NCBI GenBank assembly: GCA_036559195.1
Contig: DATBTN010000060.1
Span: forward strand, 1 to 64,000
Direction: 5' to 3'
Source of the DNA: Candidatus Baltobacteraceae bacterium
GTDB taxonomy: Bacteria > Vulcanimicrobiota > Vulcanimicrobiia > Vulcanimicrobiales > Vulcanimicrobiaceae
Length of the DNA: 64,000 nt
Part shown: one piece after another, positions 1-64,000 of the stretch
Numbering within the stretch: the first letter of the stretch is position 1
How the letters are laid out: every line of letters begins with the position of its first letter
The notes under the pieces: generated by a model
Databases searched by the model: none
What the model was told of the DNA's origin: nothing
What the model saw: only the letters and a program-made list of their open reading frames with translations
Program-made: the position numbers and the translations under genes

Positions 1-2012
1 GGCATGTTTTCGAAGTACGGCGGTTTCTTGACGTATTCGGATTTCGGATCCCACGTGAAGCGTTCGCCGGAGGGTACGTCGAGCTGCGCCCAATGATCGT
101 CGCCGCGGAACACGTCGGAATAGGTCGACTTGAACATCTCGTCATTGATGGCTTCGGCCATTACGGTGTTGATCTCGGCGTTCGACGGCCAGATATCTTT
201 CAAATAGACGGGTTTTCCGTCGTCGCCGATACCGAGCGGCTCGGTCGTCAGGTCGAGATCCATGCGGCCGGCGAGCGCGTACGCGACGACCAGCGGCGGC
301 GAGGCGAGATAGTTCGCGCGCACTTGCGGATGAATGCGCCCTTCGAAGTTGCGGTTGCCCGAGAGCACCGCGGCCACGATCGAATCGTTCTCGGCGACGG
401 CTTCGGCGATCTTCTCCGGGAGCGGGCCGCTGTTGCCGATGCACGTGGTGCAGCCGTAGCCGACGATGTTGAACCCGAGGCCGTCGAGGTGCTGCTGCAG
501 GCCGGCTTTCGCGAGATAGTCGGTAACGACTTTGGAGCCCGGCGCGAGCGAGGTTTTTACCCACGGGCGCGTTTTTAGTCCGCGCTGCAGCGCGTTGCGC
601 GCCAACAGCCCGGCGGCGATCAGCACCGAGGGATTGCTCGTGTTCGTGCAACTCGTGATCGCGGCGATAACGACCGATCCGTCGGCGACCTGCGTGCTCG
701 CATGCGTCGCGACCGCGGTTCCGCCGCCGCCTTCGTTCTCAAAGTTCGAAGCCGGGCTTGCGGGCTTGGCATCGCGCGCTTCGACCCACGCTTCCAACGC
801 TTTGTTGAACGTCGATTTCACGCTGTGCAGCGGTACGCGATCCTGCGGACGGCGCGGTCCGGCGAGATTGGGCTCGACGGTGCTCAAATCGAGCGCGAGC
901 GTATCGGTGAAAGCGGGATCGGCCGTTTCATCGGTGCGGAACATGCCTTGCGCTTTTGCGTACGCCTCAACGAGCGCGATGTGATCGGCGGCGCGGCCGG
1001 TCAGACGTAAATAGTCGAGCGTCTGTGCGTCGATCGGGAAGATCGCGCAGGTCGAACCGTACTCCGGCGACATATTGCCGATCGTCACGCGATCGGAGAC
1101 GCTTAGGTTGCTCAAGCCCTTTCCGTAGAACTCGACGAACTTGCCGACGACGCCCTTCTTACGCAAGAGTTCGGTGACGGTCAGCACGAGATCGGTGGCG
1201 GTCACGCCCTCGCGCAATTCTCCGTCGATGCGAAAACCGACGACTTCGGGGATCAGCATCGTGACGGGTTGCCCCAGCATCGCCGCCTCGGCTTCGATCC
1301 CGCCGACGCCCCACGCGAGCACGCCGAGGCCGTTGGCCATCGTCGTGTGCGAATCGGTTCCCACGACCGTGTCGGGGTATGCCGCGGTAGCCTCCGCATC
1401 GGCGGTCACACCCGCGCCGCCGGCGCCGAAGATCACGCGCGAAAGATACTCGATGTTGACTTGATGCACGATGCCCGTATCGGGCGGGACGACTCGGAAA
1501 TTGGCGAGTGCGGCTTGGCCCCACTTAAGGAACGCGTAGCGTTCGCGGTTGCGCTCGAATTCGATGTCGGCGTTCTGCTTCAACGCTTCGGGCGTGCCGA
1601 AAAAATCGACTTGCACGGAGTGATCGATGACCAGTTCGACCGGCTGCAGGGGATTGATCGCGCGCGGATCGCCCTGCATATCGGCCATCGCATCGCGCAT
1701 GACGGCGAGATCGACGACGCACGGAACGCCGGTGAAATCCTGCAGCAGCACGCGCGCCGGGCGATATGCGATCTCGCGTTCCGGCGGTTCGTGCGGATTC
1801 CAATCCGCCAGCGCCTCGATATCGTCTTTGCTCACCGATCGCCCGTCTTCAAAACGCAGCAGATTTTCCAGCAAAATCTTCATCGAATAGGGCAGGCGAC
1901 TCACGTTTTTGAGGCCCGCCTTCTCGAGCGCGTCGAGACGGTAATACGAATAGGACCGATCGCCGACGGTCAGCCGATCGAGGGCGTTAAAACTGTTAAC
2001 GTGCTGATTCAT
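1..2012 (-). CDS. acnA: Aconitate hydratase A, 3' end outside the window
   Basis: Catalyses citrate/isocitrate interconversion in the TCA cycle, in the cytoplasm, with a 4Fe-4S cluster. About 670 residues are visible from the start; the usual length is about 900, so the C-terminal swivel domain lies off the left edge. The N-terminus has the AcnA pattern [16 protein letters not shown] and [12 protein letters not shown]. Cluster cysteines are seen in [12 protein letters not shown] and [12 protein letters not shown]. The ATG at 2012 follows a GGAG ribosome site. Its A is shared with the RNase D stop (TGATG), so the two are likely translationally coupled. Identity is certain; only completeness is in doubt. 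Confidence 0.96.
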
Positions 2013-3181
2013 CACTCCATCTTAATTCGCGGATCGCCGCCCGCGTAGCCTTCGATGCGAAGCGCGTTTTCGCCCGACAAAAGTCGCCAGAGCGGCTCCC
2101 CGACGAGTCCGGTGCGCCACGCCGAGAGGTCGAGTACCGCTTCGAAGCTTTCGCGATCGGCCGGCACCTCGCGGGCGGCACGCTCGAGCGCGGCGCGCGG
2201 CACGAGCAGACTCGCGGGAAGTTCGTGCTCGCGCGCGATCTCGCCCACGACCACGCTCATGAGCGCGGCCAGCGTTTCGCGAGCGTTTCCGAGCGGACGC
2301 GGCGACTTGTGCGGTAGCGCGTCCTCCGCCACCGCCTCCCCGCGCGCGACGGCCTCCAGCAACGCCGGACCGAGCGATCGGCGGGTACCGGCCTCGAGCC
2401 GCCGCAGCGCGGCGAGATCCTCAAGGCGTTTCGGACGCAGCGTGGCCAGACCAGCCAAGACGTCGTCCGGCATAACGTATTTGAGCGGCAGATCGCGATC
2501 GCGCGCCAGGCGATCGCGCAGCGTCGCGAGCTCGAGTAAGATGCCGAGCTCGCGCCGGCTCATGCGATTGGATCCCGGAATGCGCATGTAGAGCCGGCGC
2601 GTATCGACGCGATACTTTTCGATATCCGCGACCGCGGCGCTCTCCTGTGCGGCCCACGCGAGGCGGCCCTTCGCTTCGAGTCGCTCCTCCAGTTTGTCTT
2701 GCATGTCGAGTAGGTGCGCCACGTCGTCGATCAGATATTCGATTTGATGCTCCGAGAGCGGACGCGCGGACCAATCGCTCACGGTCTGCGATTTTTTTAA
2801 TCGCACGTGATTGAGTTCGCGCACGAGATCGGCCAGCGAGATCGCCATGCCGTACCCGAGAAACGAGGCCGCGACCTGACAATCGAAGACGCGCGGCGGC
2901 ACCAGATCGAATCGATCGGCAAAGATCTTCAAGTCGCTCGTGAGCGCGTGCCCGACGACCGTCGTCTCGCACAACGCTTCGGCTAGCGAACGCAGATCGG
3001 GCAGCACGAGCGGGTCGACGAGCGCCGCACCATCCTCGAACGCCAATTGGACGACCATCAAGCGCGCGGTGTAACTGCGCTCGTTGTGAAATTCGGTGTC
3101 GAGACCCACGCGCGGGGCGTTTCGGACGCGTTCGCAGAGCGCTTCGAGCTCCTGCGGCGTCGTGATCATCTGGGCGTTCAT
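2012..3181 (-). CDS. rnd: Ribonuclease D
   Basis: A 3'-5' exoribonuclease for tRNA and structured RNA 3' ends. The DEDDy signature is complete: D28 and E30 in GLDTEF, D83 in [10 protein letters not shown], and Y149 with D153 in YLIDDVAHL. An HRDC-type helical domain follows at about residues 210-290, then a second C-terminal helical region. The length of 389 aa is normal. The start overlaps the stop of the upstream VTT gene (ATGA), and the stop overlaps the aconitase start, giving a three-gene leftward operon. Confidence 0.93.
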
Positions 3182-3822
3182 AGCGTTTTCGTTGGCCTCG
3201 GAGCGCTGGTGCGGAATCGGAAGTGAAAGCGTGGATGGTGGTGTTGGATGTAGTTATGCGCGCGCGTTTCGGCGTGATGGATGATCGTGGTGATACCGTG
3301 GCCAAAAATCGCGAGCAGCGTGCAGATTGGGATGGCGATGGCGCACATCGTCCACACGTGGACCCAAACCGGCACGCGAAATGCGGCGGCCGACGCGGTC
3401 GCGACGGTCCCGCCGAAACCGGGGATGACGCGAACCGCGAGCAAGAAGGCCGGCGACCCGATCGGAAACCGTTTGACCCACGGCGGCAATCGCTCGATAG
3501 CCGCGTCGAGATCGAGCAGATGCGATGCGCGGCGATTGATCCAGTAGCCAAGCAGCGCCGCAAAGACCAGCCCGATCGCGTTGATGATCGAGCCCCAGAG
3601 CGGGCCGAAGATCGCGCCGTTCATGACCGCGAGCGCGTCGGTGACCGAGAACGGCGCCGATGCGACCACGGCGAAGATCGCGATCGCGATCGGATACGCG
3701 AATGGCCCGAGCGATCGGATGAAGTGCTCGACCTGCGGCTGATAGCGGATCACGTAGGCCGCTAATGCAAACGAGGCCAGCAGGATCGCGACGCCAAAAA
3801 TGCGCTTGCCGAGGCGATTCAA
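3178..3822 (-). CDS. TVP38/TMEM64-type (VTT domain) membrane protein
   Basis: A 214-aa polytopic inner-membrane protein of the SNARE-associated/DedA superfamily. Such proteins are linked to lipid scrambling and envelope homeostasis, but the substrate here is unknown. Visible signs are an N-terminal membrane segment, FGPLWGSIINAIGLVFAALLGY at about 72-93 (glycine-rich re-entrant pattern), and AVRVIPGFGGTVATASAAA at about 127-145, which matches the family's R-x-x-P-x-x-G motif. The C-terminal tail is rich in His and Arg. The start is TTG at 3822 after a GGCGGA-like site. It is the first gene of the run into rnd and acnA. Confidence 0.8.
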   Translation of the reverse strand: MNRLGKRIFGVAILLASFALAAYVIRYQPQVEHFIRSLGPFAYPIAIAIFAVVASAPFSVTDALAVMNGAIFGPLWGSIINAIGLVFAALLGYWINRRASHLLDLDAAIERLPPWVKRFPIGSPAFLLAVRVIPGFGGTVATASAAAFRVPVWVHVWTMCAIAIPICTLLAIFGHGITTIIHHAETRAHNYIQHHHPRFHFRFRTSAPRPTKTL

Positions 3823-3855
3823 TCCGCCGCCATACCTCGAATGAAGGAGGGTCCG

Positions 3856-4245
3856 ATGGGTCCACGCCTGATCATCACGGCCTTATGCGCCATCGGCCTC
3901 TACGCTTCCGTTTTCATGCTGCGCAAGACCCGGCGGGCCGAGCGCGGGCAACTCCGGGAGGCGAGCGTGGTGCAGACCAAACGCGCGCGGCTCTTCGGCG
4001 CGACGCCCAACGCACTCGTCGGCATCGCGTACTATCCGCTGATCGTGGCTGGGGTTTGGCTGCTCGGACCGCCCGCGTCGCTGCTGGTGCTGGCGGCCGC
4101 GCTCTTCGCCGCGGGCACGTCGTTCTATCTGGCGTACAGCCTGACGTTCGTCACCCGCATGAGCTGCTCGTATTGCTGGACCGCGCACGTGGTAAACTGG
4201 GCGCTCGCCGCCCTGCTTGCGTGGATCGCACGGAGCTGGGTATAA
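3856..4245 (+). CDS. VKOR-like (vitamin K epoxide reductase family) membrane protein
   Basis: A 129-aa protein with about four hydrophobic segments and the active-site pair C-S-Y-C in RMSCSYCWTAHVVNW. This matches VKOR enzymes, which reoxidise periplasmic thiol oxidoreductases using quinone. The usual loop cysteine pair near the N-terminus is not obvious, so electron relay may be incomplete. ATG 3856 is chosen over an in-frame ATG at 3841 because AGGAGG lies just before it and would be inside the gene otherwise. No DsbA-like partner is adjacent. The stop codon overlaps the TATAAT box of the next transcript. Confidence 0.75.
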   Translation: MGPRLIITALCAIGLYASVFMLRKTRRAERGQLREASVVQTKRARLFGATPNALVGIAYYPLIVAGVWLLGPPASLLVLAAALFAAGTSFYLAYSLTFVTRMSCSYCWTAHVVNWALAALLAWIARSWV

Positions 4246-4246
4246 T
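4217..4246 (+). promoter_or_regulatory. Sigma70-like promoter for the small transcript
   Basis: TTGCGT at 4217-4222, an 18-bp spacer, and a perfect TATAAT at 4241-4246, within the last codons of the VKOR-like gene. Initiation would be expected near 4253. It has no downstream protein gene on the same strand, which points to a short stand-alone RNA. Confidence 0.6.
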
Positions 4247-4295
4247 TTCGCTTGTCTCGAGAGAACAATCCTCACCGAGACCCGAGGAGGGCGGA

Positions 4296-4322
4296 ATGAC
4301 TCCGCAAGATCCACCTGGGTAG
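4296..4322 (+). CDS. Possible 8-codon micro-ORF inside the small transcript
   Basis: Reads MTPQDPPG then TAG. It is preceded by a perfect AGGAGG at 4285-4290 with 5 nt spacing to the ATG. The start codon lies in the loop of the GCGGA/TCCGC hairpin. A nested hairpin and terminator follow directly, as in leader-peptide attenuators, but no downstream gene shares the strand. It may be a translated micropeptide, a ribosome-binding decoy, or chance. Confidence 0.3.
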   Translation: MTPQDPPG

Positions 4323-4368
4323 ACTCCGCTGAAAACAGGTAGCTGAGCCTGCCGCTTCAGCGAATAGC

Positions 4369-4408
4369 AAAAAAACAGAGACCGCGCGAGTGCGCGGCCT
4401 CTGTTTTC
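4369..4408. terminator. Bidirectional intrinsic terminator
   Basis: Stem arms 4375-4387 and 4392-4404 are complementary over 13 positions with one A-C mismatch; the loop is GAGT. A run of A's precedes the stem (T-run for the leftward transcript), and TTTT follows it. It ends both the small transcript and the leftward gene at 4432-5118. Confidence 0.85.
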
Positions 4409-4431
4409 ATGTTGACGGTGTTGAACCGAAG

Positions 4432-5118
4432 CTACATTTTCCCCGACATCATTTTGCCCTGGGCATTCAAATGATATGCGGAGGCGAGATCCTTCATCGC
4501 AGTCGTCAGAATCGCGTGATACTGCGCGTCGGCAGCGAGACCGAACTTCTTGTCGATATCTTTCATCACTTGAACGTGGATCGGATGTGAGACGGCGCGA
4601 TCGAGCATGACCTCGACGTTAAACCCGCTGCCGGTCTGACCGGCGGCCCACAAGGCGCCGGCGAGAGCTTCGCCGTTCTTCGGATCGGGATTCGGCGTCG
4701 AAGGCAGCTTTACGCCCTTATCGGTGGCGATTTCCAGCGAATCGGAAACGACGAAATCGAACGTCTTCAGGAATTGGCCGATTTGCGCGCTTCCGTATTG
4801 CTTCGTCAGCTTCGCGACTTCGGGTTTAAACGCGCTGCCCGCAAGCGTTTGCAGCAGGGTGACGGTGTTGAATTTGCTCGGGCCGCCGCCGGCTTCGACC
4901 ATCGAGAGCGTTACTGCAAGGGCGGGCGTTCCCGTATAGACGCCCGGGCCCGAGAAACGCGAGGGAGCGTTGGTGACGCCCGCCGACATTTTGGCGCCCA
5001 TCATGTGATGGGCGTTCATCTTGGCATGCATGCCGCCCATCGACTGGGCAGCACCGACGCCGGTCGCCAGCAAGGCCGTAACGGCCGCGACCGCGCCGAT
5101 TTTGTAAAACGTACTCAT
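4432..5118 (-). CDS. Exported protein of unknown function, Met/His-rich N-terminus
   Basis: A 228-aa protein with a signal peptide (MSTFYKIGAVAAVTALLATG, cleavage after GAAQS or nearby), followed by a Met/His-rich segment (GGMHAKMNAHHMMGAKM) that could bind copper or another metal. The rest is mostly helical and soluble. I do not recognise the family. ATG 5118 is chosen for its AAAGGA site 6 nt upstream and for the signal peptide; a longer in-frame extension to 5217 lacks these. It runs alone into the terminator at 4375-4404. Confidence 0.75.
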   Translation of the reverse strand: MSTFYKIGAVAAVTALLATGVGAAQSMGGMHAKMNAHHMMGAKMSAGVTNAPSRFSGPGVYTGTPALAVTLSMVEAGGGPSKFNTVTLLQTLAGSAFKPEVAKLTKQYGSAQIGQFLKTFDFVVSDSLEIATDKGVKLPSTPNPDPKNGEALAGALWAAGQTGSGFNVEVMLDRAVSHPIHVQVMKDIDKKFGLAADAQYHAILTTAMKDLASAYHLNAQGKMMSGKM

Positions 5119-5232
5119 AGGGGTCCTTTCCGAGCCGTGCTCGGTACGAAAAAAGACGATACCCCTTAGAGACGCTGCGCGGGCCCGCTTGGATGGCTCC
5201 CCACGAGAAATGCGCACGTTTCGCTGTCACGG

Positions 5233-5252
5233 TGAGCTTTTCGAAAAGCTCA
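5233..5252. repeat. 20-bp perfect palindrome, possible solo REP-like element
   Basis: TGAGCTTTTCGAAAAGCTCA is a perfect palindrome just after the stop of the gene at 5255-5689. Its half CCTGAGCTTxTCGAA resembles the core of the REP-like repeat seen elsewhere in the window. No T-run follows, so it is not a clear terminator. Confidence 0.5.
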
Positions 5253-5254
5253 GG

Positions 5255-5689
5255 TTAGGTGTTTTTGATGGTGATTTGGTCGGCTTCTAGGACGCCGTTG
5301 GCGTCGGCGTGGCCGCGGACGTCGACGGTTTGGCCGGTTTGGATGCTGGCGCCGCGCGGATAGATGATCGTGCCCTGGTGCAGACGCACGTCGCGGAACT
5401 TGCCGAGTTGCAATTCCACTTCCATATCGTAGCGGCGGAAATACGTGACTTTGCCGAGTGCCTGCGTGTTGCTCCAGCCGTAGGCCGACTTCACGGCGCC
5501 GGTTACGGCGTTGATCACGTCGTTAACGATCGTGCCTTGCGGCGGCAGCGAGGGAAGCGGATTTCCGGGAGCCGCACTCGGCGCGGGACTAGGCGGCGGC
5601 GAGGCCGGCAAGGTGCTGGCGAGGGCGGCCAATCCCGCTCCAAGCGGGAACAGGACGGCGGCGAGCGCAGCGACGAAACGCGTTTTCAT
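5255..5689 (-). CDS. Exported protein with proline-rich linker, small beta domain
   Basis: A 144-aa protein with a signal peptide (about 1-25), a Pro/Ala/Ser linker (PASPPPSPAPSAAPGNPLPSLP), and a C-terminal beta-rich part. The end, TGQTVDVRGHADANGVLEAD, looks like an OB-type fold of the DUF5666 kind. That assignment is tentative. The domain probably sits outside the inner membrane, perhaps tethered by the linker. ATG 5689 has a weak AGGG site. Confidence 0.65.
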   Translation of the reverse strand: MKTRFVAALAAVLFPLGAGLAALASTLPASPPPSPAPSAAPGNPLPSLPPQGTIVNDVINAVTGAVKSAYGWSNTQALGKVTYFRRYDMEVELQLGKFRDVRLHQGTIIYPRGASIQTGQTVDVRGHADANGVLEADQITIKNT

Positions 5690-5730
5690 ATCCCTATCAA
5701 CGATCTATCGGGAAGCAGGGTTCCTCATTC

Positions 5731-6507
5731 GTGCGCCTGGCTGCAACCGTCATGCTCGTTCGACCGGCCGCCCAAGGCTTTGAGGTCTTCATGCTGCGGC
5801 GCAGCGCGGCCAGTAGCTTCGCGCCCGACGTCTACGTGTTTCCGGGCGGAACGGTCGACGCCGGGGATGCGAGCGATCGGGCGCTCGCTCGCGCCGTCGG
5901 ACTCGAATCCGATCGGCTCGCGCGCGAATTCCGCGCCGGCGCCGCGCCGCCCGAAGCGCCGGCGCTGCTGATCGCGGCGCTGCGCGAACTCTACGAAGAG
6001 GCCGGCGTGTTACTGGTCGCCGATCGGAATGGCCGCCCCATCGCGCCGGCACGTTTGCGCGAACGCGCGCAACGTTTGCATGCGGCGCGTCCGCTCGTGC
6101 AGCGCGGCGAGCTTGCGTTCTCGGCCCTGCTCGATGAGTTGGATTTTTATGCGGACGCGGCGGCGCTCGCGCGTTTCTCGCAATGGGTCACGCCCTCGAG
6201 CGAGCCGCGCCGGTACGACGCGCACTTCTTCGTCGCAAGCGTCGAAGCCGATCGGGCGGCGCTTGCCGACGCCTACGAAACGCACGATGGCCGCTGGATC
6301 GCCCCGCACGACGCGCTCGCCGGCATGGCCGACGGGAGTTTCCGCATGGTGTATCCCACGATCAAACACATCGAGCGGCTCGCGCGCTTCGACGACGCGC
6401 ACGCACTCGTGGCATTCGCGCGATCGAAACCCATCGCGCGAATCGAACCCGATACGATTGCGGAGCGCGGTTTCTCGATCGCGCCGCAGATGGAATTCAC
6501 GTGGTAA
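5731..6507 (+). CDS. NUDIX hydrolase (NUDT19-like)
   Basis: A 258-aa protein predicted to hydrolyse a nucleoside-diphosphate-X bond; the NUDT19/NUDT7 branch prefers CoA derivatives. It has FPGGTVDAGD at about 37-46 and the Nudix core RELYEEAGV at about 86-94, separated by a long insertion typical of this branch. The start is GTG 5731 with a weak upstream purine stretch. The stop overlaps the start of the next hydrolase by 7 nt, so the two are probably made together. Confidence 0.82.
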   Translation: MRLAATVMLVRPAAQGFEVFMLRRSAASSFAPDVYVFPGGTVDAGDASDRALARAVGLESDRLAREFRAGAAPPEAPALLIAALRELYEEAGVLLVADRNGRPIAPARLRERAQRLHAARPLVQRGELAFSALLDELDFYADAAALARFSQWVTPSSEPRRYDAHFFVASVEADRAALADAYETHDGRWIAPHDALAGMADGSFRMVYPTIKHIERLARFDDAHALVAFARSKPIARIEPDTIAERGFSIAPQMEFTW

Positions 6508-7334
6508 CCTCGCGTATTCGTACCGTACGCGCGCCGAATCCCTCGGCGATGACGCTCGATGGAACCAACAGCTATCTGATCGATGCCGGCGACGGTACCG
6601 CATTCTGCATCGATCCGGGACCCGCAATGGCGGGACACATCGACGCGTTACTAGGCGCGGCGCGCGAGATGAAGGTTCGGATCGCCTCGATCTGCGTGAC
6701 CCACGGTCATCCCGATCACGCGCCGGGAGCGCGCCTCTTGCACGAAGCGACCGGCGCGCCGGTCGCCGCGCACGCGAACGCAACATTCGCGCACGACCGC
6801 GACGTGAGCGATGGCGAGTCGCTGCATTTGGGAGACGCCGCGTTGATTGCGATGGACGCGCCCGGCCACAGCTTCGATCACCTCGTCTTCTACGAACCGC
6901 GCGAAGCGGCGCTCTTCACCGGCGACGTCGTGCTGGGCGAAGGGACGGTCCTCATCGCACCGCCCGGCGGCGCCATGCGACCCTATCAGCGCACGCTGCA
7001 GCGGCTGTACGATGAATTCCCGGCCGCGCTCGCGATCTACGGCGGGCACGGTCCGATCGTTCGCGACCCGCGAACGAAGCTGCACGAGTACCTCACCCAT
7101 CGCCAACGCCGGGAACGCGAACTGCTGGCCGAGCTCGCGGAACGCGCGCAAAGTATTCCCGAACTCGTCGCGCGGATCTATCGCGAAACGGCGCCGCAGC
7201 TCTGGCCCGCCGCCGGGCGGCAGATCCTCGCGCATCTCATCGCACTCGAGCGGGAAGGCCGCGTTCGATCGCAGGCGGTCGACGCGCGCGACGCCGACGA
7301 ATCCCGGATCTACCGTCTCTCCGATCCGAACTAA
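6501..7334 (+). CDS. Metallo-beta-lactamase fold hydrolase (LACTB2-like)
   Basis: A 277-aa protein with zinc motif H68-G-H70-P-D72-H73, a later GHS histidine, TGDVV (Asp ligand) and YGGHGP (final His). A helical C-terminal domain with a winged-helix look, as in LACTB2-like endoribonucleases or thioesterase-type hydrolases, follows at about 200-277. GTG 6501 overlaps the NUDIX stop. It is convergent with the oxidoreductase on the other strand (4-nt overlap at 7331-7334). Substrate unknown. Confidence 0.8.
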   Translation: MVTSRIRTVRAPNPSAMTLDGTNSYLIDAGDGTAFCIDPGPAMAGHIDALLGAAREMKVRIASICVTHGHPDHAPGARLLHEATGAPVAAHANATFAHDRDVSDGESLHLGDAALIAMDAPGHSFDHLVFYEPREAALFTGDVVLGEGTVLIAPPGGAMRPYQRTLQRLYDEFPAALAIYGGHGPIVRDPRTKLHEYLTHRQRRERELLAELAERAQSIPELVARIYRETAPQLWPAAGRQILAHLIALEREGRVRSQAVDARDADESRIYRLSDPN

Positions 7335-8302
7335 GCGTCGATCTGCAAAACGATCTTGCCGAATTGGCCGGCGTCGTTTAGACGGTTGGCCGCGGCGACG
7401 ACGTCGCGCATCGGGAAGACTTCGTCGACCACCGGCCGCAGCGACCGATCGGCGAAGAGCGCGAGCATGCCGCGGAAATCCTGCGGACTGCCCATCGACG
7501 TACCGTAGACGGTCACGTGATTCCAAAAGAGCGGGAAGAGTTTGACGGTTGCGTCGCCCGCCGTCCCGCCGTAGGTCACGACGCGTCCGCCGGGGCGCAC
7601 GAGCGCGATCGCCTTCGCAAACGCATCGCCGCCGGCCGAATCGATCGCGACGTCGATGGCGCCGGCTTTGCGCGCGACCTTGTGCCAATCCGGCGTGGTG
7701 CGGTAATTGATCGCAACGTCGGCGCCGAGCTGTTTGGCGCGCTCGAGCTTCGCGTCGCTGCTCGAGGTGACGATCGCACGCGCGCCGATGTGCTTGGCAT
7801 AGAGCAGTGCGAAACTTTGCACGCCGCCGCCGATGCCCGTGATAAGCACCGTCTCGCCGGCCTGCAGTTTCGCTCGCGTGAAGACGGCGCGGTAGGCCGT
7901 CAATCCGGCCAGCGGCAGGGCCGCCGCTTCGGCATCGCTGAGGTGCGCGGGTGCCGGATGCACGTTGCCTTTCGGAACGGCGACGTACTGCGCGAACGTG
8001 CCGTCGCGCGGCATGCCGAGAATCGTCGCACCCGGCGCCCAGACGGCCGGATCGTCGCCCCAGCCGAGCATCGGATCGATAACGACCCGCGTCCCGTCGA
8101 GATCGCCGACGCCGTCGGCTCCGAGCGTGCGCGGCAATTCGATGTTCGGATAGAGACCCTGCGTGATAAAGACGTCGCGATGGTTGAGCGCGGCCGCGCG
8201 CACGCGCACCAGCACCTCGCCGCCGGCCGGCTCGGGTTTTGGAATATCCTCAACGACGAGCCGTTCGGGACCGCCGGTTTCGTGGAGACGTACAGCTAGC
8301 AT
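7331..8302 (-). CDS. Zinc-binding dehydrogenase / quinone oxidoreductase (MDR family)
   Basis: A 323-aa NADPH-dependent medium-chain dehydrogenase. The N-terminal GroES-like fold has LNHRDVFITQG and LGADGVGDLDG. A Rossmann domain follows with ITGIGGGVQSFALLYAKHIGARAIVTSS at about 145-172. Structural zinc cysteines are absent, so quinone reductase-type chemistry is more likely than alcohol oxidation. ATG 8302 is preferred because the family N-terminus MLAVRLHETGGPE begins there; a longer frame upstream is not conserved-looking. Monocistronic. Confidence 0.82.
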   Translation of the reverse strand: MLAVRLHETGGPERLVVEDIPKPEPAGGEVLVRVRAAALNHRDVFITQGLYPNIELPRTLGADGVGDLDGTRVVIDPMLGWGDDPAVWAPGATILGMPRDGTFAQYVAVPKGNVHPAPAHLSDAEAAALPLAGLTAYRAVFTRAKLQAGETVLITGIGGGVQSFALLYAKHIGARAIVTSSSDAKLERAKQLGADVAINYRTTPDWHKVARKAGAIDVAIDSAGGDAFAKAIALVRPGGRVVTYGGTAGDATVKLFPLFWNHVTVYGTSMGSPQDFRGMLALFADRSLRPVVDEVFPMRDVVAAANRLNDAGQFGKIVLQIDA

Positions 8303-8356
8303 GCTGGGTGCGGTACGGTCAAGGCGATTCCCCGGCCTGCCGCGTAGTAAGGAGAC

Positions 8357-8599
8357 GTGGATTTCAAAGGGTATTTCAAGGGCCTGGCACGCGTCACGCG
8401 CTCGTTTAAGCTGGAGATCGGACCGATTCGCGCCGAAGGCGTACCGGCCGTGCTCATCGCCGTGACCGGCGTCGTGCTGGCCGCGGGCGTGGCGCGAGCG
8501 CTCACCCAAGGCTCCGACCGCCTGCCCGAAACCCTGCGCGAAGCGCGCGGGTTGGCAGAGACGCTGCGGCGCGACGACGCGCCGCGCTTACACGCATAG
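8357..8599 (+). CDS. Small membrane protein of unknown function
   Basis: An 80-aa protein starting at GTG 8357 right behind AAGGAG. A basic, amphipathic N-terminus (MDFKGYFKGLARVTRSFKL) is followed by one membrane helix (about 29-47) and a charged helical tail. No family recognised. It sits 11 nt before bolA and probably shares its transcript. Confidence 0.55.
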   Translation: MDFKGYFKGLARVTRSFKLEIGPIRAEGVPAVLIAVTGVVLAAGVARALTQGSDRLPETLREARGLAETLRRDDAPRLHA

Positions 8600-8610
8600 T
8601 TACGGAAGCA

Positions 8611-8847
8611 ATGATCGATAACACTTCGTTGACCGCGCTCATTCGCGCGCAGATGCCCGACGCGAACGTCGAGATCGTCGACCGCACCGGCACGATGGAC
8701 CACTTCAACGTGACCGTCCGCTCCCAGGCGTTCGCCGGCAAGACCCTCATCGAGCAGCACCAGCTCGTTTACGGTTCGCTCAAGGCCGCGCTCAAAGACG
8801 GACGCGTTCACGCCGTCGAACTCAAAACGCTTCTCCCGGAGAATTAA
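8611..8847 (+). CDS. BolA family protein
   Basis: A 78-aa BolA-fold protein. In other bacteria and in eukaryotes BolA-like proteins pair with monothiol glutaredoxins to bind or sense Fe-S clusters. Visible features are DHFNVTVRSQAFAGKTLIEQHQLVYGSLK with the conserved histidine of the IEQHQ segment and the short length expected for the BolA2/IbaG type. It is followed one base later by the monothiol glutaredoxin gene, the classical partner, which supports the assignment. Confidence 0.88.
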   Translation: MIDNTSLTALIRAQMPDANVEIVDRTGTMDHFNVTVRSQAFAGKTLIEQHQLVYGSLKAALKDGRVHAVELKTLLPEN

Positions 8848-8848
8848 T

Positions 8849-9205
8849 ATGTCCGATCAAATTCGCGACCAAATCGACCAAGAGATCGCCGGCAACAAGA
8901 TCCTCGTCTACGGCAAAGGCACCAAGACGGCGCCGCGCTGCGGGTTTACGCTCGAGACGATTCAGTTCTTCGATTCATTCGGCTATCCGTACGAAGTGGT
9001 CGACGTACTCGAGAACATGCCCAAGCGCGAGGCACTCGCGGAGATGACGAATTGGCCGACGCTGCCGAAAGTCTTCATCAACGGCAAGTTCTGCGGCGAC
9101 ACCGACGTTCTCGGCCCGATGGCGCAGAGCGGGGAACTCCAACAAACGCTCAAAGAGGCGTTCGGCTACGAACCGGCCGCCAAACAAACCATCAACCTCC
9201 ACTAA
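8849..9205 (+). CDS. grxD: Monothiol glutaredoxin (Grx4 type) with a CGFT active site
   Basis: A 118-aa Fe-S cluster carrier or sensor. The active site at 31-34 reads C-G-F-T rather than the near-invariant C-G-F-S. WPTLPKVFINGKF and the GDTDVL glutathione-binding segment are present. A second cysteine, C82, sits in KFCGDTD, where a valine or isoleucine is usual. The C-terminus carries an extra tail. It is directly downstream of bolA, so a BolA-Grx complex is expected. Whether the CGFT site changes cluster transfer cannot be told from sequence. Confidence 0.88.
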   Translation: MSDQIRDQIDQEIAGNKILVYGKGTKTAPRCGFTLETIQFFDSFGYPYEVVDVLENMPKREALAEMTNWPTLPKVFINGKFCGDTDVLGPMAQSGELQQTLKEAFGYEPAAKQTINLH

Positions 9206-9242
9206 CCGAGGGCGTTTCGTCGTGTGACGAAGGGGGATTGAT

Positions 9243-10079
9243 TTGTTTGGGACGGTTGTGAGTGCGGGTGAGGTTGGTGCGCATCTCGGTGATTCGGGGT
9301 GGGTTGTTGTGGATTGCAGGCATTCGCTGCAAGATTTTGCGGCCGGGCGGCGGGCGTATGAGAGCGCGCATATTCCGGGCGCGTTTTTTGCCGGGGTCGA
9401 AGAGGATCTGGCTGGACGCAAGACCGGATCGAACGGGCGTCATCCGTTGCCGGAGCCCGCGGCCTTCGCGGCGTTTCTGCGTTCGCTCGGCGTGACGGAG
9501 CGCACGCAGCTCGTTGCGTACGATGCGGGCGGCGATATGTTCGCGGCGCGTTTTTGGTTTCTGGCGAAATGGATCGGACACGATGCGGTGGCGGTGCTCG
9601 ATGGCGGGCTCGCGGCGTGGCAAGACGGCGGCTATCCGGTCAACGGCGACGCGCCGCTCGCGCGAACGGAAGGAACCATCGAGCCGCGCGTTCGAGCGGA
9701 GAGCGTCGTTCGCGTCGATGACGTACGTGCGAACCTTGACTCGCCGGCGTTCGCGCTTTTGGACGCTCGCAGCGCCGAACGATTTGCCGGCGTGAACGAG
9801 ACCGTCGATCCCGTCGGCGGCCATATTCCCGGCGCGCGCAATCGCGTCTTCAAAGACAACTACGACGAGCGCGGACAATTCAAACCGGCGGCGCGTCTGC
9901 AGGCGGAATTCGAGGCGCTCGGCATTCCGCCCGAACGCATCGTGCACCAGTGCGGCTCCGGCGTCTCCGCGGCGGTCAATGTGTTGGCTATGGAGATTGC
10001 CGGATTGACCGGGTCGCGACTCTATCCGGGCTCGTGGAGCGAGTGGTGCGCGGACCCCGCGCGGCCTATCGCGCGCTGA
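9243..10079 (+). CDS. Sulfurtransferase with two rhodanese domains
   Basis: A 278-aa thiosulfate/3-mercaptopyruvate sulfurtransferase-type protein. The N-terminal inactive rhodanese domain is at about 5-130 (SAHIPGAFF, LVAYDAGGDMFAARFWF). The C-terminal catalytic domain is at about 155-275, with C237 in HQCGSGVSA. The loop CGSGVSA is the thiosulfate/mercaptopyruvate type. The start is probably TTG 9243 behind AAGGGGGA; GTG 9258 is an alternative. Its 3' end overlaps the convergent phosphoesterase gene by 14 nt. Confidence 0.88.
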   Translation: MFGTVVSAGEVGAHLGDSGWVVVDCRHSLQDFAAGRRAYESAHIPGAFFAGVEEDLAGRKTGSNGRHPLPEPAAFAAFLRSLGVTERTQLVAYDAGGDMFAARFWFLAKWIGHDAVAVLDGGLAAWQDGGYPVNGDAPLARTEGTIEPRVRAESVVRVDDVRANLDSPAFALLDARSAERFAGVNETVDPVGGHIPGARNRVFKDNYDERGQFKPAARLQAEFEALGIPPERIVHQCGSGVSAAVNVLAMEIAGLTGSRLYPGSWSEWCADPARPIAR

Positions 10080-11346
10080 CCCGCCGAGCGTAGAGCGCGG
10101 CGCCGATCGCCAGCAGCACCGCGGCGATGCCTGCGAGGATACGCGGGTAGCGGCCGCCCCCGATACTCGTTCCGGCGCAGCGGCGGTACGACCCCGCATC
10201 GAGATTGGCCGTCGCGCACCAAAACGCGCGAAAGTTTTGCGGCGTCACTTCCGGCGGCCGCGCGGCGCCGTCGTATGCGCGAGCGAAGCGCGCTTGCAAC
10301 GCCGGATCGCGTTCGAGACGCTGCGTGACCTTGCGTATCGTTTCCGCGTTCACCGATTGCATGCCGAAGCTCGCTTGCGAGTCGAAGACCGTCGCGCTCC
10401 GGCCCCGTACGAGCGCGGCGGCCCGCAGGTCGGCGATCGTGCCGTCGGCGCGTACGCGGATCGTGAGAAACGCCGGGTCGTTTCCATAGATCGGCGAAAT
10501 CGCCGGAGCGAGCAGCATCGCCACGTCGCGCGCCGGATCGGCGGCGGCGCTGGAACGAAATGCGAACCTGTGCGTGTGGCCGGCGACGACGAGTGCGACG
10601 CGATCGGCGGGATCGTCGATTAACCCGAGCAGCGTACGTTGGCCCAAACCTAGAAACGGCACGATCACCACGCCGTGAATCAGACGCGTCGAGAAGACGT
10701 CGACGCCGGGCGGAATATGCAGCAGCAGCCAATTACGATCGCCGCGCGGCGTGGAGCGAAGGGTCTTCGCGAGCCATGCGTACTGGTCGCTCACCGGGTC
10801 GGCGAGGCTCGATTCGCACGCGCGATACCGCCACGACCACACGACGTCGTCGGTCACGACGGCGCGCAATCCGCGAATCGGAAGGCGAGCGACGTATGCG
10901 CCGCGCCGCGCGAAATCGCGCGCGAACGCGGGCGCGGCGCCGTTGCGGTCGACCAGCGGTGCCCAGGCACCGGCGACGGCGCGTAAGAATGCTCCGTTCG
11001 GCGCCGAGCGATAGTCGCCGCAAGCCGAATCGTTGTTGCCGAGCACCAGCACGAACTGCGCCCGCGGAAACGCGCGATCGAAGCGGCGCGCCAACTCCGC
11101 CATCGTGGAAGCTGCGAGCGCGCTCGTGAGATGGTGCGCGAGCAGATCGCCCATGACCAGCACGACCGGCGGATCGGGGTCGATGCGACGCATCGCATCG
11201 AGCGAGCGAGCGAGAAGCGCGGGGTTCGTATCGGAACCGGCGGTTGCGGCGGCGGTCGTACTCCCCAGCGGGTTGTAGTGCACGTCGCTAACGACGAGCC
11301 ACGGGCCCAACGCGAGGGCGGCGACGAGGAGCGCGTGAGGGAGCAT
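10066..11346 (-). CDS. Exported calcineurin-like metallophosphoesterase (sphingomyelinase-like), membrane-anchored
   Basis: A 426-aa protein with an N-terminal signal (MLPHALLVAALALGPW) and the full phosphoesterase motif set: SDVHYNP, GDLLAHH, GNNDSACG, HIPPG and AGHTHRF. The pattern resembles acid sphingomyelinase-like enzymes, in which the extracytoplasmic domain cleaves phosphodiesters. A hydrophobic C-terminal helix at about 402-420 with a basic end (ARRVSAR) should anchor it. Convergent with the rhodanese gene. The substrate is not deducible. Confidence 0.8.
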   Translation of the reverse strand: MLPHALLVAALALGPWLVVSDVHYNPLGSTTAAATAGSDTNPALLARSLDAMRRIDPDPPVVLVMGDLLAHHLTSALAASTMAELARRFDRAFPRAQFVLVLGNNDSACGDYRSAPNGAFLRAVAGAWAPLVDRNGAAPAFARDFARRGAYVARLPIRGLRAVVTDDVVWSWRYRACESSLADPVSDQYAWLAKTLRSTPRGDRNWLLLHIPPGVDVFSTRLIHGVVIVPFLGLGQRTLLGLIDDPADRVALVVAGHTHRFAFRSSAAADPARDVAMLLAPAISPIYGNDPAFLTIRVRADGTIADLRAAALVRGRSATVFDSQASFGMQSVNAETIRKVTQRLERDPALQARFARAYDGAARPPEVTPQNFRAFWCATANLDAGSYRRCAGTSIGGGRYPRILAGIAAVLLAIGAALYARRVSAR

Positions 11347-11394
11347 CTAACCTCGTTCGAGAGCGCGCTTCGTAACCACTTTGCAGGAGCATCC

Positions 11395-11859
11395 ATGCCG
11401 CGATACTGGCTTTTCAAAAGCGAACCGCACGCGTATGGCTTCGACCAGCTCAAAATCGACGGGCGTACGCCGTGGTCTGGCGTTCGCAGTTTTCAAGCGC
11501 GCAACAACATGCTCGAAATGCGCCTCGGCGATCTCGGCTTCTTCTATCACTCGAGCATTCCCGAACCTGCGGCCGTCGGCATCTGCGAGGTCGTGAAAGA
11601 AGGCTACCCCGATTTCACCGCGTTCGAGAAGGGCGGCGAGTATTACGATCCCCGCAGCAAACCCGATAAACCGATGTGGCAGATGGTCGACGTGCGCTAC
11701 GTGGAGCCCCTCGCGCATCCGGTAACGCTGGCCCGAATGCGCGAGGAACCGCGTTTGGTCGGCATGGCGCTGCTGCGCCGCGGGCAGCGCCTCTCCGTGC
11801 AGCCGCTGATGCCGCACGAGTGGAAGATCGTGCTGGAGCTCAGTAAGACGCCGTCGTAA
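11395..11859 (+). CDS. EVE domain protein (THYN1-like)
   Basis: A 154-aa single EVE domain of the PUA-like fold, known to bind modified bases in nucleic acids. The hallmarks are YWLFKSEPHAYGFDQL at the N-terminus, W-S-G-V-R-S-F-Q-A-R-N-N-M, FYHSS and the C-terminal segment LMPHEWKIVLEL. ATG 11395 follows CAGGAG and restores the family's exact N-terminus. It stands alone between convergent and divergent neighbours. Confidence 0.9.
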   Translation: MPRYWLFKSEPHAYGFDQLKIDGRTPWSGVRSFQARNNMLEMRLGDLGFFYHSSIPEPAAVGICEVVKEGYPDFTAFEKGGEYYDPRSKPDKPMWQMVDVRYVEPLAHPVTLARMREEPRLVGMALLRRGQRLSVQPLMPHEWKIVLELSKTPS

Positions 11860-11861
11860 CG

Positions 11862-14738
11862 CTACGGCTTTCCTAACACCTTCGTGAGCGTGACTCGAAG
11901 AATCTGCGGGCCCAGAACGTTGGCTTGGGTGGCGGCGGCTTGACCGTTTGCCAACGGGATCGCGAGCCCGCCGCCAAAGTTCGGGAAGACGGCCGGGTAT
12001 TGATTCGTCAGGTTATCCCCGGAGAGCTGCAGCGAGAGCCCGTCGTTTAGCGGATAACTTACCGAAGCGCTCAGCACGCCGAACGGCGCGCGATTGAGGG
12101 CGTTGTTCTTGCCGAAATAGGTCTCACCGACGATCGCGTACGCGCCGTTGGCGAGCCGGTAACTCAGCTCCCCGTAGCCTTGCGCGTACGGAACGTTTTG
12201 GTTGCTGAACCCGCCGACGCTCAATCCGCTGCCGCTGATGCCGCCGCCGTTAAAGTTCTGCCCGGCGACGATGGCGAGATTCGTATTCGCCGTGCACCCC
12301 GGACCCGGCGTGCTGCAATAGAAGTACGGCGGCAGGTTGTAGGCATAGGCTTTCTGCAGCGCGCCCTGCAGCGTGTAGCCGAAGCCCGTCGTGGGACGAT
12401 GGCGCAGCGAGAGCTCGAGACCTTGAAAACGCGCGTTATTGAGGTTGACGTTCGAGTTGAAAAAGAGCGGCGTGTTGGCTTGGCAACCGGTAGGGGCGTT
12501 GGTCAGCGGGTCGTTCGCGGGACAGAGCTGGCCGCTATTGGTCGTTTCGGTGATGAAGTGATTGAAGAGATTGGTTTGGTACACGTCGCCGGAGAGCGTC
12601 GTCACGCCGTCGCGAAAACGATAGTCGGCGCCGAGATCGTACCCGAACGCCGTCTCCGGCGAAAGCGCTCCCGAGTTCACCTTCTCCGTTGCGATGTTCG
12701 ATTTGCTGTTGAACGAGATGGGCTGCAGCGTTCCGCTGAGCAGCGCCAAGTATGGCGGAGCGATTGCGGAGCCGGCGGAGAGCCGCAGCGCCAGACTCGC
12801 GCTCGGCCGGTATTCAACCGCAACTCGTCCGTCGTAGTGGGCGTGCGTCGTCGTGTTGAAGACGAAGCCGTTCCCGTCGAAGGTGCAGCCATTGCCGCCG
12901 CCCAGCGTACACTTCGTTGGATACGTGCTGCGATAGTTGTTGAAATAGTTCGCGATCGCGACGGTTAAGCGATCGTTCAATTGAAAGTTGCCGCGCAGCA
13001 GCAGCGTGCGGAACAACTGCCCCGATCCGGCCGGCAGCGTGATGCTCTGGTTCAAACGCAAGCCGCTCGTGGTAAACGCGGCTTTGCTCGCCGAGGGACC
13101 GCTGACGAACAGATTATAGCTCGTGGTCGTCGAGTCGGACTGATCGTACGAGAGTTCGGCGAGATCCTTGTCGTTGTTTCCAAACGGATGATCGTACTCG
13201 AACGAATAGCCTTTGAGCCGATCGATCTCGGCCTGGTTGAAATAGTTGAAGAACGTGACCGGAACGGTTTGACCGCTAAAGGTCTGTTTGGAGTTCGAGT
13301 CGTTACCGTAGAGTTGATACCCGAAGGTTTGCGGCCGGAACGGATCGGTGCTGCCGGTGTAGAGCAGGCGGTCGATGCCGGCGGCGTAGTACCGCGCGAG
13401 CAGCGTGTCTTTGCCCAGGGTCGTGCGGAAGTCGCCTTCGAAGATCGGCTCGTTGTTGATTTCGCGATCGTCGCCAACGCGCACGAAGCCGACATCTTGA
13501 ATGCTGCCGTTCGGAATCGAGCCGGCGTACGTCTTGGACGTGGTCGCGAACGTCGAGGGCGTGATGTCGCCGGCGTTGGCGTTATTGTTGGCAAAGGTCT
13601 GGCCGCCCAGATAGGCGACGGTCAGGCTCGATGCCGGCGAGAACTTGTACCGCAGCTTGGCGAGTTCGGAGCGATTCTCGTACAAGCTCGTGATCGGCTG
13701 GCAGCACGCGATCAAATTGTAGTTGTTTTCGACGGCCGAGATCGTGCCCGGAACGATCGGTGTCGGGAACGCATCGTTGAAGCCGATCGTGGTGCCGGTC
13801 GTTCCGTTGAAGTTCAGAATACCGTTCGTCGGGCTCGAGGGCGAAAGGATCGATTGGTAGTTGTTGGTCGCGCTCGAGAGGTTCGCATCGGAATAGGCCG
13901 CCACGAATCCGAGTTTGCCGACGGTATTCGATAAGCCGAAGTTGACCGTCGCGCTCCCGCGATTGTCGATGCCGGCGGAGTAGAACCCGGTCGGCGTGTA
14001 GGTCGGATCCTTCGTCTCGAAGTTTACGGTGCCGCCGATCGCGTAGTTCACCTCCGGAGCCTCGACGCCCGGTCCTTTGACGACTTCGACGTTCTGGAGC
14101 ATGAACGGATTGAGAAAGGTCGTGACGTAGTCGCCGAAGGTGCCGACCGAGACGGGGTGGCCGTCGATCAGCGTGGCCGTTTCGTACGAGAGCGCGCCGC
14201 GAATGTTGGGAAAGGTGATCGCACCGGGAGCGGCAGCGTTGCCGCCGGTTTGCGGCAGACTCGCGACGATGCCGGGCGTTTCGTCGAGCACCTTCATCAC
14301 TTGCGTCGCGCCCTGCTCTTGGATCGTTTGAGCGCTGATGACGTTCACGGATGCGGGCGTGGTATTGAACGTGCCGCGGCCGGTCGCCCGAACGCTCGCG
14401 ATCGTGCGCAGCGATGTGAAGTTGATCGCCTGCATCGTCACGACGATGTTGGGGCTCGCCCCGGCGAGGACGGTGAAGAAGTCCTCGTTGACCGGATTGT
14501 AGCCGGCCTTGCTGATCGCGACGGAGTACACGCCCTGCCCAACGTCGCCGATGGTGAACGCGCCGGTGGCGTCGGTGGCGGATCGATACGTCGCCGGCCC
14601 CGTGAGTGCGACCGCGGCACCCGCAACCGGAGCGCCGTTCGTATCGGTGACTTTCCCGGTTACCGTACTCGCTTGCGCCGCCTGCGCGAGCGCAAACGAC
14701 AATGCGAAAACGCAAAGCGTGCCAAAAAACTTGACCAC
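11862..14738 (-). CDS. TonB-dependent outer-membrane receptor with N-terminal carboxypeptidase-regulatory-like domain (copy 1)
   Basis: A 958-aa outer-membrane beta-barrel transporter, energised by TonB. Order: signal peptide 1-23; a CarboxypepD_reg-like beta sandwich at about 25-105 (TGKVTDTNGAPVAGAAVAL); plug at about 120-240 with LIDGHPVSVG and VEVVKGPG; then the barrel. The conserved linker TSLRTIASVRATGRGTFNTT is shared with copy 2. GTG 14738 follows GAGGGGG. The ligand is unknown; a substrate-specific neighbour is lacking and no tonB/exbBD lies in the window. The last residues are VLGKP, not the usual terminal aromatic residue. Confidence 0.92.
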   Translation of the reverse strand: MVKFFGTLCVFALSFALAQAAQASTVTGKVTDTNGAPVAGAAVALTGPATYRSATDATGAFTIGDVGQGVYSVAISKAGYNPVNEDFFTVLAGASPNIVVTMQAINFTSLRTIASVRATGRGTFNTTPASVNVISAQTIQEQGATQVMKVLDETPGIVASLPQTGGNAAAPGAITFPNIRGALSYETATLIDGHPVSVGTFGDYVTTFLNPFMLQNVEVVKGPGVEAPEVNYAIGGTVNFETKDPTYTPTGFYSAGIDNRGSATVNFGLSNTVGKLGFVAAYSDANLSSATNNYQSILSPSSPTNGILNFNGTTGTTIGFNDAFPTPIVPGTISAVENNYNLIACCQPITSLYENRSELAKLRYKFSPASSLTVAYLGGQTFANNNANAGDITPSTFATTSKTYAGSIPNGSIQDVGFVRVGDDREINNEPIFEGDFRTTLGKDTLLARYYAAGIDRLLYTGSTDPFRPQTFGYQLYGNDSNSKQTFSGQTVPVTFFNYFNQAEIDRLKGYSFEYDHPFGNNDKDLAELSYDQSDSTTTSYNLFVSGPSASKAAFTTSGLRLNQSITLPAGSGQLFRTLLLRGNFQLNDRLTVAIANYFNNYRSTYPTKCTLGGGNGCTFDGNGFVFNTTTHAHYDGRVAVEYRPSASLALRLSAGSAIAPPYLALLSGTLQPISFNSKSNIATEKVNSGALSPETAFGYDLGADYRFRDGVTTLSGDVYQTNLFNHFITETTNSGQLCPANDPLTNAPTGCQANTPLFFNSNVNLNNARFQGLELSLRHRPTTGFGYTLQGALQKAYAYNLPPYFYCSTPGPGCTANTNLAIVAGQNFNGGGISGSGLSVGGFSNQNVPYAQGYGELSYRLANGAYAIVGETYFGKNNALNRAPFGVLSASVSYPLNDGLSLQLSGDNLTNQYPAVFPNFGGGLAIPLANGQAAATQANVLGPQILRVTLTKVLGKP

Positions 14739-14777
14739 ACATCCCCCTCAATAGCGTAGCGTGCTATTGCACTCACT

Positions 14778-14804
14778 AAACTACAGAGGTTGCGGCGGTG
14801 TCAA
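14778..14804 (-). promoter_or_regulatory. Promoter-like boxes of receptor copy 1
   Basis: On the minus strand TTGACA (14804-14799), a 15-bp spacer, then TAGTTT (14783-14778), about 40 nt upstream of the GTG. The same arrangement and flanking bases precede copy 2. The short spacer suggests an activator or an alternative reading of the -10 a few bases further on. Confidence 0.5.
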
Positions 14805-14814
14805 GGGCCGCGGC

Positions 14815-17643
14815 TTAAGGAAACCTTGTGGAAAGGATAAGACGGTACGTCGGGGGTCCCAGAACGTTGCCGACGGTCGCCGCGCTCGAGCCGCCGACGA
14901 GGGGGATGGGCACGCCGCCGCCGTAGATCGGGAGAAAACCCGGGTAGGCATTAAAGATGTTGTCGCCCGAGAGCTGCAGCGACAAGTGTTCGCCCACCGG
15001 CGCGCGCAGCGTGGCGTACGCGATGCCGAACGCCGGCTCGTTGAGCGAGTTGTTGTGTCCGAAGTAGGTTTCGCCGAACGACGCGTAGGCGCCGCTCTTG
15101 AACGTGTACGAGAATTCCGCATTGCCTTGCGAATACGGAATGCGCATGTTGCCGTTGTACGAGAGACCGCCGATGCCGACGCCGACGCCGTTGGTGTTCT
15201 GGCCGGCAATGATATTGAGGTTTTGATCCTGCTTGCAGCCCGGTCCCGGAATCGAACAGTAGAAATAGGCCGGCAGATCGTAGTAGTAGCCTTTTTGGAG
15301 CGCGCCCGAGAGCGTGTATCCGAATCCGACCGGCGGCGCGTTACGAATCGCGAGCTCGATGCCTTCGAAGCGCGCGTTGCTGATGTTGACGTTGGTTTGA
15401 TTGAGGATCGGCGTCCCGGCCGGCGCGCCGCCGGTGCAAGGATTTGCCGCGCCGCAGACCAGACCCGTGTCGACCGTCTGCGCGAAGAAACGGTTGAAGA
15501 GGTTGGTGTAGTACAGATCGCCCGAGACGACCGTCGTTGGATCGCTCAGCCGCACGTCGGCGCCGAGATCGTAGCCGAAGCCCGTCTCCGGTTTGAGATT
15601 GCCGTTGCTCTGCTGTTCGGTCGCCACTTGGTTGGTCGCGTCATACGACGGCGTCGAGGTAATCTGATTGAGCAGCCCCAAGAACGGCGGCGCGATCGAG
15701 CTGCCGGCGGCGAAGCGAATCGCCGTCGCGGCGTTTGGCCGGTACACGAAACCGATGCGCGGATCGTCGTGCGTATTGTTCGTCGTCCCGAAGGTTACGC
15801 CGGTACCATGAATCGCCGCGTCGGCCGTAGCGCAGCCGGCGGCCGGACAGCCGATCGGATACGTGCTTCGATAGGTGTTGAGATAGTTGCTCAACGTTAC
15901 GTCGAGACGCCGGCCTACAAAGAAGTGACCGCGCAGGAGGTAGGTCGTAAAGAGTTGCGACGTTCCCGGCGGAAGGTTGAACGAATAGAAGGGTCCCGGA
16001 AAAACCGAGTAGTCCGTGCTCTGCGACGCGGTCCGATCGACCGAGAAGGTCAGTAAATCCTCGCCCATCGGGTGTTGATATTGGAACGATCCGCCCGAGA
16101 GCTTGTCGACCTCGGGTTCTTGATAGTAATCGTTGAAGCCGACGGTCGCGGGCGTACCGCTGAAGGTCTGGTTGACGTTCCCCGCGCCCGAGGAAACACC
16201 GTAGAGCGTGACGTTATTGAAGTCGGGATTGGTTAGGTTGAATCCCTGGAACTGGTAGCGCGTGATCGACGCGTTGTAGTAACGCGCGAGCAGCGTGTCC
16301 TTGCCCAGCGTGCTCGAGACTTCGCCTTGAAAGATCGGTTCTTTATTGGTCTCACCGCTGAAGGCCCCCGGGAAAACGTTAGCCACCTGGACGGCCCCCG
16401 GCGCTAGCGAACCGTTGTACGCGGGATCGCCGGGAACGAATTGGCCGTTGGTAAAGTCCGACGTGTTGCCGTTTTGGTCGCTCGCGGTTTGACCGCCGAG
16501 ATAGCTTACCGTCGCGACCGTCACCGGCGAAAAACGATACCGGAGTTTGAGCAGTTCGGCGGTCTGATCGAGGTTGCCGGCGAGACCGTAGCAGCAAGCG
16601 AGCAGCGGAAAACCCGTGGTAATGAAACTGCCGGTGTTGCCCACCTTCGATGAGGTCGCGTTGCCTTGCAGCGTGCCGCCGTTGTACGCGCCGCCGGAGG
16701 GATCGTAGTAGACCGATCGTCCGTTGAGCGCCGAGGGGTTGTTGTTGGTCGCGATATCCACGACGAAGCCCAGGCGGCCGATCGTATCGGAGAAACCGAA
16801 GTTCGTAAACGTGCCGCCCCGGTTATCGACGCCCACGAGCAGTTCGGGCTTGGGCGTTAACGTGGGCTCCTTGGTGCGAAAGTTCGTCGTGCCGCCGATC
16901 GCGTTGTTAACGACCGGCGAATCGGCGCCGGGACCCTTGATCACCTCGACGTTGCCGAACATGAAACTGTTGAGAAACGTCGTGACGTTGTCGCCGTACT
17001 GCCCGACCGAGATGGGATGACCGTCGATGAGCGAGGCCGTTTCGTACGACGTTGCGCCGCGAATATTCGGCACGGTAATCGATCCGGGCGAAGCCGCGTT
17101 CGATGAGTTGGAGGGAAACGAGATTTGAATGCCGGGAATCTGGCTGAGCACGCGCGTTACCTGCGGCTGCGCCTGATCGACGAACGCCTGCGAGGTGACG
17201 ACGTTGACCGAGGCCGCGGAGGTATTGAACGTGCCGCGCCCCGTTGCGTGGACGCTCGCGATCGTGCGCAGCGACGAAAAGGTCGCTCGATCGATGCGCA
17301 CGGTGAAGTCTTGCGTTTGGCCGGCGAGCACGACCACGTCGTTCTGGACGGCCGTGCTGTAGCCGGGCTTGTTGACCGTCAGCACGTAGACGCCCGGCGC
17401 GACGCCCGGCACCGAAAACGTCCCCTTCGCATCGGTCGCCGCCGTGTATTTCGACGGTCCGCGTAAAACGACGAGGGCGCCGGCGACCGGTTCGCCCGCG
17501 CCGTCGCTCACGGCACCCGATACGGAGGAGGCGCTCTGCGCGGCGGCCGTCTGGGCCGACGCCGGAATCGCCGTAGGCGCGAACGTCAAAAGAGCGCCGA
17601 TCATACCGCAAGCGGTAACACGCAACAAAAATCGTGCGATCAC
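14815..17643 (-). CDS. TonB-dependent outer-membrane receptor with N-terminal carboxypeptidase-regulatory-like domain (copy 2)
   Basis: A 942-aa paralog of the adjacent receptor with the same order: signal peptide (about 1-30), regulatory-like sandwich (SGAVSDGAGEPVAGALVVL), linker SSLRTIASVHATGRGTFNTS, plug with LIDGHPISVGQYGDNVTTF and VEVIKGPG, then barrel. It shares barrel landmarks with copy 1, including KDTLLARYY, FGYDLGAD, YFYC-PGPGC and a near-identical C-terminal third. GTG 17643 is preceded by GAAGGA. Genes this similar in tandem suggest duplication followed by divergence in ligand-facing loops. The ligand is unknown. Confidence 0.92.
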   Translation of the reverse strand: MIARFLLRVTACGMIGALLTFAPTAIPASAQTAAAQSASSVSGAVSDGAGEPVAGALVVLRGPSKYTAATDAKGTFSVPGVAPGVYVLTVNKPGYSTAVQNDVVVLAGQTQDFTVRIDRATFSSLRTIASVHATGRGTFNTSAASVNVVTSQAFVDQAQPQVTRVLSQIPGIQISFPSNSSNAASPGSITVPNIRGATSYETASLIDGHPISVGQYGDNVTTFLNSFMFGNVEVIKGPGADSPVVNNAIGGTTNFRTKEPTLTPKPELLVGVDNRGGTFTNFGFSDTIGRLGFVVDIATNNNPSALNGRSVYYDPSGGAYNGGTLQGNATSSKVGNTGSFITTGFPLLACCYGLAGNLDQTAELLKLRYRFSPVTVATVSYLGGQTASDQNGNTSDFTNGQFVPGDPAYNGSLAPGAVQVANVFPGAFSGETNKEPIFQGEVSSTLGKDTLLARYYNASITRYQFQGFNLTNPDFNNVTLYGVSSGAGNVNQTFSGTPATVGFNDYYQEPEVDKLSGGSFQYQHPMGEDLLTFSVDRTASQSTDYSVFPGPFYSFNLPPGTSQLFTTYLLRGHFFVGRRLDVTLSNYLNTYRSTYPIGCPAAGCATADAAIHGTGVTFGTTNNTHDDPRIGFVYRPNAATAIRFAAGSSIAPPFLGLLNQITSTPSYDATNQVATEQQSNGNLKPETGFGYDLGADVRLSDPTTVVSGDLYYTNLFNRFFAQTVDTGLVCGAANPCTGGAPAGTPILNQTNVNISNARFEGIELAIRNAPPVGFGYTLSGALQKGYYYDLPAYFYCSIPGPGCKQDQNLNIIAGQNTNGVGVGIGGLSYNGNMRIPYSQGNAEFSYTFKSGAYASFGETYFGHNNSLNEPAFGIAYATLRAPVGEHLSLQLSGDNIFNAYPGFLPIYGGGVPIPLVGGSSAATVGNVLGPPTYRLILSTRFP

Positions 17644-17700
17644 AATTCAGTCCTTCAAGCCGTGGGGCACAGCTCGGTAACAACGGCTATTAAGCCAACT

Positions 17701-17727
17701 TAACTACACCGACTGCGATTGTGTCAA
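17701..17727 (-). promoter_or_regulatory. Promoter-like boxes of receptor copy 2
   Basis: On the minus strand TTGACA (17727-17722), 15-bp spacer, TAGTTA (17706-17701), then TTAAG-N4-CTTAA, an inverted repeat just downstream. It overlaps the last codons of the polyphosphate kinase gene. It matches the boxes of copy 1 in sequence and spacing. Confidence 0.5.
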
Positions 17728-19812
17728 GAAAATATGCTGCGAATCGATCGGCATCTCTCCCTGCGGCCGCAGGCGGCGGTAGGTACCGTCGGTCTGGAGC
17801 TCGCGGGCTTTCACGTTGTCCGCGAACGCGATCGCCAGGATTTGCCCGTAGATCGTCTCGGCCTGGAGCGGATCGAGCACCGGGACCATGGTCTCGACGC
17901 GCCGGTCCAGGTTGCGCCCCATCCAGTCGGCCGAGCCGATGTAGAGTTCGCGATCCCCGCCGTTCTCGAAGGCGCAGATGCGCGAGTGCTCCAAAAAGCG
18001 GCCGACGATGCTGCGCACGCGGATCGTCGTGCTGACGCCGGGCACGCCCGGGCGCACCACGCACATGCCGCGCACCATGAGATCGATGTGAACGCCCGCC
18101 TGCGAGGCCCGGTAGAGCGCGCGCGTGAGTTCCCCATCGGTGATGGCGTTGAGTTTGGCTCGAATGCCCGCCGGGCGGCCGGCGCGCGCGTGTTCGGTCT
18201 CGCGATCGATAAGCGAGAGCAATTCGCGGCGCAGGTTGACCGGTGCGACGAGCAGATCTTCGTAGTCGGTGACTTTCGAAAAACCGGTGAGGGCGTTGAA
18301 GAGTTGGCTGACGTCGGTCCCTAACTCGGGGCGGCACGTGAAAAGCGAGAGATCCGTGTAAAGCCGGGCGCTCTTTTCGTTATAGTTGCCGGTACCGAAA
18401 TGCATGTAGCGGCGAATGCCGTCGTCCTCTTGACGCACGACGAGCGAGAGTTTGGCGTGGGTTTTCAGCCCCGCAAATCCGTAGACGACGTGCGCGCCCG
18501 CGCGCTCGAGGCGCTGCGCCCATTCGATATTATTCTCTTCGTCGAAGCGCGCCTTGAGTTCGATCATCACGGCGACCTGCTTTTCGTTTTCGGCCGCTTC
18601 GAGCAGCGCGCGCACGATCGACGAGTTCTTGCCCGACGTGCGGTAGAGCGTTTGTTTGATCGCGAGCACGCGCGGATCGACCGCGGCTTGCGCGACGAAC
18701 TGCACGACGGGATCGAACGACTCGTACGGATGGTGCAGCACGATATCGTTCTCGCGAATCGCGGCGAACATATCGGTGACGCCGATGAGCCGCTTGGGAA
18801 TCGCCGGCGTGAACGGCGGATCGTGCAGTTGCGCGTAATCCGGCAGATTTACCAGCGCCCAAAGGTCGCCGGAGCCGAGCAGGCCGCCGATCTCGTAGCA
18901 ATCGACATCCGAGAGATCGAGCGCTTCGAGCAGCAGGTCGCGCATGTAATCGGGCATCCCGCGTTCGATCTCGATCCGCACCGGTTCGCCGAAGCGGCGA
19001 CGCTGCAGCTCCGATTCGATCGCGGCGAGCAGATCGTCGGCTTCGTCTTCCTGGAGGTCGAGATCCGCATCGCGCGTGACGCGGAAGAGATACGATTCGC
19101 GAATCTCCATGCCCGGGAACAGCGCGTCGAGATGATGCGCGATCAGATCCTCAAGCAATACGAACCAGCGCTGGCCCTCGGGCGCGCCGTCGAGCGCGAC
19201 GAAACGCGGCAGCGTCGGCGGAATCTTTACGCGCGCGAAGTGCAGCTTCACGCCGTCGGGCGTCACCTCTTCGAGTTCCACGGCAAGCGATAGCGAGAGA
19301 TTCGAAATATACGGAAATGGATGACCGGAATCGACGGCAAGCGGCGTGAGCACCGGAAAGACGCGATCGTCGAAGACGCGCTCTAGGTTCGACTGCGTCT
19401 CTTCGTCGAGATCGGCGACGCGCCAAAAGCGAATCCCGTGCGTCTCGAGTTCGGGAAAGAGTTCGTCGGTGAGCAGCCGCATCTGACGCGCCAGCGAGAC
19501 GCGTAAGCGCGCCGAGATCGCGAGCAGATGCTCGGGCGGCAGACGCCCGTCCTCCGAACGTCGGTGAACCTGCGCTTCGATCTGCTGCTTGATCGCCGCG
19601 ACGCGGATCATGAAGAACTCGTCGAGATTGGTGGCGTAGATCGCGACGAACTTCAGGCGTTCGAAGAGGCGGTTGCGGGCATCGAGGGCCTCCTCGAGCA
19701 CGCGATCGTCGAATTCCAGCCACGAAAGCTCGCGGCTGAAGTAGAGCGAGGAATCGTCGAGGGGGCGGACCGTGGGTTCGGAGAGGGCGTGAAGGTCCGG
19801 TTGCGAGAGCAT
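17704..19812 (-). CDS. ppk1: Polyphosphate kinase 1
   Basis: Makes inorganic polyphosphate from ATP at the membrane. About 700 aa with the family's domains: N-terminal helices (LYFSRELSWLEFDDRVLEEA), head domain, and two PLD-like catalytic domains. The autophosphorylated histidine is in GLKTHAKLSLVVR, HFGTGNYNEKSARLYTDLS follows, and a second motif GSADWMGRNLDRRVE is near the C-terminus. ATG 19812 is chosen; TTG 19860 with a GAGGA site is a real alternative that adds 16 residues. Divergent from the osmoprotectant operon, linking two stress functions. Confidence 0.93.
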   Translation of the reverse strand: MLSQPDLHALSEPTVRPLDDSSLYFSRELSWLEFDDRVLEEALDARNRLFERLKFVAIYATNLDEFFMIRVAAIKQQIEAQVHRRSEDGRLPPEHLLAISARLRVSLARQMRLLTDELFPELETHGIRFWRVADLDEETQSNLERVFDDRVFPVLTPLAVDSGHPFPYISNLSLSLAVELEEVTPDGVKLHFARVKIPPTLPRFVALDGAPEGQRWFVLLEDLIAHHLDALFPGMEIRESYLFRVTRDADLDLQEDEADDLLAAIESELQRRRFGEPVRIEIERGMPDYMRDLLLEALDLSDVDCYEIGGLLGSGDLWALVNLPDYAQLHDPPFTPAIPKRLIGVTDMFAAIRENDIVLHHPYESFDPVVQFVAQAAVDPRVLAIKQTLYRTSGKNSSIVRALLEAAENEKQVAVMIELKARFDEENNIEWAQRLERAGAHVVYGFAGLKTHAKLSLVVRQEDDGIRRYMHFGTGNYNEKSARLYTDLSLFTCRPELGTDVSQLFNALTGFSKVTDYEDLLVAPVNLRRELLSLIDRETEHARAGRPAGIRAKLNAITDGELTRALYRASQAGVHIDLMVRGMCVVRPGVPGVSTTIRVRSIVGRFLEHSRICAFENGGDRELYIGSADWMGRNLDRRVETMVPVLDPLQAETIYGQILAIAFADNVKARELQTDGTYRRLRPQGEMPIDSQHIFLTQSQSV

Positions 19813-19874
19813 AGGGGCGTGGGTTTCGTCACTGAGTGGAGAAAGTCTAGGCAAATGCAAGGATCCTCAAGCGT

Positions 19875-20480
19875 TTGACCCTCGCGAGCTTCGCCGCCCA
19901 TGTGGAAACGCACGTGGCGCTTTCGTTTTTCGCACTAGTCGCCGCAATCGCAATCGGCATCGGGCTCGGGGGGCTCGCCGCGCACCTGCGCCCCGCGCGC
20001 GGGCCGGTCCTCGCCGCCGCCAACGTGGGGCGGGTGATTCCGAGCCTCGCGGTACTCACGTTCGTGCTGCCGGTACTCGGCGTCGGCTTTTGGCCGGCGG
20101 TCGTCGCGCTGACCTTACTCGGCATTCCGCCGATCGCGATCAATACGGATCTCGGCTTTCGCGGCGTTGCCGCGGCGGCTATCGACGCGGCGCGCGGTAT
20201 GGGGATGACGCCGTGGCAGATACTCAAGCGCGTCTCGTGGCCGCTCGCGCTGCCGGTCATCTTTACGGGGATACGCACCGCAACGATCGAGATCGTTGCG
20301 AGTGCGACGCTCGCGGCGTTCATCGGTGCCGGCGGTTTGGGCGAGTACATTCTCCAGGGACTGGCGAACTTCGATCAACGCTACTTATTGGTTGGCGCCG
20401 TCGGCGTCTCGGTGCTCGCGCTCGTCGCGGAAGCACTGCTCGCACTTACCGGAAGACGACTGCAAGGAGAGGCTCGATGA
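19875..20480 (+). CDS. Osmoprotectant ABC transporter permease 1 (OpuB/OpuC/YehW type)
   Basis: A 201-aa inner-membrane permease with about five or six helices and the EAA-loop region AAIDAARGMGMTPWQILKRVSWPLALP, as in glycine betaine/choline importers. It starts at TTG 19875, only 62 nt from the ppk1 start on the other strand, so both promoters must share a small region. The stop overlaps the binding-protein start (ATGA). Works with the next three genes. Confidence 0.87.
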   Translation: MTLASFAAHVETHVALSFFALVAAIAIGIGLGGLAAHLRPARGPVLAAANVGRVIPSLAVLTFVLPVLGVGFWPAVVALTLLGIPPIAINTDLGFRGVAAAAIDAARGMGMTPWQILKRVSWPLALPVIFTGIRTATIEIVASATLAAFIGAGGLGEYILQGLANFDQRYLLVGAVGVSVLALVAEALLALTGRRLQGEAR

Positions 20481-21373
20481 CGTTCACTCGTAAATCCGCG
20501 CTCGCCGCGATGGGCGCGACGCTGCTGCTGCCGGCCTGCGGCGGGCGCGGCGCTTCCGGCGGCCCCGCCATTCGCGTCGGCTCGAAGAATTTCACCGAGG
20601 CGCTCGTGATCGGCGAAATTTACGCGCAGGCGCTGGAAGCGCATGGCTTCACGGTGCAGCGCCACCTCAATCTCGGCAGCGTGCAGATCTGCATGGCGGC
20701 GCTCGAGCACGGCGATATCGATCTGTACCCCGAGTATACGGGAACGGCGCTCATCGACGTGCTCCACCACGCGCCGATCTCCGATCCGGCGGCCGCCTAC
20801 GCAGCGGTGAAGAACGCGTACCAAAAGCAGTTTCATGCAACCTGGCTCAATCCGTCGCCGATGAACGACTCGCAGGGGCTCGTCACGACGCAGGCAATTT
20901 CGACGAAATACCATTTCACGACGCTCTCGCAACTCGCGCCGCTCGCGCCGCAGCTGCGGCTCGCGGCGATCGCGGAGTTTTTGGGCCGCCCCGACGGCAT
21001 CCCCGGCCTGCAGCGCGTCTATGGCGGATTCCACTTCAAAGACGTGAAGACGTACGACGCCGGTTTGAAGTACGACGCGCTGCTGCACGGCGACGCCGAC
21101 GTCGCGCAGGCCTTTACCACCGACGGGCAGATCGGGGCGAACAATCTGGTGCTGCTCGCCGACGACAAGCATCTCTGGCCGCCGTATAACGTGGCGCCGG
21201 TCGTGCGGCTCGATGCGCTCAAGGCGCATCCGCAGATCGCGACCGCGCTTAATGCGGTCGCCCCGCTCATCACCGACGCCGCCGCGCGCTCGATGAACTA
21301 TGCGGTCGATCACAACAAATCCGACCCGGCCGAGGTCGCCGCTCGTTTTCTTAAAGAGCACGCGATCCATTGA
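20477..21373 (+). CDS. Osmoprotectant substrate-binding lipoprotein (OpuC/OsmF type)
   Basis: A 298-aa binding protein for quaternary amines such as glycine betaine or choline. The N-terminus MTFTRKSALAAMGATLLLPAC carries a lipobox with the cysteine near residue 21, so it is lipid-anchored outside the inner membrane. The family core is present: VGSKNFTEALVIGEIYAQALE at about 34-54 and DIDLYPEYTGTA at about 78-89. ATG overlaps the permease stop. Ligand choice (betaine, choline, carnitine) cannot be fixed from sequence. Confidence 0.88.
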   Translation: MTFTRKSALAAMGATLLLPACGGRGASGGPAIRVGSKNFTEALVIGEIYAQALEAHGFTVQRHLNLGSVQICMAALEHGDIDLYPEYTGTALIDVLHHAPISDPAAAYAAVKNAYQKQFHATWLNPSPMNDSQGLVTTQAISTKYHFTTLSQLAPLAPQLRLAAIAEFLGRPDGIPGLQRVYGGFHFKDVKTYDAGLKYDALLHGDADVAQAFTTDGQIGANNLVLLADDKHLWPPYNVAPVVRLDALKAHPQIATALNAVAPLITDAAARSMNYAVDHNKSDPAEVAARFLKEHAIH

Positions 21374-22344
21374 GCGACCCGTCCGGCGGCGCACCGGTTC
21401 GCTTCGAATCGGTGACCGTTCGCTATCCCGGTACCGATCGCAACGCCGTGGACGAGATCGGCTTCGAGATTCCAGCCGGAAGTTTCACCGTCTTTCTCGG
21501 CCCTTCGGGCTGCGGAAAGTCGACGCTCTTACGCACCGTCAATCGGCTCGTCGTTCCGCAAAGCGGCCGCGTGCTCGTCGACGCCCGCGACGTCGCGCAG
21601 ATCGCGCCGGAGCAGCTGCGACGCGGCATCGGGTACGTGATTCAAGCCGTCGGGCTCTTCGCGCATCTAACGGTCGCGCAGAACGTCGCGGTCGTTCCCG
21701 AACTCGTCGGGTGGGATCGCGCGCGCATCGCAGCGCGCGTGGATGAATTGTTGGCGCTCGTCGCGCTCGACCCGCAGCGCTATCGCGACCGCAAACCGCG
21801 CGAACTTTCGGGCGGCGAAGCGCAGCGGGTCGGCGTAGCGCGGGCGATCGCCGCGCAGCCCGCGGTGCTGCTAATGGACGAGCCGTTCGGGGCCGTCGAT
21901 GCGATCGTACGCGCCTCGCTGCAGGACGAGACACGCCGCATCGCGCGCGCGCTGCGCACCACGATTCTTTTCGTCACCCACGACGTAGACGAAGCGCTGC
22001 GTTTGGCCGATCGGATCGTGATCCTGCGCGACGGCAAACTCGTGCAGTACGACACGCCGCTCGCGATCTTGAGCGCGCCCGCGACGCCGTACGTCGAGCG
22101 ATTACTCGATACGCACGACGTCGTTCGGCGGTTGAGTCTGCTGCGCGCGCGGGATGCGATGATGCCGAGCGACGGAGCCGCCGACGGTACGGTCGCCGCC
22201 GATGCGACGCTGCGCGAATCGCTCAACTTCTTCTTGCAAGGCGCGCAAAAACTCGCCGTGACGGCCGACGGCGCGACGATCGGCACGCTCACCTTCGACG
22301 CTCTGCGCTCCGCTTTGCATTCGACCGCGGCTCGGCGCGCGTGA
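21370..22344 (+). CDS. Osmoprotectant ABC transporter ATP-binding protein
   Basis: A 324-aa ATPase. Walker A GPSGCGKST, Q-loop VIQAVG, signature LSGGEAQRVGVARA, Walker B LLMDEPFGAVD and H-loop VTHDVDEA are all intact. After about residue 250 there is a degenerate CBS-like segment. In related transporters the CBS module senses ionic strength, so reduced or altered gating is possible. The start is TTG 21370, overlapping the preceding stop (TTGA). Confidence 0.9.
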   Translation: MSDPSGGAPVRFESVTVRYPGTDRNAVDEIGFEIPAGSFTVFLGPSGCGKSTLLRTVNRLVVPQSGRVLVDARDVAQIAPEQLRRGIGYVIQAVGLFAHLTVAQNVAVVPELVGWDRARIAARVDELLALVALDPQRYRDRKPRELSGGEAQRVGVARAIAAQPAVLLMDEPFGAVDAIVRASLQDETRRIARALRTTILFVTHDVDEALRLADRIVILRDGKLVQYDTPLAILSAPATPYVERLLDTHDVVRRLSLLRARDAMMPSDGAADGTVAADATLRESLNFFLQGAQKLAVTADGATIGTLTFDALRSALHSTAARRA

Positions 22345-22952
22345 GCTACTTCTTCGGACATTTGCCGGCGGTCGGCACGTATACGCTGCAGCACCTCGCG
22401 CTCGTGGGAACCTCGCTGCTCATCGCGCTCGCAATCGCGTTACCGTTGGGGGTGTTCGCGGCCCGCCAAGTGCGCGTGGGGCGGCCGCTGCTCGGCGTAC
22501 TCGGCGCGCTCTATACGATCCCCAGTCTCGCGTTGCTGGCCGTGCTCGTGCGGTATACCGGACTCGGCTTTTGGACTGCGGTTATCGTACTCGTGGTCTA
22601 CGCGCAGTTCATGCTCGTGCGCAATATCGCGCAAGGACTGCTCGGTGTCGATCCCGCACAGGTCGACGCCGCGCGAGGCTTGGGTATGTCGCAGTCGCAG
22701 CGATTTTGGCGAGTGGAATTGCCGCTCGCGCTGCCGATCGTGCTCGGCGGCGTGCGCGTCGCGACCGTTTCGATGATCGCCATCGCGACGCTCGCCGCAT
22801 ACGTTGGCGCGGGCGGACTAGGGACGTTCATCTTCGAGGGTTTGAGCCGGCAATATCCAGCCGAGACCCTCGCCGGAAGCATCCCGGCCGCGCTCTTAGC
22901 AATCGCCGTCGACGCCCTCTTTCGCGGCGCCGAACGCGCGGTTAGGGTGTAA
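22341..22952 (+). CDS. Osmoprotectant ABC transporter permease 2
   Basis: A 203-aa inner-membrane permease with the EAA loop DPAQVDAARGLGMSQSQRFWRVELPLALP. The GTG overlaps the ATPase stop (GTGA), so all four genes of the transporter are tightly coupled. It probably heterodimerises with permease 1. The operon ends 8 nt before a REP-like repeat. Confidence 0.88.
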   Translation: MSYFFGHLPAVGTYTLQHLALVGTSLLIALAIALPLGVFAARQVRVGRPLLGVLGALYTIPSLALLAVLVRYTGLGFWTAVIVLVVYAQFMLVRNIAQGLLGVDPAQVDAARGLGMSQSQRFWRVELPLALPIVLGGVRVATVSMIAIATLAAYVGAGGLGTFIFEGLSRQYPAETLAGSIPAALLAIAVDALFRGAERAVRV

Positions 22953-22960
22953 CTCCGCTC

Positions 22961-23044
22961 CGTCCTTCGACGAGCTCAGGATGACAAATTGTCATGGGGA
23001 GCGTTTACCGCGAGCACTGTCCTTCGACGGGCTCAGGATGACAA
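22961..23044. repeat. REP-like repeat, two copies
   Basis: Copies at about 22961-22987 and 23019-23044 of the unit with core CCTTCGACxxGCTCAGGA followed by TGACAA. The first is extended to ATGACAAATTGTCAT, a small palindrome. The second copy contains the stop codon of the S9 peptidase gene read on the opposite strand. Confidence 0.8.
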
Positions 23045-25126
23045 CAGGGGGTGTAGGTAGCCTTGTAGCCATTGGGTCATTATGTGTAGGCGTTCGATGC
23101 GGTGGATGGGGGCGCCGGTGCGGGAGAGGTCGTGATTTTCGTCTGGGACGTCGACGAAGCGTACGGTGCGGCCGAGGATCTTGAGGGCGCTGAATTCTTG
23201 GAGCGTTTGATCGATCGGCGTGCGCGTGTCTTGCTCCGAGTGAAGGATCAGCAGCGGCGTGGTGACGTTTGCGACGTACGTGATCGGCGATTGCGCGGCG
23301 TATTGATTGCCGGCTTCCCACGGTAGGCCCCACGAGTAGCGGCCGCCGAGCGCGTTATCCGATGCGAGATCGGCGGCGAGTTGCTCGGTGGCGAGATTGC
23401 TTACGACGCGTTCGGCGATCGCCGTTTTGAAACGATGCGTGTGCGCGATCACCCATAGCGTCGCGTAACCGCCGTAGCTGCCGCCCGAGACCGCCAGGCG
23501 GTTGGGATCGACGTCGGGACGTTTGATAACCTCGTCCATCACGCGCTGCAGGTCGTCAAACATCGCGTCGCCCCAATGTTTTGCGAGCGCCTCTTCGAAC
23601 GGGTAGCCGAAGCCCACGCTGCCGCGCGGATCGGCGAAGACGACGTTGTAGCCCTGGCCTGCGAGATACTGGAATTCATCGAAGTAGGTGTTGCCGAACT
23701 GCGTCTCCGGGCCGCCGTGAATATCCAGTATCGTTGGGCGGCGCTCGCCGCGTTTGGTGCCGATCGCGGGCATGAACCACGCCTGCACGGTGAAGCCGGC
23801 GTCATCTTTCACGGTGAACGGTTGCGGAACCGAACGCTCGACCGAGGCGAGATACGCATCGTTGATTCCCGTCAGCCGACGGCTCTTGCCGGTTGCGAGA
23901 TCGAGTAGATAGACCTCGCGCGGGTGCGTGAAATCGCTGCGCGTGTAGGCTGCGTAGCGCCCCGCGCCGTCCATCGTGCACTCGGCGGCCTCGCCGGAAG
24001 TGCCGGTTACATCGGTGAGCGCGCCGGTCTTGGGATTGAGTTTCACGAGCGCGCTGTAACCGGGCTTGTTCACGTCGATGAGCGCGAACGCGTCGTGCGG
24101 CGCGAAAATCGGGCCGCACAGACCGCCCGGCTCGCCCATGTCGGCGAGCACCGTATCGCCGAAATCGACCGTGTTCTTCGCCGCGACCACGACGGGCTGC
24201 GTACCGTCAGGGGCGGCGTGCATGAGGGCGGGAAGCTCCGCCGGATCGGCGACGCCGCCGCTCTGGTACCAGAGGTTGCCGCTGCGATCGTAGGTTAGCA
24301 GGTTGTTCGAGATTTGATTCGATGCGAGTTTGTGCATCGCGCCGCCGCTTGCGGAGATCGTGTAGATGTCGTTCGGGCCGAGGCTCGGCGGATCGCGGCG
24401 CAGGGAGTTAAACGCGATCGTCCGATCGTCGGGCGACCATGCGTATCCGCCTTCGGACCATTGATGGCCGCTCGTCAGGGCGCGCGTTGCGCTGCCGTCG
24501 GCGTTCATGACGCCGATGTGCGCGTGCTTGTCGTAGACGAATCCGGCACCGTTGGCGAGGTAGTGCATCGTGTTGATGATGCGCACGTCGCTCCGGCGCT
24601 GCTTCTTGCCGGGCGCGAATCCGGCCGCTTTGAAGTCGATGTAGGTACTATGCGGCGCGTCGACGGTTACGGTCGAGAACGCGACGTGCTTGCCGTCGTG
24701 CGAATAGAGCGGCCCGGTCGCACCGCCCTTGACGTGCGAGAGCTGCTGCGTTCGCCCGTCGCTCACGCGATAGGCGTAAATTTGGGGGCGGGCGCCTTTT
24801 TTGGCACGCACGAACGCGATGGTGCGGCTATCGGGCGACCAGACCGGACTGGAATCGTGGTTGCCGCGAGTGATCGCGCGCAGCGCGCCGGTGCGTGCGT
24901 CGACCAGTTCCAAGTTCGAATAGTACGTGTCGTTCGGGCCGTTCATTCGCGTTGCGACGAAGACCACGCGGCTGCCGTCGGGCGAAATCTGCGGATTCGA
25001 CACGTAGGTAAGCTTGAAGAGGTCTTCGGCGGCGACCGGACGGCCCGCAGCAGGCGCGGCCAGCGGCGCGATTCCGACGAGTGCGGAGAACGTGAAAGCG
25101 CAAACGCGTACGAAACGTGCATTCAT
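23033..25126 (-). CDS. Exported S9 family prolyl-oligopeptidase-type peptidase
   Basis: A 697-aa serine peptidase with a signal peptide (about 1-28), a seven-bladed TolB/WD-like propeller (repeats such as ISPDGSRVVFVA, WSPDSRTIAFVR) at about 35-420, and a C-terminal alpha/beta hydrolase. Catalytic Ser is in SGGSYGGYATL, Asp in SEQDTRTPID and His in DENHDLSRTG. Probably periplasmic peptide degradation. ATG 25126 has a GAAGGA site that lies inside a REP-like repeat copy. The stop and last codons (LLSS) come from another copy at the 3' end. Confidence 0.88.
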   Translation of the reverse strand: MNARFVRVCAFTFSALVGIAPLAAPAAGRPVAAEDLFKLTYVSNPQISPDGSRVVFVATRMNGPNDTYYSNLELVDARTGALRAITRGNHDSSPVWSPDSRTIAFVRAKKGARPQIYAYRVSDGRTQQLSHVKGGATGPLYSHDGKHVAFSTVTVDAPHSTYIDFKAAGFAPGKKQRRSDVRIINTMHYLANGAGFVYDKHAHIGVMNADGSATRALTSGHQWSEGGYAWSPDDRTIAFNSLRRDPPSLGPNDIYTISASGGAMHKLASNQISNNLLTYDRSGNLWYQSGGVADPAELPALMHAAPDGTQPVVVAAKNTVDFGDTVLADMGEPGGLCGPIFAPHDAFALIDVNKPGYSALVKLNPKTGALTDVTGTSGEAAECTMDGAGRYAAYTRSDFTHPREVYLLDLATGKSRRLTGINDAYLASVERSVPQPFTVKDDAGFTVQAWFMPAIGTKRGERRPTILDIHGGPETQFGNTYFDEFQYLAGQGYNVVFADPRGSVGFGYPFEEALAKHWGDAMFDDLQRVMDEVIKRPDVDPNRLAVSGGSYGGYATLWVIAHTHRFKTAIAERVVSNLATEQLAADLASDNALGGRYSWGLPWEAGNQYAAQSPITYVANVTTPLLILHSEQDTRTPIDQTLQEFSALKILGRTVRFVDVPDENHDLSRTGAPIHRIERLHIMTQWLQGYLHPLLSS

Positions 25127-25131
25127 GCGCG

Positions 25132-25260
25132 CGTCCTTCGACAAGCTCAGGATGACAACCCCGTCGGTGCCTTTTTTACGAGAACCGTCTTCGACGGGCT
25201 CGTCCTTCGACGGGGTCGTCCTTCGACAGGCTCGTCCTTCGACAAGCTCAGGATGACAAG
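25132..25260. repeat. REP-like repeat cluster with tandem truncated units
   Basis: A full copy at 25132-25158. Then four head-to-tail units at 25187-25201, 25202-25217, 25218-25233 and 25234-25260; the first three are cut after the GTCCTTCGACxxGxTC part (about 16 bp) and the last is full length. It lies between the S9 peptidase start and the EgtD-like stop. Confidence 0.82.
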
Positions 25261-25281
25261 GTCGAACCGGGGGTGGGCGGG

Positions 25282-26283
25282 CTATGTTCGGATTAGGAGG
25301 TTTACGCTGAATTGTTTTTTGCGGTCGAACCAGGTGCGGTGGAGCGTGAAGCCGGCGGCGGCGCCGATGCGGGCGATGTCTTCGACGGAGAATTTGTAGG
25401 AAGACTCGGTGTGGATGCGTTCGCCTTTGGCGAAGTGCACGATCGTATCCAAGCGTTCGATGGCGACGTCGTGCGGGCGTTGCGCCTGCAGAAACGAGTC
25501 GACGACGCCGCGATCTTCGTCGTAGACGGCGATGTGCTCGAAATCGCGCAGATCGAACGATCCGCCGAGTTCGCGATTGATGCGTCCGAGCACGTTTTTA
25601 TCGAACGCCGCGGTCACGCCGGCGCGGTCGTTGTAGGCGAGCTCGAGCGTCGCGCGATCTTTTTTCAGATCCGCGCCGATTAGGAGCCCGTCGCCCCGGC
25701 GCAGCGACGATGCGAGCGAGGCTAAGAGATGCGCGGCTTCGTGCGGCTGGTAGTTGCCGATGTTCGAGCCCATGAACATGGCGAGCGCGCGATGATCGAA
25801 GCGCAACTGATCGCTGCCGAGGATGGCGAAGTAGTCGGCGGCGTAGGCGGTTACGGAGAGTTTCGGATACGCATCGACGAGCGCGATCGCCGACGTGCGT
25901 ACGGCTTCCGGCGAGATATCGATCGGGCGATAACGCAGCGTTCCTTGCACGCGCAGCGCTTCTTCTATCAGTATGCGCGCTTTTACGGCACTGCCGCTCC
26001 CCAGTTCGAGAAACTCGATCGGATTGCCGAGCGCGCGTACGATCTCCCAACCCCACTCGCGCAAGATTTGCGTCTCCGCGCGGGTTAGGTAATATTCGGG
26101 TAAGACGGTAATGGCTTCAAAAAGCGCCGAACCCAATTCGTCGTAGAAATACTTCGAGAGTAATTTCTTGCTCGGTCCGGATAGCCCCGATGCCACATCT
26201 TCGGCAAACGTCGCGACGTGCACGGGATGGGACGCGGTGACGATCTCCAGCCGATCCGACACGGTCGTCAACGTCGCATTCAT
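25282..26283 (-). CDS. egtD: EgtD-like L-histidine N-alpha-methyltransferase
   Basis: A 333-aa SAM-dependent methyltransferase of the EgtD family, which trimethylates histidine to hercynine in ergothioneine synthesis. Family marks are KKLLSKYFYDELGSALFEAIT with LPEYYLTRAE near the N-terminus, FLELGSGSAVKARIL (SAM loop), FMGSNIGNY and RTWFDRKKQFSVNLL at the end. ATG 26283 is chosen; a TTG at 26361 would add 26 unlikely residues. No EgtB, EgtC or EgtE gene is nearby, so the end product is uncertain. Divergent from the dienelactone hydrolase. Confidence 0.85.
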   Translation of the reverse strand: MNATLTTVSDRLEIVTASHPVHVATFAEDVASGLSGPSKKLLSKYFYDELGSALFEAITVLPEYYLTRAETQILREWGWEIVRALGNPIEFLELGSGSAVKARILIEEALRVQGTLRYRPIDISPEAVRTSAIALVDAYPKLSVTAYAADYFAILGSDQLRFDHRALAMFMGSNIGNYQPHEAAHLLASLASSLRRGDGLLIGADLKKDRATLELAYNDRAGVTAAFDKNVLGRINRELGGSFDLRDFEHIAVYDEDRGVVDSFLQAQRPHDVAIERLDTIVHFAKGERIHTESSYKFSVEDIARIGAAAGFTLHRTWFDRKKQFSVNLLIRT

Positions 26284-26363
26284 GTCGCCCACGTTTCCCC
26301 CAAAAGGCTCCCAGGAAACGCCGCTCGGGAGAAAAATCTCATTCGACGAAGGAGCATCCAAAC

Positions 26364-27128
26364 GTGATCAATCAGAACTTGACCATTCCCGTGGGGGGCT
26401 CGCAAATGGGGGCCTATCTCGCTCGCCCGGAAGAGGGCTCGGGAGCCCACCCGGCCGTGATCGTGCTGCAAGAGGTCTTCGGCGTGAATAGCGAGGTCAA
26501 GCGCATCACCGATCTCGTTGCCAGTGCCGGATACGTTGGGCTTGCTATCAACTATTATCACCGTACGCATCCGAACCTCAACGAGCCGTACACCGACGAG
26601 GGACTCAAGCACGGCTTCGAGGCCGCCGCTAATGTAACGAAGGAGTCGCTACGCGCGGATGTCTCCGCTGCGATCGACTGGCTTACTGCACAGAACTTCG
26701 TGAAAAAGGGCAAAGTTGCAACGTGGGGCTTCTGCTACGGCGGAACCGTTGCGTTCGTTACGGCGACCCTCCCCGAGCTCTCCGGCGCCGTTTGTTTTTA
26801 CGGCGGGAGTATCGCCTCGCCGATGGCTAGCGGCGAGCCCGAGGCCCTCGTCGATGCCGCGAAGATCGCCTGTCCGCTGCTGCTGGCGTTCGGCGGGAAA
26901 GACGCGTATATCACGCGGGACCTCATCGACCGTATCGAGCGTACGTTAAAGGCCGAGGGCAAGGACGCGCGAGTCCAAGTGTATCCCGACGTCGGCCACG
27001 CGTTTTTCCGCCACGGCAGCGCCGAAGCGATCGCCGGCCACAAGGGCACCTCCGACGAATCGATGGCCGAAACCGTTGCCGACGCCTGGAACCTCGTCCA
27101 AACCTTCTTCAAGCGCGTTTTACACTAG
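26364..27128 (+). CDS. Dienelactone hydrolase family protein
   Basis: A 254-aa alpha/beta hydrolase of the carboxymethylenebutenolidase family. The nucleophile cysteine is in WGFCYGGTVAF, the acid in FGGKDAYI, and the histidine in DVGHAFFRH. The N-terminal VIVLQEVFGVN segment carries the family's Glu. GTG 26364 follows GAAGGAG. Actual substrates may range well beyond dienelactones. Single gene followed by REP-like repeats. Confidence 0.88.
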   Translation: MINQNLTIPVGGSQMGAYLARPEEGSGAHPAVIVLQEVFGVNSEVKRITDLVASAGYVGLAINYYHRTHPNLNEPYTDEGLKHGFEAAANVTKESLRADVSAAIDWLTAQNFVKKGKVATWGFCYGGTVAFVTATLPELSGAVCFYGGSIASPMASGEPEALVDAAKIACPLLLAFGGKDAYITRDLIDRIERTLKAEGKDARVQVYPDVGHAFFRHGSAEAIAGHKGTSDESMAETVADAWNLVQTFFKRVLH

Positions 27129-27132
27129 GCTC

Positions 27133-27215
27133 CGTCCTTCGACAGGCTCAGGATGACAAGAAGGTCTTCCTTGTCATGCTGAGCCTGTCGAAGCATGAGC
27201 TTGTCGGAGCGTGAG
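27133..27215. repeat. REP-like repeat, inverted pair plus fragments
   Basis: A forward copy at 27133-27160 and an inverted copy at about 27169-27196, with short fragments (GAGCTTGTCGGAGC, GAGCTTGTGG) after it. The pair can form a long hairpin between the convergent genes on either side. Confidence 0.78.
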
Positions 27216-27224
27216 CTTGTGGCG

Positions 27225-27704
27225 TTAGTGTTTTAGGCAGAGGCTGCGGATTGCGGTGTTGGCGGCGGGGTTGGCGGGGGTGCCTGCGTCGCGCGCGTAC
27301 ATGGCGAAATAGACCGTATCGTTGTAACGCGTGCTGACGAGTTGTACGTTTTCGTGTTTGCCGGTCTTCTGATCGGCCGCCATTTCCACGTAGTTCGCGG
27401 GTTGTTTGCCGCAGATATCGATCGTTTTTCGCTGCAAGACTTTCGCGTGCTGATACTGCGAAGTCGCCATCGAAAGATCTTGGTGCGAGCCGCTTCGATA
27501 CGGCAGCCGCATGAGCATCAGCACTTCGCCGGATCCGTTCTTCGCATCCGGCGATATCCACATGGAGTAGCCCCCGATGCCGCCGCCTCTCCATCCGTCG
27601 GGTGCCTTGAACGAGGCGAGATCTCCCGAGGCGCTGCCGCCGCATCCCGCAAGCGCGAGAATGGCAAGAGCCGCCACGGCAACGAGACGATGGTGGTGTT
27701 TCAT
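27225..27704 (-). CDS. Small lipoprotein of unknown function
   Basis: A 159-aa protein with a lipobox (LAILALAGC, cysteine near residue 21). The mature part contains DLASFKAPDGWRGGG and a single folded domain with two further cysteines (DICG and SLCLKH) that could form a disulfide. No family recognised. ATG 27704 has GAAGG 7 nt upstream. It is downstream of the lytic transglycosylase on the same strand. Confidence 0.7.
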   Translation of the reverse strand: MKHHHRLVAVAALAILALAGCGGSASGDLASFKAPDGWRGGGIGGYSMWISPDAKNGSGEVLMLMRLPYRSGSHQDLSMATSQYQHAKVLQRKTIDICGKQPANYVEMAADQKTGKHENVQLVSTRYNDTVYFAMYARDAGTPANPAANTAIRSLCLKH

Positions 27705-27741
27705 ACCAACGCCTTCGCCATGGGGCGGCCTGCAGCTTTCC

Positions 27742-28386
27742 CTAACGAGAGCCTTCGTAGCCGGCGATGCGCAGCCAGCGTTCGTAGATATCGTCGATGT
27801 ATGCGTGCGTTTCCGCATAGGGCGGAATCCCGCGATATTGCGCGACCGCGCCCGGACCGGCGTTGTAGGCCGCGAGCGCGGCGGCGTACGGATCTGGATA
27901 GACGCCGCGATACGCGTGCACGTATTGCGCGAGCAGCGCCGCGGCGCCGCCGATCGCTGCGAACGGGTCGTACGGATCGATGCCGAGCCCGCTTGCCGTA
28001 TCGGGCATGAACTGCGCGATGCCGATGGCACCCGCGCTCGAAATCGCGAGCGGGTTAAAGGCCGATTCCTGCAGCAGCGTCGCGCCGAGAAATTCGGGGG
28101 CGATTCCGCGGGTGCGAGCCGCGCTCACGGCGGCGCCGGCCAACCGCAATGCATCGGTCGGGGCGATGCGCGCGTTGGTGTGCAGGATGGCGCGGGTGAG
28201 CGCGAGCGTGGCATCGTGCGCCGGCGGCCCGTCGTGCAGCAATTCCATGCCGGCCAGCGAGTCCACGTATGCGGGTGCTCGCCAGCTTAGGGCATAGTCA
28301 ACGAGCTTGGGTATAGAGACGGTATTGGAAGTGCCGTTTTCGGAGGTTGAAAACGAGCAGCCGAACAACATCACGATAATACCCAC
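27742..28386 (-). CDS. Lytic transglycosylase (SLT domain)
   Basis: A 214-aa murein-cleaving enzyme. The SLT core is at about 100-195: catalytic Glu in LLQESAFNP, GAIGIAQFMPDTA, AAYNAGPGAV and IPPYAETHAYID. The N-terminus is odd. With GTG 28386 the protein begins MGIIVMLFGCS, a lipobox without a basic n-region. The frame stays open further upstream and encodes LPFFHCLRVSAGI, a better signal peptide, but has no ATG, GTG or TTG there. Confidence 0.82.
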   Translation of the reverse strand: MGIIVMLFGCSFSTSENGTSNTVSIPKLVDYALSWRAPAYVDSLAGMELLHDGPPAHDATLALTRAILHTNARIAPTDALRLAGAAVSAARTRGIAPEFLGATLLQESAFNPLAISSAGAIGIAQFMPDTASGLGIDPYDPFAAIGGAAALLAQYVHAYRGVYPDPYAAALAAYNAGPGAVAQYRGIPPYAETHAYIDDIYERWLRIAGYEGSR

Positions 28387-28418
28387 GATTCCCGCGGAAA
28401 CGCGAAGGCAGTGAAAGA

Positions 28419-28946
28419 ATGGCAGCGGTTGCAGCAGCGCTCATCGTCCTCATAGTAGGCGATTTTGCGTCAACGTTCTTCTATCATGTGCCGCAGCACC
28501 TATGGTTCACGCTACATTTGCGTACCCATCACGACCGGCGCCGCTCCTTTTGGGACCACGCCGTGATCTCGCGCGACCCATCGGTGATCCTCGACGGCAT
28601 CCTTGGAGCGGTTCCCTACCTGCTGGTCGCGGCGCTGACGTGGCAGCTCTCGTGGCCGGGCGCGGTGGCTGGGCTTCTACTCGGGCAATTCCACGTGTGG
28701 TGGCGCCATACGACCGATCTTGGCTGGCAGACGCCCGATTGGTTGAAGGCCGCCCTGCGGCCGCTTCAGATCGTGCTGCCCGAGGACCACGACGGCCATC
28801 ACCGAAACCCCGACATCGAGTTTGGCGACATCTTCCGCTTTTACGACGCCCCCGCGCGTGCCCTCATGGCCAAGCTCGCTCCGACCAGCCGGAGATCCCG
28901 GAACGCCGCGGTACGCCGTATCAAGCGGCAACCGGTCCGTATCTAA
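28419..28946 (+). CDS. Fatty acid hydroxylase / sterol desaturase superfamily protein
   Basis: A 175-aa membrane di-iron enzyme candidate. Histidine clusters are FTLHLRTHHDRR at about 31-42, FHVWWRHTTD at about 91-100 and EDHDGHHRNPDIEFGDIFRFYD near 122-143. It is shorter than typical members. Start ATG 28419, 32 nt from the divergent transglycosylase. Its position just before an MGDG-synthase-like glycosyltransferase suggests a lipid-modifying pair. Confidence 0.75.
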   Translation: MAAVAAALIVLIVGDFASTFFYHVPQHLWFTLHLRTHHDRRRSFWDHAVISRDPSVILDGILGAVPYLLVAALTWQLSWPGAVAGLLLGQFHVWWRHTTDLGWQTPDWLKAALRPLQIVLPEDHDGHHRNPDIEFGDIFRFYDAPARALMAKLAPTSRRSRNAAVRRIKRQPVRI

Positions 28947-28966
28947 ACTGCACACGGGGTACTGAT

Positions 28967-30157
28967 TTGACCAAACGGGCGCTCTTCTTGATCTCCGATA
29001 CCGGAGGCGGCCACCGCAGTGCGGCCAACGCCATCGTGGCGGCTCTGGACGAGATCGAAGAGCCCAGTGCCTTCGAGCACCGGATCGACGATGTCGCCGC
29101 GCATTGTTCGTTCCCGCTCACGCAGCTGGGCTGGGGCTACTCCGCCGCCTTGCGCTACGCCCCACCGGTCTACGGGGCCCTCTACTATGCGACCAACGGT
29201 CGCCGCCGCTACAAGGCGCTGGTGCGCTTCTGCGAGCCGCTCTATCGCGAGCGCCTGCGCGATCTGTTCATCGCCTATCAGCCCGACGTGATCGTCTCGG
29301 TACATCCGCTACTCAATCACGCGGCGTTGCGCGCGCGCGCCGACGCCAAGATGCTGCACATCCCGATCGTGACCGTGATCACGGATCTGGGCAAAGTACA
29401 CGAGTCGTGGCTGACGCCGGAAGCCGATGCCGTCGTCGTTCCGGCGCGCGAAGTCTACGAACGCGCGCTCTCGCGCGGGGTGCGCACCTCGCGTCTGCGC
29501 ATGCTCGGTCATCCGATCCATCCGAAATTCGACGACGTCGAGGGCACGAAAACCGAATTGCGCGCGCAGCTCGGCTTGCCGCAGAACGCATTCGTTACGT
29601 TGTTGATGGCAGGCGGCGAGGGCGGCGGAAAACTCTTGCCGACGACGCTGGCGCTCGCAAAGGCGCGGCTGCCCATGCACATGGTGGTCGTCTGCGGGCG
29701 CAACGATACGCTGCGCGAGAAACTGGCGGAACTCGCGCCGGGCCTGCCGACACCGGTAACCGTAATGGGATTCACCGACAAAATCCCGGAGCTCATGCGC
29801 GCCGCCGATTTACTGGTCACCAAAGCCGGGCCGGGAACCCTCGCCGAGGCCAATGCCGCGCAGCTTCCCGTCGTGGTGTACGATTACGTGCCGGGTCAAG
29901 AGCGCGGAAACGTGGACTTCGTTCGCAACAACGGCATCGGCGACGTCGCGATCAACACCTCGGCCGAGGTCGTGCGCGCGGTCAAGCGACTCGTGAACAG
30001 CCCCGAGCGGCTGACGATGATGCGCCGCCAGCAAGAACTCGTCGCGCCGCGCCGCAGTTCCCGGCGAATCGCCGCCTTGATCGCGCAGATCGCGAACACC
30101 GGCACGATCCCCGCTGAAGACGAATACGTGCCCCTCCGCGAGGCGATCGCGCTGTAG
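28967..30157 (+). CDS. MGDG synthase / UgtP-like glycosyltransferase (GT28)
   Basis: A 396-aa GT-B enzyme that would transfer a sugar from a nucleotide donor to diacylglycerol or a similar lipid. The N-terminal motif LISDTGGGHRSAANAI is the family hallmark; HPIHPKF, MAGGEGGGKLL, VVCGRND and the donor site TKAGPGTLAEANAAQLPVVVYDYVPGQE follow. The start is TTG 28967, the only start near the conserved N-terminus. It follows the hydroxylase-like gene by 20 nt. MurG is excluded by the TGGGHRSAA motif and overall pattern. Confidence 0.87.
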   Translation: MTKRALFLISDTGGGHRSAANAIVAALDEIEEPSAFEHRIDDVAAHCSFPLTQLGWGYSAALRYAPPVYGALYYATNGRRRYKALVRFCEPLYRERLRDLFIAYQPDVIVSVHPLLNHAALRARADAKMLHIPIVTVITDLGKVHESWLTPEADAVVVPAREVYERALSRGVRTSRLRMLGHPIHPKFDDVEGTKTELRAQLGLPQNAFVTLLMAGGEGGGKLLPTTLALAKARLPMHMVVVCGRNDTLREKLAELAPGLPTPVTVMGFTDKIPELMRAADLLVTKAGPGTLAEANAAQLPVVVYDYVPGQERGNVDFVRNNGIGDVAINTSAEVVRAVKRLVNSPERLTMMRRQQELVAPRRSSRRIAALIAQIANTGTIPAEDEYVPLREAIAL

Positions 30158-30202
30158 GGTTGCCCCGCGAAACACCCGGGGGCCGCACGCCGTACCTGGG
30201 GC

Positions 30203-30817
30203 ATGAGCATCGCTGCCGATTACGCGCGCGCGGTTGCCGCGCTCGATTCCGGCCATTTTCCGGCCTACGTTTCCTACGATTCGCGCGATTGGGCGCGCGG
30301 CATCGATCGCGAGAGCGACGGTCCACAGACCGTCTACGTCCGCACGAAAGACGGCGCGATCGTGCAGGGGCCGCCCTCCGAGCATCGCAACCCGCAGATC
30401 GCCGTCAACGACGAGCGCGGCTCCAATCCGATCTCGGATCCCGCTTTTAAAGCGCGCTGCTACCGGGCGCAGAGCGAAGAATCCGTGCAACGGAACGGGC
30501 GCGCCGCGTTGCGCTTCGACCTCGCGCCGACGTGCGGGCCAAACGACGATTACCCGTTCGCCACGCTGTATGCCGACGCGCAGACGCTCGTGCCGATCGA
30601 AGTGGACGGTACGGTCAGCACCGAGGGCGTTCGCGTGCGGCTCGCGCAGAATTTCGCCCAGTTCAACGGCTATACGTTGCCCTCGACGCTGTTGGTAGAT
30701 GTAAAAGGCCGCGGCCTCTTATTCTGGCTGCGCGAACACGCGCAACTGCAATACAGCGACTACAAATTCTACGCCGCAAACCCGGTCCCGCGCCGCCAAA
30801 CTGCTAAGCCTTTGTAA
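30203..30817 (+). CDS. Hypothetical protein, possibly LolA-like fold
   Basis: A 204-aa protein without an evident signal peptide at the ATG 30203 start. The mix of short beta strands, a mid cysteine pair (FKARCYRAQ, LAPTCGPND) and the segment FNGYTLPSTLLVDVKGRG followed by the C-terminal YSDYKFYAANPV weakly resembles LolA/LppX-type lipid-binding sandwiches. I would not assign a function. It follows the glycosyltransferase by 45 nt. Confidence 0.55.
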   Translation: MSIAADYARAVAALDSGHFPAYVSYDSRDWARGIDRESDGPQTVYVRTKDGAIVQGPPSEHRNPQIAVNDERGSNPISDPAFKARCYRAQSEESVQRNGRAALRFDLAPTCGPNDDYPFATLYADAQTLVPIEVDGTVSTEGVRVRLAQNFAQFNGYTLPSTLLVDVKGRGLLFWLREHAQLQYSDYKFYAANPVPRRQTAKPL

Positions 30818-30939
30818 TCAGCGCGGCAGCCAACTTTTTCGCAAGAGCGGACGGCCTCAAGCTCGGTCGAATTTCCCAGCTGGGCTGCGATTTTCAACCC
30901 TCTCGGCGCAGCTTGCTAAAATCCTAAGGAAAGTGCTCT

Positions 30940-31458
30940 ATGTCCAAACTGCCCAATATGCCCGGATCAGTTAGCGCTGGTGTGCTACTCCTCGCGCTCG
31001 CTGTGGCCAGTTCGGGAGTGCGCGTGCAGGCAAGCAATGTTGCGATGAACGAGGTCAGGGGAACTTCCTCCACCGGCGTCAACGTCGAGGGAACCTACGA
31101 ACCGAGCTATCGAAACCATAGTGTGCAAAATATCAAGTTAAGGGTCAGTTCGACTAGGCAGCTAAACTTGGGTTGCATGCAAGGATACCTTGATTTCCAT
31201 TATCAGTTGCAGGACGCGCAAGGACATATGCTCGCGCCTCGCGCCGAGACGTTGCAAAATCCACCGGTAGATTCGATCACGATCGAGATTCCGCCACGGC
31301 ATGAAGCCGGTCGCCCTTGCGCATGGTACAAGTATTCGCGCGGGTTCGTTGTCGGGATCGATCTGTTATATCCAAATCTTGCGCCGGGAGACTACACCCT
31401 GGCCGTTACGTTCGCGCCCCGCGATGGCGAAGTTCCGCCTACCCCACTGCCCCAATGA
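30940..31458 (+). CDS. Secreted paralog 1, frameshifted at its 3' end
   Basis: A 172-aa exported protein with a signal peptide (cleaved near VQAS). Two conserved cysteines, in NLGCMQGYLDF and RPCAWYKYSRGFVVGI, are shared with paralog 2. It ends early at TPLPQ. Inserting one C into the CCCC run at 31450-31453 restores MRFLITP and a stop at 31478, matching paralog 2, which has CCCCC. So a 1-bp deletion, or a sequencing error, has removed the conserved C-terminal strand. Function unknown. Confidence 0.72.
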   Translation: MSKLPNMPGSVSAGVLLLALAVASSGVRVQASNVAMNEVRGTSSTGVNVEGTYEPSYRNHSVQNIKLRVSSTRQLNLGCMQGYLDFHYQLQDAQGHMLAPRAETLQNPPVDSITIEIPPRHEAGRPCAWYKYSRGFVVGIDLLYPNLAPGDYTLAVTFAPRDGEVPPTPLPQ

Positions 31459-31648
31459 GGTTCCTTATCACGCCCTAAAAGCGCGACCCGTTGCGGCGGA
31501 AATTAGTACCTTTGCCACCTGTTTTGCAGATACGAGTGCCATCGCCCAGCTTCTTCGTTGACGGCAACGAACTCGGCTGTACTACCCGGTTGGGCCGCGA
31601 TTTTCAATGCGCAGCGCGCGGCCTGCTAAACTTAAGAGGAAATGAATT

Positions 31649-32176
31649 ATGCCGAAATCGATCGCGGCCGCTGCCCTCCTAATCGTTCTTCTCGTAGCGG
31701 CAGCAAATTCAGGCGTGGCGAGCGCGAATTACTCCGTAACTCAAAATGTAAGAGCGATTTCGCCTACGGGCGTCACTGTCCGAGGTTCCTATGAATCGAG
31801 TTATCGAGCAAGACGCGCCCAATACATCCGACTGGGCGTCAGCTCACCGACTAGATTGAATTTGGGCTGCATGCAGGGTTACCTGGATTTTCAATTTCAA
31901 TTGCGAAGCTCCCAAGGAGCCGCGCTGTTGCCCCATGCGGCGACGTTACAAAACCCGCCCATTGATTCGACAAGTGTCGTAGAGATTGCGCCGCGACGGG
32001 ACCCCGGGCAGCCGTGTCAATGGTACAAGTTCTCTCGAGGGTTCGTTGTTGGAATTAGCAAATTATTTCCGGACCTCGCACCTGGAGATTACACGCTATC
32101 CGTTACGTTCGCGCCTCGTGACGGCGAAGTCCCAAGCACGGCGTTGCCCCCAATGAGATTCGTAATTACTCCTTAG
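31649..32176 (+). CDS. Secreted paralog 2, intact
   Basis: A 175-aa exported protein with signal peptide (about 1-26) and the same core as paralog 1: ISPTGVTVRGSYESSYRARR, NLGCMQGYLDFQFQL, PCQWYKFSRGFVVGI and APGDYTLSVTFAPRDGEVP. It ends MRFVITP. The two cysteines probably form a disulfide. The upstream region, TGGGCxGCGATTTTCAA about 42-60 bp before the start, is also duplicated. The family is not recognised; the fold looks like a small extracellular beta sandwich. Confidence 0.72.
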   Translation: MPKSIAAAALLIVLLVAAANSGVASANYSVTQNVRAISPTGVTVRGSYESSYRARRAQYIRLGVSSPTRLNLGCMQGYLDFQFQLRSSQGAALLPHAATLQNPPIDSTSVVEIAPRRDPGQPCQWYKFSRGFVVGISKLFPDLAPGDYTLSVTFAPRDGEVPSTALPPMRFVITP

Positions 32177-32208
32177 CGATGCAACGGCCGAAATACGGCA
32201 AGCCCAAT

Positions 32209-32982
32209 TTAATCGGGGCGTTCGACGGCTTTGCGGGACATCGTCAGGAGGACGCGGCGCGGGGTGATGCGCGGCGAGAAGGCGACGAGTTTGTTGGAGA
32301 ATCCCGGCACGACGACGCGCTGGCCCTTGAGCATCGCTTCGTAGCCGGCCTTGGCGACTTTCGCGGCGTCGGCTTGCGGAAGACGCATTATCGGCGTCGA
32401 CTGCACGTCGGCGCGGGCTTGAAAGCCCGTTTTTGTTGCGCCGGGGCACAGACACGTTACGCTGACGCCGCTGCCGCGCGTCTCTTCCCAGAGCGCTTCG
32501 GAAAACGAGAGCACGTACGCTTTGCTCGCGTAGTAAACTGCCATCAGCGGCCCCGGAAGAAATGCCGCCGTCGAGGCGACGTTGAGGATCCAGCCGCGCT
32601 TTCGCTCGAGCATCGCCGGCAAATACCGCCGCGTGAGTTCCGTCAGCGTGACGACGTCGAGATTGACCTCGTCGCGAATCTGCTGCTCGGCGATTTCGGC
32701 GAAGCGCCCGTTGTTCGCGAAGCCGGCGTTGTTGACGAGCACGTCGCAATCCGGCACACGATCGAAAAGGGCGCTCGCGGCGCCGGGCGCGGAGAGATCC
32801 ATCGTAACGCACTCGACGTTGATGCCGAACGTGCCGCGCAAAACGTCGGCGATCGCTTCGAGTTTCGAACCGGAGCGCGCGATCAGGGCGAGATCGTGGC
32901 CGCCGCCGGCGAGCAGTTTTGCGAACTCGAGACCGAGACCGCCCGACGCGCCGGTAACGAGCGCGACGCTACGTCTGTCCAT
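32209..32982 (-). CDS. SDR family NAD(P)-dependent oxidoreductase (DltE-like)
   Basis: A 257-aa short-chain dehydrogenase with TGASGGLGLEFA (cofactor loop), NNAG, catalytic Ser in NVASTAAF and YYASK (Tyr and Lys), and CPGATKTGF. It belongs to the SDR branch with a C-terminal membrane-leaning helix. Its start overlaps the ROK kinase stop by 14 nt, so they are co-transcribed. Substrate unknown. Confidence 0.87.
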   Translation of the reverse strand: MDRRSVALVTGASGGLGLEFAKLLAGGGHDLALIARSGSKLEAIADVLRGTFGINVECVTMDLSAPGAASALFDRVPDCDVLVNNAGFANNGRFAEIAEQQIRDEVNLDVVTLTELTRRYLPAMLERKRGWILNVASTAAFLPGPLMAVYYASKAYVLSFSEALWEETRGSGVSVTCLCPGATKTGFQARADVQSTPIMRLPQADAAKVAKAGYEAMLKGQRVVVPGFSNKLVAFSPRITPRRVLLTMSRKAVERPD

Positions 32983-33952
32983 GCCCCGAGGTCAATCCGC
33001 CGCGAAAAGCGACTGCGGCCGAGCCGACGATACCGGCGTCGTTGCCGAGCTTCGCAATCGCGATCTTGGTCGTGCCTTTCGGCGCCATCGTCGTGAGTTC
33101 GTCGACGCGCGGCACGATCGCGTCGATCATTAATTGACCCGCCGAACTCACCCCGCCGCCGAGCGCGATCACTTCCGGATTGACGAACGCGACGATGTTG
33201 GCGATACCGAGTGCCAGATCGCCGGTGAAGTTTGCCCATGCGGCGAGCGCGTGCTTGTCGCCGGCTTGGGCGGCTTTGCGAATTTGCTTGGAGCCGAGTT
33301 TATCGCGCGACTTGTCGAGCAGCGTGCTGCGCGGAAACGAGGGCGCGACCGCAAAGGCGTGCCGAATCAATCCCGTGCCCGACGCTTGCGCCTCGAAGCA
33401 GCCGATCTTGCCGCAGGCGCAGATGAAGCCGTCGGTCGGGCGAATTTGATGGTGCCCGATCTCACCTGCGCCCGCTCGGTTACCGAGCAAGAGCCGCCCC
33501 TCGGAGACGATGCCGCCGCCGATTCCCGTACCGAGCGTTAGCAGCACGAAATTCGTCGTGCCGCGGCCGATGCCGAAGGTGTGTTCGCCGAGCGTCGCGC
33601 AGCGCGCGTCGTTTGCGATAAAGATCGGCAGGTCGGGGAAGCGCTTGCGCAGCGTCGCGCCGAGCGGCGCGTCGTGCCAGCCGAAGTTCGGCGAATACAC
33701 GATCGAGCCGGTCGCGAGATCGATATTGCCGGGCGAACCGAGGCCGATGCCGACCAGCTTGCCTTTCGCATCTTTGAGGGCGGCTCCGACGACCGTCTCG
33801 ATCGAGGCGATCACCGCATCGAAGGAGCGATCCTCGATATCCCCTTCGTGCCGGCTAACGATCGTGCCATCTTCCTTTACGACGGCGGCGCCGACGTGCG
33901 ACCCGCCGAGATCGACGCCGATCGCCGTACGCATTTTCTGATCAGTTGGCAT
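32969..33952 (-). CDS. ROK family sugar kinase (glucokinase-like)
   Basis: A 327-aa kinase with ATP loop AIGVDLGGSHVGAAVV, LGSPGNID, ANDARCATLGE (catalytic Asp), LGTGIGGGI and the ROK zinc site EIGHHQI with CACGKIGCFEAQASG. No helix-turn-helix is present, so it is an enzyme rather than a repressor. ATG 33952 or 33934 are both possible; neither has a strong ribosome site. Glucose is the likeliest substrate but N-acetylated sugars are possible. Confidence 0.87.
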   Translation of the reverse strand: MPTDQKMRTAIGVDLGGSHVGAAVVKEDGTIVSRHEGDIEDRSFDAVIASIETVVGAALKDAKGKLVGIGLGSPGNIDLATGSIVYSPNFGWHDAPLGATLRKRFPDLPIFIANDARCATLGEHTFGIGRGTTNFVLLTLGTGIGGGIVSEGRLLLGNRAGAGEIGHHQIRPTDGFICACGKIGCFEAQASGTGLIRHAFAVAPSFPRSTLLDKSRDKLGSKQIRKAAQAGDKHALAAWANFTGDLALGIANIVAFVNPEVIALGGGVSSAGQLMIDAIVPRVDELTTMAPKGTTKIAIAKLGNDAGIVGSAAVAFRGGLTSGHGQT

Positions 33953-34048
33953 GGGCGGCACTTTCGCGCTCGGGCTCCGCCGCCTCTTTAATACGCACAG
34001 CGCGCTCCGCACAGGCGCGGGCGACGCAACCCCGAAGGTTCCGGCTCC

Positions 34049-34732
34049 ATGGAAACGATCGACCTCACCGCCCTACGCGCGTTCACGCGCGAAACGGGCC
34101 AGCCCACGCATCCCGAGATGCTCGACACGACGCCGATGGAGCGCGTCAAAGAGATCGAGATCGACGAAGAACACATCACCGTCACCTACAATCAAGATAC
34201 GACGCGCTACTACAACGCGAACGAAATCGTGCAGCGCGAATGGGTCTACAAATACAACGACGATGCGGAGATGGTCAAGGCGATCGGTAAAGTCATCGAC
34301 TTGGCGCGCAAGCACCTCAAGGATTTGCCCGAGAATCTGGCGTGCCCGCCGGGCTGCGCCGAGTGCTGCAGCGGCTACGAGCCTTTCGTGAGCAAAGCCG
34401 ACGTTCGGCGCATGGCCGAACACCTGAAGATGTCGTACCAGGACGTGATGGATGAGTATATCGTCAAACGTCCGTCGGCCGACGGCTTTCACGTTGGGTG
34501 GATTCGCAAAGTTACCGACGACGTTGCCGACAACTGCGTCTTTCTCAAGGGCTCGCATTCCGGCAAGTATTATTGCGGCATCTACGAGGGACGTCCCGAG
34601 GACTGCCGCGATTTCACACCCGTCGGCTGCCAAGACGTCGACGACACGATTCCGCGCGACCGGCCCTTCAAAGTCGGCCCGCCGTTCCAGCCCAAACACC
34701 CCGGCAAGAAGACGTCTCGCCGCCGGCGCTAA
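34049..34732 (+). CDS. YkgJ-type cysteine cluster protein
   Basis: A 227-aa protein with the zinc/iron-chelating cysteine pattern: CPPGCAECCSGYEPF at about 99-113, a central C in DNCVFLKG, YYCGIYEGRPEDCRDFTPVGC at about 178-198. The N-terminal hundred residues are an unrecognised extension, and the C-terminus is basic (KKTSRRRR). Such proteins are thought to bind metal; the role is unknown. Divergent from the ROK kinase. Confidence 0.8.
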   Translation: METIDLTALRAFTRETGQPTHPEMLDTTPMERVKEIEIDEEHITVTYNQDTTRYYNANEIVQREWVYKYNDDAEMVKAIGKVIDLARKHLKDLPENLACPPGCAECCSGYEPFVSKADVRRMAEHLKMSYQDVMDEYIVKRPSADGFHVGWIRKVTDDVADNCVFLKGSHSGKYYCGIYEGRPEDCRDFTPVGCQDVDDTIPRDRPFKVGPPFQPKHPGKKTSRRRR

Positions 34733-34791
34733 CGCCGTAGCGCAAGGTCGTAATCGGCATTTCGTAGTAGCGAGCGAAGTAGGAGGGTCTG

Positions 34792-37719
34792 ATGCTTCGC
34801 CGCTTTGTTTTTTTAGGTGCGCTGTTCGCGCTGCTCGGTTCCGCGTTTCCCGCAGCCGCCGTTTCGGCGACGATGAGTCCAAAACTCTACGCCGACATGC
34901 ATTGGCGATTGATCGGCCCGTTTCGCGGAGGGCGTACGGTCGCCGTTTCGGGAGTGCCGAGCGAACCCGGCGTCTTCTATATGGCTCCGAACAACGGCGG
35001 CGTGTGGAAGAGCGTCGACTACGGACGCGTCTGGAATCCCATTTTCGACGGTCAGGATACCGGTTCGATCGGCGCACTGGCGATCGCACCCTCCGACCCG
35101 AACGTGATCTACGTGGGCAGCGGCGAGGGGTTGCGCCGGCCCGATCTCTCGACGGGCGACGGCGTCTATAAATCGACCGACGCCGGCAAGACGTGGACGC
35201 ACCTCGGTCTGCGCGACGGCGAACAGATCCAAGCCATCGCGGTCGATCCGCGGGACGCGAATCGCTTCTACGTCGCGGTGGTGGGGCATCCGTACGGATC
35301 GAACGCGCAGCGCGGACTCTATCGATCGACCGACGGCGGCGCGTCGTTTAAAAAAGTGCTCGGTCCCGACGACGGCGATACCGGCGCGGTGAGCGTCGTT
35401 ATCGATCCGAACCATCCCGACACCGTCTATGCCGCGCTCTGGGCCTCCCGCAACGGCCCGTGGCACCTCACCCAAGTTTACGAACTTTACAACAAGGGCG
35501 GGTTGTATAAATCCACCGACGGCGGCGCGACGTGGACGCAGTTGCACGGCGGCTTGCCGAAGGGCGTCGGACGCATCGGCATCTCGATCTCGCCCGCCGA
35601 CTCCAACCGCATCTACACGATCGTGGAAAAGGCCGACGGGTGCGGCATCTATCGTTCCGACGACGCGGGTGCGTCGTGGATGCAAACCAACAGTGAAGAG
35701 CGCGTCTGCGGACGCACCGAAGATTTTGCCGGCATTACGGCCGATCCCAAAGAACGCGACACGGTCTACTCGGCAAACACCACGACGTACCGTTCGACCG
35801 ACGGCGGCAAGACATGGGTTGGAATAAAAGGCGCGCCCGGCGGGGACGACTACCACACCGTTTGGATCGATCCGGCGAACACCAACGTCATCTTACTCGG
35901 CGTCGATCAAGGTGCGACGCTCTCGGTCGACGGCGGCAAGACGTGGAGTACCTGGTACAACCAGCCGACGGCGCAGTTCTATCACGTCATCACCGACGAT
36001 CGTTTTCCGTATCGCGTTTTCGGCGGACAGCAAGAAAGCGGAAGCGCCGAGGTATGGAGCCGCGGCGACGACGGCGCGATCACGTTTCGCGAGTTTCATC
36101 CGGTCGGGACCGAAGAATACGGGTACGTCGCGCCGGATCCGCTGCATCCGTGGCTGATCTACGGCGGCAAAGCGAGCGTGTATAACGAGCGCACGACGCA
36201 GACGCAGGATATCTCACCCAGTTACGAACGCGGGAAGTATCGTTTCAATCGCACGGCACCGCTGATCTGGAATCGCGTCGACAAGCACGTGCTGTACCTC
36301 GGTTCGAACGTGGTCTTTGCGACGCGCAACGGCGGCCACAGCTGGCAGGTCATCAGCCCCGACCTGACGCGTAAGAACCCGGGCGAGCCCGCGAATATGG
36401 GCCCGTTCTCGGCCGCCGACCCGATGGCCGGCAAACATCGCGGCGTCGTCTACAGCCTCTCGCCTTCGTATATCGATAAGAACCTTATCTGGGCTGGAAC
36501 CGACGACGGGCTGATGTGGGTGACGCGCGACGGCGGCGCGCACTGGCGCAACGTCACGCCGCCCGCGATGCGTCCGTGGAGCAAGGTCGCGCAGATCGAT
36601 AGCTCGCACTTCGATCGCAACACCGCGTACATCGCCGTCAATCGCTTTCGCCTCAACGATCTGCATCCGTACATCTATCGCACGCACGACGGCGGCGCGA
36701 GTTGGCAGGCGATCGCTAACGGCCTGCCCGCCGACGCGCCGGTGAACTCGGTGCGCGAAGATCCCAAACGCCGCGGCCTGCTCTACGCCGGAACCGAACG
36801 CACGGTCTACGTGTCGTTCGACGACGGCGATCGCTGGCAATCGCTGCAGAACAATCTGCCGTCGACCTCGATTCGCGACCTGGTGGTGCACGGCGACGAT
36901 CTCGTGGTGGGGACGCACGGACGCTCGTTCTGGATTCTCGACGATCTCACGCCGCTGCGCCAACTCAACGCGAGCGTTGCCGACGCACCGGCGCACTTGT
37001 TCGCACCGCAGCTCACCTACCGCGTACGCCGCGACACCTATCCCGACACGCCGCTGCCGCCGGAGGAACCGGTCGGCCAGAATCCGCCCGACGGCGCGGT
37101 GATCGACTACACGCTCGCGAACGCCGCGCACGGCGCGCTGGCAATCGCGATCTACGATTCCGCGGGACATCTCGTCCGCTCGTATGCGAGCACCGACAAA
37201 CCCGTGCCGATCGATCCGGAGATTACCGTGCCGACGTATTGGGTGCGGCCCACGGCGATTCCGCAGACGAGCGCGGGAATGCACCGATTCGTGTGGGATC
37301 TGCACTATCCGTCGCCGCGAGCGGCCGTCCACGACTACCCGATCTCGGCCATCGTGCACGATACGCCCCGCAATCCGCAAGGCGCGATCGCGTTACCGGG
37401 GCATTACACCGTACGCCTAACCGTCGGCGGCCGCACGTACTCGCAGCCGCTGACGATAGCGATGGATCCGCGCGTCCACACCGGCAGTGCGGCGCTGCAG
37501 GAGCAGTTTTCGCTTGCGACGCGCCTCGTCGCCGCGATGAACCGCTCGTACGCCCGGATGGAGAACGCAACCGCAAAGCACGATGCAGCGGGAGCGGGGC
37601 GTGACGAAACCCTCAATGAGAACCTCGCGCGTTTGCTCGACGTTATCGAAGGGGCGGACGCGGCTCCAACCACGCAGGCCAGCAGCGCGGCCGCCAGACT
37701 CTTGGGAGGACGCCCCTAA
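34792..37719 (+). CDS. Large secreted sortilin/BNR-repeat propeller protein
   Basis: A 975-aa exported protein with a signal peptide (about 1-24) and many Asp-box repeats of the form S-T-D-G-G-x-T-W (YKSTDAGKTWTHL, YRSTDGGASFKKV, YKSTDGGATWTQL, LSVDGGKTWSTW, TRDGGAHWRNV). These build one or two VPS10/sialidase-like propellers to about residue 730; a C-terminal beta domain follows (about 740-975). Often annotated as glycosyl hydrolase, but catalytic sialidase residues are not evident, so binding or secreted-enzyme scaffolding is as likely. ATG 34792 follows AGGAGG. Confidence 0.82.
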   Translation: MLRRFVFLGALFALLGSAFPAAAVSATMSPKLYADMHWRLIGPFRGGRTVAVSGVPSEPGVFYMAPNNGGVWKSVDYGRVWNPIFDGQDTGSIGALAIAPSDPNVIYVGSGEGLRRPDLSTGDGVYKSTDAGKTWTHLGLRDGEQIQAIAVDPRDANRFYVAVVGHPYGSNAQRGLYRSTDGGASFKKVLGPDDGDTGAVSVVIDPNHPDTVYAALWASRNGPWHLTQVYELYNKGGLYKSTDGGATWTQLHGGLPKGVGRIGISISPADSNRIYTIVEKADGCGIYRSDDAGASWMQTNSEERVCGRTEDFAGITADPKERDTVYSANTTTYRSTDGGKTWVGIKGAPGGDDYHTVWIDPANTNVILLGVDQGATLSVDGGKTWSTWYNQPTAQFYHVITDDRFPYRVFGGQQESGSAEVWSRGDDGAITFREFHPVGTEEYGYVAPDPLHPWLIYGGKASVYNERTTQTQDISPSYERGKYRFNRTAPLIWNRVDKHVLYLGSNVVFATRNGGHSWQVISPDLTRKNPGEPANMGPFSAADPMAGKHRGVVYSLSPSYIDKNLIWAGTDDGLMWVTRDGGAHWRNVTPPAMRPWSKVAQIDSSHFDRNTAYIAVNRFRLNDLHPYIYRTHDGGASWQAIANGLPADAPVNSVREDPKRRGLLYAGTERTVYVSFDDGDRWQSLQNNLPSTSIRDLVVHGDDLVVGTHGRSFWILDDLTPLRQLNASVADAPAHLFAPQLTYRVRRDTYPDTPLPPEEPVGQNPPDGAVIDYTLANAAHGALAIAIYDSAGHLVRSYASTDKPVPIDPEITVPTYWVRPTAIPQTSAGMHRFVWDLHYPSPRAAVHDYPISAIVHDTPRNPQGAIALPGHYTVRLTVGGRTYSQPLTIAMDPRVHTGSAALQEQFSLATRLVAAMNRSYARMENATAKHDAAGAGRDETLNENLARLLDVIEGADAAPTTQASSAAARLLGGRP

Positions 37720-37720
37720 C

Positions 37721-38293
37721 ATGCAAAATCGAGCCCACGTATCGCGATTCGGCGAGCCGAGCGAAGGCGAACTTCCCGCCGACATTCGCGAGGTCTACGA
37801 TAAGAATCGCGAAAAGCTGGGATTCGTTCCAAACGTTTTTCGCGCGTACGCGAAGCGTCCCGATCACTTTCGCGCGTTCATGCAGTATCACGACGTACTG
37901 ATGAAGACGCAGGGTGGGTTGAGCCGCGTCGAGCGCGAGGCGATCGTGGTCGCGGTCTCCTCGGAGAACCGCTGCCAGTATTGCATGGTCGCACACGGAG
38001 CGGCGCTGCGCGTTTTGAGCAAAGATCCGGTGCTGGCGGAGCAAATCGCGAATAATTGGCGCACGGCCGAGCTTTCGCCGCGCATGCGCGCGATGTTGGG
38101 GTTCGCCGCGCGCGTTAACGAGCCGGGCTTCGCGGCGAGCGAACACGAGATCGACCAGCTCCACTTAGCCGGCTTCAGTCAGGACGACATTTGGGATATC
38201 GGTGCGATCGCGTCGTTCTTCGGATTCTCCAACCGCATGGCCGGTCTCATGGACATGCGACCGAACGCCGAGTTCTACGCGATGGGCCGCTGA
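37721..38293 (+). CDS. AhpD-like / peroxidase-related alkylhydroperoxidase
   Basis: A 190-aa carboxymuconolactone decarboxylase-superfamily protein with the CxxC relay E-N-R-C85-Q-Y-C88-M-V-A-H92. An upstream Glu (VEREAIVVAVS) completes the AhpD proton-relay pattern. It would reduce peroxides with thiols. The ATG follows the propeller gene stop by one base, with GGGAGGA upstream, so it is its operon partner. Confidence 0.87.
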   Translation: MQNRAHVSRFGEPSEGELPADIREVYDKNREKLGFVPNVFRAYAKRPDHFRAFMQYHDVLMKTQGGLSRVEREAIVVAVSSENRCQYCMVAHGAALRVLSKDPVLAEQIANNWRTAELSPRMRAMLGFAARVNEPGFAASEHEIDQLHLAGFSQDDIWDIGAIASFFGFSNRMAGLMDMRPNAEFYAMGR

Positions 38294-38360
38294 CAAGCGC
38301 TCGCAACGTGAGTCCCGCGGCCGGTTGGGAATATGCGTGTGTACGGAGGTTTGATACAAC

Positions 38361-38729
38361 ATGAACGTACCGAATAGAGTGCCTTGGATCAACATCGCAG
38401 TCGGTATTCTCACGATCATCTCGCCGTTCGTAACAACCCCGACCACCGGAGCGGCCCGCTGGGCCATGGTGATCCCGGGAATCGTCATCGCCATCGTAGC
38501 GATCATCGAAATGTCTGTCTATGCGAAATCGCAGAGCATGAGCTATTGGCCGGTCGTCAACATTCTCGCCGGCATCTGGCTTTTTATTGCTACCACGTTC
38601 GCGCAGGGCAATACGGGTATGATCTGGAGCAATGTCGTCCTGGGTGTCAGCGCGATCGTAACCGCGCTGGTCGCGCTTTCTTACGAACGGGTACACGCGT
38701 CCGCGCCGCACACGGCGCAACGCGCGTAA
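38361..38729 (+). CDS. SPW repeat membrane protein
   Basis: A 122-aa, four-helix membrane protein made of two copies of the SPW-type repeat: WINIAVGILTIISPFV at about 9-24 and WPVVNILAGIWLFIATTF at about 63-80. Function unknown. ATG 38361 with GGAGG at 38345-38349. Followed by a strong terminator. Confidence 0.8.
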   Translation: MNVPNRVPWINIAVGILTIISPFVTTPTTGAARWAMVIPGIVIAIVAIIEMSVYAKSQSMSYWPVVNILAGIWLFIATTFAQGNTGMIWSNVVLGVSAIVTALVALSYERVHASAPHTAQRA

Positions 38730-38753
38730 CGAACGCACGAATACCGCACTCAA

Positions 38754-38788
38754 AACGACGGGCGGCCATACGGCCGCCCATTGTTTTT
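38754..38788. terminator. Bidirectional intrinsic terminator
   Basis: GGGCGGCC at 38760-38767, loop ATAC, GGCCGCCC at 38772-38779, then ATTGTTTTT; AAAA precedes the stem. It separates the SPW gene from the convergent membrane protein. Confidence 0.88.
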
Positions 38789-38805
38789 CCTACTCGTTCC
38801 TGCCG

Positions 38806-40038
38806 TTAGGCGGGCGACGTCGATTGCGTTGCGTTTCGTGCGCGAAGAAGGTTGGCCATCATCGCGAGCCAGCCCAAGACTCCGATGCACGCGCCGATCG
38901 CAACGAACGGGAAGAGCATCAGCACGAGGCCGCATGCGACCGTGGCGATTGCGATTTGGAATGCGAGAAATGCCGTCCAAGAAAGCGGTGCGAGCAGCAG
39001 CGTTTGCGGGGGTGTCTCGTCGTCTTCGCCGCGGTACACGGTTGCGATCAGCCGCACGCCGATGTGATGGATGTGCGCGTTGACCATCTGGCCGATCCAA
39101 CCGACGAGCAGCACGAAGCCATAGGCAAGTTGCCATGCCTTGCCGTCGAGTACCCCCGCGCCTAAGGCGAGTGCGACAAGCAGCCACCCGAGACTCGCCG
39201 CCATAAACGCTTGCGGCGGACGGTGCGTAACCGCAGCGCGACGCAACAGCAGGCCCATCTGCAACGCATAGAGCACCGCTCCCGCCGCGAAAAGTGCAGC
39301 GCCGCCCCACGCGAGGGCAGCTATCGGCATCGCAAGACCGACGACGAGAACGATGGTGCCGATCGCGCAGAGCGTCCCAACGAGAATATGCACGAGCGGC
39401 GAACGCGCGCGGTTACCGGTGAGCGGCCGAACCGTTCGCGTCGAGACGCCGAAGATCAACAGCGAAAGCCAGCCGAACATGCCGAGATGCGCGTGCGCCG
39501 CGGGCAGAGATGCGAACCAAGCCGGTACCCGCACTCCCGCGAGCATTGCGGCCAGGGCGATTCCCGCAAGTGCCGTGAGCAGCAGCGCGATCAGCGTGAT
39601 CGCGAGTGCGCGCGCGATCGCGCGTTCGGTGCGCTCGACGCGACCGAGCCGGGCGAGCGTTGCGAATGCTGCGGCGAGGTACGTGAGGAGCGCCGCAACC
39701 AGCAGCGATGCGGCCGGCAGCAGCAGGCGCGGCCACGCGGCGAACGCCGCGACGAGCAGCGCGACGCCGAGCGCGAACGCGGCGAGCGACCAGCGCGCCG
39801 CGCCTTCGGCGCGCCACGGAAGATCGGTGAACGTTGGGACGACGTGCAGCAAAATCGCAAGTGCGACGAGCGTGAACCAGCCGAGCGCGACTACGTGAAC
39901 CCACGCGAGCGCCGGGAACGTGATTGCGGCGATCGAGCCGCAGGTGGCGATCCAGATGGCAAACGCCCAGGCGAAACCGTGCGCGAGCTGGCCAAGAACG
40001 AGCGCGCCGGGCGGGATCCAATGCCGGCGAGCGAACAT
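38806..40038 (-). CDS. Polytopic membrane protein resembling heme-copper oxidase subunit I / NnrS
   Basis: A 410-aa protein with about 12 hydrophobic helices. Conserved-looking histidines are placed as in heme-binding oxidase-like proteins: WVHVVALGWFTLVALAILLHVVP, AAHAHLGMFGWLSLLIFGVSTR and MVNAHIHHIGVRL. The CuB and tyrosine motifs of true oxidases are not seen, so it may be a heme- or NO-related relative (NnrS-like). ATG 40038 is chosen; the frame continues 68 codons upstream through sequence that looks non-coding. Convergent with the SPW gene. Confidence 0.62.
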   Translation of the reverse strand: MFARRHWIPPGALVLGQLAHGFAWAFAIWIATCGSIAAITFPALAWVHVVALGWFTLVALAILLHVVPTFTDLPWRAEGAARWSLAAFALGVALLVAAFAAWPRLLLPAASLLVAALLTYLAAAFATLARLGRVERTERAIARALAITLIALLLTALAGIALAAMLAGVRVPAWFASLPAAHAHLGMFGWLSLLIFGVSTRTVRPLTGNRARSPLVHILVGTLCAIGTIVLVVGLAMPIAALAWGGAALFAAGAVLYALQMGLLLRRAAVTHRPPQAFMAASLGWLLVALALGAGVLDGKAWQLAYGFVLLVGWIGQMVNAHIHHIGVRLIATVYRGEDDETPPQTLLLAPLSWTAFLAFQIAIATVACGLVLMLFPFVAIGACIGVLGWLAMMANLLRARNATQSTSPA

Positions 40039-40046
40039 CGCGCTCG

Positions 40047-40130
40047 CTACGCGATGAGCGCGCCGAAGCGCGCGGCGTCGATGCTGCCGCCGGTCACGCT
40101 CGCGGCGCCGACGTAAGCCGCATAGGTCGC
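40047..40130 (-). pseudogene. Remnant resembling the 3' end of a threonine dehydratase gene
   Basis: On the minus strand TGGSIDAARFGALIA then TAG, closely matching TGGNIDATRFGALIA at the end of the dehydratase gene 500 bp away; the DNA also matches well over about 55 bp. The preceding residues (ASLGATYAAYVGAASV) align only loosely. No start or PLP-site sequence precedes it. It is best read as a gene remnant beside the repeat array. Confidence 0.55.
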
Positions 40131-40370
40131 ACCGAGGCTCGCAGGCTGGTAGAAAAAATCTCCGTCGAGCGTTGCCTGGAACGCAAAATCGAGCCCAAAA
40201 TCGGGGCGCCCGACGGTAGCGGCTGCGCCGTTCTATCCGCACCCAGTACGAAGATTTGAAACATCACGACACCCTCCGGCACTTTTTTGGGCCATTATAG
40301 CACCATGCGGAATGCGAGCGATGTCTCTTAGGAACGGATTTAGTCGTCAGTTCCCACGAGCGTGGCGCGT
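40131..40370. other. Intergenic stretch without recognised content
   Basis: Between the dehydratase-like remnant and the repeat array. It contains short open frames but no convincing start, ribosome site, motif or hairpin with T-run. Possibly decayed coding sequence. Confidence 0.4.
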
Positions 40371-40570
40371 CGTTCTTCGACGGGGATCGTCGTCCTTCGA
40401 CAGGCTCAGGATGACAAGGAGGGCGTGCTCCATTGTCATGCTGAGCTTGTCGAAGCATGAGCTCGGCGTCCTTCGACAGGCTCAGGATGACAAGGGGGGC
40501 GTGCTCCGTTGTCATGCTGAGCTTGTCGAAGCATTAGCTCGGCGTCCTTCGACAAGCTCAGCATGACAAT
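40371..40570. repeat. Tandem 76-bp array of REP-like inverted pairs
   Basis: After a fragment at 40371-40389, two 76-bp units start at 40391 and 40467, and a partial third at 40543. Each full unit holds a forward copy (CCTTCGACAGGCTCAGGA...TGACAA) and an inverted copy (TTGTCATGCTGAGCTTGTCG...), separated by GGxGGGCGTGCTCC. The last copy runs into the dehydratase gene and supplies its stop codon. Confidence 0.88.
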
Positions 40571-41538
40571 GGGGCGATGAGTGCGCCGAAGCGCGTGGCG
40601 TCGATGTTGCCGCCGGTTATGATGGCGGCGACGCGTTTGCTGCGGATGTTGATTTTCCCGAACATGATCGCCGCTAGGCTCGCGGCGCCGCTCGGCTCGA
40701 TGACGATCTTCATTCGTTCGAAGGCGAAGCGCATGGCGGATCGCAACTCGTCGTCGCTGACGGTCACGACTCCGCGCGCGTAGCGCTGCACGAGCGGGAA
40801 CGTTAGCTCGCCGGGGGCGGTCGTCTGCATGCCGTCGGCGATCGTATCGGGCACCGGGATCGTGATCCGCGTTCCGGCAGCGAGCGAGCGCGCGAAATCG
40901 TCGCCGGCCTCCGGCTCGACGCCGTAGACGTCGATCGCCGGATCTATGCCGTTGGCCGCAATGGCCGTACCGGAGAGCAGGCCGCCGCCGCCCGTGCAGG
41001 CGACGATGCACTCGATTCCGGCAACGTCTTCGAGCAGTTCGAGCGCGGCAGTTCCTTGGCCGGCGATGACGTGCGGATCGTCGTACGGCGGAACGAGCGT
41101 CGCGCCGCGCTCCGCGCACAGCCGCGCAGCGATCGCCGATCGATCTTCGCGCCGCCGATCGTAGAATACGACCGCGGCGCCGTACTCGCGCGTCGCCGCC
41201 ACCTTGGCGGCGGGCGCGTCGTTCGGCATCACGATCGTGGCCGGAGCGCCGAGCAATCGGCTCGCAAGCGCGACGCCCTGCGCGTGGTTGCCGCTCGAAA
41301 ACGCGACCACGCCGCGCGCGCGTTCGGCCACGCTCATCTGGGCGATGCGATTGTAAGCACCGCGAAATTTAAACGCGCCCATGCGCTGGAAGTTCTCGCA
41401 CTTGAGGAAGACGCTCGCTCCGGTGCGCGCGTCGAGCGTGCTCGAGGTAAGAACCGGCGTGCGATGCACGATGCCCGCGAGCCGGGCTGCCGCCGCGCGG
41501 ACGTCGTCGAAACCGACGCTCGAGGCGACTTCGGTCAC
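40558..41538 (-). CDS. Threonine/serine dehydratase (catabolic type, no ACT domain)
   Basis: A 326-aa fold-type II PLP enzyme that deaminates threonine or serine. PLP lysine K57 is in GAFKFRGAYN; SSGNHAQGVA and the phosphate loop TGGGGLLSG are present. The length excludes the regulatory domain of biosynthetic IlvA; racemase activity is possible. GTG 41538 overlaps the lipoprotein stop (GTGA) and gives the normal N-terminus. The last four residues PLSC and the stop codon come from a REP-like repeat. Confidence 0.88.
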   Translation of the reverse strand: MTEVASSVGFDDVRAAAARLAGIVHRTPVLTSSTLDARTGASVFLKCENFQRMGAFKFRGAYNRIAQMSVAERARGVVAFSSGNHAQGVALASRLLGAPATIVMPNDAPAAKVAATREYGAAVVFYDRRREDRSAIAARLCAERGATLVPPYDDPHVIAGQGTAALELLEDVAGIECIVACTGGGGLLSGTAIAANGIDPAIDVYGVEPEAGDDFARSLAAGTRITIPVPDTIADGMQTTAPGELTFPLVQRYARGVVTVSDDELRSAMRFAFERMKIVIEPSGAASLAAIMFGKINIRSKRVAAIITGGNIDATRFGALIAPLSC

Positions 41539-41915
41539 GGCAACGCCGACCCGGCGTCGCCCATGTGGACGCGCCACGCCGTCACTTTGCCGTTATCGTC
41601 GAGCGCGAGCGCCTCCCGATAGGCGCGCTTCTCGAACGTGACGTCGAAGCAATGCGCCGCCGGCGCGCAGTTTTGATCGTCCTCTTTGAGCCCTTTGTAC
41701 GCGCCCTGCGCGTTGAGCTCGTCGGAGAGTTCGGCCACCCGCACGCGCGTGAGCTGGCCCGAAATTGCGGGCGCGAAATCGCTCGCGACCGGCGTCATGT
41801 CGTTTGCGATGACGGCGCGGGTGATTTTGTCGGCTTCGGTTTCGTATTTGTTGTGCGACGCGCAGCCGCCGAGTACGGCGAGCGCCAAAAGCACGAGCAG
41901 CGTCGAACGTTTCAC
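41535..41915 (-). CDS. Small lipoprotein of unknown function
   Basis: A 126-aa lipoprotein (LAVLGGC lipobox near residue 18). The mature part is a compact alpha/beta domain of DUF3887-like appearance (ITRAVIANDMTPVASDF, LNAQGAYKGLKEDD) with two cysteines. It is coupled on both sides: ATGA overlap with the RF3 stop and GTGA overlap with the dehydratase start. The role is unknown. Confidence 0.7.
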   Translation of the reverse strand: MKRSTLLVLLALAVLGGCASHNKYETEADKITRAVIANDMTPVASDFAPAISGQLTRVRVAELSDELNAQGAYKGLKEDDQNCAPAAHCFDVTFEKRAYREALALDDNGKVTAWRVHMGDAGSALP

Positions 41916-43534
41916 GCGATCACCGTTCCTTTATCGGCCGAGTCCGTTGTCGAGCCGGTGAAGTCGATAAACTGCAGTTTCGGATTCCACTCCTGCGCCA
42001 ACCGCATGCTCCACTCGCTCTCGAAGAGCGCGACCGGGCGCGCGTCCCAATCTTCGACGAGTTTTGCATTGGACGGCAACTGGGCGGTCCGGATCGTTTC
42101 CGGCTCGCCGACGATCCGGCGGGCGACCGAAAACGGCAACGTTGCGAAGAGCGTCTTTACGTTGTACTCGTTCTCGAGGCGGTATTTCGCAACTTCGAAC
42201 TGCAACGCGCCGACTGCAGCCAGAATCGGCTCGGTTCGCATCGAGCCGAGCGGATACATGACCTGGATGGCTCCCTCTTCACGCAACTGCGCGATTCCCT
42301 TCCCGAACGACTTGTAACTCGAAGTATCGATACTGCGAACCGATGCGAAATGTTCCGGCGCGAACGACGGAACGCCGTCGAATCGTACGAGGTCGCCGTC
42401 GCAAATCGTGTCGCCGATGGCAAACGAGCCCGGGTTAGCCAATCCAACCACGTCCCCCGCATAGGCGGCATCGAGCGATTCGCGTTCGCTTGCGAAGAGT
42501 TTCATCGCGCGCGCGAGCCGCACGTCCTTGCCGGTACGCGCGTTGCGGACCGTCATGTCGCGCTCGAACTTCCCCGAACACACCCGCACGAACGCGATGC
42601 GGTCGCGATGGCGGGGATCCATGTTCGCTTGAATCTTGAACACGAAGCCCGAGAATTGCTCGCTCGCCGGATCGACGGGTCCCGTATCGGCGACGCGCGC
42701 GACCGGCGGCGGGCTGAGCGCGACGAAGCGATCGAGGAAGAGCTGCACGCCGAAGTTCGTAACGGCGCTGCCGAAAAAGACCGGCGAGACCTCGCCGCGC
42801 AGCATCGCGTCGCGATCGAACTCGGCGCCGGCCCCTTCGAGCAGCTCGAGGCCGTCGCGAAACTCGCGATACGAGGCCTCGTCGAGCAAGCCGGTCAGCT
42901 GCGGATCGTCGATGTCGGTGAGTTGGACGTGCGCTTTTTTGGCACCGTGCACGGTGCGTTCGAAGAGGTGCACTTCGCGCGTCTGCCGGTCATAGATGCC
43001 CTTGAAGCCAGGGCCGTTGCCCAGCGGCCAATTCATTGGAAAGACGCCGATGCCGAGCACGCTCTCGAGCTCGTCGAGCAGCTCGAGCGCGTCGCGGCTG
43101 GGCCGATCCATCTTGTTGATGAACGTAAAAAGCGGAATGCGGCGCGCGCGGCAGATCGCGAAGAGTTTTTTGGTTTGCGGCTCGACGCCCTTGGCCGCAT
43201 CGATCAGCATCACGGCGCAGTCGGCGGCCAGCAGCGTGCGGTAGGTATCTTCGCCGAAGTCTTGGTGCCCCGGCGTGTCGAGCAGGTTGATCGTGTGGCC
43301 GTCGTACGGAAACTGCAGCACGGTCGAGGTGATCGAGATGCCGCGCTGCTTTTCGAGTTCCATCCAGTCGCTCGTGGCGGCGCGCTGCTGCCGTCGCGCG
43401 GAGACTTGGCCGGCGGTTTGGATCGCCCCACCGTAGAGCAAGAGTTTCTCGGTCAGGGTCGTTTTGCCGGCGTCGGGATGCGAAATGATCGCAAACGTCC
43501 GGCGTTTTTCAACTTCTTGGGCGATGGAGCTCAT
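41912..43534 (-). CDS. prfC: Peptide chain release factor 3
   Basis: A 540-aa translational GTPase that recycles RF1/RF2 after peptide release. Its G motifs are SHPDAGKTTLTEKLL, DTPGHQDFGEDTYRTL and NKMDR. RF3 signatures ATSDWMELEKQRGISITSTV and IYDRQTREVHLFERT, plus the C-terminal QFEVAKYRLENEYNVK, are present. ATG 43534 begins the normal N-terminus (MSSIAQEVEKRRTFAIISHPDAGK); longer frames upstream are unrelated. Part of a leftward seven-gene run. Confidence 0.95.
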   Translation of the reverse strand: MSSIAQEVEKRRTFAIISHPDAGKTTLTEKLLLYGGAIQTAGQVSARRQQRAATSDWMELEKQRGISITSTVLQFPYDGHTINLLDTPGHQDFGEDTYRTLLAADCAVMLIDAAKGVEPQTKKLFAICRARRIPLFTFINKMDRPSRDALELLDELESVLGIGVFPMNWPLGNGPGFKGIYDRQTREVHLFERTVHGAKKAHVQLTDIDDPQLTGLLDEASYREFRDGLELLEGAGAEFDRDAMLRGEVSPVFFGSAVTNFGVQLFLDRFVALSPPPVARVADTGPVDPASEQFSGFVFKIQANMDPRHRDRIAFVRVCSGKFERDMTVRNARTGKDVRLARAMKLFASERESLDAAYAGDVVGLANPGSFAIGDTICDGDLVRFDGVPSFAPEHFASVRSIDTSSYKSFGKGIAQLREEGAIQVMYPLGSMRTEPILAAVGALQFEVAKYRLENEYNVKTLFATLPFSVARRIVGEPETIRTAQLPSNAKLVEDWDARPVALFESEWSMRLAQEWNPKLQFIDFTGSTTDSADKGTVIA

Positions 43535-43541
43535 GGCGAAG

Positions 43542-43991
43542 CTAGGGCTTCGACGGCGAGTAGGTCCGCAACTCCGCGCGGGCCCCTTGCGTGCGCAGAA
43601 GCGCGAGTTCGCCCGGCTTGGCATAAAAACGAGCCCGCGGCGGAATGTGGAATCGATCCAGACCGCGCTCGACCACCGCGTCGTTCGCGCGCACCACGAT
43701 CGTGCAATCGGCATAGCGCAGCGTCGCCGGCGCCGCGACGGCCGCGAGCGTCTTGGGCAAATGCGCGCGTACGAAGGCGATATCGCCGCGGGTCACCGAG
43801 GTCTGTGTGAGGCACTCGGGCAGCGCCGAGAGCGCCCACGGCGCTTGCGGAAAGAACGTCGCGCCGGTGTGGCGCGCGCGGCTATCGGGGCGGTAATCCG
43901 CTTTGGGCGGCGCCGGTACGTAGACCGACGCGATGCGAATGCGAATCAGGTCGCGATTGACGTAGGTCGCGACGATCAGTCCGAGGATCAA
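43542..43991 (-). CDS. Hypothetical single-pass membrane protein
   Basis: A 149-aa protein with an N-terminal membrane helix and an extracytoplasmic domain containing one cysteine pair (PECLTQ and YADCTIVV). Unknown family. The start is uncertain. TTG 43991 begins inside the helix; upstream in-frame codons encode LLRYYAIATGIVLILGL, a fuller helix, but offer only CTG. It lies between the GH130 and RF3 genes on the same strand. Confidence 0.55.
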   Translation of the reverse strand: MILGLIVATYVNRDLIRIRIASVYVPAPPKADYRPDSRARHTGATFFPQAPWALSALPECLTQTSVTRGDIAFVRAHLPKTLAAVAAPATLRYADCTIVVRANDAVVERGLDRFHIPPRARFYAKPGELALLRTQGARAELRTYSPSKP

Positions 43992-44019
43992 GACGATCCC
44001 CGTCGCGATCGCGTAGTAC

Positions 44020-45120
44020 CTAAGCAGCGCTCTCCGCCGGTTCCTCGGCGTCGACCGGTGCGCCGAGCGAGAGCCGCGCCGCGCCGATCGCCCAATCCGC
44101 CATACCGTAATAGAAATCGAACACGCGCTCGCCGAGATCGGGTCGCGGATCGATACCGGTCGGAAAGACCACGTTATCGACGATGCCGCGGCGTTCGGTT
44201 TCGAGCTCCGGCGAGAGAATCGGTTTGGGCGACCGGTAGATGATGCGGTGCGGTTGCGCGTAGTCGTGGATCATGATGCCGGCGCTGTATCGCAGCTTCG
44301 GTTTGATGCCGCTGCCGTCGAGGACGTCGACCGCATGATAGAGCGACATCCACCCCTCGGCAATGCGCACCGGCGGCGTGCCGGCGCCGAGTTTGAGCGA
44401 ACCCCAGTCGTCGTTGGGCGACATCACGAGTTCGCTCTCGGAGACCTCGAGCAGCGCGTCGCGATCCGCAATCGCCGGTTCGAGCGGAATATAGCCGATA
44501 CGAATCGACTCCCGGTCCACGAACGGCATACGTTCGATCATCGGAATCGCGGCGCGGCCGTCGACCGCGGAAAGATGCAGCATCGGGCGGTGATAGAACG
44601 CGAGCGATTTCACGCCTTGCGGCGAGATCACCGGCTCCGGAAAGAATGCGGCGTCTTTATCGTCGCCGATGTGCATGCCGGGTTTGCCGAAGCGCAGCAG
44701 GCCCAGGCGCTTCCAGGCCAGGCCGTCGTGCGAGAGTGCGAGCGCGATGCGCGGGCCGTCGGGCCCGAACGCGGTGTAGGCCATAACGTACTGGTCGAGG
44801 GCGGGGACGAACGTGACGCGCGGATCTTCGCAGCCGTAGCCGGGGTGAGCGCGCAGTTCGTACGGCGCTTCGGGAACCAGCGCGAATCCGCTCCGTTCGA
44901 ACGACGGAACGTTCGCGCGTTCGCGCGCGCGCACCAGGCCGACGCACGAAATGTTCCCCACCGCGACGTCGCGCGGATAGAGAACGAGCTCGTCCTCGCG
45001 CGTGCGCGCGCAGGCCGGATTTAACGTTCCTTCGGATTCCGACGGATCGCCGTTCGGTTCGAGAACCAGTGCGAGACGCTCTACGTGAATCGCGAGGTCC
45101 GTGATTGCGTGTGCCAGCAT
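44020..45120 (-). CDS. GH130 family glycosidase / mannoside phosphorylase
   Basis: A 366-aa five-bladed propeller enzyme. Family marks include GYGCEDPRVTFV (catalytic Asp), DDKDAAFFPE, FYHRPM, GWMSLYHAVD, VVFPTGI and the end FDFYYGMADWAIGAARL. GH130 enzymes act on beta-mannosides by phosphorolysis or hydrolysis; the subtype cannot be chosen here. Its ATG overlaps the alanine racemase stop by one base (TAATG). The pairing suggests an envelope-glycan or storage-glycan role. Confidence 0.85.
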   Translation of the reverse strand: MLAHAITDLAIHVERLALVLEPNGDPSESEGTLNPACARTREDELVLYPRDVAVGNISCVGLVRARERANVPSFERSGFALVPEAPYELRAHPGYGCEDPRVTFVPALDQYVMAYTAFGPDGPRIALALSHDGLAWKRLGLLRFGKPGMHIGDDKDAAFFPEPVISPQGVKSLAFYHRPMLHLSAVDGRAAIPMIERMPFVDRESIRIGYIPLEPAIADRDALLEVSESELVMSPNDDWGSLKLGAGTPPVRIAEGWMSLYHAVDVLDGSGIKPKLRYSAGIMIHDYAQPHRIIYRSPKPILSPELETERRGIVDNVVFPTGIDPRPDLGERVFDFYYGMADWAIGAARLSLGAPVDAEEPAESAA

Positions 45121-46142
45121 TAACCCTCAGTCGTAACGTTGTTTGCGCGCGCGGCATTTCCGAACGCGGTCACAATCTCGTGCGTCAGGCGGCCCGCTCG
45201 CGCTGCAAACGCATCGAGCTTGCTTTTACCATCGAGCACGACGACCTGCGTTCGATTTTTGTCGCAGCGCGCGGCTCGGGCGGTCAGATATTGCATCCCG
45301 ACCGATAAGATATCGTCCGCTCCGGCCACGGCTTGAGGCAGGCCGTCGCCGTAACCGCAGCGCGCCGCCACGACCTCTTCGTCGTCACTCAGGGTCGCCT
45401 CGCCGTAGCCCAGGCGCGTTCCGGCAGCGAGGCGCTCGATTCGTACCACCGGCGCGACCACGCGCAGCGCGCACGCCAGCCCCGCTACGCGGTCGGAGCC
45501 GGCTCCGAAGAGGCCGACGCCGATGCGCACGTTCTGCCCGCCGCCGCTACCCGAGGCGGCCGCCGGATAGGTGCTGGCGAGATCGGTTCCGACCACGCGC
45601 ACCCCGCTTCCGCGAAGCAGCCGTTCGGCCTCGGCGAAGAGGCCGAAGAGTTCGGCGGCGCTCGCCGCGTCGGTCACGTGGGTCCACAATTCGACCTCGG
45701 CGCCGCTCGCGGCTAAGGCCGGAGCGAACTCGGCGACCGCGGCGATCGTCGAGCCGGTCCAGCCGGCGGCCGGCAGCAGGCCGACGCGCAGGCGCAGCGG
45801 TCGCCCGCGGGAGCGCGCCCACCGCATGGCGATTTCGAGCTCCAAGGCGTTGGCGACGGTCGGCAGTCCGCCGGCCTCGAGGACTTCGGCCAGGCGATCG
45901 GGAGCGACGCCGCCCAAAACGACGACCGGGTGCGAGGTGTAACGGCGGACCGACCGGAGTTCGTCGGCATCGGCGACGCAGTAGCCGGCTACGACGTCGT
46001 CGAGCGCCGCTACCAGCGGGCGGTACCCCCAGCCGTAGCCGTCGCATTTGACGACCGCGCGCACCGGTACCCGCGAATGATGCGCCCAGCGGCGAGCGTT
46101 GGCGGCCAGGGTCTCGGAATCGAGCGCGAGGTGGGGACGCAC
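45120..46142 (-). CDS. alr: Alanine racemase
   Basis: A 340-aa fold-type III PLP enzyme supplying D-alanine for peptidoglycan. The PLP lysine is in VVKCDGYGWG (usual motif VVKANAYGHG), and the catalytic tyrosine region is ARCGYGDGLPQ. MQYLTARA matches the conserved Met-Asp/Gln segment only loosely. It is short and lacks the usual C-terminal RVPR end, so substrate or activity may differ. The start is ATG 46142. Located 4 nt after the lipoprotein stop. Confidence 0.78.
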   Translation of the reverse strand: MRPHLALDSETLAANARRWAHHSRVPVRAVVKCDGYGWGYRPLVAALDDVVAGYCVADADELRSVRRYTSHPVVVLGGVAPDRLAEVLEAGGLPTVANALELEIAMRWARSRGRPLRLRVGLLPAAGWTGSTIAAVAEFAPALAASGAEVELWTHVTDAASAAELFGLFAEAERLLRGSGVRVVGTDLASTYPAAASGSGGGQNVRIGVGLFGAGSDRVAGLACALRVVAPVVRIERLAAGTRLGYGEATLSDDEEVVAARCGYGDGLPQAVAGADDILSVGMQYLTARAARCDKNRTQVVVLDGKSKLDAFAARAGRLTHEIVTAFGNAARANNVTTEG

Positions 46143-46146
46143 GAAG

Positions 46147-46587
46147 CTAGGGGAGCACCGTTTGGGCGACGGCGGTGTCCGAAGGCGTCACGACTTCCAC
46201 CCGCACGCCACGCCGGTAGACGGCGTTGGGGACGATCCACAGCGTGTAGGTTCGATAGTCTCGCGAAGGCTCGCCGCCATCGGCGGGTGCCTCTTCGAAT
46301 CCGACCACCCGTACGCGGTCCGGATCTGCGTGGATCGACTCGATCACTTGTTTGTAGCCGGTGCGCGTATGGGGGCCCATCAGGAGCACGACGCCGAATT
46401 CGTTGCGAAAGCGGACCGGCGCGCGAACGCCGAGGCGTTCGAGCGTGGGCTCGTCACGCACCACGACGATCTCGTTTCCGGTTCCGAGAACCGTGGTGGT
46501 TCCTTGTTTGAGCGTCTGGATGCGAACGTCGCGGCACCCAACCAGGAGCAGCAGCGCCACCAAGACCCAAAGCCGTTTCACGCGCAT
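46147..46587 (-). CDS. Lipoprotein of unknown function
   Basis: A 146-aa lipoprotein (VALLLLVGC lipobox near residue 18) with a single beta-rich domain: GNEIVVVRDEPTLERL, RFRNEFGVVLLMGPHTRTGY and YTLWIVPNAVYRRGV. The last part resembles PrcB-type protease-complex domains but only weakly. ATG 46587 chosen for the lipobox. First gene of the run that continues into alr, GH130 and prfC. Confidence 0.65.
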   Translation of the reverse strand: MRVKRLWVLVALLLLVGCRDVRIQTLKQGTTTVLGTGNEIVVVRDEPTLERLGVRAPVRFRNEFGVVLLMGPHTRTGYKQVIESIHADPDRVRVVGFEEAPADGGEPSRDYRTYTLWIVPNAVYRRGVRVEVVTPSDTAVAQTVLP

Positions 46588-46661
46588 GGCGTTCGAGGTG
46601 TTGTCACAGGCCGCCCTGCGGGTGCATTCTACTAGTACCGTTATTTTGCGAAGAGGTCGCC

Positions 46662-47423
46662 ATGCCGCACCACCTCGTTCTCGTCGTTGCATTGATCGTC
46701 GCGGGCGTCCCGGCGCCGATCCCGAGCTCCGCGCCGCATCCGGCGGCGACGGAGCAGCCGGTCTTAAAGGTCATCGGAAACGTTCGGGCATCGGCCGCGT
46801 GCGCCGAGATTGCGACGCACGCCAACAGCGCGATTACCACCGCGCTGCGCGACGACTTCGTCGTTTCGCAAACGGTCGCGGAGCTGCGCGATGTAAATCT
46901 GGATGACGGCAACGTGATACACCGGCAGAACGGGCTGCGCGCCCTCGGCGATCTCGCCAAGACGCTGATGGAGCAGTCGCGCTCGGGCGATCGGGAAGTG
47001 CAGCGGCTGCGCGGGCTCGCGACCAAATCGAACGACCCGACCCAGAAAAAAGAACTCAAAAGTTTTGCCGACGTCCTGGGCGGCGCGCTTTGGCGTCAGC
47101 AGACGATCGCTCGCGATCTCAACGGATTTTTGGCGGCGACCGACGCGCACGACATGGTGACGTTCGACGAATCGCAACAGCAGGCCAACATGGGGATCTA
47201 CGGCGTGCCCGATCCCACTCGAGCGATCTCCCCCGGCGAAATACATCGGGGCAACGCCCTCGACAATACGGTCGTGCCGGTGCTCTCGATCAAAAATCCG
47301 AACTTTCGAGCAACCGACCAAGCCCGTGCGGCCGCCGCCGATTTTGAGAGCCGCATCCCGGATATCTCGAACGACGAAGCCCTAGCCGCCGACCACATCA
47401 CCGGCGCCGTCACCGGGTGCTGA
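46662..47423 (+). CDS. Exported helical protein of unknown function
   Basis: A 253-aa protein with a signal peptide (about 1-17) and a Pro/Ala segment. It is then largely helical (FVVSQTVAELRDVNLDDGNVIHRQNGLRALGDLAK; PTQKKELKSFADVLGGALWRQQTIARDL) with only a few cysteines, one at the very end. No family recognised. ATG 46662 follows GAAGAGG. Divergent from the lipoprotein gene by 74 nt. Confidence 0.65.
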   Translation: MPHHLVLVVALIVAGVPAPIPSSAPHPAATEQPVLKVIGNVRASAACAEIATHANSAITTALRDDFVVSQTVAELRDVNLDDGNVIHRQNGLRALGDLAKTLMEQSRSGDREVQRLRGLATKSNDPTQKKELKSFADVLGGALWRQQTIARDLNGFLAATDAHDMVTFDESQQQANMGIYGVPDPTRAISPGEIHRGNALDNTVVPVLSIKNPNFRATDQARAAAADFESRIPDISNDEALAADHITGAVTGC

Positions 47424-47476
47424 TGCTAGAATAATCGTTGATGCTTCGTGGAGCGTCGGCTAGACTGTAAAGCCTA

Positions 47477-48391
47477 GTGAAGACTCTCTGGCGGCTTTCG
47501 CTCGCGGCGGTTATCGTCGCGTATGGCGCGGTGATGCTCGGCAGTTGGACCCGGATCAACGGCGCGGGGATGACCTGCCCGGATTGGCCGCGTTGCGATG
47601 GCCGGTTGGTCCCGCCGCTTGGCGATGGAACGGTTTGGGAATGGACCCACCGGCTGCTCGTCTTTGTTCTCACCCCGCTCGTGATCGCCGTCGTCGTCGC
47701 CGCCTGGCGCAACCGCAAACGCTCGCCCTTCATCGCACCGACGATGTGGGCGATCGCCCTGCTCTTCGCATTTCAAGTCTTCCTCGGGGCGGCGACCGTG
47801 CATCTATCGAACAGCCCGATCTCGGTGGTTTGGCATTGGGGCACGGCGATGGCCTTTATCGCGGGACTCTGCGCGATGGCGATCTTCGCCCGAGCCGGCT
47901 TGCGCGGCTCGCCGCCGGCGGCGCGCGAGAGCAACGCCGCCGAGACGATTCTGACCGGCGTGCTGGCCGGAACCACGCTCGTGGCCTTCGTCACGATGTG
48001 CGTTGGGGCGTATGTCAGTTCCAGCGGCGCCGGCCTGGCTTGCCTGAGCGTCCCGGGATGCGCGGGGAACGTCGTAGTATATAGCCCGGGTCAGTATGTG
48101 CAAATGCTCCATCGCTTTATTGCGGCTGCCTGCTTGCTAAGCGCCGTCGCCTCGTTCGCCCTGGCCTGGGCGTGGCGGGCGGCCGCGCGCGTGCGCCTGA
48201 TGGCGACCGTGGGTCTGCTTCTGGTGTTCGTGCAAGTCCTCTTGGGCTTGCTCAACGTGGCGCTGCGCCTGCCCATCGATCTGCGCGAAGCGCACGCCGC
48301 AAACGCGGCGCTGGTCTTCCTAGCGTTCGTCATCGCCACCACCTTCGCGATTCTCGGCGCCGTTCGCACGTACGAACCGGTCGCCGCGTGA
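47477..48391 (+). CDS. ctaA: Heme A synthase (COX15/CtaA)
   Basis: A 304-aa, eight-helix inner-membrane enzyme converting heme O to heme A for the oxidase. Family features are GSWTRINGAGMTCPDWPRC with the first extracytoplasmic cysteine pair, EWTHRLLVF and LHRFIAA heme-ligand histidines, HLSNSPISVVWHWGTA, and the second pair in GAGLACLSVPGC. GTG 47477. The stop overlaps the ctaB start (GTGA). Confidence 0.92.
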   Translation: MKTLWRLSLAAVIVAYGAVMLGSWTRINGAGMTCPDWPRCDGRLVPPLGDGTVWEWTHRLLVFVLTPLVIAVVVAAWRNRKRSPFIAPTMWAIALLFAFQVFLGAATVHLSNSPISVVWHWGTAMAFIAGLCAMAIFARAGLRGSPPAARESNAAETILTGVLAGTTLVAFVTMCVGAYVSSSGAGLACLSVPGCAGNVVVYSPGQYVQMLHRFIAAACLLSAVASFALAWAWRAAARVRLMATVGLLLVFVQVLLGLLNVALRLPIDLREAHAANAALVFLAFVIATTFAILGAVRTYEPVAA

Positions 48392-49305
48392 GCAGCACGC
48401 TCTCCCGCGTCGACGGCGCCGCAGCGGGCCGTTCCGGCGGATGGCGCGGCGTGCTCGGCGACTACTACGAATTGAGCAAGCCGCGCATCATCGTGCTGCT
48501 CTTGATCACGACCGCGGCGGCGATGGTCATGGCCGCGCGCGGCGTTCCGAACCTCGCGCTCGTCTTTTGGACGCTGTTGGGCGGGGCGCTGGCATCGGCA
48601 TCGGCCGGGGCGCTCAACTGCATCTACGATCGCGACATCGACGCGCTGATGAAACGCACGCGCAACCGTCCGTTGCCGCAAGGGCGCATCTCGGTTTCGG
48701 CGGCGACGGCGTTTGCCGTCGCGCTGGGCGTACTCTCGTTTGCATCCTTGTATTTCTTGGTTAACCCGCTGGCTGCGTGGCTATCACTCGCCGGCAACGC
48801 GTACTACGTCGTCATCTACACGATGTGGCTCAAACGCATCACGCCGCTCAATATCGTGATCGGCGGCGCCGCCGGCGCGGTACCGCCGCTCGTCGGCTGG
48901 GCCGCGGTCACCCACGCGATCGGCGGCCCGGCGCTCGGGCTCTTCGCGGTCATCTTTCTCTGGACGCCGCCGCACTTTTGGTCGCTCGCGCTGATGACCG
49001 AGATCGACTACGATAAAGCGCACATTCCGATGCTCCCGAACGTGAGCGGCGTCGAACGCACCAAACGCGAGATCATTTACTATTCGATCTTGCTCGTGCT
49101 CGCGTCGCTCGCGCTCTATCCGCTCCACATCATGGGGCCGTTTTATTTCGCCGCCGCGGCCGTGCTCGGCGGCATCTTCTTGCTCGACGCGGTCCGCACG
49201 TGGCGCGATAAGGGCAAGACTTGGGCGCGCCATCTTTTCAAGTACTCCTTGATCTACCTCGCGCTCATGTGCGCGATCATGGTAATCGACCGGATCATTG
49301 CTTAA
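48388..49305 (+). CDS. ctaB: Protoheme IX farnesyltransferase (heme O synthase)
   Basis: A 305-aa UbiA-type prenyltransferase. The Asp-rich motif NCIYDRDIDALMKRTRNRPLP and the second motif LMTEIDYDKAHIPMLPNVSG are complete, with about nine membrane helices. GTG 48388 begins VSSTLSRVDG and overlaps ctaA. Together ctaA-ctaB make the heme A used by the oxidase encoded at 53.3-56.7 kb. Confidence 0.94.
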   Translation: MSSTLSRVDGAAAGRSGGWRGVLGDYYELSKPRIIVLLLITTAAAMVMAARGVPNLALVFWTLLGGALASASAGALNCIYDRDIDALMKRTRNRPLPQGRISVSAATAFAVALGVLSFASLYFLVNPLAAWLSLAGNAYYVVIYTMWLKRITPLNIVIGGAAGAVPPLVGWAAVTHAIGGPALGLFAVIFLWTPPHFWSLALMTEIDYDKAHIPMLPNVSGVERTKREIIYYSILLVLASLALYPLHIMGPFYFAAAAVLGGIFLLDAVRTWRDKGKTWARHLFKYSLIYLALMCAIMVIDRIIA

Positions 49306-50671
49306 CACCGGCACGCGCACGATCGCGGGACACGAACTCGAAAACTCCGCGATTCCGCTGTTGCTCACGCTCGGCCTCGGCGTGCTCGCCGGCGCCCTCG
49401 ATCTGGGCGTGCTCTCGCCGGCGCTGCCGGCCATCGGCGTGCAGTTTGGCGTAGGCACGGGCGATCTCTCGTGGATCTTCACGCTCTACCTGCTCGCGAA
49501 CATCGTCTCGATCGCGATTATGAGTACGCTCGCCGACCGCTACGGTCGCCGCCCGATCTACATCGCGTGCGTCTCGCTTTTCGCACTCGGCAGTTTGATC
49601 GCCGTACTCTCGCCGAGCTACAACGTCTTTCTCTTCGCGCGCGCGATCCAAGCGCTGGGCGCGGGCGGCATCTTTCCCGTCGCCACCGCGGCGATCGCCG
49701 ATGCGTTTCCGCCGGCGCGGCGCGGTGCCGCGCTCGGTATGGTGGCGGCCACGTGGGGCGTTGCGGCCGTGATCGGCCCGCTCTTCGGCGGCGTCGTCAC
49801 GCACTTCGTTTCGTGGCGCTGGATCTTCATTCTCAACTTCCCGCTCGCCGCGGTCGTGATCTATCTCGCGCGCACCTACGTTCCCGTCAACGCGCCGCGC
49901 GTGCGCGGTCCGCTCGACGGATTCGGGTTGAGCCTGCTCGCGCTGGGACTGCTCTCGCTCATGTACGGCATCAGCGGCGCGCACGCGACGACGATCGCCA
50001 TCGGTCTCTTGCTGCTCGTAGGTTTCGGGCTCTGGCAGCGCATCGCGCGCCATCCGATCGTGCCGCCGAAGCTGTTCACGACGCCGCAACTAGTTAAGAC
50101 TTACGCGCTCGAACTCGCAATCGGGATGCTGGAAGGCTCGCTCTTCTTCGTTCCGACGGTGCTGGTCGGCGCGCAGCATCTCTCGTACGCTGCCGCGGGT
50201 CTCATCGCCGCGATCGGCGCGTTCGTCTTCGTCGCGGTCATTCCCGGCGCGGGCCGGGCGCTCGATCGCATCGGCAGCCGCGACGTGCTTTTGGTCGGCA
50301 CGTTTTGCACCGAGGTCGGGATCGCGTTCTTCGCACTCGGCTTCGATACGCTCTGGATGTCGATCGCGGCGATGATCGTTGCCGGACTTGGCTTCGGAGC
50401 GTTGCTCGGCGCGCCGACGCGCTATATCGTCACCAACGAAACGACGCCGCGGACGCGCTCGACCGCCGTTGGCTTGCTGAGCCAGTTTTTGATCATCGGT
50501 CAGATCCTCGGCGGATCGCTCGCCGGCGGCATCATGAGCATCGCGCTCTCCGACAGCGCCGCGTACCGCGATACCTATCTCGCTTTCGCCGTCGTCGCCT
50601 TGATCGCGATGGCGATCGCCGCAACTCTGCGCAGCCGGCGAGAGGAACTTCGAGTCCAAACGCCCGAGTGA
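49298..50671 (+). CDS. MFS transporter (EmrB/QacA-like drug exporter)
   Basis: A 457-aa protein of the major facilitator superfamily with about 14 helices. The loop 2-3 motif is LADRYGRRPIYI and motif C is ATWGVAAVIGPLFGG, the antiporter signature. Probably proton-coupled export. The start is TTG 49298, overlapping the ctaB stop by 8 nt, so it is translated from the heme operon. Substrate unknown. Confidence 0.88.
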   Translation: MLNTGTRTIAGHELENSAIPLLLTLGLGVLAGALDLGVLSPALPAIGVQFGVGTGDLSWIFTLYLLANIVSIAIMSTLADRYGRRPIYIACVSLFALGSLIAVLSPSYNVFLFARAIQALGAGGIFPVATAAIADAFPPARRGAALGMVAATWGVAAVIGPLFGGVVTHFVSWRWIFILNFPLAAVVIYLARTYVPVNAPRVRGPLDGFGLSLLALGLLSLMYGISGAHATTIAIGLLLLVGFGLWQRIARHPIVPPKLFTTPQLVKTYALELAIGMLEGSLFFVPTVLVGAQHLSYAAAGLIAAIGAFVFVAVIPGAGRALDRIGSRDVLLVGTFCTEVGIAFFALGFDTLWMSIAAMIVAGLGFGALLGAPTRYIVTNETTPRTRSTAVGLLSQFLIIGQILGGSLAGGIMSIALSDSAAYRDTYLAFAVVALIAMAIAATLRSRREELRVQTPE

Positions 50672-50676
50672 GGTTG

Positions 50677-52332
50677 ATGGACACCCACGAGGTCCTCAAC
50701 CAGCCCCCGCCGCTCGAGCCCTACGACGCACTTCGCTCGGACCGTGCGTTGTGCGAGGCGATCGAACGCGAAAGCGGCAGCGCGCCCGACGCCGAGGTCG
50801 AGCGTATCGGAACGCTCGCCGGCTCGCCCGAATGTATCGCATGGGGCGAGCAGGCCAACGCGAATCCACCGGAACTGCAAACGCACGACCGCTACGGTCA
50901 TCGCATCGACGAAGTGCGCTTCCATCCGAGTTGGTATCGACTGCTCGAGGTAGCAACGCGCTTCGGCCTGCACGCGGCACCGTGGGCCGACCCGGCTGCG
51001 AACGCGCACGTTACGCGGGCGGCGAAGTTTTTTCTTTGGGCGCAAGTTGAAGCCGGCCACGGCTGCCCGATCTCGATGACGTACGCCGCCGTTCCCGCGC
51101 TGCGCCTGCAGCCCGAGGTCGCGCGAGTATGGGAACCGCGACTGACGGCGCGCGAGTACGATCCTCGACTCGTGCCGATCGCCGAAAAGCGCAGCGCGCT
51201 TACGGGCATGGCGATGACGGAGAAGCAAGGCGGTTCCGACGTGCGTGCCAACACGACGCGCGCGACGTTTGCCGAGCACACGTCGATGGGCGAGGCCTAC
51301 CTGCTTACCGGACACAAGTGGTTCTGTTCGGCCCCGATGTGCGACGCGTTCTTCGTGCTGGCGCAGGCCGATGCGGGCTTGACGTGCTTCTTGCTGCCGC
51401 GCGTGCTTCCCGACGCAACGCGCAACCGCATGTTCGTCCAACGCCTCAAAGACAAGCTCGGCAATCGCTCCAACGCATCGAGCGAGGTCGAATTCGACGG
51501 CGCGTGGGCGCTGCGCGTCGGCAAAGAAGGACGCGGTATCTCCACGATCGTCGAAATGGTGAACTGTACGCGGTTGGATTGCATCAACGGCTCGGCAGCG
51601 CTCATGCGCGGCGCGACCGTGCGCGCGATCCACCACGCCACGTATCGTTCCGCGTTCGGCAGACCGCTCGTCGAGCAGCCGGCAATGCAGAACGTGCTCG
51701 CCGATCTCGCCCTGGAATCCGAAGCCGCCACGGCCCTGCTCGTGCGGCTCGCCCGCGCCACCGACCGCGCGGAGCACGATCCGGCGGAAGCGCTGCTGCG
51801 CCGCCTGGGCACGGCGGTCGGCAAATATTGGATATGCAAGCGAACGCCCGCGCACGTAGCCGAAGCGCTGGAGTCGCTCGGCGGCAACGGGTACGTCGAA
51901 GACTCCGGAATGCCGCGCCTCTACCGCGAGGCACCGCTCAACTCAATCTGGGAAGGCTCGGGAAACATCAACGCGCTCGACGTGCTGCGCATCGTCGAGA
52001 AAGCGCCCGAGACGTTCGAAGCGTTCGGCGCCGAGATCGCGCCGGCGCTGCACGAAAAACGTCTGCAGGCGGCGCTGGACCGGCTACGCGTTCTCTCGCG
52101 CGCGCGGGGTGCGGACGGGCAGCGGTCGGCGCGCGCATTCGTAGAAACGCTCGCGTTGCTCTGGCAAGCCGCGCTGCTCGTTCAGTTCGCTCCGGCGGCG
52201 GTGAGCGACGCCTTCATCGATTCGCGCATTGCCGGCAACTGGGGCCATGCGTTCGGTACCTTGGCGCCGAGCGCGGCGCATCGCGAGATCGTCGCACGCG
52301 CATCAACCTGTGAGATACTAGAAGCGCGATGA
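50677..52332 (+). CDS. AidB-like acyl-CoA dehydrogenase
   Basis: A 551-aa FAD enzyme of the AidB/ACAD-11-like branch. The N-terminal extension and EVRFHPSWYRLLEVA, GHGCPISMTYAAVP, GMAMTEKQGGSDVRANTTRA, FCSAPMCDAFFVLAQ and the C-terminal LGGNGYVEDSGMPRLYREAPLNSIWEGSGNI match Escherichia coli AidB, linked to alkylation response. ATG 50677 sits 6 nt after the MFS stop. The role could be lipid or DNA-damage related; the in vivo substrate of AidB is unsettled. Confidence 0.87.
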   Translation: MDTHEVLNQPPPLEPYDALRSDRALCEAIERESGSAPDAEVERIGTLAGSPECIAWGEQANANPPELQTHDRYGHRIDEVRFHPSWYRLLEVATRFGLHAAPWADPAANAHVTRAAKFFLWAQVEAGHGCPISMTYAAVPALRLQPEVARVWEPRLTAREYDPRLVPIAEKRSALTGMAMTEKQGGSDVRANTTRATFAEHTSMGEAYLLTGHKWFCSAPMCDAFFVLAQADAGLTCFLLPRVLPDATRNRMFVQRLKDKLGNRSNASSEVEFDGAWALRVGKEGRGISTIVEMVNCTRLDCINGSAALMRGATVRAIHHATYRSAFGRPLVEQPAMQNVLADLALESEAATALLVRLARATDRAEHDPAEALLRRLGTAVGKYWICKRTPAHVAEALESLGGNGYVEDSGMPRLYREAPLNSIWEGSGNINALDVLRIVEKAPETFEAFGAEIAPALHEKRLQAALDRLRVLSRARGADGQRSARAFVETLALLWQAALLVQFAPAAVSDAFIDSRIAGNWGHAFGTLAPSAAHREIVARASTCEILEAR

Positions 52333-52901
52333 AATTCAAGTGGATGGAGACGGAGCGGCATCTCGCGCGTCGCTCGTGGACCGACGACGAGCGCCGCAAG
52401 GTGTGGCGCGGCCTGACGGGGCGCTTCGCGATTGCGATCGAGCCGCTGCTCGGTACGCTCTTCTTCTCGCTGTTGACCTGGGGTATCGTGTGGCGCGCGA
52501 ACCATTCGTCCCAGCACGATCTCGTCGTGCTAGCGCCGTGCTTCGCGTTCGTAGCGCTCCTGTTCGCGGGCTATCTTTTCGCGGTGCTTTTCGCCCCGGT
52601 GCGCGCGTACGTCCACACGTTCAAACCGATCTTCATCGTCGACGGCTACGTGCGCTACCGCGCGCCCGACGTCGAATCCGAGGAAGAATCGACCGGCTAC
52701 GTCGCGGTGTTGTTCGAAGATCGAGGCGTCGCGTGCGAGTGGGAATGTTTCGGTAAGAAACCGCTGCCCGAACTCGTCGTCCCGGCGATGGCGGAATTCT
52801 CGACCTTCGGCGGCATCCACAAAATCGACGGCCGTTCGACCGGCGTGTTGCCCGACGAGGAGATCCCGCTGCTCGCGATCGGAATCGCGCCCCGTCGCTA
52901 G
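52329..52901 (+). CDS. Membrane protein of unknown function, two helices
   Basis: A 190-aa protein with a basic cytoplasmic N-terminus (about 1-30), two membrane helices at about 38-58 and 66-90, and a soluble beta-rich C-terminal domain. The ATG overlaps the acyl-CoA dehydrogenase stop (ATGA). No family recognised. Its 3' end overlaps the convergent small gene by 4 nt. Confidence 0.6.
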   Translation: MKFKWMETERHLARRSWTDDERRKVWRGLTGRFAIAIEPLLGTLFFSLLTWGIVWRANHSSQHDLVVLAPCFAFVALLFAGYLFAVLFAPVRAYVHTFKPIFIVDGYVRYRAPDVESEEESTGYVAVLFEDRGVACEWECFGKKPLPELVVPAMAEFSTFGGIHKIDGRSTGVLPDEEIPLLAIGIAPRR

Positions 52902-53083
52902 CCGCCGGAGAGCGGAACGCGGAGCGTTTTGTTAGCGGGCCACTGGTGCCCGTAGCTGGCGTTGAAGATCACGTCGCCGCCAACGGCAAAGATGATGATG
53001 CAGCCGATGAGGATCGCGATGCGAACCGCCGTCGGGATGCCGCGGCTCGTCGGAACGCCGCGCTCGTCCGTCATGTCGTACAT
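52898..53083 (-). CDS. Small membrane protein downstream of the oxidase genes
   Basis: A 61-aa single-helix protein (GIPTAVRIAILIGCIIIFAVGGD). ATG 53083 is chosen because GGAAAGG lies 6 nt upstream; the longer TTG-start form would bury that site. It is the last gene of the ctaC-D-E run, so a role as an oxidase accessory subunit or assembly peptide is possible. Confidence 0.6.
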   Translation of the reverse strand: MYDMTDERGVPTSRGIPTAVRIAILIGCIIIFAVGGDVIFNASYGHQWPANKTLRVPLSGG

Positions 53084-53084
53084 G

Positions 53085-53285
53085 CTATGCCTTTCCAATG
53101 ATGCCGATGCCGGCGAGCGTGCCGAGCAGGCCTCCGAGCGCGAGCAATCCCAGCATCACTTTGAAGACGTGATTCTCGAGGCCGGGCGTCTTCCAATCGT
53201 TCTTGAGCGCGACGAGTGCCGTAACGAGCACGACGATGCCGAAGACGATGGCGATCGTGCGTTCGACGATGATTGTATGATCCAT
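53085..53285 (-). CDS. Small two-helix membrane protein, oxidase-linked
   Basis: A 66-aa protein (MDHTIIVERTIAIVFGIVVLVTALVALKN then a second helix LGLLALGGLLGTLAGIGIIG). It lies 11 nt after ctaE and 1 nt before the next small gene. Position suggests a subunit IV-like or assembly role; there is no sequence proof. Confidence 0.6.
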   Translation of the reverse strand: MDHTIIVERTIAIVFGIVVLVTALVALKNDWKTPGLENHVFKVMLGLLALGGLLGTLAGIGIIGKA

Positions 53286-53296
53286 GGTGCCTCGCC

Positions 53297-53926
53297 TTAC
53301 AGCAGATAGAAGATCGAGAAGAGTACGACCCAGATGACGTCGACGAAATGCCAGTAGAGCGTACCGAGCGTCAGGCCCGTATAGCGCGAGAAGGTGTATT
53401 TACCCGCGGTCGCCTGCAGCAGCAGCGTGATGAGATAGATCACGCCGACGAACACGTGGAAGCCGTGCATGCCGGTGAGCGTGAAGAACGACGCACCGAA
53501 AATTCCGCTGCCGGCCCACGATGCGTGATCCTTCGTGTACAGACTCACGTACTCCACGCCCTGACCGCCCAAGAACAGGCAGCCCAGAACGATGGTCGCC
53601 ATCATCCAGTTCGCAAATTTGATGAAGTTGCGATGCTTCCAGTTTTCGAGCGCAAAGTGCATCGTGGCGCCCGAACCGAAGAGCACGACCGAGTTCATGG
53701 CCGCGAGCCAGATGTCGACGTGCGGTCCCCCCGCAGGCGGCCAGCCTTGGCCCGAATTGCGCAGATAGAGATACGCGAAAATGAACGACGAGAAGAGCAC
53801 GAGATCGCTGACCATGAAGAGCAGGAAACCCTGCACGCGCAGTTCGCGAGTCTCGATGTAGAGTTGATCGGCCTCGTCGTGCCCGTGCGTGAGCGGAGTC
53901 GACAAGAGCGAAGATGCTACCGCCAC
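53297..53926 (-). CDS. ctaE: Cytochrome c oxidase subunit III
   Basis: A 209-aa protein with about five to six helices, the short bacterial form. Family patterns are RVQGFLLFMVSDLVLFSSFIFAYLYLR, TLTGMHGFHVFVGVIYL and TLGTLYWHFVDVIWVVLFSIFYLL (the C-terminal WHFVDVVW motif). GTG 53926 is 1 nt after the ctaD stop. Part of the ctaC-D-E operon. Confidence 0.93.
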   Translation of the reverse strand: MAVASSLLSTPLTHGHDEADQLYIETRELRVQGFLLFMVSDLVLFSSFIFAYLYLRNSGQGWPPAGGPHVDIWLAAMNSVVLFGSGATMHFALENWKHRNFIKFANWMMATIVLGCLFLGGQGVEYVSLYTKDHASWAGSGIFGASFFTLTGMHGFHVFVGVIYLITLLLQATAGKYTFSRYTGLTLGTLYWHFVDVIWVVLFSIFYLL

Positions 53927-53927
53927 G

Positions 53928-55598
53928 CTAGTGAGCCCCCATCGGCGCCGGAGAGTCGGTGAGTTCTTCTTCGAGGCCGCGATATGGCAGCGGTTCGTTG
54001 AAGTCGTACGGATTGGCGAACACCGACGGGATGTGTTTGAAGTTGTAATAGTGAGGCGGCGACGGAATCTGCCACTCGAGCGTCCGCGCGTTCCACGGAT
54101 TGTGCCCCGCTCGTTTGCCCTTCTTGATGCTGTAGAGCACGTTGATGATGGTGAGTAGAATTGCGATGGTCATCACGAACGAAAACGACGATGCGATCCG
54201 GTTGAGCGTCTGGAACTGCGGGTCGTATTCGGCGACGCGACGCGGCATGCCGAGCAGTCCCATGTTGTGCATCGGTAAGAACGTGCCGTTGAAGCCGATG
54301 AAAAACAGCCAGAACGACCACTTGCCGAGCTTCTCGCTCATCAGGCGGCCGGTCATCTTCGGATACCAGAAGTAGATTCCGGAGAAGATGCCCATCAAGC
54401 TGCCGCCGACGAGTACGTAGTGGAGATGCGCGACGATGAAGTACGTGCCGTGCGCGTGCAAGTCGAAAGGAACCGCCGCTAAGAAGACGCCGGTGATGCC
54501 GCCGAGCGTGAACGTCGCGATGAACCCGATCGCGAAGAGCATTGCGGTCGAGAAGTGGATCTTGCCGCCCCAGAGCGTAGCGACCCACGAGAAGATCTTG
54601 ATGCCGGTCGGAATGGCGATCAGCATCGTGAGCACCATAAACGGCAATTGCAAGAACGGCGCCATGCCCGAGGTGAACATGTGATGCGCCCAGACCATAA
54701 AGCCCAGAATCGCGATCGAACACGACGAGAAGGCGATCATTTTATATCCGAAGATCGGCTTGCGCGCGAAGGTCGGGAAGACTTCGGAGACGATTCCGAA
54801 GACCGGCAGAATCATGATATAGACGGCCGGATGCGAGTAGAACCAAAACATGTGCTGCCAGAGCAGCGGACTGCCGCCCTTGGTCGGGTCGAAGAACGGC
54901 ACGCCGAATTGGCGCTCGATAAAGAGTGCGGCGAGTGCGGCGCCAAGCGCCGTCGTCGCGATCATCAGCAGCGGGGCGGTCACGAACTGTGCCCAGCAGA
55001 ACAACGGCATGCGCGTATACGTCATGCCGGGCGCGCGCATCTTGAGCAGCGTCACCAAGAAGTTGATACCGGTAAGCGTGGAGCTGACGCCGACCAAAAA
55101 GATCGCGGCGCACCACATCGAGGTACCCGCCTGACCTTGCAGCGACATCGGCGGATACTCGGTCCAGCCGGCCGCCGGCGCGCCCATCAGGAACGAGCCG
55201 TAGAGCATCAGGCCGGCCGGCGGGAAGAGCCAGAAGCTCAACATATTCAGCCAGGGAAACGCGACGTCGCGCGCGCCGATCTGCAGCGGAAAGACGAAGT
55301 TCCCGAAGCCGCCGGTCAACATCGGAATGATCACGAGCCAGACCATCGTCGAGCCGTGTACCGAGTAGACCTCGTTGTAGGTATCCGGCGTCATAAAGCC
55401 GCCGTTCGCGTTCATCAATTGCACGCGAATCAACTCTGCGAGCAGACCGCCGAGAACCAGAAAGACGCCGGCCGTGATGAGGTATTGAATGCCGATGATC
55501 TTATGATCGATCGAAAACAAATACTTCCGCACGAACCCTTGCGGCTCGGGATGAATGTGGTCGGCTATGCCGCCTGCGTGTACCGCTGCTACTGCCAT
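53928..55598 (-). CDS. ctaD: Cytochrome c oxidase subunit I, A2-type
   Basis: A 556-aa proton-pumping oxidase core. Heme a ligand H81 is in YSVHGSTMV. CuB ligands are H256 and H305/H306 (VWAHHMF); the cross-linked Tyr is Y260. H391 and H393 in IVAHLHYVL bind hemes a3 and a. The K-channel lysine K334 (PTGIKIFSW) and the D-channel aspartate (GARDVAFP) are present. The usual Glu of GHPEVY is replaced by Y254-S255 in FYSHPAVY, defining the A2 subfamily. Confidence 0.95.
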   Translation of the reverse strand: MAVAAVHAGGIADHIHPEPQGFVRKYLFSIDHKIIGIQYLITAGVFLVLGGLLAELIRVQLMNANGGFMTPDTYNEVYSVHGSTMVWLVIIPMLTGGFGNFVFPLQIGARDVAFPWLNMLSFWLFPPAGLMLYGSFLMGAPAAGWTEYPPMSLQGQAGTSMWCAAIFLVGVSSTLTGINFLVTLLKMRAPGMTYTRMPLFCWAQFVTAPLLMIATTALGAALAALFIERQFGVPFFDPTKGGSPLLWQHMFWFYSHPAVYIMILPVFGIVSEVFPTFARKPIFGYKMIAFSSCSIAILGFMVWAHHMFTSGMAPFLQLPFMVLTMLIAIPTGIKIFSWVATLWGGKIHFSTAMLFAIGFIATFTLGGITGVFLAAVPFDLHAHGTYFIVAHLHYVLVGGSLMGIFSGIYFWYPKMTGRLMSEKLGKWSFWLFFIGFNGTFLPMHNMGLLGMPRRVAEYDPQFQTLNRIASSFSFVMTIAILLTIINVLYSIKKGKRAGHNPWNARTLEWQIPSPPHYYNFKHIPSVFANPYDFNEPLPYRGLEEELTDSPAPMGAH

Positions 55599-55609
55599 GC
55601 TTGCTCCAG

Positions 55610-56710
55610 TTACTTCGTGGATTTCAGGAACGCGACGAGATTGGCGATATCTTTGTCGGTCAGTCCGTTCGCGGTTTGGTTGGGCATCTGGCCCATGTCG
55701 CCCTTATAGCCCTGCTGCAAAATCTTCGCGACGTTCGCCGGCGTCGCCGCGGCTCCGTCGACGAGATTCGGGTGGGCGGGATCGTTCAAAACGCCCTTGA
55801 GGCCCGGCCCAACGACCTTGTGGGCGAACGGGGCGATCGCGTGACACGCCGAGCATTTCTGCGTGAAGAGCATCTTGCCGGCGTTAACGTCGCCGCCCGC
55901 AAGGCTGATCGCTCCGCTCGACTGCGTCGGAATCGCATCGGATGCGTGCGCGTTCTTTTGCTGCCAGCCTTGATACCATTTCTTGTAGGCTTGCGGGGTA
56001 TCGATGACCACGTATTGCTTGTTCATCTCGCCGTGCAGCGTTCCGCAAAACTCCGTACAGATGATCTGATAGCGGCCCGGACGGGTCGGCGTGAAGCGCA
56101 GCGTATTGATGATGCCCGGAACCATATCGGCCTTCAGGCGCATATCCGGCACCCAGAACGAGTGGATCACGTCGTACGAACTGACGTGCAGCGTGACCGG
56201 AACGCCGAGCGGCAGATGCATCTCGTTGGTGATCTCGCCATGCACGTCGGGATAGCGAAACGAGTAGAACCACTGGTGCCCGAGCGCTTCGACGACCATG
56301 CCGTTGTTGTCGCCGAGCTGGATGCCGGCCCAAATCTTGATGCTGAAGACCGCCATGATCACGACGAAGATCGTCGGAATCAGCGTCCACCAGAGTTCGA
56401 GCTTGTGATTGTCGTGGATCTGTACGCCGATCGCGTCGGGCGCGTCGGTCTTGCGACGGCGGAAGGCGAACGAGAAATAGAGCAGGTAGCCGACGACGAT
56501 GATGAAGAGCGCCGTGCCCGATGCGAGCAGGAAGCGCGAGAGCGAATCGATCTGCTGCGCTTTATCGACGGCCTCGGGCAGCCAGCTCGTGATTGGAGCC
56601 ATCAGCCACCAATACAGAATGCTGAGCACCGAAAGGACCGCGATCACCAACGTTGCTAGCCAAAAACCCCGGTCGAGATGGACCGCCGGATCTCTATTCT
56701 CTACAGCCAA
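55610..56710 (-). CDS. ctaC: Cytochrome c oxidase subunit II with fused cytochrome c domain
   Basis: About 366 aa: two membrane helices (about 15-95), a cupredoxin domain carrying CuA (CTEFCGTLHGEM, with the upstream His in VIHSFWVP), and a C-terminal class I cytochrome c domain (CSACHAIAP, Met ligand probably in GDMGQMPNQT). So electrons arrive from a soluble cytochrome c or a bc complex. The start is uncertain. TTG 56710 is the best in-frame option; no ATG or GTG is suitably placed, and an overlapping 12-codon ATG frame exists at 56739-56701. Confidence 0.9.
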   Translation of the reverse strand: MAVENRDPAVHLDRGFWLATLVIAVLSVLSILYWWLMAPITSWLPEAVDKAQQIDSLSRFLLASGTALFIIVVGYLLYFSFAFRRRKTDAPDAIGVQIHDNHKLELWWTLIPTIFVVIMAVFSIKIWAGIQLGDNNGMVVEALGHQWFYSFRYPDVHGEITNEMHLPLGVPVTLHVSSYDVIHSFWVPDMRLKADMVPGIINTLRFTPTRPGRYQIICTEFCGTLHGEMNKQYVVIDTPQAYKKWYQGWQQKNAHASDAIPTQSSGAISLAGGDVNAGKMLFTQKCSACHAIAPFAHKVVGPGLKGVLNDPAHPNLVDGAAATPANVAKILQQGYKGDMGQMPNQTANGLTDKDIANLVAFLKSTK

Positions 56711-56791
56711 CGTGCAAATACCCCAACAAACTTGAGCATGACATCTCGAAGAGTCTATTACGACTATAGGAAAAAGCGTCCTTGCCTTGCC

Positions 56792-56998
56792 ACGACAAAA
56801 GGCCCTGGGAGATCGGCTGGCTGCTTGCGCGGGGACGGGCACGACACGGCGGGACGCCCGCTTTTTCGCATCGTGCGAAAAAGCTGCTCGGCTCGTCGTC
56901 GCTCTCGCCATCCTGGCTTCGCTCCTCCCTCGCACGCCCGCCGTGCCGTACCCGTCCCCACGCAAGCCGGTGCGATTTTTGCGGCGGGCTTTTGTCGT
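56792..56998. repeat. Large imperfect inverted repeat upstream of ctaC
   Basis: About 207 bp. The outer arms are ACGACAAAAG-GCCC (56792-56805) and GGGCTTTTGTCGT (56986-56998). The main arms 56823-56853 and 56937-56967 match at 28 of 31 positions. A perfect inner hairpin CTTTTTCGCA/TGCGAAAAAG lies at 56861-56883. All three main-arm mismatches become G-U pairs in minus-strand RNA, so it may act as an RNA on that strand; a miniature transposon-like element is the alternative. Overlapping open frames here look like by-products of the repeat. Confidence 0.75.
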
Positions 56999-57004
56999 TT
57001 TTTG

Positions 57005-57676
57005 TTATTTTTTTAGGGCGGTGGCGAAGGTTTGGGTTAGCCAGTCGGTGTTGGTTATGGCGGTGCCTACGACTATGGCGTCGGCGCCGGCGATTTGGGC
57101 GGATTGGGCGTCGGCAGGGGTGTGGATGCCGCCTTCGCAGATCGTGAAGATGTCGAGTTCGGCGAAAGCGTGGACGAGGTCGAGGGCGGGGAGGGAATGG
57201 CCTTGCGTTTCCTTTGTATAGCCACAGAGGGTGGTGGCGATGACGTCGGCTCCCATCGCGACGGCGGCGACGCCGTCGGGCTCGGTCGCGCAATCCGCCA
57301 TCGCGAGAGCGCCGGCGGCGTGGATCGCGCCGATGATACCGGCGACGGTCGCACCGGCCGGGCGCGGGCGCGCGGTTGCGTCGAAGGCGACGATCTCGGC
57401 GCCGGTTTCGAGAATCTCGCGCACTTCGCGCAGCGTCGGCGTGATGTAGGGCTCGAATCCCTCGTAGTCGCGCTTGACGAGCCCGAGGATTGGGACCGCG
57501 ACCCGCTCGCGCACGGCGGCGAGATTTGCTGCGCCCTGGATTCGCACGGCGACGGCACCGTTTTTTTCGGCCGCGGCCGCCAGTGCCGCTAAGACGTAGG
57601 GATCGTCGATCGGCGAGTTTGGCCAGGCCTGGACCGAGACGATGAGACCGCCGCGCAAACGATCGAGCAGGCTCAC
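57005..57676 (-). CDS. nanE: N-acylglucosamine/mannosamine-6-phosphate 2-epimerase
   Basis: A 223-aa TIM-barrel enzyme converting ManNAc-6-P to GlcNAc-6-P. Family marks are LRGGLIVSVQAWPNSPIDDP, ILGLVKRDYEGFEPYITPT, IVAFDATARPRP, MADCATEPDG, TTLCGYTKETQG and CEGGIHTPADAQ. GTG 57676 overlaps the kinase stop (GTGA). Last gene of a four-gene chain; no sialate lyase (nanA) is adjacent, so the source of ManNAc-6-P is open. Confidence 0.93.
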   Translation of the reverse strand: MSLLDRLRGGLIVSVQAWPNSPIDDPYVLAALAAAAEKNGAVAVRIQGAANLAAVRERVAVPILGLVKRDYEGFEPYITPTLREVREILETGAEIVAFDATARPRPAGATVAGIIGAIHAAGALAMADCATEPDGVAAVAMGADVIATTLCGYTKETQGHSLPALDLVHAFAELDIFTICEGGIHTPADAQSAQIAGADAIVVGTAITNTDWLTQTFATALKK

Positions 57677-58599
57677 GCTTCCTCCACCACGCGCACGTCG
57701 AGTCCGGCGCTCTTGTACGCGAGCAACAGGGCGCCGATCGCCGGATCGTATTGCGGTTGGACCACTTGCGCGTCGGGCAGGCGTTCGGTCACCGCCCGGG
57801 CGATCGCTTCGCGCATCGTCGCACCGCTCGTCAGACCGCCGATGAAGGCAACGTGCGGCGATTGGAGCGCGAGGCGCGACGCCGCGTTCGCGGCGAGCGT
57901 TGCGAGCGCGCCGGCCGCTTCGCGGCAGGCTTGGGCGGCGCGTTGGCTGCCGTTCTCCGCCGAGCGGACGATCTCGACGGCGAAACCCGCTAGTTTCGCG
58001 CGTGCGATCGAGCCAGCATAGAACGCGCGCGCGAGCGCGCGCAGCGACGGCATCTCGAAATATGCGAGCGCGGGCGCGACGAGATCGTTTTCGACCTCCG
58101 CATCGGATTCGCACATCGCATCGGCGAGCGTTTCGCGAGCGAGCCAGAACGCGCTCCCCTCGTCGCCAAAAAGGTATCCCCATCCGCCGACGGTTACGCA
58201 CGCGTCGCTCGAATCGACGCCGTACGCCACGGACCCGGTGCCGGCGATAACCACGATACCCGGGCCGCCGGCAAACGCGCCGCTATGCGCGATCGGCGCG
58301 TCGTGCATCAGCGTCAATTGTTCCGCCCCAAGTTCCGGCCATTTGCCGTAGACCTTGCCTTCGTAACCGCTCACGCCCGCAACGATTGCCCGAAAGCGCG
58401 TCTGCGAATCGATCTTCGCGGCGGCGCAGGCATTGGCGAGCGCGCGCGCGAGCGCGTCGTGCAGGCGGGTGGATTCCGCTCCCTGCGCGACTTCATCGGC
58501 GGCACCGGCGCGGCCGCGCGCGAGCACGCGTCCGGTCTCGTCGGCGACGACGGCAATCGTGGAGCTTTGACCACCGTCGATTCCGGCGAAGAGGGTCAC
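57673..58599 (-). CDS. BadF/BadG-family N-acetylhexosamine kinase
   Basis: A 308-aa ASKHA-fold kinase similar to N-acetylglucosamine kinases: FAGIDGGQSSTIAVVAD (phosphate 1 loop), IVAGVSGYEG, VIAGTGSVAYGV (phosphate 2), GGWGYLFGDEGSAFWLAR, and IGGLTSGATM (adenosine loop). It would phosphorylate ManNAc or GlcNAc ahead of the NanE step. The GTG overlaps the upstream mini-peptidase stop and its own stop overlaps the nanE start. Confidence 0.87.
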   Translation of the reverse strand: MTLFAGIDGGQSSTIAVVADETGRVLARGRAGAADEVAQGAESTRLHDALARALANACAAAKIDSQTRFRAIVAGVSGYEGKVYGKWPELGAEQLTLMHDAPIAHSGAFAGGPGIVVIAGTGSVAYGVDSSDACVTVGGWGYLFGDEGSAFWLARETLADAMCESDAEVENDLVAPALAYFEMPSLRALARAFYAGSIARAKLAGFAVEIVRSAENGSQRAAQACREAAGALATLAANAASRLALQSPHVAFIGGLTSGATMREAIARAVTERLPDAQVVQPQYDPAIGALLLAYKSAGLDVRVVEEA

Positions 58600-58898
58600 G
58601 ATGCGGCGAGCATGCGGCCCGCAAAATCGGCGGCGGCGCTTTCGCGATCCGCGCGCCGCGGCAATCGTTCGATCTCGCCGAGACGTTCGCGATGGTGATA
58701 GATCTCGTGCGCGAGCGCGAGCGTCACGAACTCCCCGATCTGCTCGACCGCCAGCGCTTCGATGACGCGCGTATTTAAGCGGATCGTCGGACCGGCGGGA
58801 TCGTACTCCGATCGCAGCGCGTCGGCGCTCCAATCCCCCAGGTCGGCGAACTCGACGGCGACGCCGTACTCGCGCACGAGCCGCATTGCGCGGTTCAC
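58596..58898 (-). CDS. ImmA/IrrE-like mini-metallopeptidase
   Basis: A 100-aa protein with zinc motif H-E-I-Y-H in LALAHEIYHHRER and a downstream ESAAADFAGRML helix, the usual arrangement of the ImmA/IrrE peptidases (HExxH plus ExxA). It lacks any DNA-binding domain. GTG 58898 overlaps the FAD oxidoreductase stop, and its stop overlaps the kinase GTG. Why a peptidase sits inside a sugar operon is unknown; it could regulate or deprotect a partner. Confidence 0.72.
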   Translation of the reverse strand: MNRAMRLVREYGVAVEFADLGDWSADALRSEYDPAGPTIRLNTRVIEALAVEQIGEFVTLALAHEIYHHRERLGEIERLPRRADRESAAADFAGRMLAAS

Positions 58899-60247
58899 AG
58901 CATGACCCCGTCGGCGACGAGCGTTTCGCGCAGGAGCCGCGGATCGAGGTTTCGCAGAGACACCGCACGTTGATTCGCTAGCGCGGCGGCGGTTCCGGCC
59001 GCCTGGCCGAGCGTCATGACCGTCGGCGTGAGCCGCGTCGATGCGAGCGCTTCGTGCGTGGTGGAGATGCAGCGCCCGGCAACGAGCAATCGTTCGACGC
59101 TCGCCGGTACCATGCAGCGGTAGGGAATCTCGTAACTCTCGCCGGCCGGCAGACGGTGCGTGGTCGTGCCGCTGCCGGCGGGATTGTGAATATCGATCGG
59201 ATAGGCGCTGCGCGCCACGGCGTCGTCGAATCGGCGCGCCTCCAACACGTCTTCGCGCGTGAGCGTGTAGGCGCCGACGATGCGTCGAGATTCGCGAATC
59301 CCGATCTGCGTCGCCGTTGCCGCCAGACGACAGTTTTCGAATCCCGGCACGCGTTTGCGAAAGAACTCGAGCAACTGCATCACTTGCATCCGCGATTCGA
59401 CTTCGGCTCGCGTCAGATCGTCGGGATCGAGCGGATCGATATTGGTGACGCGCGTCATGTTGACGCTGACCTCGTCCTCGTACGGCGTGATGAAGAACGA
59501 GACGAGTTCGCGCGGAATCGAAACGTCGCCCTCGTTTTGTGCCGTTTGCCACAGCTCGTAGAGTCCCGCCACCGCCGTCAGGGCGTGCGCCGTGCGTTCG
59601 TGCGCCTTCAACGAGGTGCGCATTTGATCGGGATGCATGCGCACGTAGGTTGCGGTTTTCGCTAGGTCGACGTGACTCAAACGAAACATCAAGCTCGCCG
59701 GCTGCACGCGGCCGCGCGCGTCGCCCTGCTGCGTCGCGACGCCCGCCGACGCCGCAACGTAGGCGTCGGCCGTGGAGTCGATCGTCAGCCGAGCGTGGTA
59801 CTCGCGCACGCCGGCGACCGTCGCGAAACGAGCGCCGCGCACCTCGACCGGTCCGTCGTTCGTGCGACCGGCGATCGCGTCCAAAAAATACGCGTGCAAC
59901 AGCAGATCCACGTTCGACTCGCGCATGAGTTCGAAGAGCAGCGCCTTATGAACTTCGGGATCGAACGGCGTGATCGTCGGCACGTAATCCGAAGAATCGT
60001 GCAAGTGGCCCGGGGAACCGCCCATGCGCTGCAAGCGCTCGACGATCTCTTGCGCGATTCCGCCAACGATGCGCTTGCTTCCGGAATGAAAGGTCATCCA
60101 CGGTCCGACCATCGATGCGGTCGCGGTACCACCGAGAAATCCGTACCGTTCTACCAGCAGCGTGCGCGCGCCATGCCGCGCCGCTGCGAGCGCCGCCGCA
60201 CAACCGGCATTTCCGCCGCCGATAACCATCACGTCGTAATCGCGCAT
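58895..60247 (-). CDS. FAD-dependent oxidoreductase (PF12831-like)
   Basis: A 450-aa flavoprotein with an N-terminal dinucleotide motif VMVIGGGNAGCAAALAAARHGARTLLVERYGFLGGTATA; the GGTATAS segment is typical of this family. It ends with the FAD-closing motif LVAGRCISTTHEALASTRLTPTVMTLGQAAGTAAALA. ATG 60247. First gene of the four-gene chain with 4-nt overlaps. It probably oxidises a sugar or a derivative, but the substrate is unknown. Confidence 0.85.
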   Translation of the reverse strand: MRDYDVMVIGGGNAGCAAALAAARHGARTLLVERYGFLGGTATASMVGPWMTFHSGSKRIVGGIAQEIVERLQRMGGSPGHLHDSSDYVPTITPFDPEVHKALLFELMRESNVDLLLHAYFLDAIAGRTNDGPVEVRGARFATVAGVREYHARLTIDSTADAYVAASAGVATQQGDARGRVQPASLMFRLSHVDLAKTATYVRMHPDQMRTSLKAHERTAHALTAVAGLYELWQTAQNEGDVSIPRELVSFFITPYEDEVSVNMTRVTNIDPLDPDDLTRAEVESRMQVMQLLEFFRKRVPGFENCRLAATATQIGIRESRRIVGAYTLTREDVLEARRFDDAVARSAYPIDIHNPAGSGTTTHRLPAGESYEIPYRCMVPASVERLLVAGRCISTTHEALASTRLTPTVMTLGQAAGTAAALANQRAVSLRNLDPRLLRETLVADGVML

Positions 60248-60310
60248 GGCCGGAGCTTCTACGCTCGGTCGGCAGGCCATTTCAAAGTATGACGTAAAGC
60301 TTGCGCGCTC

Positions 60311-61024
60311 ATGTTCACCCAATCGGCAAAGTACTACGACGCACTCTACAAGGCGCTCGGCAAAGACTACGCGACCGAAGCGCAGCGCATCTCGGAGATC
60401 GTGGCCGATCGCAAACGCTCCGACGGCAACGCGCTCCTCGACGTCGCGTGCGGAACGGGCAAGCACCTGGAAGCGCTCCGCGACCGGTTCGCCGCCGAAG
60501 GGCTCGACATCGATCGCAATCTGCTCGCGATCGCAAGCGAGCGCAATCCCGGGCTGCCGATGCACCTCGCGGACATGATCAGCTTCAATCTCGGCAAGCG
60601 CTTCGACGCGATCCTCTGCCTCTTCGGATCGATCGGTTACGCGCCGAATCTGGTGCGCCTCGAACAGACGCTGCAGACCTTCGCCAAACACCTCAAGCCC
60701 GGCGGGGTCGTGGTGCTCGAACCGTGGTTCACGCCCGAACAATGGGACGACGGCCACGTCAACGCACTCTACGTCGACGAGCCGGGCCTAAAGATCGCCC
60801 GCATGAACGTGAGCCGGCGCGACGGGAACGTGGCCGTCCTGCACTTCCATTATATGGTCGCCTCGCGCGACGGCATCCGCAACTTCACCGAACCGCACCG
60901 CATCACGCTCTTCACGCACGAGCAATACGCAAATGCATTTCGTAACGCACGTCTGACCGTCAGCTTCGACGAGATCGGGCTAACGGGACGCGGCCTCTTT
61001 GTTGGCACCGCACCGGTTCTCTGA
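60311..61024 (+). CDS. Class I SAM-dependent methyltransferase (DesVI-like)
   Basis: A 237-aa Rossmann methyltransferase: YYDALYKALGKDYATEA, LLDVACGTGKHLEAL (SAM loop), and MISFNLGKRFDAILCLFGSIGYAPN. The N-terminal pattern resembles TDP-amino-sugar N,N-dimethyltransferases of the DesVI/TylM1 type, and the C-terminal EPWFTPEQW fits. ATG 60311. Divergent from the FAD oxidoreductase by 63 nt; no sugar-biosynthesis genes are visible. Confidence 0.82.
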   Translation: MFTQSAKYYDALYKALGKDYATEAQRISEIVADRKRSDGNALLDVACGTGKHLEALRDRFAAEGLDIDRNLLAIASERNPGLPMHLADMISFNLGKRFDAILCLFGSIGYAPNLVRLEQTLQTFAKHLKPGGVVVLEPWFTPEQWDDGHVNALYVDEPGLKIARMNVSRRDGNVAVLHFHYMVASRDGIRNFTEPHRITLFTHEQYANAFRNARLTVSFDEIGLTGRGLFVGTAPVL

Positions 61025-61081
61025 GACTTTTCCGGCTTTAAAACCAGGGAGTCGCCCGCCGAAGGTGTATTTTCCGCCCTA

Positions 61082-62608
61082 ATGCTTTTACAAAGAGTTA
61101 AGCCTCTATCGCGAATACTGGCCCAGGGCGCAGATAGCGAACACGGCCTAAAGCGATCGCTCGGCCCTTGGGCGCTGACTGCAATGGGCATCGGCGCCAT
61201 TATCGGAACCGGCATCTTTGTACTGACCGGTGTTGCCTCGGCGACTCGCGCCGGCCCGTCGCTGGCGCTTTCGTTCGTGGTCGCCGGCATCGTTAGCGCG
61301 CTAGCGGCGCTCTGTTACGCCGAGGTCTCGAGCAAGATCCCGATCTCCGGCAGCGCCTACACGTACACCTATGCCACGCTCGGTGAATTCATGGCGTGGG
61401 TGATCGGGTGGGATCTCGTGCTCGAATACGCGCTCGGAGCGGCGACGGTCAGCATCGGCTGGTCCGGCTACTTCGCGAACCTGCTCGCGCAGGCGCATAT
61501 TTGGAACATTCCGCCGCAATGGGCGAACGGACCGCATTGGGGCCTCGCGGGTCAGGCCGGCCCGTCGGGTTATGCCAACGTTCCGGCGGCGATCATCATC
61601 CTGATCATCACCGCACTGCTCGCTCGCGGCACGCGCGAGTCCGGACTGGTGAATTCGATCATCGTCGCGATCAAACTCTGCATCGTGGCGTTTTTCATCG
61701 TCATCGGACTGCAGCACATCAACATCATTAACTACCACCTCCCGGCCGGACCGCTCACTCACGATGGCGGTTTCTTGCCCTTCGGATGGAGCGGCATGCT
61801 GGGCGGCGCGGCGTTCATCTTCTTCGCGTATATCGGTTTCGATGCGGTCTCGACCACCGCCGAAGAAGCCAAGAATCCCAAACGGGATCTGCCGATCGGC
61901 ATTCTCGGGAGCTTGGCGATCTGCACGATTCTGTACATCATCGTCGTGCTCGTGCTCAACGGCGTAGTTCCGTTCTACACGCTCAACAACGCGTTCCCCG
62001 TTGCGTATGCCGTCCTCCACATGGGTCTGTCGTGGGGACCGGCCGCTTCCATCATCATCTCGCTGGGCGCGCTTGCGGGTCTGACGACGGTGCTGCTGGT
62101 CATGATGTTCGGACAGAGTCGCGTGTTCTTCGCGATGTCGCGCGACAAATTGATTCCGCCGTCGTTTACGCGGCTGCATCCGACGTGGCGCACGCCGGTC
62201 TTTTCGACGGTCTTCTTCGGCATCTGCATCGCCGCGATCGCGGCCTTCACGCCGATCAATATCGTCGGATCGCTCACCAACATGGGCACGCTCTTCGCGT
62301 TCATCCTCGTCTCGATCGCCGTACCGATCCTGCGCAGGCGTCACGCGGATCTCAAGGGCTCGTTCACGGTACCGTTCGGGCCGTACATCATTCCGATACT
62401 CTCCGCGATCACGGCCCTCGGCTTGATCTACTACTTAAAGGTTGGCAACCCGCTCGCGTGGGGATTCTTCCCGATCGTGTGGCTGTGGTTCATCATCTGG
62501 CTCGTCGTCGGTTTGATCTTCTACTTTACCTACGGCAGAAAACACAGCACCGTGGCGCAAGACGAAGCGGCCAACGCACTGCTGATCGCCCAACCACCAG
62601 TCAACTAG
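61082..62608 (+). CDS. Amino acid permease (APC superfamily, CAT type)
   Basis: A 508-aa transporter with about 13 helices. The first unwound helix reads GIGAIIGTGIFVLTGVASA, followed by AGPSLALSFVVAGIVSALAALCYAEVSSKIPISGSAYTY, and FFAYIGFDAVSTTAEEAKNPKRDLPIGI marks the cationic/broad APC branch. ATG 61082; no strong ribosome site is visible. Followed by a long terminator hairpin. Monocistronic. Confidence 0.9.
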   Translation: MLLQRVKPLSRILAQGADSEHGLKRSLGPWALTAMGIGAIIGTGIFVLTGVASATRAGPSLALSFVVAGIVSALAALCYAEVSSKIPISGSAYTYTYATLGEFMAWVIGWDLVLEYALGAATVSIGWSGYFANLLAQAHIWNIPPQWANGPHWGLAGQAGPSGYANVPAAIIILIITALLARGTRESGLVNSIIVAIKLCIVAFFIVIGLQHINIINYHLPAGPLTHDGGFLPFGWSGMLGGAAFIFFAYIGFDAVSTTAEEAKNPKRDLPIGILGSLAICTILYIIVVLVLNGVVPFYTLNNAFPVAYAVLHMGLSWGPAASIIISLGALAGLTTVLLVMMFGQSRVFFAMSRDKLIPPSFTRLHPTWRTPVFSTVFFGICIAAIAAFTPINIVGSLTNMGTLFAFILVSIAVPILRRRHADLKGSFTVPFGPYIIPILSAITALGLIYYLKVGNPLAWGFFPIVWLWFIIWLVVGLIFYFTYGRKHSTVAQDEAANALLIAQPPVN

Positions 62609-62620
62609 TCTACCCGAACC

Positions 62621-62670
62621 CCGGAAAGAACAACGAGCCGCGTCGTACGCGACTCGTTGTTCTTTTCCGG
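62621..62670 (+). terminator. Intrinsic terminator after the amino acid permease
   Basis: Arms CCGGAAAGAACAACGAG... (62621-62643) and ...CTCGTTGTTCTTTTCCGG (62647-62670) form a stem of more than 20 bp with one mismatch and one bulge, loop of about 3 nt. The T-tract lies within the 3' arm. Confidence 0.75.
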
Positions 62671-62694
62671 GACAAAGCTTGCCTCGCAAGGACA

Positions 62695-62712
62695 AACTAG
62701 TTTAAACTAGTT
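62695..62712. promoter_or_regulatory. 18-bp palindromic operator of the toxin-antitoxin pair
   Basis: AACTAGTTTAAACTAGTT is a perfect palindrome made of two AACTAGTT palindromes. It ends 2 bp before the antitoxin ATG, leaving no room for a ribosome site. It is the expected autoregulatory operator of a Phd-type antitoxin; the transcript may be leaderless. Confidence 0.75.
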
Positions 62713-62714
62713 AT

Positions 62715-62996
62715 ATGAAAACTACCCCTCGGCGAGCTTGGAATCTTCAAGACGCGAAGGCTAAACTCTCGGAGCTCGTGGATCTCGCGGAGTCCGGAAA
62801 AGCGCAAGTAATCTTACGCCGAGGAAAGGCGGCGGCCGCAGTGGTCTCGATCGGCGAGTATGAGCGGCTTCACCCGCAGAAATCTCTCGTGTCTTTCCTG
62901 TTGCACTCCCCGCTGATGCATTCCGAACTGGATCTCTCGCATGCGGACGAACGCTACGATCCGCGATCCGACATCTTTGACGACGAGCGCGCATAG
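62715..62996 (+). CDS. Phd/YefM-family antitoxin
   Basis: A 93-aa antitoxin. The N-terminal DNA-binding fold reads WNLQDAKAKLSELVDLAESGKAQVILRRGKAAAAVVSIGEYERL; the C-terminal part (LMHSELDLSHADERYDPRSDIF) should neutralise the toxin. The last base of its TAG is the first of the toxin GTG. The AT-richer palindromic operator directly precedes the ATG. Confidence 0.88.
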   Translation: MKTTPRRAWNLQDAKAKLSELVDLAESGKAQVILRRGKAAAAVVSIGEYERLHPQKSLVSFLLHSPLMHSELDLSHADERYDPRSDIFDDERA

Positions 62997-63427
62997 TGCC
63001 GTTTCTTCTCGACACTACGGCGCTGTCGGAACTTACAAAGCCGCTCCCTAATTCCGGATTTTTATCATGGATGTCTACGCACTCAGCGGCCGAGGCATTT
63101 GTGAGCGCTCTTTCCATCGGTGAGTTGGAGATCGGAATCCGCCTGCTCGGAGCGACCAAGCGCCGGCGCACGTTAGAGGCGTGGCTGCAGAACCTCATCG
63201 ACGAATTCGAAGGGCGCATTCTCTCGTTCGACGTCGCGTCGGCGCGAATTTGGGGTCGGGCGGTTGCCGACGCTCGCCTTAAGGGCAGGACGCTCCCGTC
63301 GACCGATTCTCAGATAGCCGCCACCGCCTGTTCCCACGGACTGACCATCGTCACTCGGAACGTGAGGCACTTTGACGTCGCCGCATTCGGCGCGCTCGAT
63401 GTCGCCAATCCATGGTCCGCCCAATAG
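62996..63427 (+). CDS. VapC/FitB-like PIN-domain toxin
   Basis: A 143-aa PIN endoribonuclease. Acidic active-site residues are visible in FLLDTTALSELTKP (Asp near residue 6), SIGELEIGI (Glu), and STDSQIAATACSHGLTIVTRNVRHFD (Asp residues). These cleave RNA, often tRNA. GTG 62996 overlaps the antitoxin stop by 1 nt (TAGTG), the standard coupling. Good match to the FitAB/Phd-VapC arrangement. Confidence 0.9.
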   Translation: MPFLLDTTALSELTKPLPNSGFLSWMSTHSAAEAFVSALSIGELEIGIRLLGATKRRRTLEAWLQNLIDEFEGRILSFDVASARIWGRAVADARLKGRTLPSTDSQIAATACSHGLTIVTRNVRHFDVAAFGALDVANPWSAQ

Positions 63428-63429
63428 TC

Positions 63430-64000
63430 TCAGGCTAATTTCTTCGACGTGAGGATGACGATCGGCGCGTCGGGTTCGCGCCCGGCGAGTTCTTCGCGCG
63501 CGAGTGCGATGGCTTGACCGGCGCTCGCGAGGCCGCTGAAGTCGGCAATCCGCGCGCCGTGCAGAACGAACAGATCGGGCAGCGCGCGCCCGACATCGCC
63601 GAATGCCGTGGCCGATTCGATCGCTTCGCCAAGCGACTCCGGGGCCGCGCCCGCGGTCGACTGCGTTAGACTCGCATCGAGCAAGCCCAACCGCGCGACG
63701 CCCGTGGCGTCCAATACGCGCAGATCGCGCAGCGTTTTCATCCGCCCGAAACGGCCGGGTACGCGCACTTCGCGCTCGTAGATTGCAAGCGCATCCGTTC
63801 CACCGATGCGCCGTACCTCGTGGAGTTGCGCGCGCAACATTCGCGCGGCCGTTGCGTGCAGCTCCTGCGGGCCGCTCGCACCGCGCGCGGCGGTCTCGGC
63901 GAGTTCGCTCGCGCCCGAAGCGGTCGCCCGCACGAGGTTGCGCTGCGGATCGATCTCGATGGCAACCTCGACGCGTTCGGGCGACGCACCCGCGGCGATC
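63430..64000 (-). CDS. Unrecognised protein, 3' part only; 5' end outside the window
   Basis: About 189 C-terminal residues read without a stop from the right edge. A beta-rich start (SPERVEVAIEIDPQRNLVRATASG) is followed by helices and a Rossmann-like end (GDVGRALPDLFVLHGARIADFSG, APIVILTSKKLA). No motif is decisive. Convergent with the toxin gene, 2 nt apart. Confidence 0.6.
   Translation of the reverse strand, partial: IAAGASPERVEVAIEIDPQRNLVRATASGASELAETAARGASGPQELHATAARMLRAQLHEVRRIGGTDALAIYEREVRVPGRFGRMKTLRDLRVLDATGVARLGLLDASLTQSTAGAAPESLGEAIESATAFGDVGRALPDLFVLHGARIADFSGLASAGQAIALAREELAGREPDAPIVILTSKKLA

Follow-up and report, generated by a model that had tools for sequence, protein, structure and literature searches.

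SgrS/SgrT is a dual-function small RNA. RyhB/RyhP is another (PMC5331693). In Sinorhizobium meliloti, the trp attenuator RNA rnTrpL and its 14-amino-acid leader peptide, peTrpL, act in trans (PMC7298713), and this pair offers, by analogy, the nearest known case of an attenuator RNA and its leader peptide that function apart from their operon. rnTrpL is part of a Trp attenuator that lies ahead of trpE, and it begins at its ATG. Pro-Pro-Gly (PPG) has been shown to stall ribosomes when EF-P is absent, and the pause sites described lie within long genes or reporters (PMC5021804).

The locus reported here lies in the window, the 64,000-nucleotide stretch of DNA that was analysed, and the RNA predicted from it is a variant of the peptide-encoding small RNAs. 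Like SgrS/SgrT and RyhB/RyhP, it would be transcribed from its own promoter, end at its own terminator and encode a small peptide. However, mRNA targets are known or proposed for those two RNAs, while the frame in the window's family is mostly 8 to 22 codons long. As with rnTrpL/peTrpL, a short frame for a leader peptide lies on a small terminated RNA, which would work away from the next gene, and in both systems the RNA and the peptide are candidate active products (PMC7298713). In contrast to rnTrpL, the window RNA has no downstream target, carries a Shine-Dalgarno (SD) hairpin and has PPG instead of single-amino-acid codons, and its sequence is unrelated. The invariant Pro-Pro-Gly early in the frame recalls the EF-P-dependent sites, although pausing in the window's family is predicted from this motif. 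6S RNA (RF00013) is likewise a single-copy, stand-alone RNA of roughly 150 to 230 nt; it was rejected, as its covariance model does not match the window RNA and gives weak candidates elsewhere in relatives.

The initial annotation had described positions 4217 to 4408 as a stand-alone structured transcript, and all of its elements were found there. The putative promoter (4217 to 4246, forward strand) consists of TTGCGT (4217 to 4222), an 18-nt spacer and TATAAT (4241 to 4246). It lies inside the 3′ end of a vitamin K epoxide reductase (VKOR) family gene (3841 to 4245, forward strand; Pfam PF07884), such that the −10 box overlaps the stop codon at 4243 to 4245. The positions of the −10 box and the terminator predict a transcript of ∼155 nt (4253 to 4408). 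Its predicted fold begins with a 5′ hairpin, GUCUCG...CGAGAC (4254 to 4281), followed by the SD sequence AGGAGGG (4285 to 4291), of which AGGAGG (4285 to 4290) is separated by 5 nt from the ATG at 4296 to 4298. The micro-ORF (4296 to 4322; ATG ACT CCG CAA GAT CCA CCT GGG TAG) encodes MTPQDPPG, and its UCCACC is predicted to pair with the SD sequence. The start codon is enclosed in a conserved module hairpin (4280 to 4320) with the stem GCGG (4291 to 4294)/CCGC (4302 to 4305) and an AAGAU bulge. A second hairpin, CGCUGAA...UUCAGCG (4327 to 4362; inner GGUAGCUGAGCCUGCC), precedes an intrinsic terminator (4372 to 4407) with an A-run before it and a T-run after it, which is probably bidirectional. 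The 181-nt fold has a z score of −4.0, and that of the terminator is −6.3. As had also been noted initially, the next gene is on the opposite strand: a hypothetical protein gene with a signal-like N terminus (about 4432 to 5112, reverse strand) lies convergent to the RNA. A Pfam search with its product gave no match. It appears to be a small exported protein, and comparable frames occupy the equal position in several genera.

By sequence, and by conservation of the promoter and terminator at this locus, the RNA appears to stand alone and not to be part of a longer mRNA. The exact promoter string occurs once in the window, and with up to two mismatches there are 3 matches versus 1.5 expected. 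Taken by itself, the promoter string is therefore weak and unconvincing, and the remaining evidence is comparative.

The core of the module, GGAGGGCG-loop-YCGCARGATCCNCC, was found, almost without exception as a single copy, in 83 of the 99 genomes from one family of Eremiobacterota (WPS-2), and the expectation from shuffles was 0.00. This bears out the conservation in related genomes on which the initial annotation had made its proposal depend, and recurrence across the family excludes chance for the core as a matter of sequence. BLAST against 60 genomes gave matches in 9 further genera of this family, each of them across window positions ∼4283 to 4334. The pattern GGAGGGCG-N-CGCAAGATCCACC was present in 40 of the 117 genomes of the class, every one in the window's family, while the reversed control gave 0 matches in the same 117 genomes. 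A covariance model of the module, trained on 45 copies, detected it at an E value of ≤0.05 in 82 of the 99 family genomes and in 0 of 50 others in the phylum; a copy in one further genome (G003; E = 0.19), yet clearly real by eye, raises the 82 to 83. One copy (L247, in genome G015) looks degenerate or spurious and was excluded from the counts. The module is seemingly absent from some g19 genomes and from G012, G022 and G088; therefore, it is not essential.

Among 84,980 species scanned, the true matches were records of Eremiobacterota/WPS-2/Vulcanimicrobiota, unnamed bacteria and two apparently misnamed metagenome-assembled genomes. Matches in other phyla were rejected, as they fall within long open frames and lack the stem. 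None of the viral contigs searched carries the module. The initial annotation could not match the RNA to a known class, and Rfam 15 likewise returned no family at or above the gathering threshold for the window and its relatives. The look-alikes Leu_leader and STnc320, seen at gathering or relaxed thresholds, were set aside as terminator-like only, and a likeness between GGTAGCTGAGCCTGCCG and part of the c-di-GMP-I riboswitch was dropped, as Rfam gave no score for it. As far as Rfam and the literature searched show, the RNA family is undescribed.

The comparative evidence extends to the structure of the module. In the start-codon stem, pair 14-23 is G-C in 29, A-U in 10 and G-U in 6 of the 45 copies. 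GCGG/CCGC is replaced by GCGA/UCGC in several genera and by GCAG/CTGC in g19; GCGAA/TTCGC and longer stems occur in other genera. Compensatory stem changes, proposed initially as a check, are therefore present in the module stem. None of the 500 shuffles and none of the slid versions reached the covariation score of the real alignment or its number of cells with both stem arms changed. As shuffles do not remove relatedness, this covariation is support and not proof; on the aligned sequences, the module hairpin around the start codon covaries and is real. For the copies beside rimP (see below), the RNAalifold structure has GG-A-GGG base-paired with U-CC-N-CC, which joins the ribosome site to the codons of residues 5 to 7. 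With regard to an antiterminator/terminator switch, the folds predicted in these copies comprise local hairpins only. Outside the module, copies of types B, C and D have related TCTCGAGA/CCTCGAGG palindromes where the window has its 5′ hairpin. The helix of the second hairpin slides between genera, so column-wise covariation is unusable there.

The micro-ORF itself shows constraint on its coding frame. From a common start position the peptide reads M-x-(P/S/L)-Q-(D/N/S/T)-P-P-G, after which come tails of 0 to about 14 residues and, in a few copies, longer ones. The window frame, with its stop directly after Gly8, is the shortest version among the copies. In 80 nonredundant copies, a stop codon occurs within 16 codons after residue 5 in 75 copies in frame 0, compared with 20 and 23 copies in the other frames. 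The start position holds TTG in 69 of these copies, ATG in 3, GTG and CTG in 1 each and another codon in 6, and TAA, TAG and TGA stop codons number 38, 32 and 15. Pro6, Pro7 and Gly8 are invariant across 58 distinct 27-nt sequences, with three values at each wobble base. Codons 4 to 8 show 12 distinct substitutions, of which 8 are synonymous when read in frame 0 and only 2 and 1 when read in the other frames. The three-base conservation pattern of codons 5 to 8 overlaps in part with the SD pairing predicted there. As the mismatch in GGAGGG/UCC-N-CC sits on a wobble base, part of the codon periodicity may reflect RNA structure, which does not account for the start and stop pattern. Overall, the alignments indicate that the frame is under selection and the peptide conserved, and we infer that the micro-ORF is translated.

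Copies L044, L050, L249 and L268 carry ATA, ACG, ATT or ATC at the start position, with the downstream frame and stop intact. Tandem frames occur in g9, g20 and g30, where the first encodes QDPPG and the second (Q/E)DPPK...S-stop, such that the second has PPK instead of the PPG motif. The second micro-ORF (L066 to L071, L090 and L091) has its own GGAGGG about 108 to 126 nt past the first module and in most copies encodes M..(Q/E)DPPK(D/E)xxS-stop.

Copies of the module occupy three neighborhoods: before rimP-nusA-infB, beside a dehydrogenase E1 gene and, as in the window, behind VKOR. The commonest site (type A, about 20 genera) is upstream of rimP-nusA-infB, with ylxR/rnpM before infB. By sequence, each of these copies has a promoter and a terminator to itself and is laid out apart from the rimP operon. 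The 3′ arm of their terminator holds TTGCGG, 18 nt ahead of a TATCCT-like box and fitting as a −35 element, and a separate rimP leader hairpin, GCGTGGGN5CCCGCGC, follows the RNA terminator and the promoter-like box. Genomes with copies elsewhere keep the rimP promoter-like box and leader hairpin with the RNA absent there, and in two g19 genomes the RNA is gone and the terminator/−35 region remains. A role as leader of rimP-nusA-infB was rejected, as rimP has this box and leader to itself and other copies lie at different loci. Across the family (L118 to L132, including L119), the rimP operon leader contains the conserved hairpin GAAGCGTGGGN5CCCGCGCTTC and is another leader candidate. Several type A promoters (L061, L062, L063, L074 and L041) carry the inverted repeat CCGAC-N4-GTCGG between the −35 and −10 boxes, possibly an operator, which is absent from the window copy. 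The window genome has a second module copy of type A (C57:147504; L052, G000:C57:143504-151532, around position 4001), and no other genome seen carries the module at the rimP locus as well as the VKOR locus. Type B copies are divergent from the dehydrogenase E1 gene or near lepA, and what lies downstream of them varies, with amtB and a gene for a TetR-type regulator as examples. Types C and D, which include the window copy, lie behind RNase D-VTT(-VKOR) genes.

A survey of the VKOR gene in the 99 genomes revealed that many genera carry a promoter-hairpin-terminator unit at this site, usually without the mini-ORF. TTGAGT/TTGCGA-like −35 and TANNAT −10 boxes are kept on the 3′ side of VKOR in other genera, as is a terminator-like stem topped by CGCGAGTGCG. 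The unit in g26 keeps TATAAT, CTTGTCTCGAGAG and an inner GGGAGCTGAGYCTACCG (window, GGTAGCTGAGCCTGCCG) and has no mini-ORF, which gives the module the look of an addition to a small RNA. The inner second-hairpin motif of g26 is common to g29 and g5, with inner AGCTGAGNCTNCCGC kept at the VKOR locus in all three. From these comparisons, the window transcript looks like a VKOR-locus small RNA to which the micro-ORF module was added or from which others have lost it. Behind VKOR in L293, L294, L303, L299 and L312, the small-RNA-like unit has a hairpin with GTAGCGTTAGTTCTAC, CCGG-GAACGGCAG and a terminator topped by CGCGAGTGCG. Rfam gave no match to this widespread VKOR 3′ unit.

We favor, at a probability of roughly one half, a stand-alone small RNA in which an SD-hairpin micro-ORF with a PPG pause motif gates activity in trans. 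The conserved micro-ORF module would form the 5′ half of the small RNA gene, with GGAGGG masked by the frame's own UCC-N-CC codons and the start codon in a hairpin loop. An initiating ribosome would open the SD helix, the peptide would reach Pro-Pro-Gly at residues 6 to 8 and end a few codons later, and the PPG pause would hold the ribosome over the module. Ribosome entry and pausing could then switch how the RNA folds, how exposed it is or how long it lasts, and the 3′ hairpins of the RNA would act in trans on putative targets and not as an attenuator of the gene behind. Three roles had been offered in the initial annotation: dual-function small RNA, micropeptide gene and trans-acting riboregulator. 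The stand-alone layout, conserved peptide, compensatory hairpin, unconserved downstream gene and lack of an Rfam match support this in outline, and sequence alone does not settle the choice among the three.

The peptide itself may instead be the effector, the RNA being a very small mRNA for M-x-(P/S)-Q-D-P-P-G..., acting in trans as peTrpL does in Sinorhizobium. The constraint on Q-x-P-P-G at the peptide level and the tandem frames of g9, g20 and g30 are consistent with this, as is the 14-amino-acid leader peptide that works in trans elsewhere (PMC7298713). However, the C-terminal tails vary in sequence and length, from none in the window to about 14 residues, residue 5 varies (D/N/S/T), and the type B near-cognate starts would yield little peptide. 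The conserved sequestration of the SD sequence by the frame also suggests that regulated translation matters, and we consider a peptide effector rather unlikely. The same type B codons (ATA, ATT, ATC and ACG), of the near-cognate kind that IF3 discriminates against, make initiation sensing a second possibility: the SD/start hairpin, with its nearly invariant GGAGGG, could capture 30S subunits as a decoy or read initiation fidelity. As near-cognate starts are few and a decoy would not need a peptide conserved up to Gly8, this seems improbable.

An equally improbable reading, a cis-acting leader-peptide attenuator in which micro-ORF pausing sets terminator read-through into a downstream gene, draws on the leader-peptide anatomy and on the position of most copies directly before rimP-nusA-rnpM-infB. 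In the window, however, the next gene is convergent and no same-strand gene directly follows, and the rimP operon's own promoter-like box and leader hairpin persist in genomes without the RNA there. Downstream genes differ among loci and are unconserved, so a cis attenuator is unlikely; with a copy number of about one and a varying location, so is any cis effect on one downstream gene. The weakness of the promoter string by itself could suggest a chance arrangement or an ordinary VKOR gene 3′-end region, but the conserved module, frame and locus contradict this, and we give it almost no weight. A trans effect is the simplest reading, and the RNA probably acts on its own.

Taken together, the data describe a family-wide predicted RNA, from a phylum that has hardly been studied, whose very short frame shows demonstrable selection on its peptide. 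More tentatively, it may represent a new Eremiobacterota RNA family in which an SD-folded micro-ORF serves as a portable translation sensor (of EF-P/PPG pausing or start-codon fidelity) plugged into trans-regulating small RNAs. As it resembles an attenuator that has departed from its operon, it could be used to test the evolution of leader-peptide modules into free small RNAs, as well as the use of polyproline pausing or initiation fidelity as a trans sensor.
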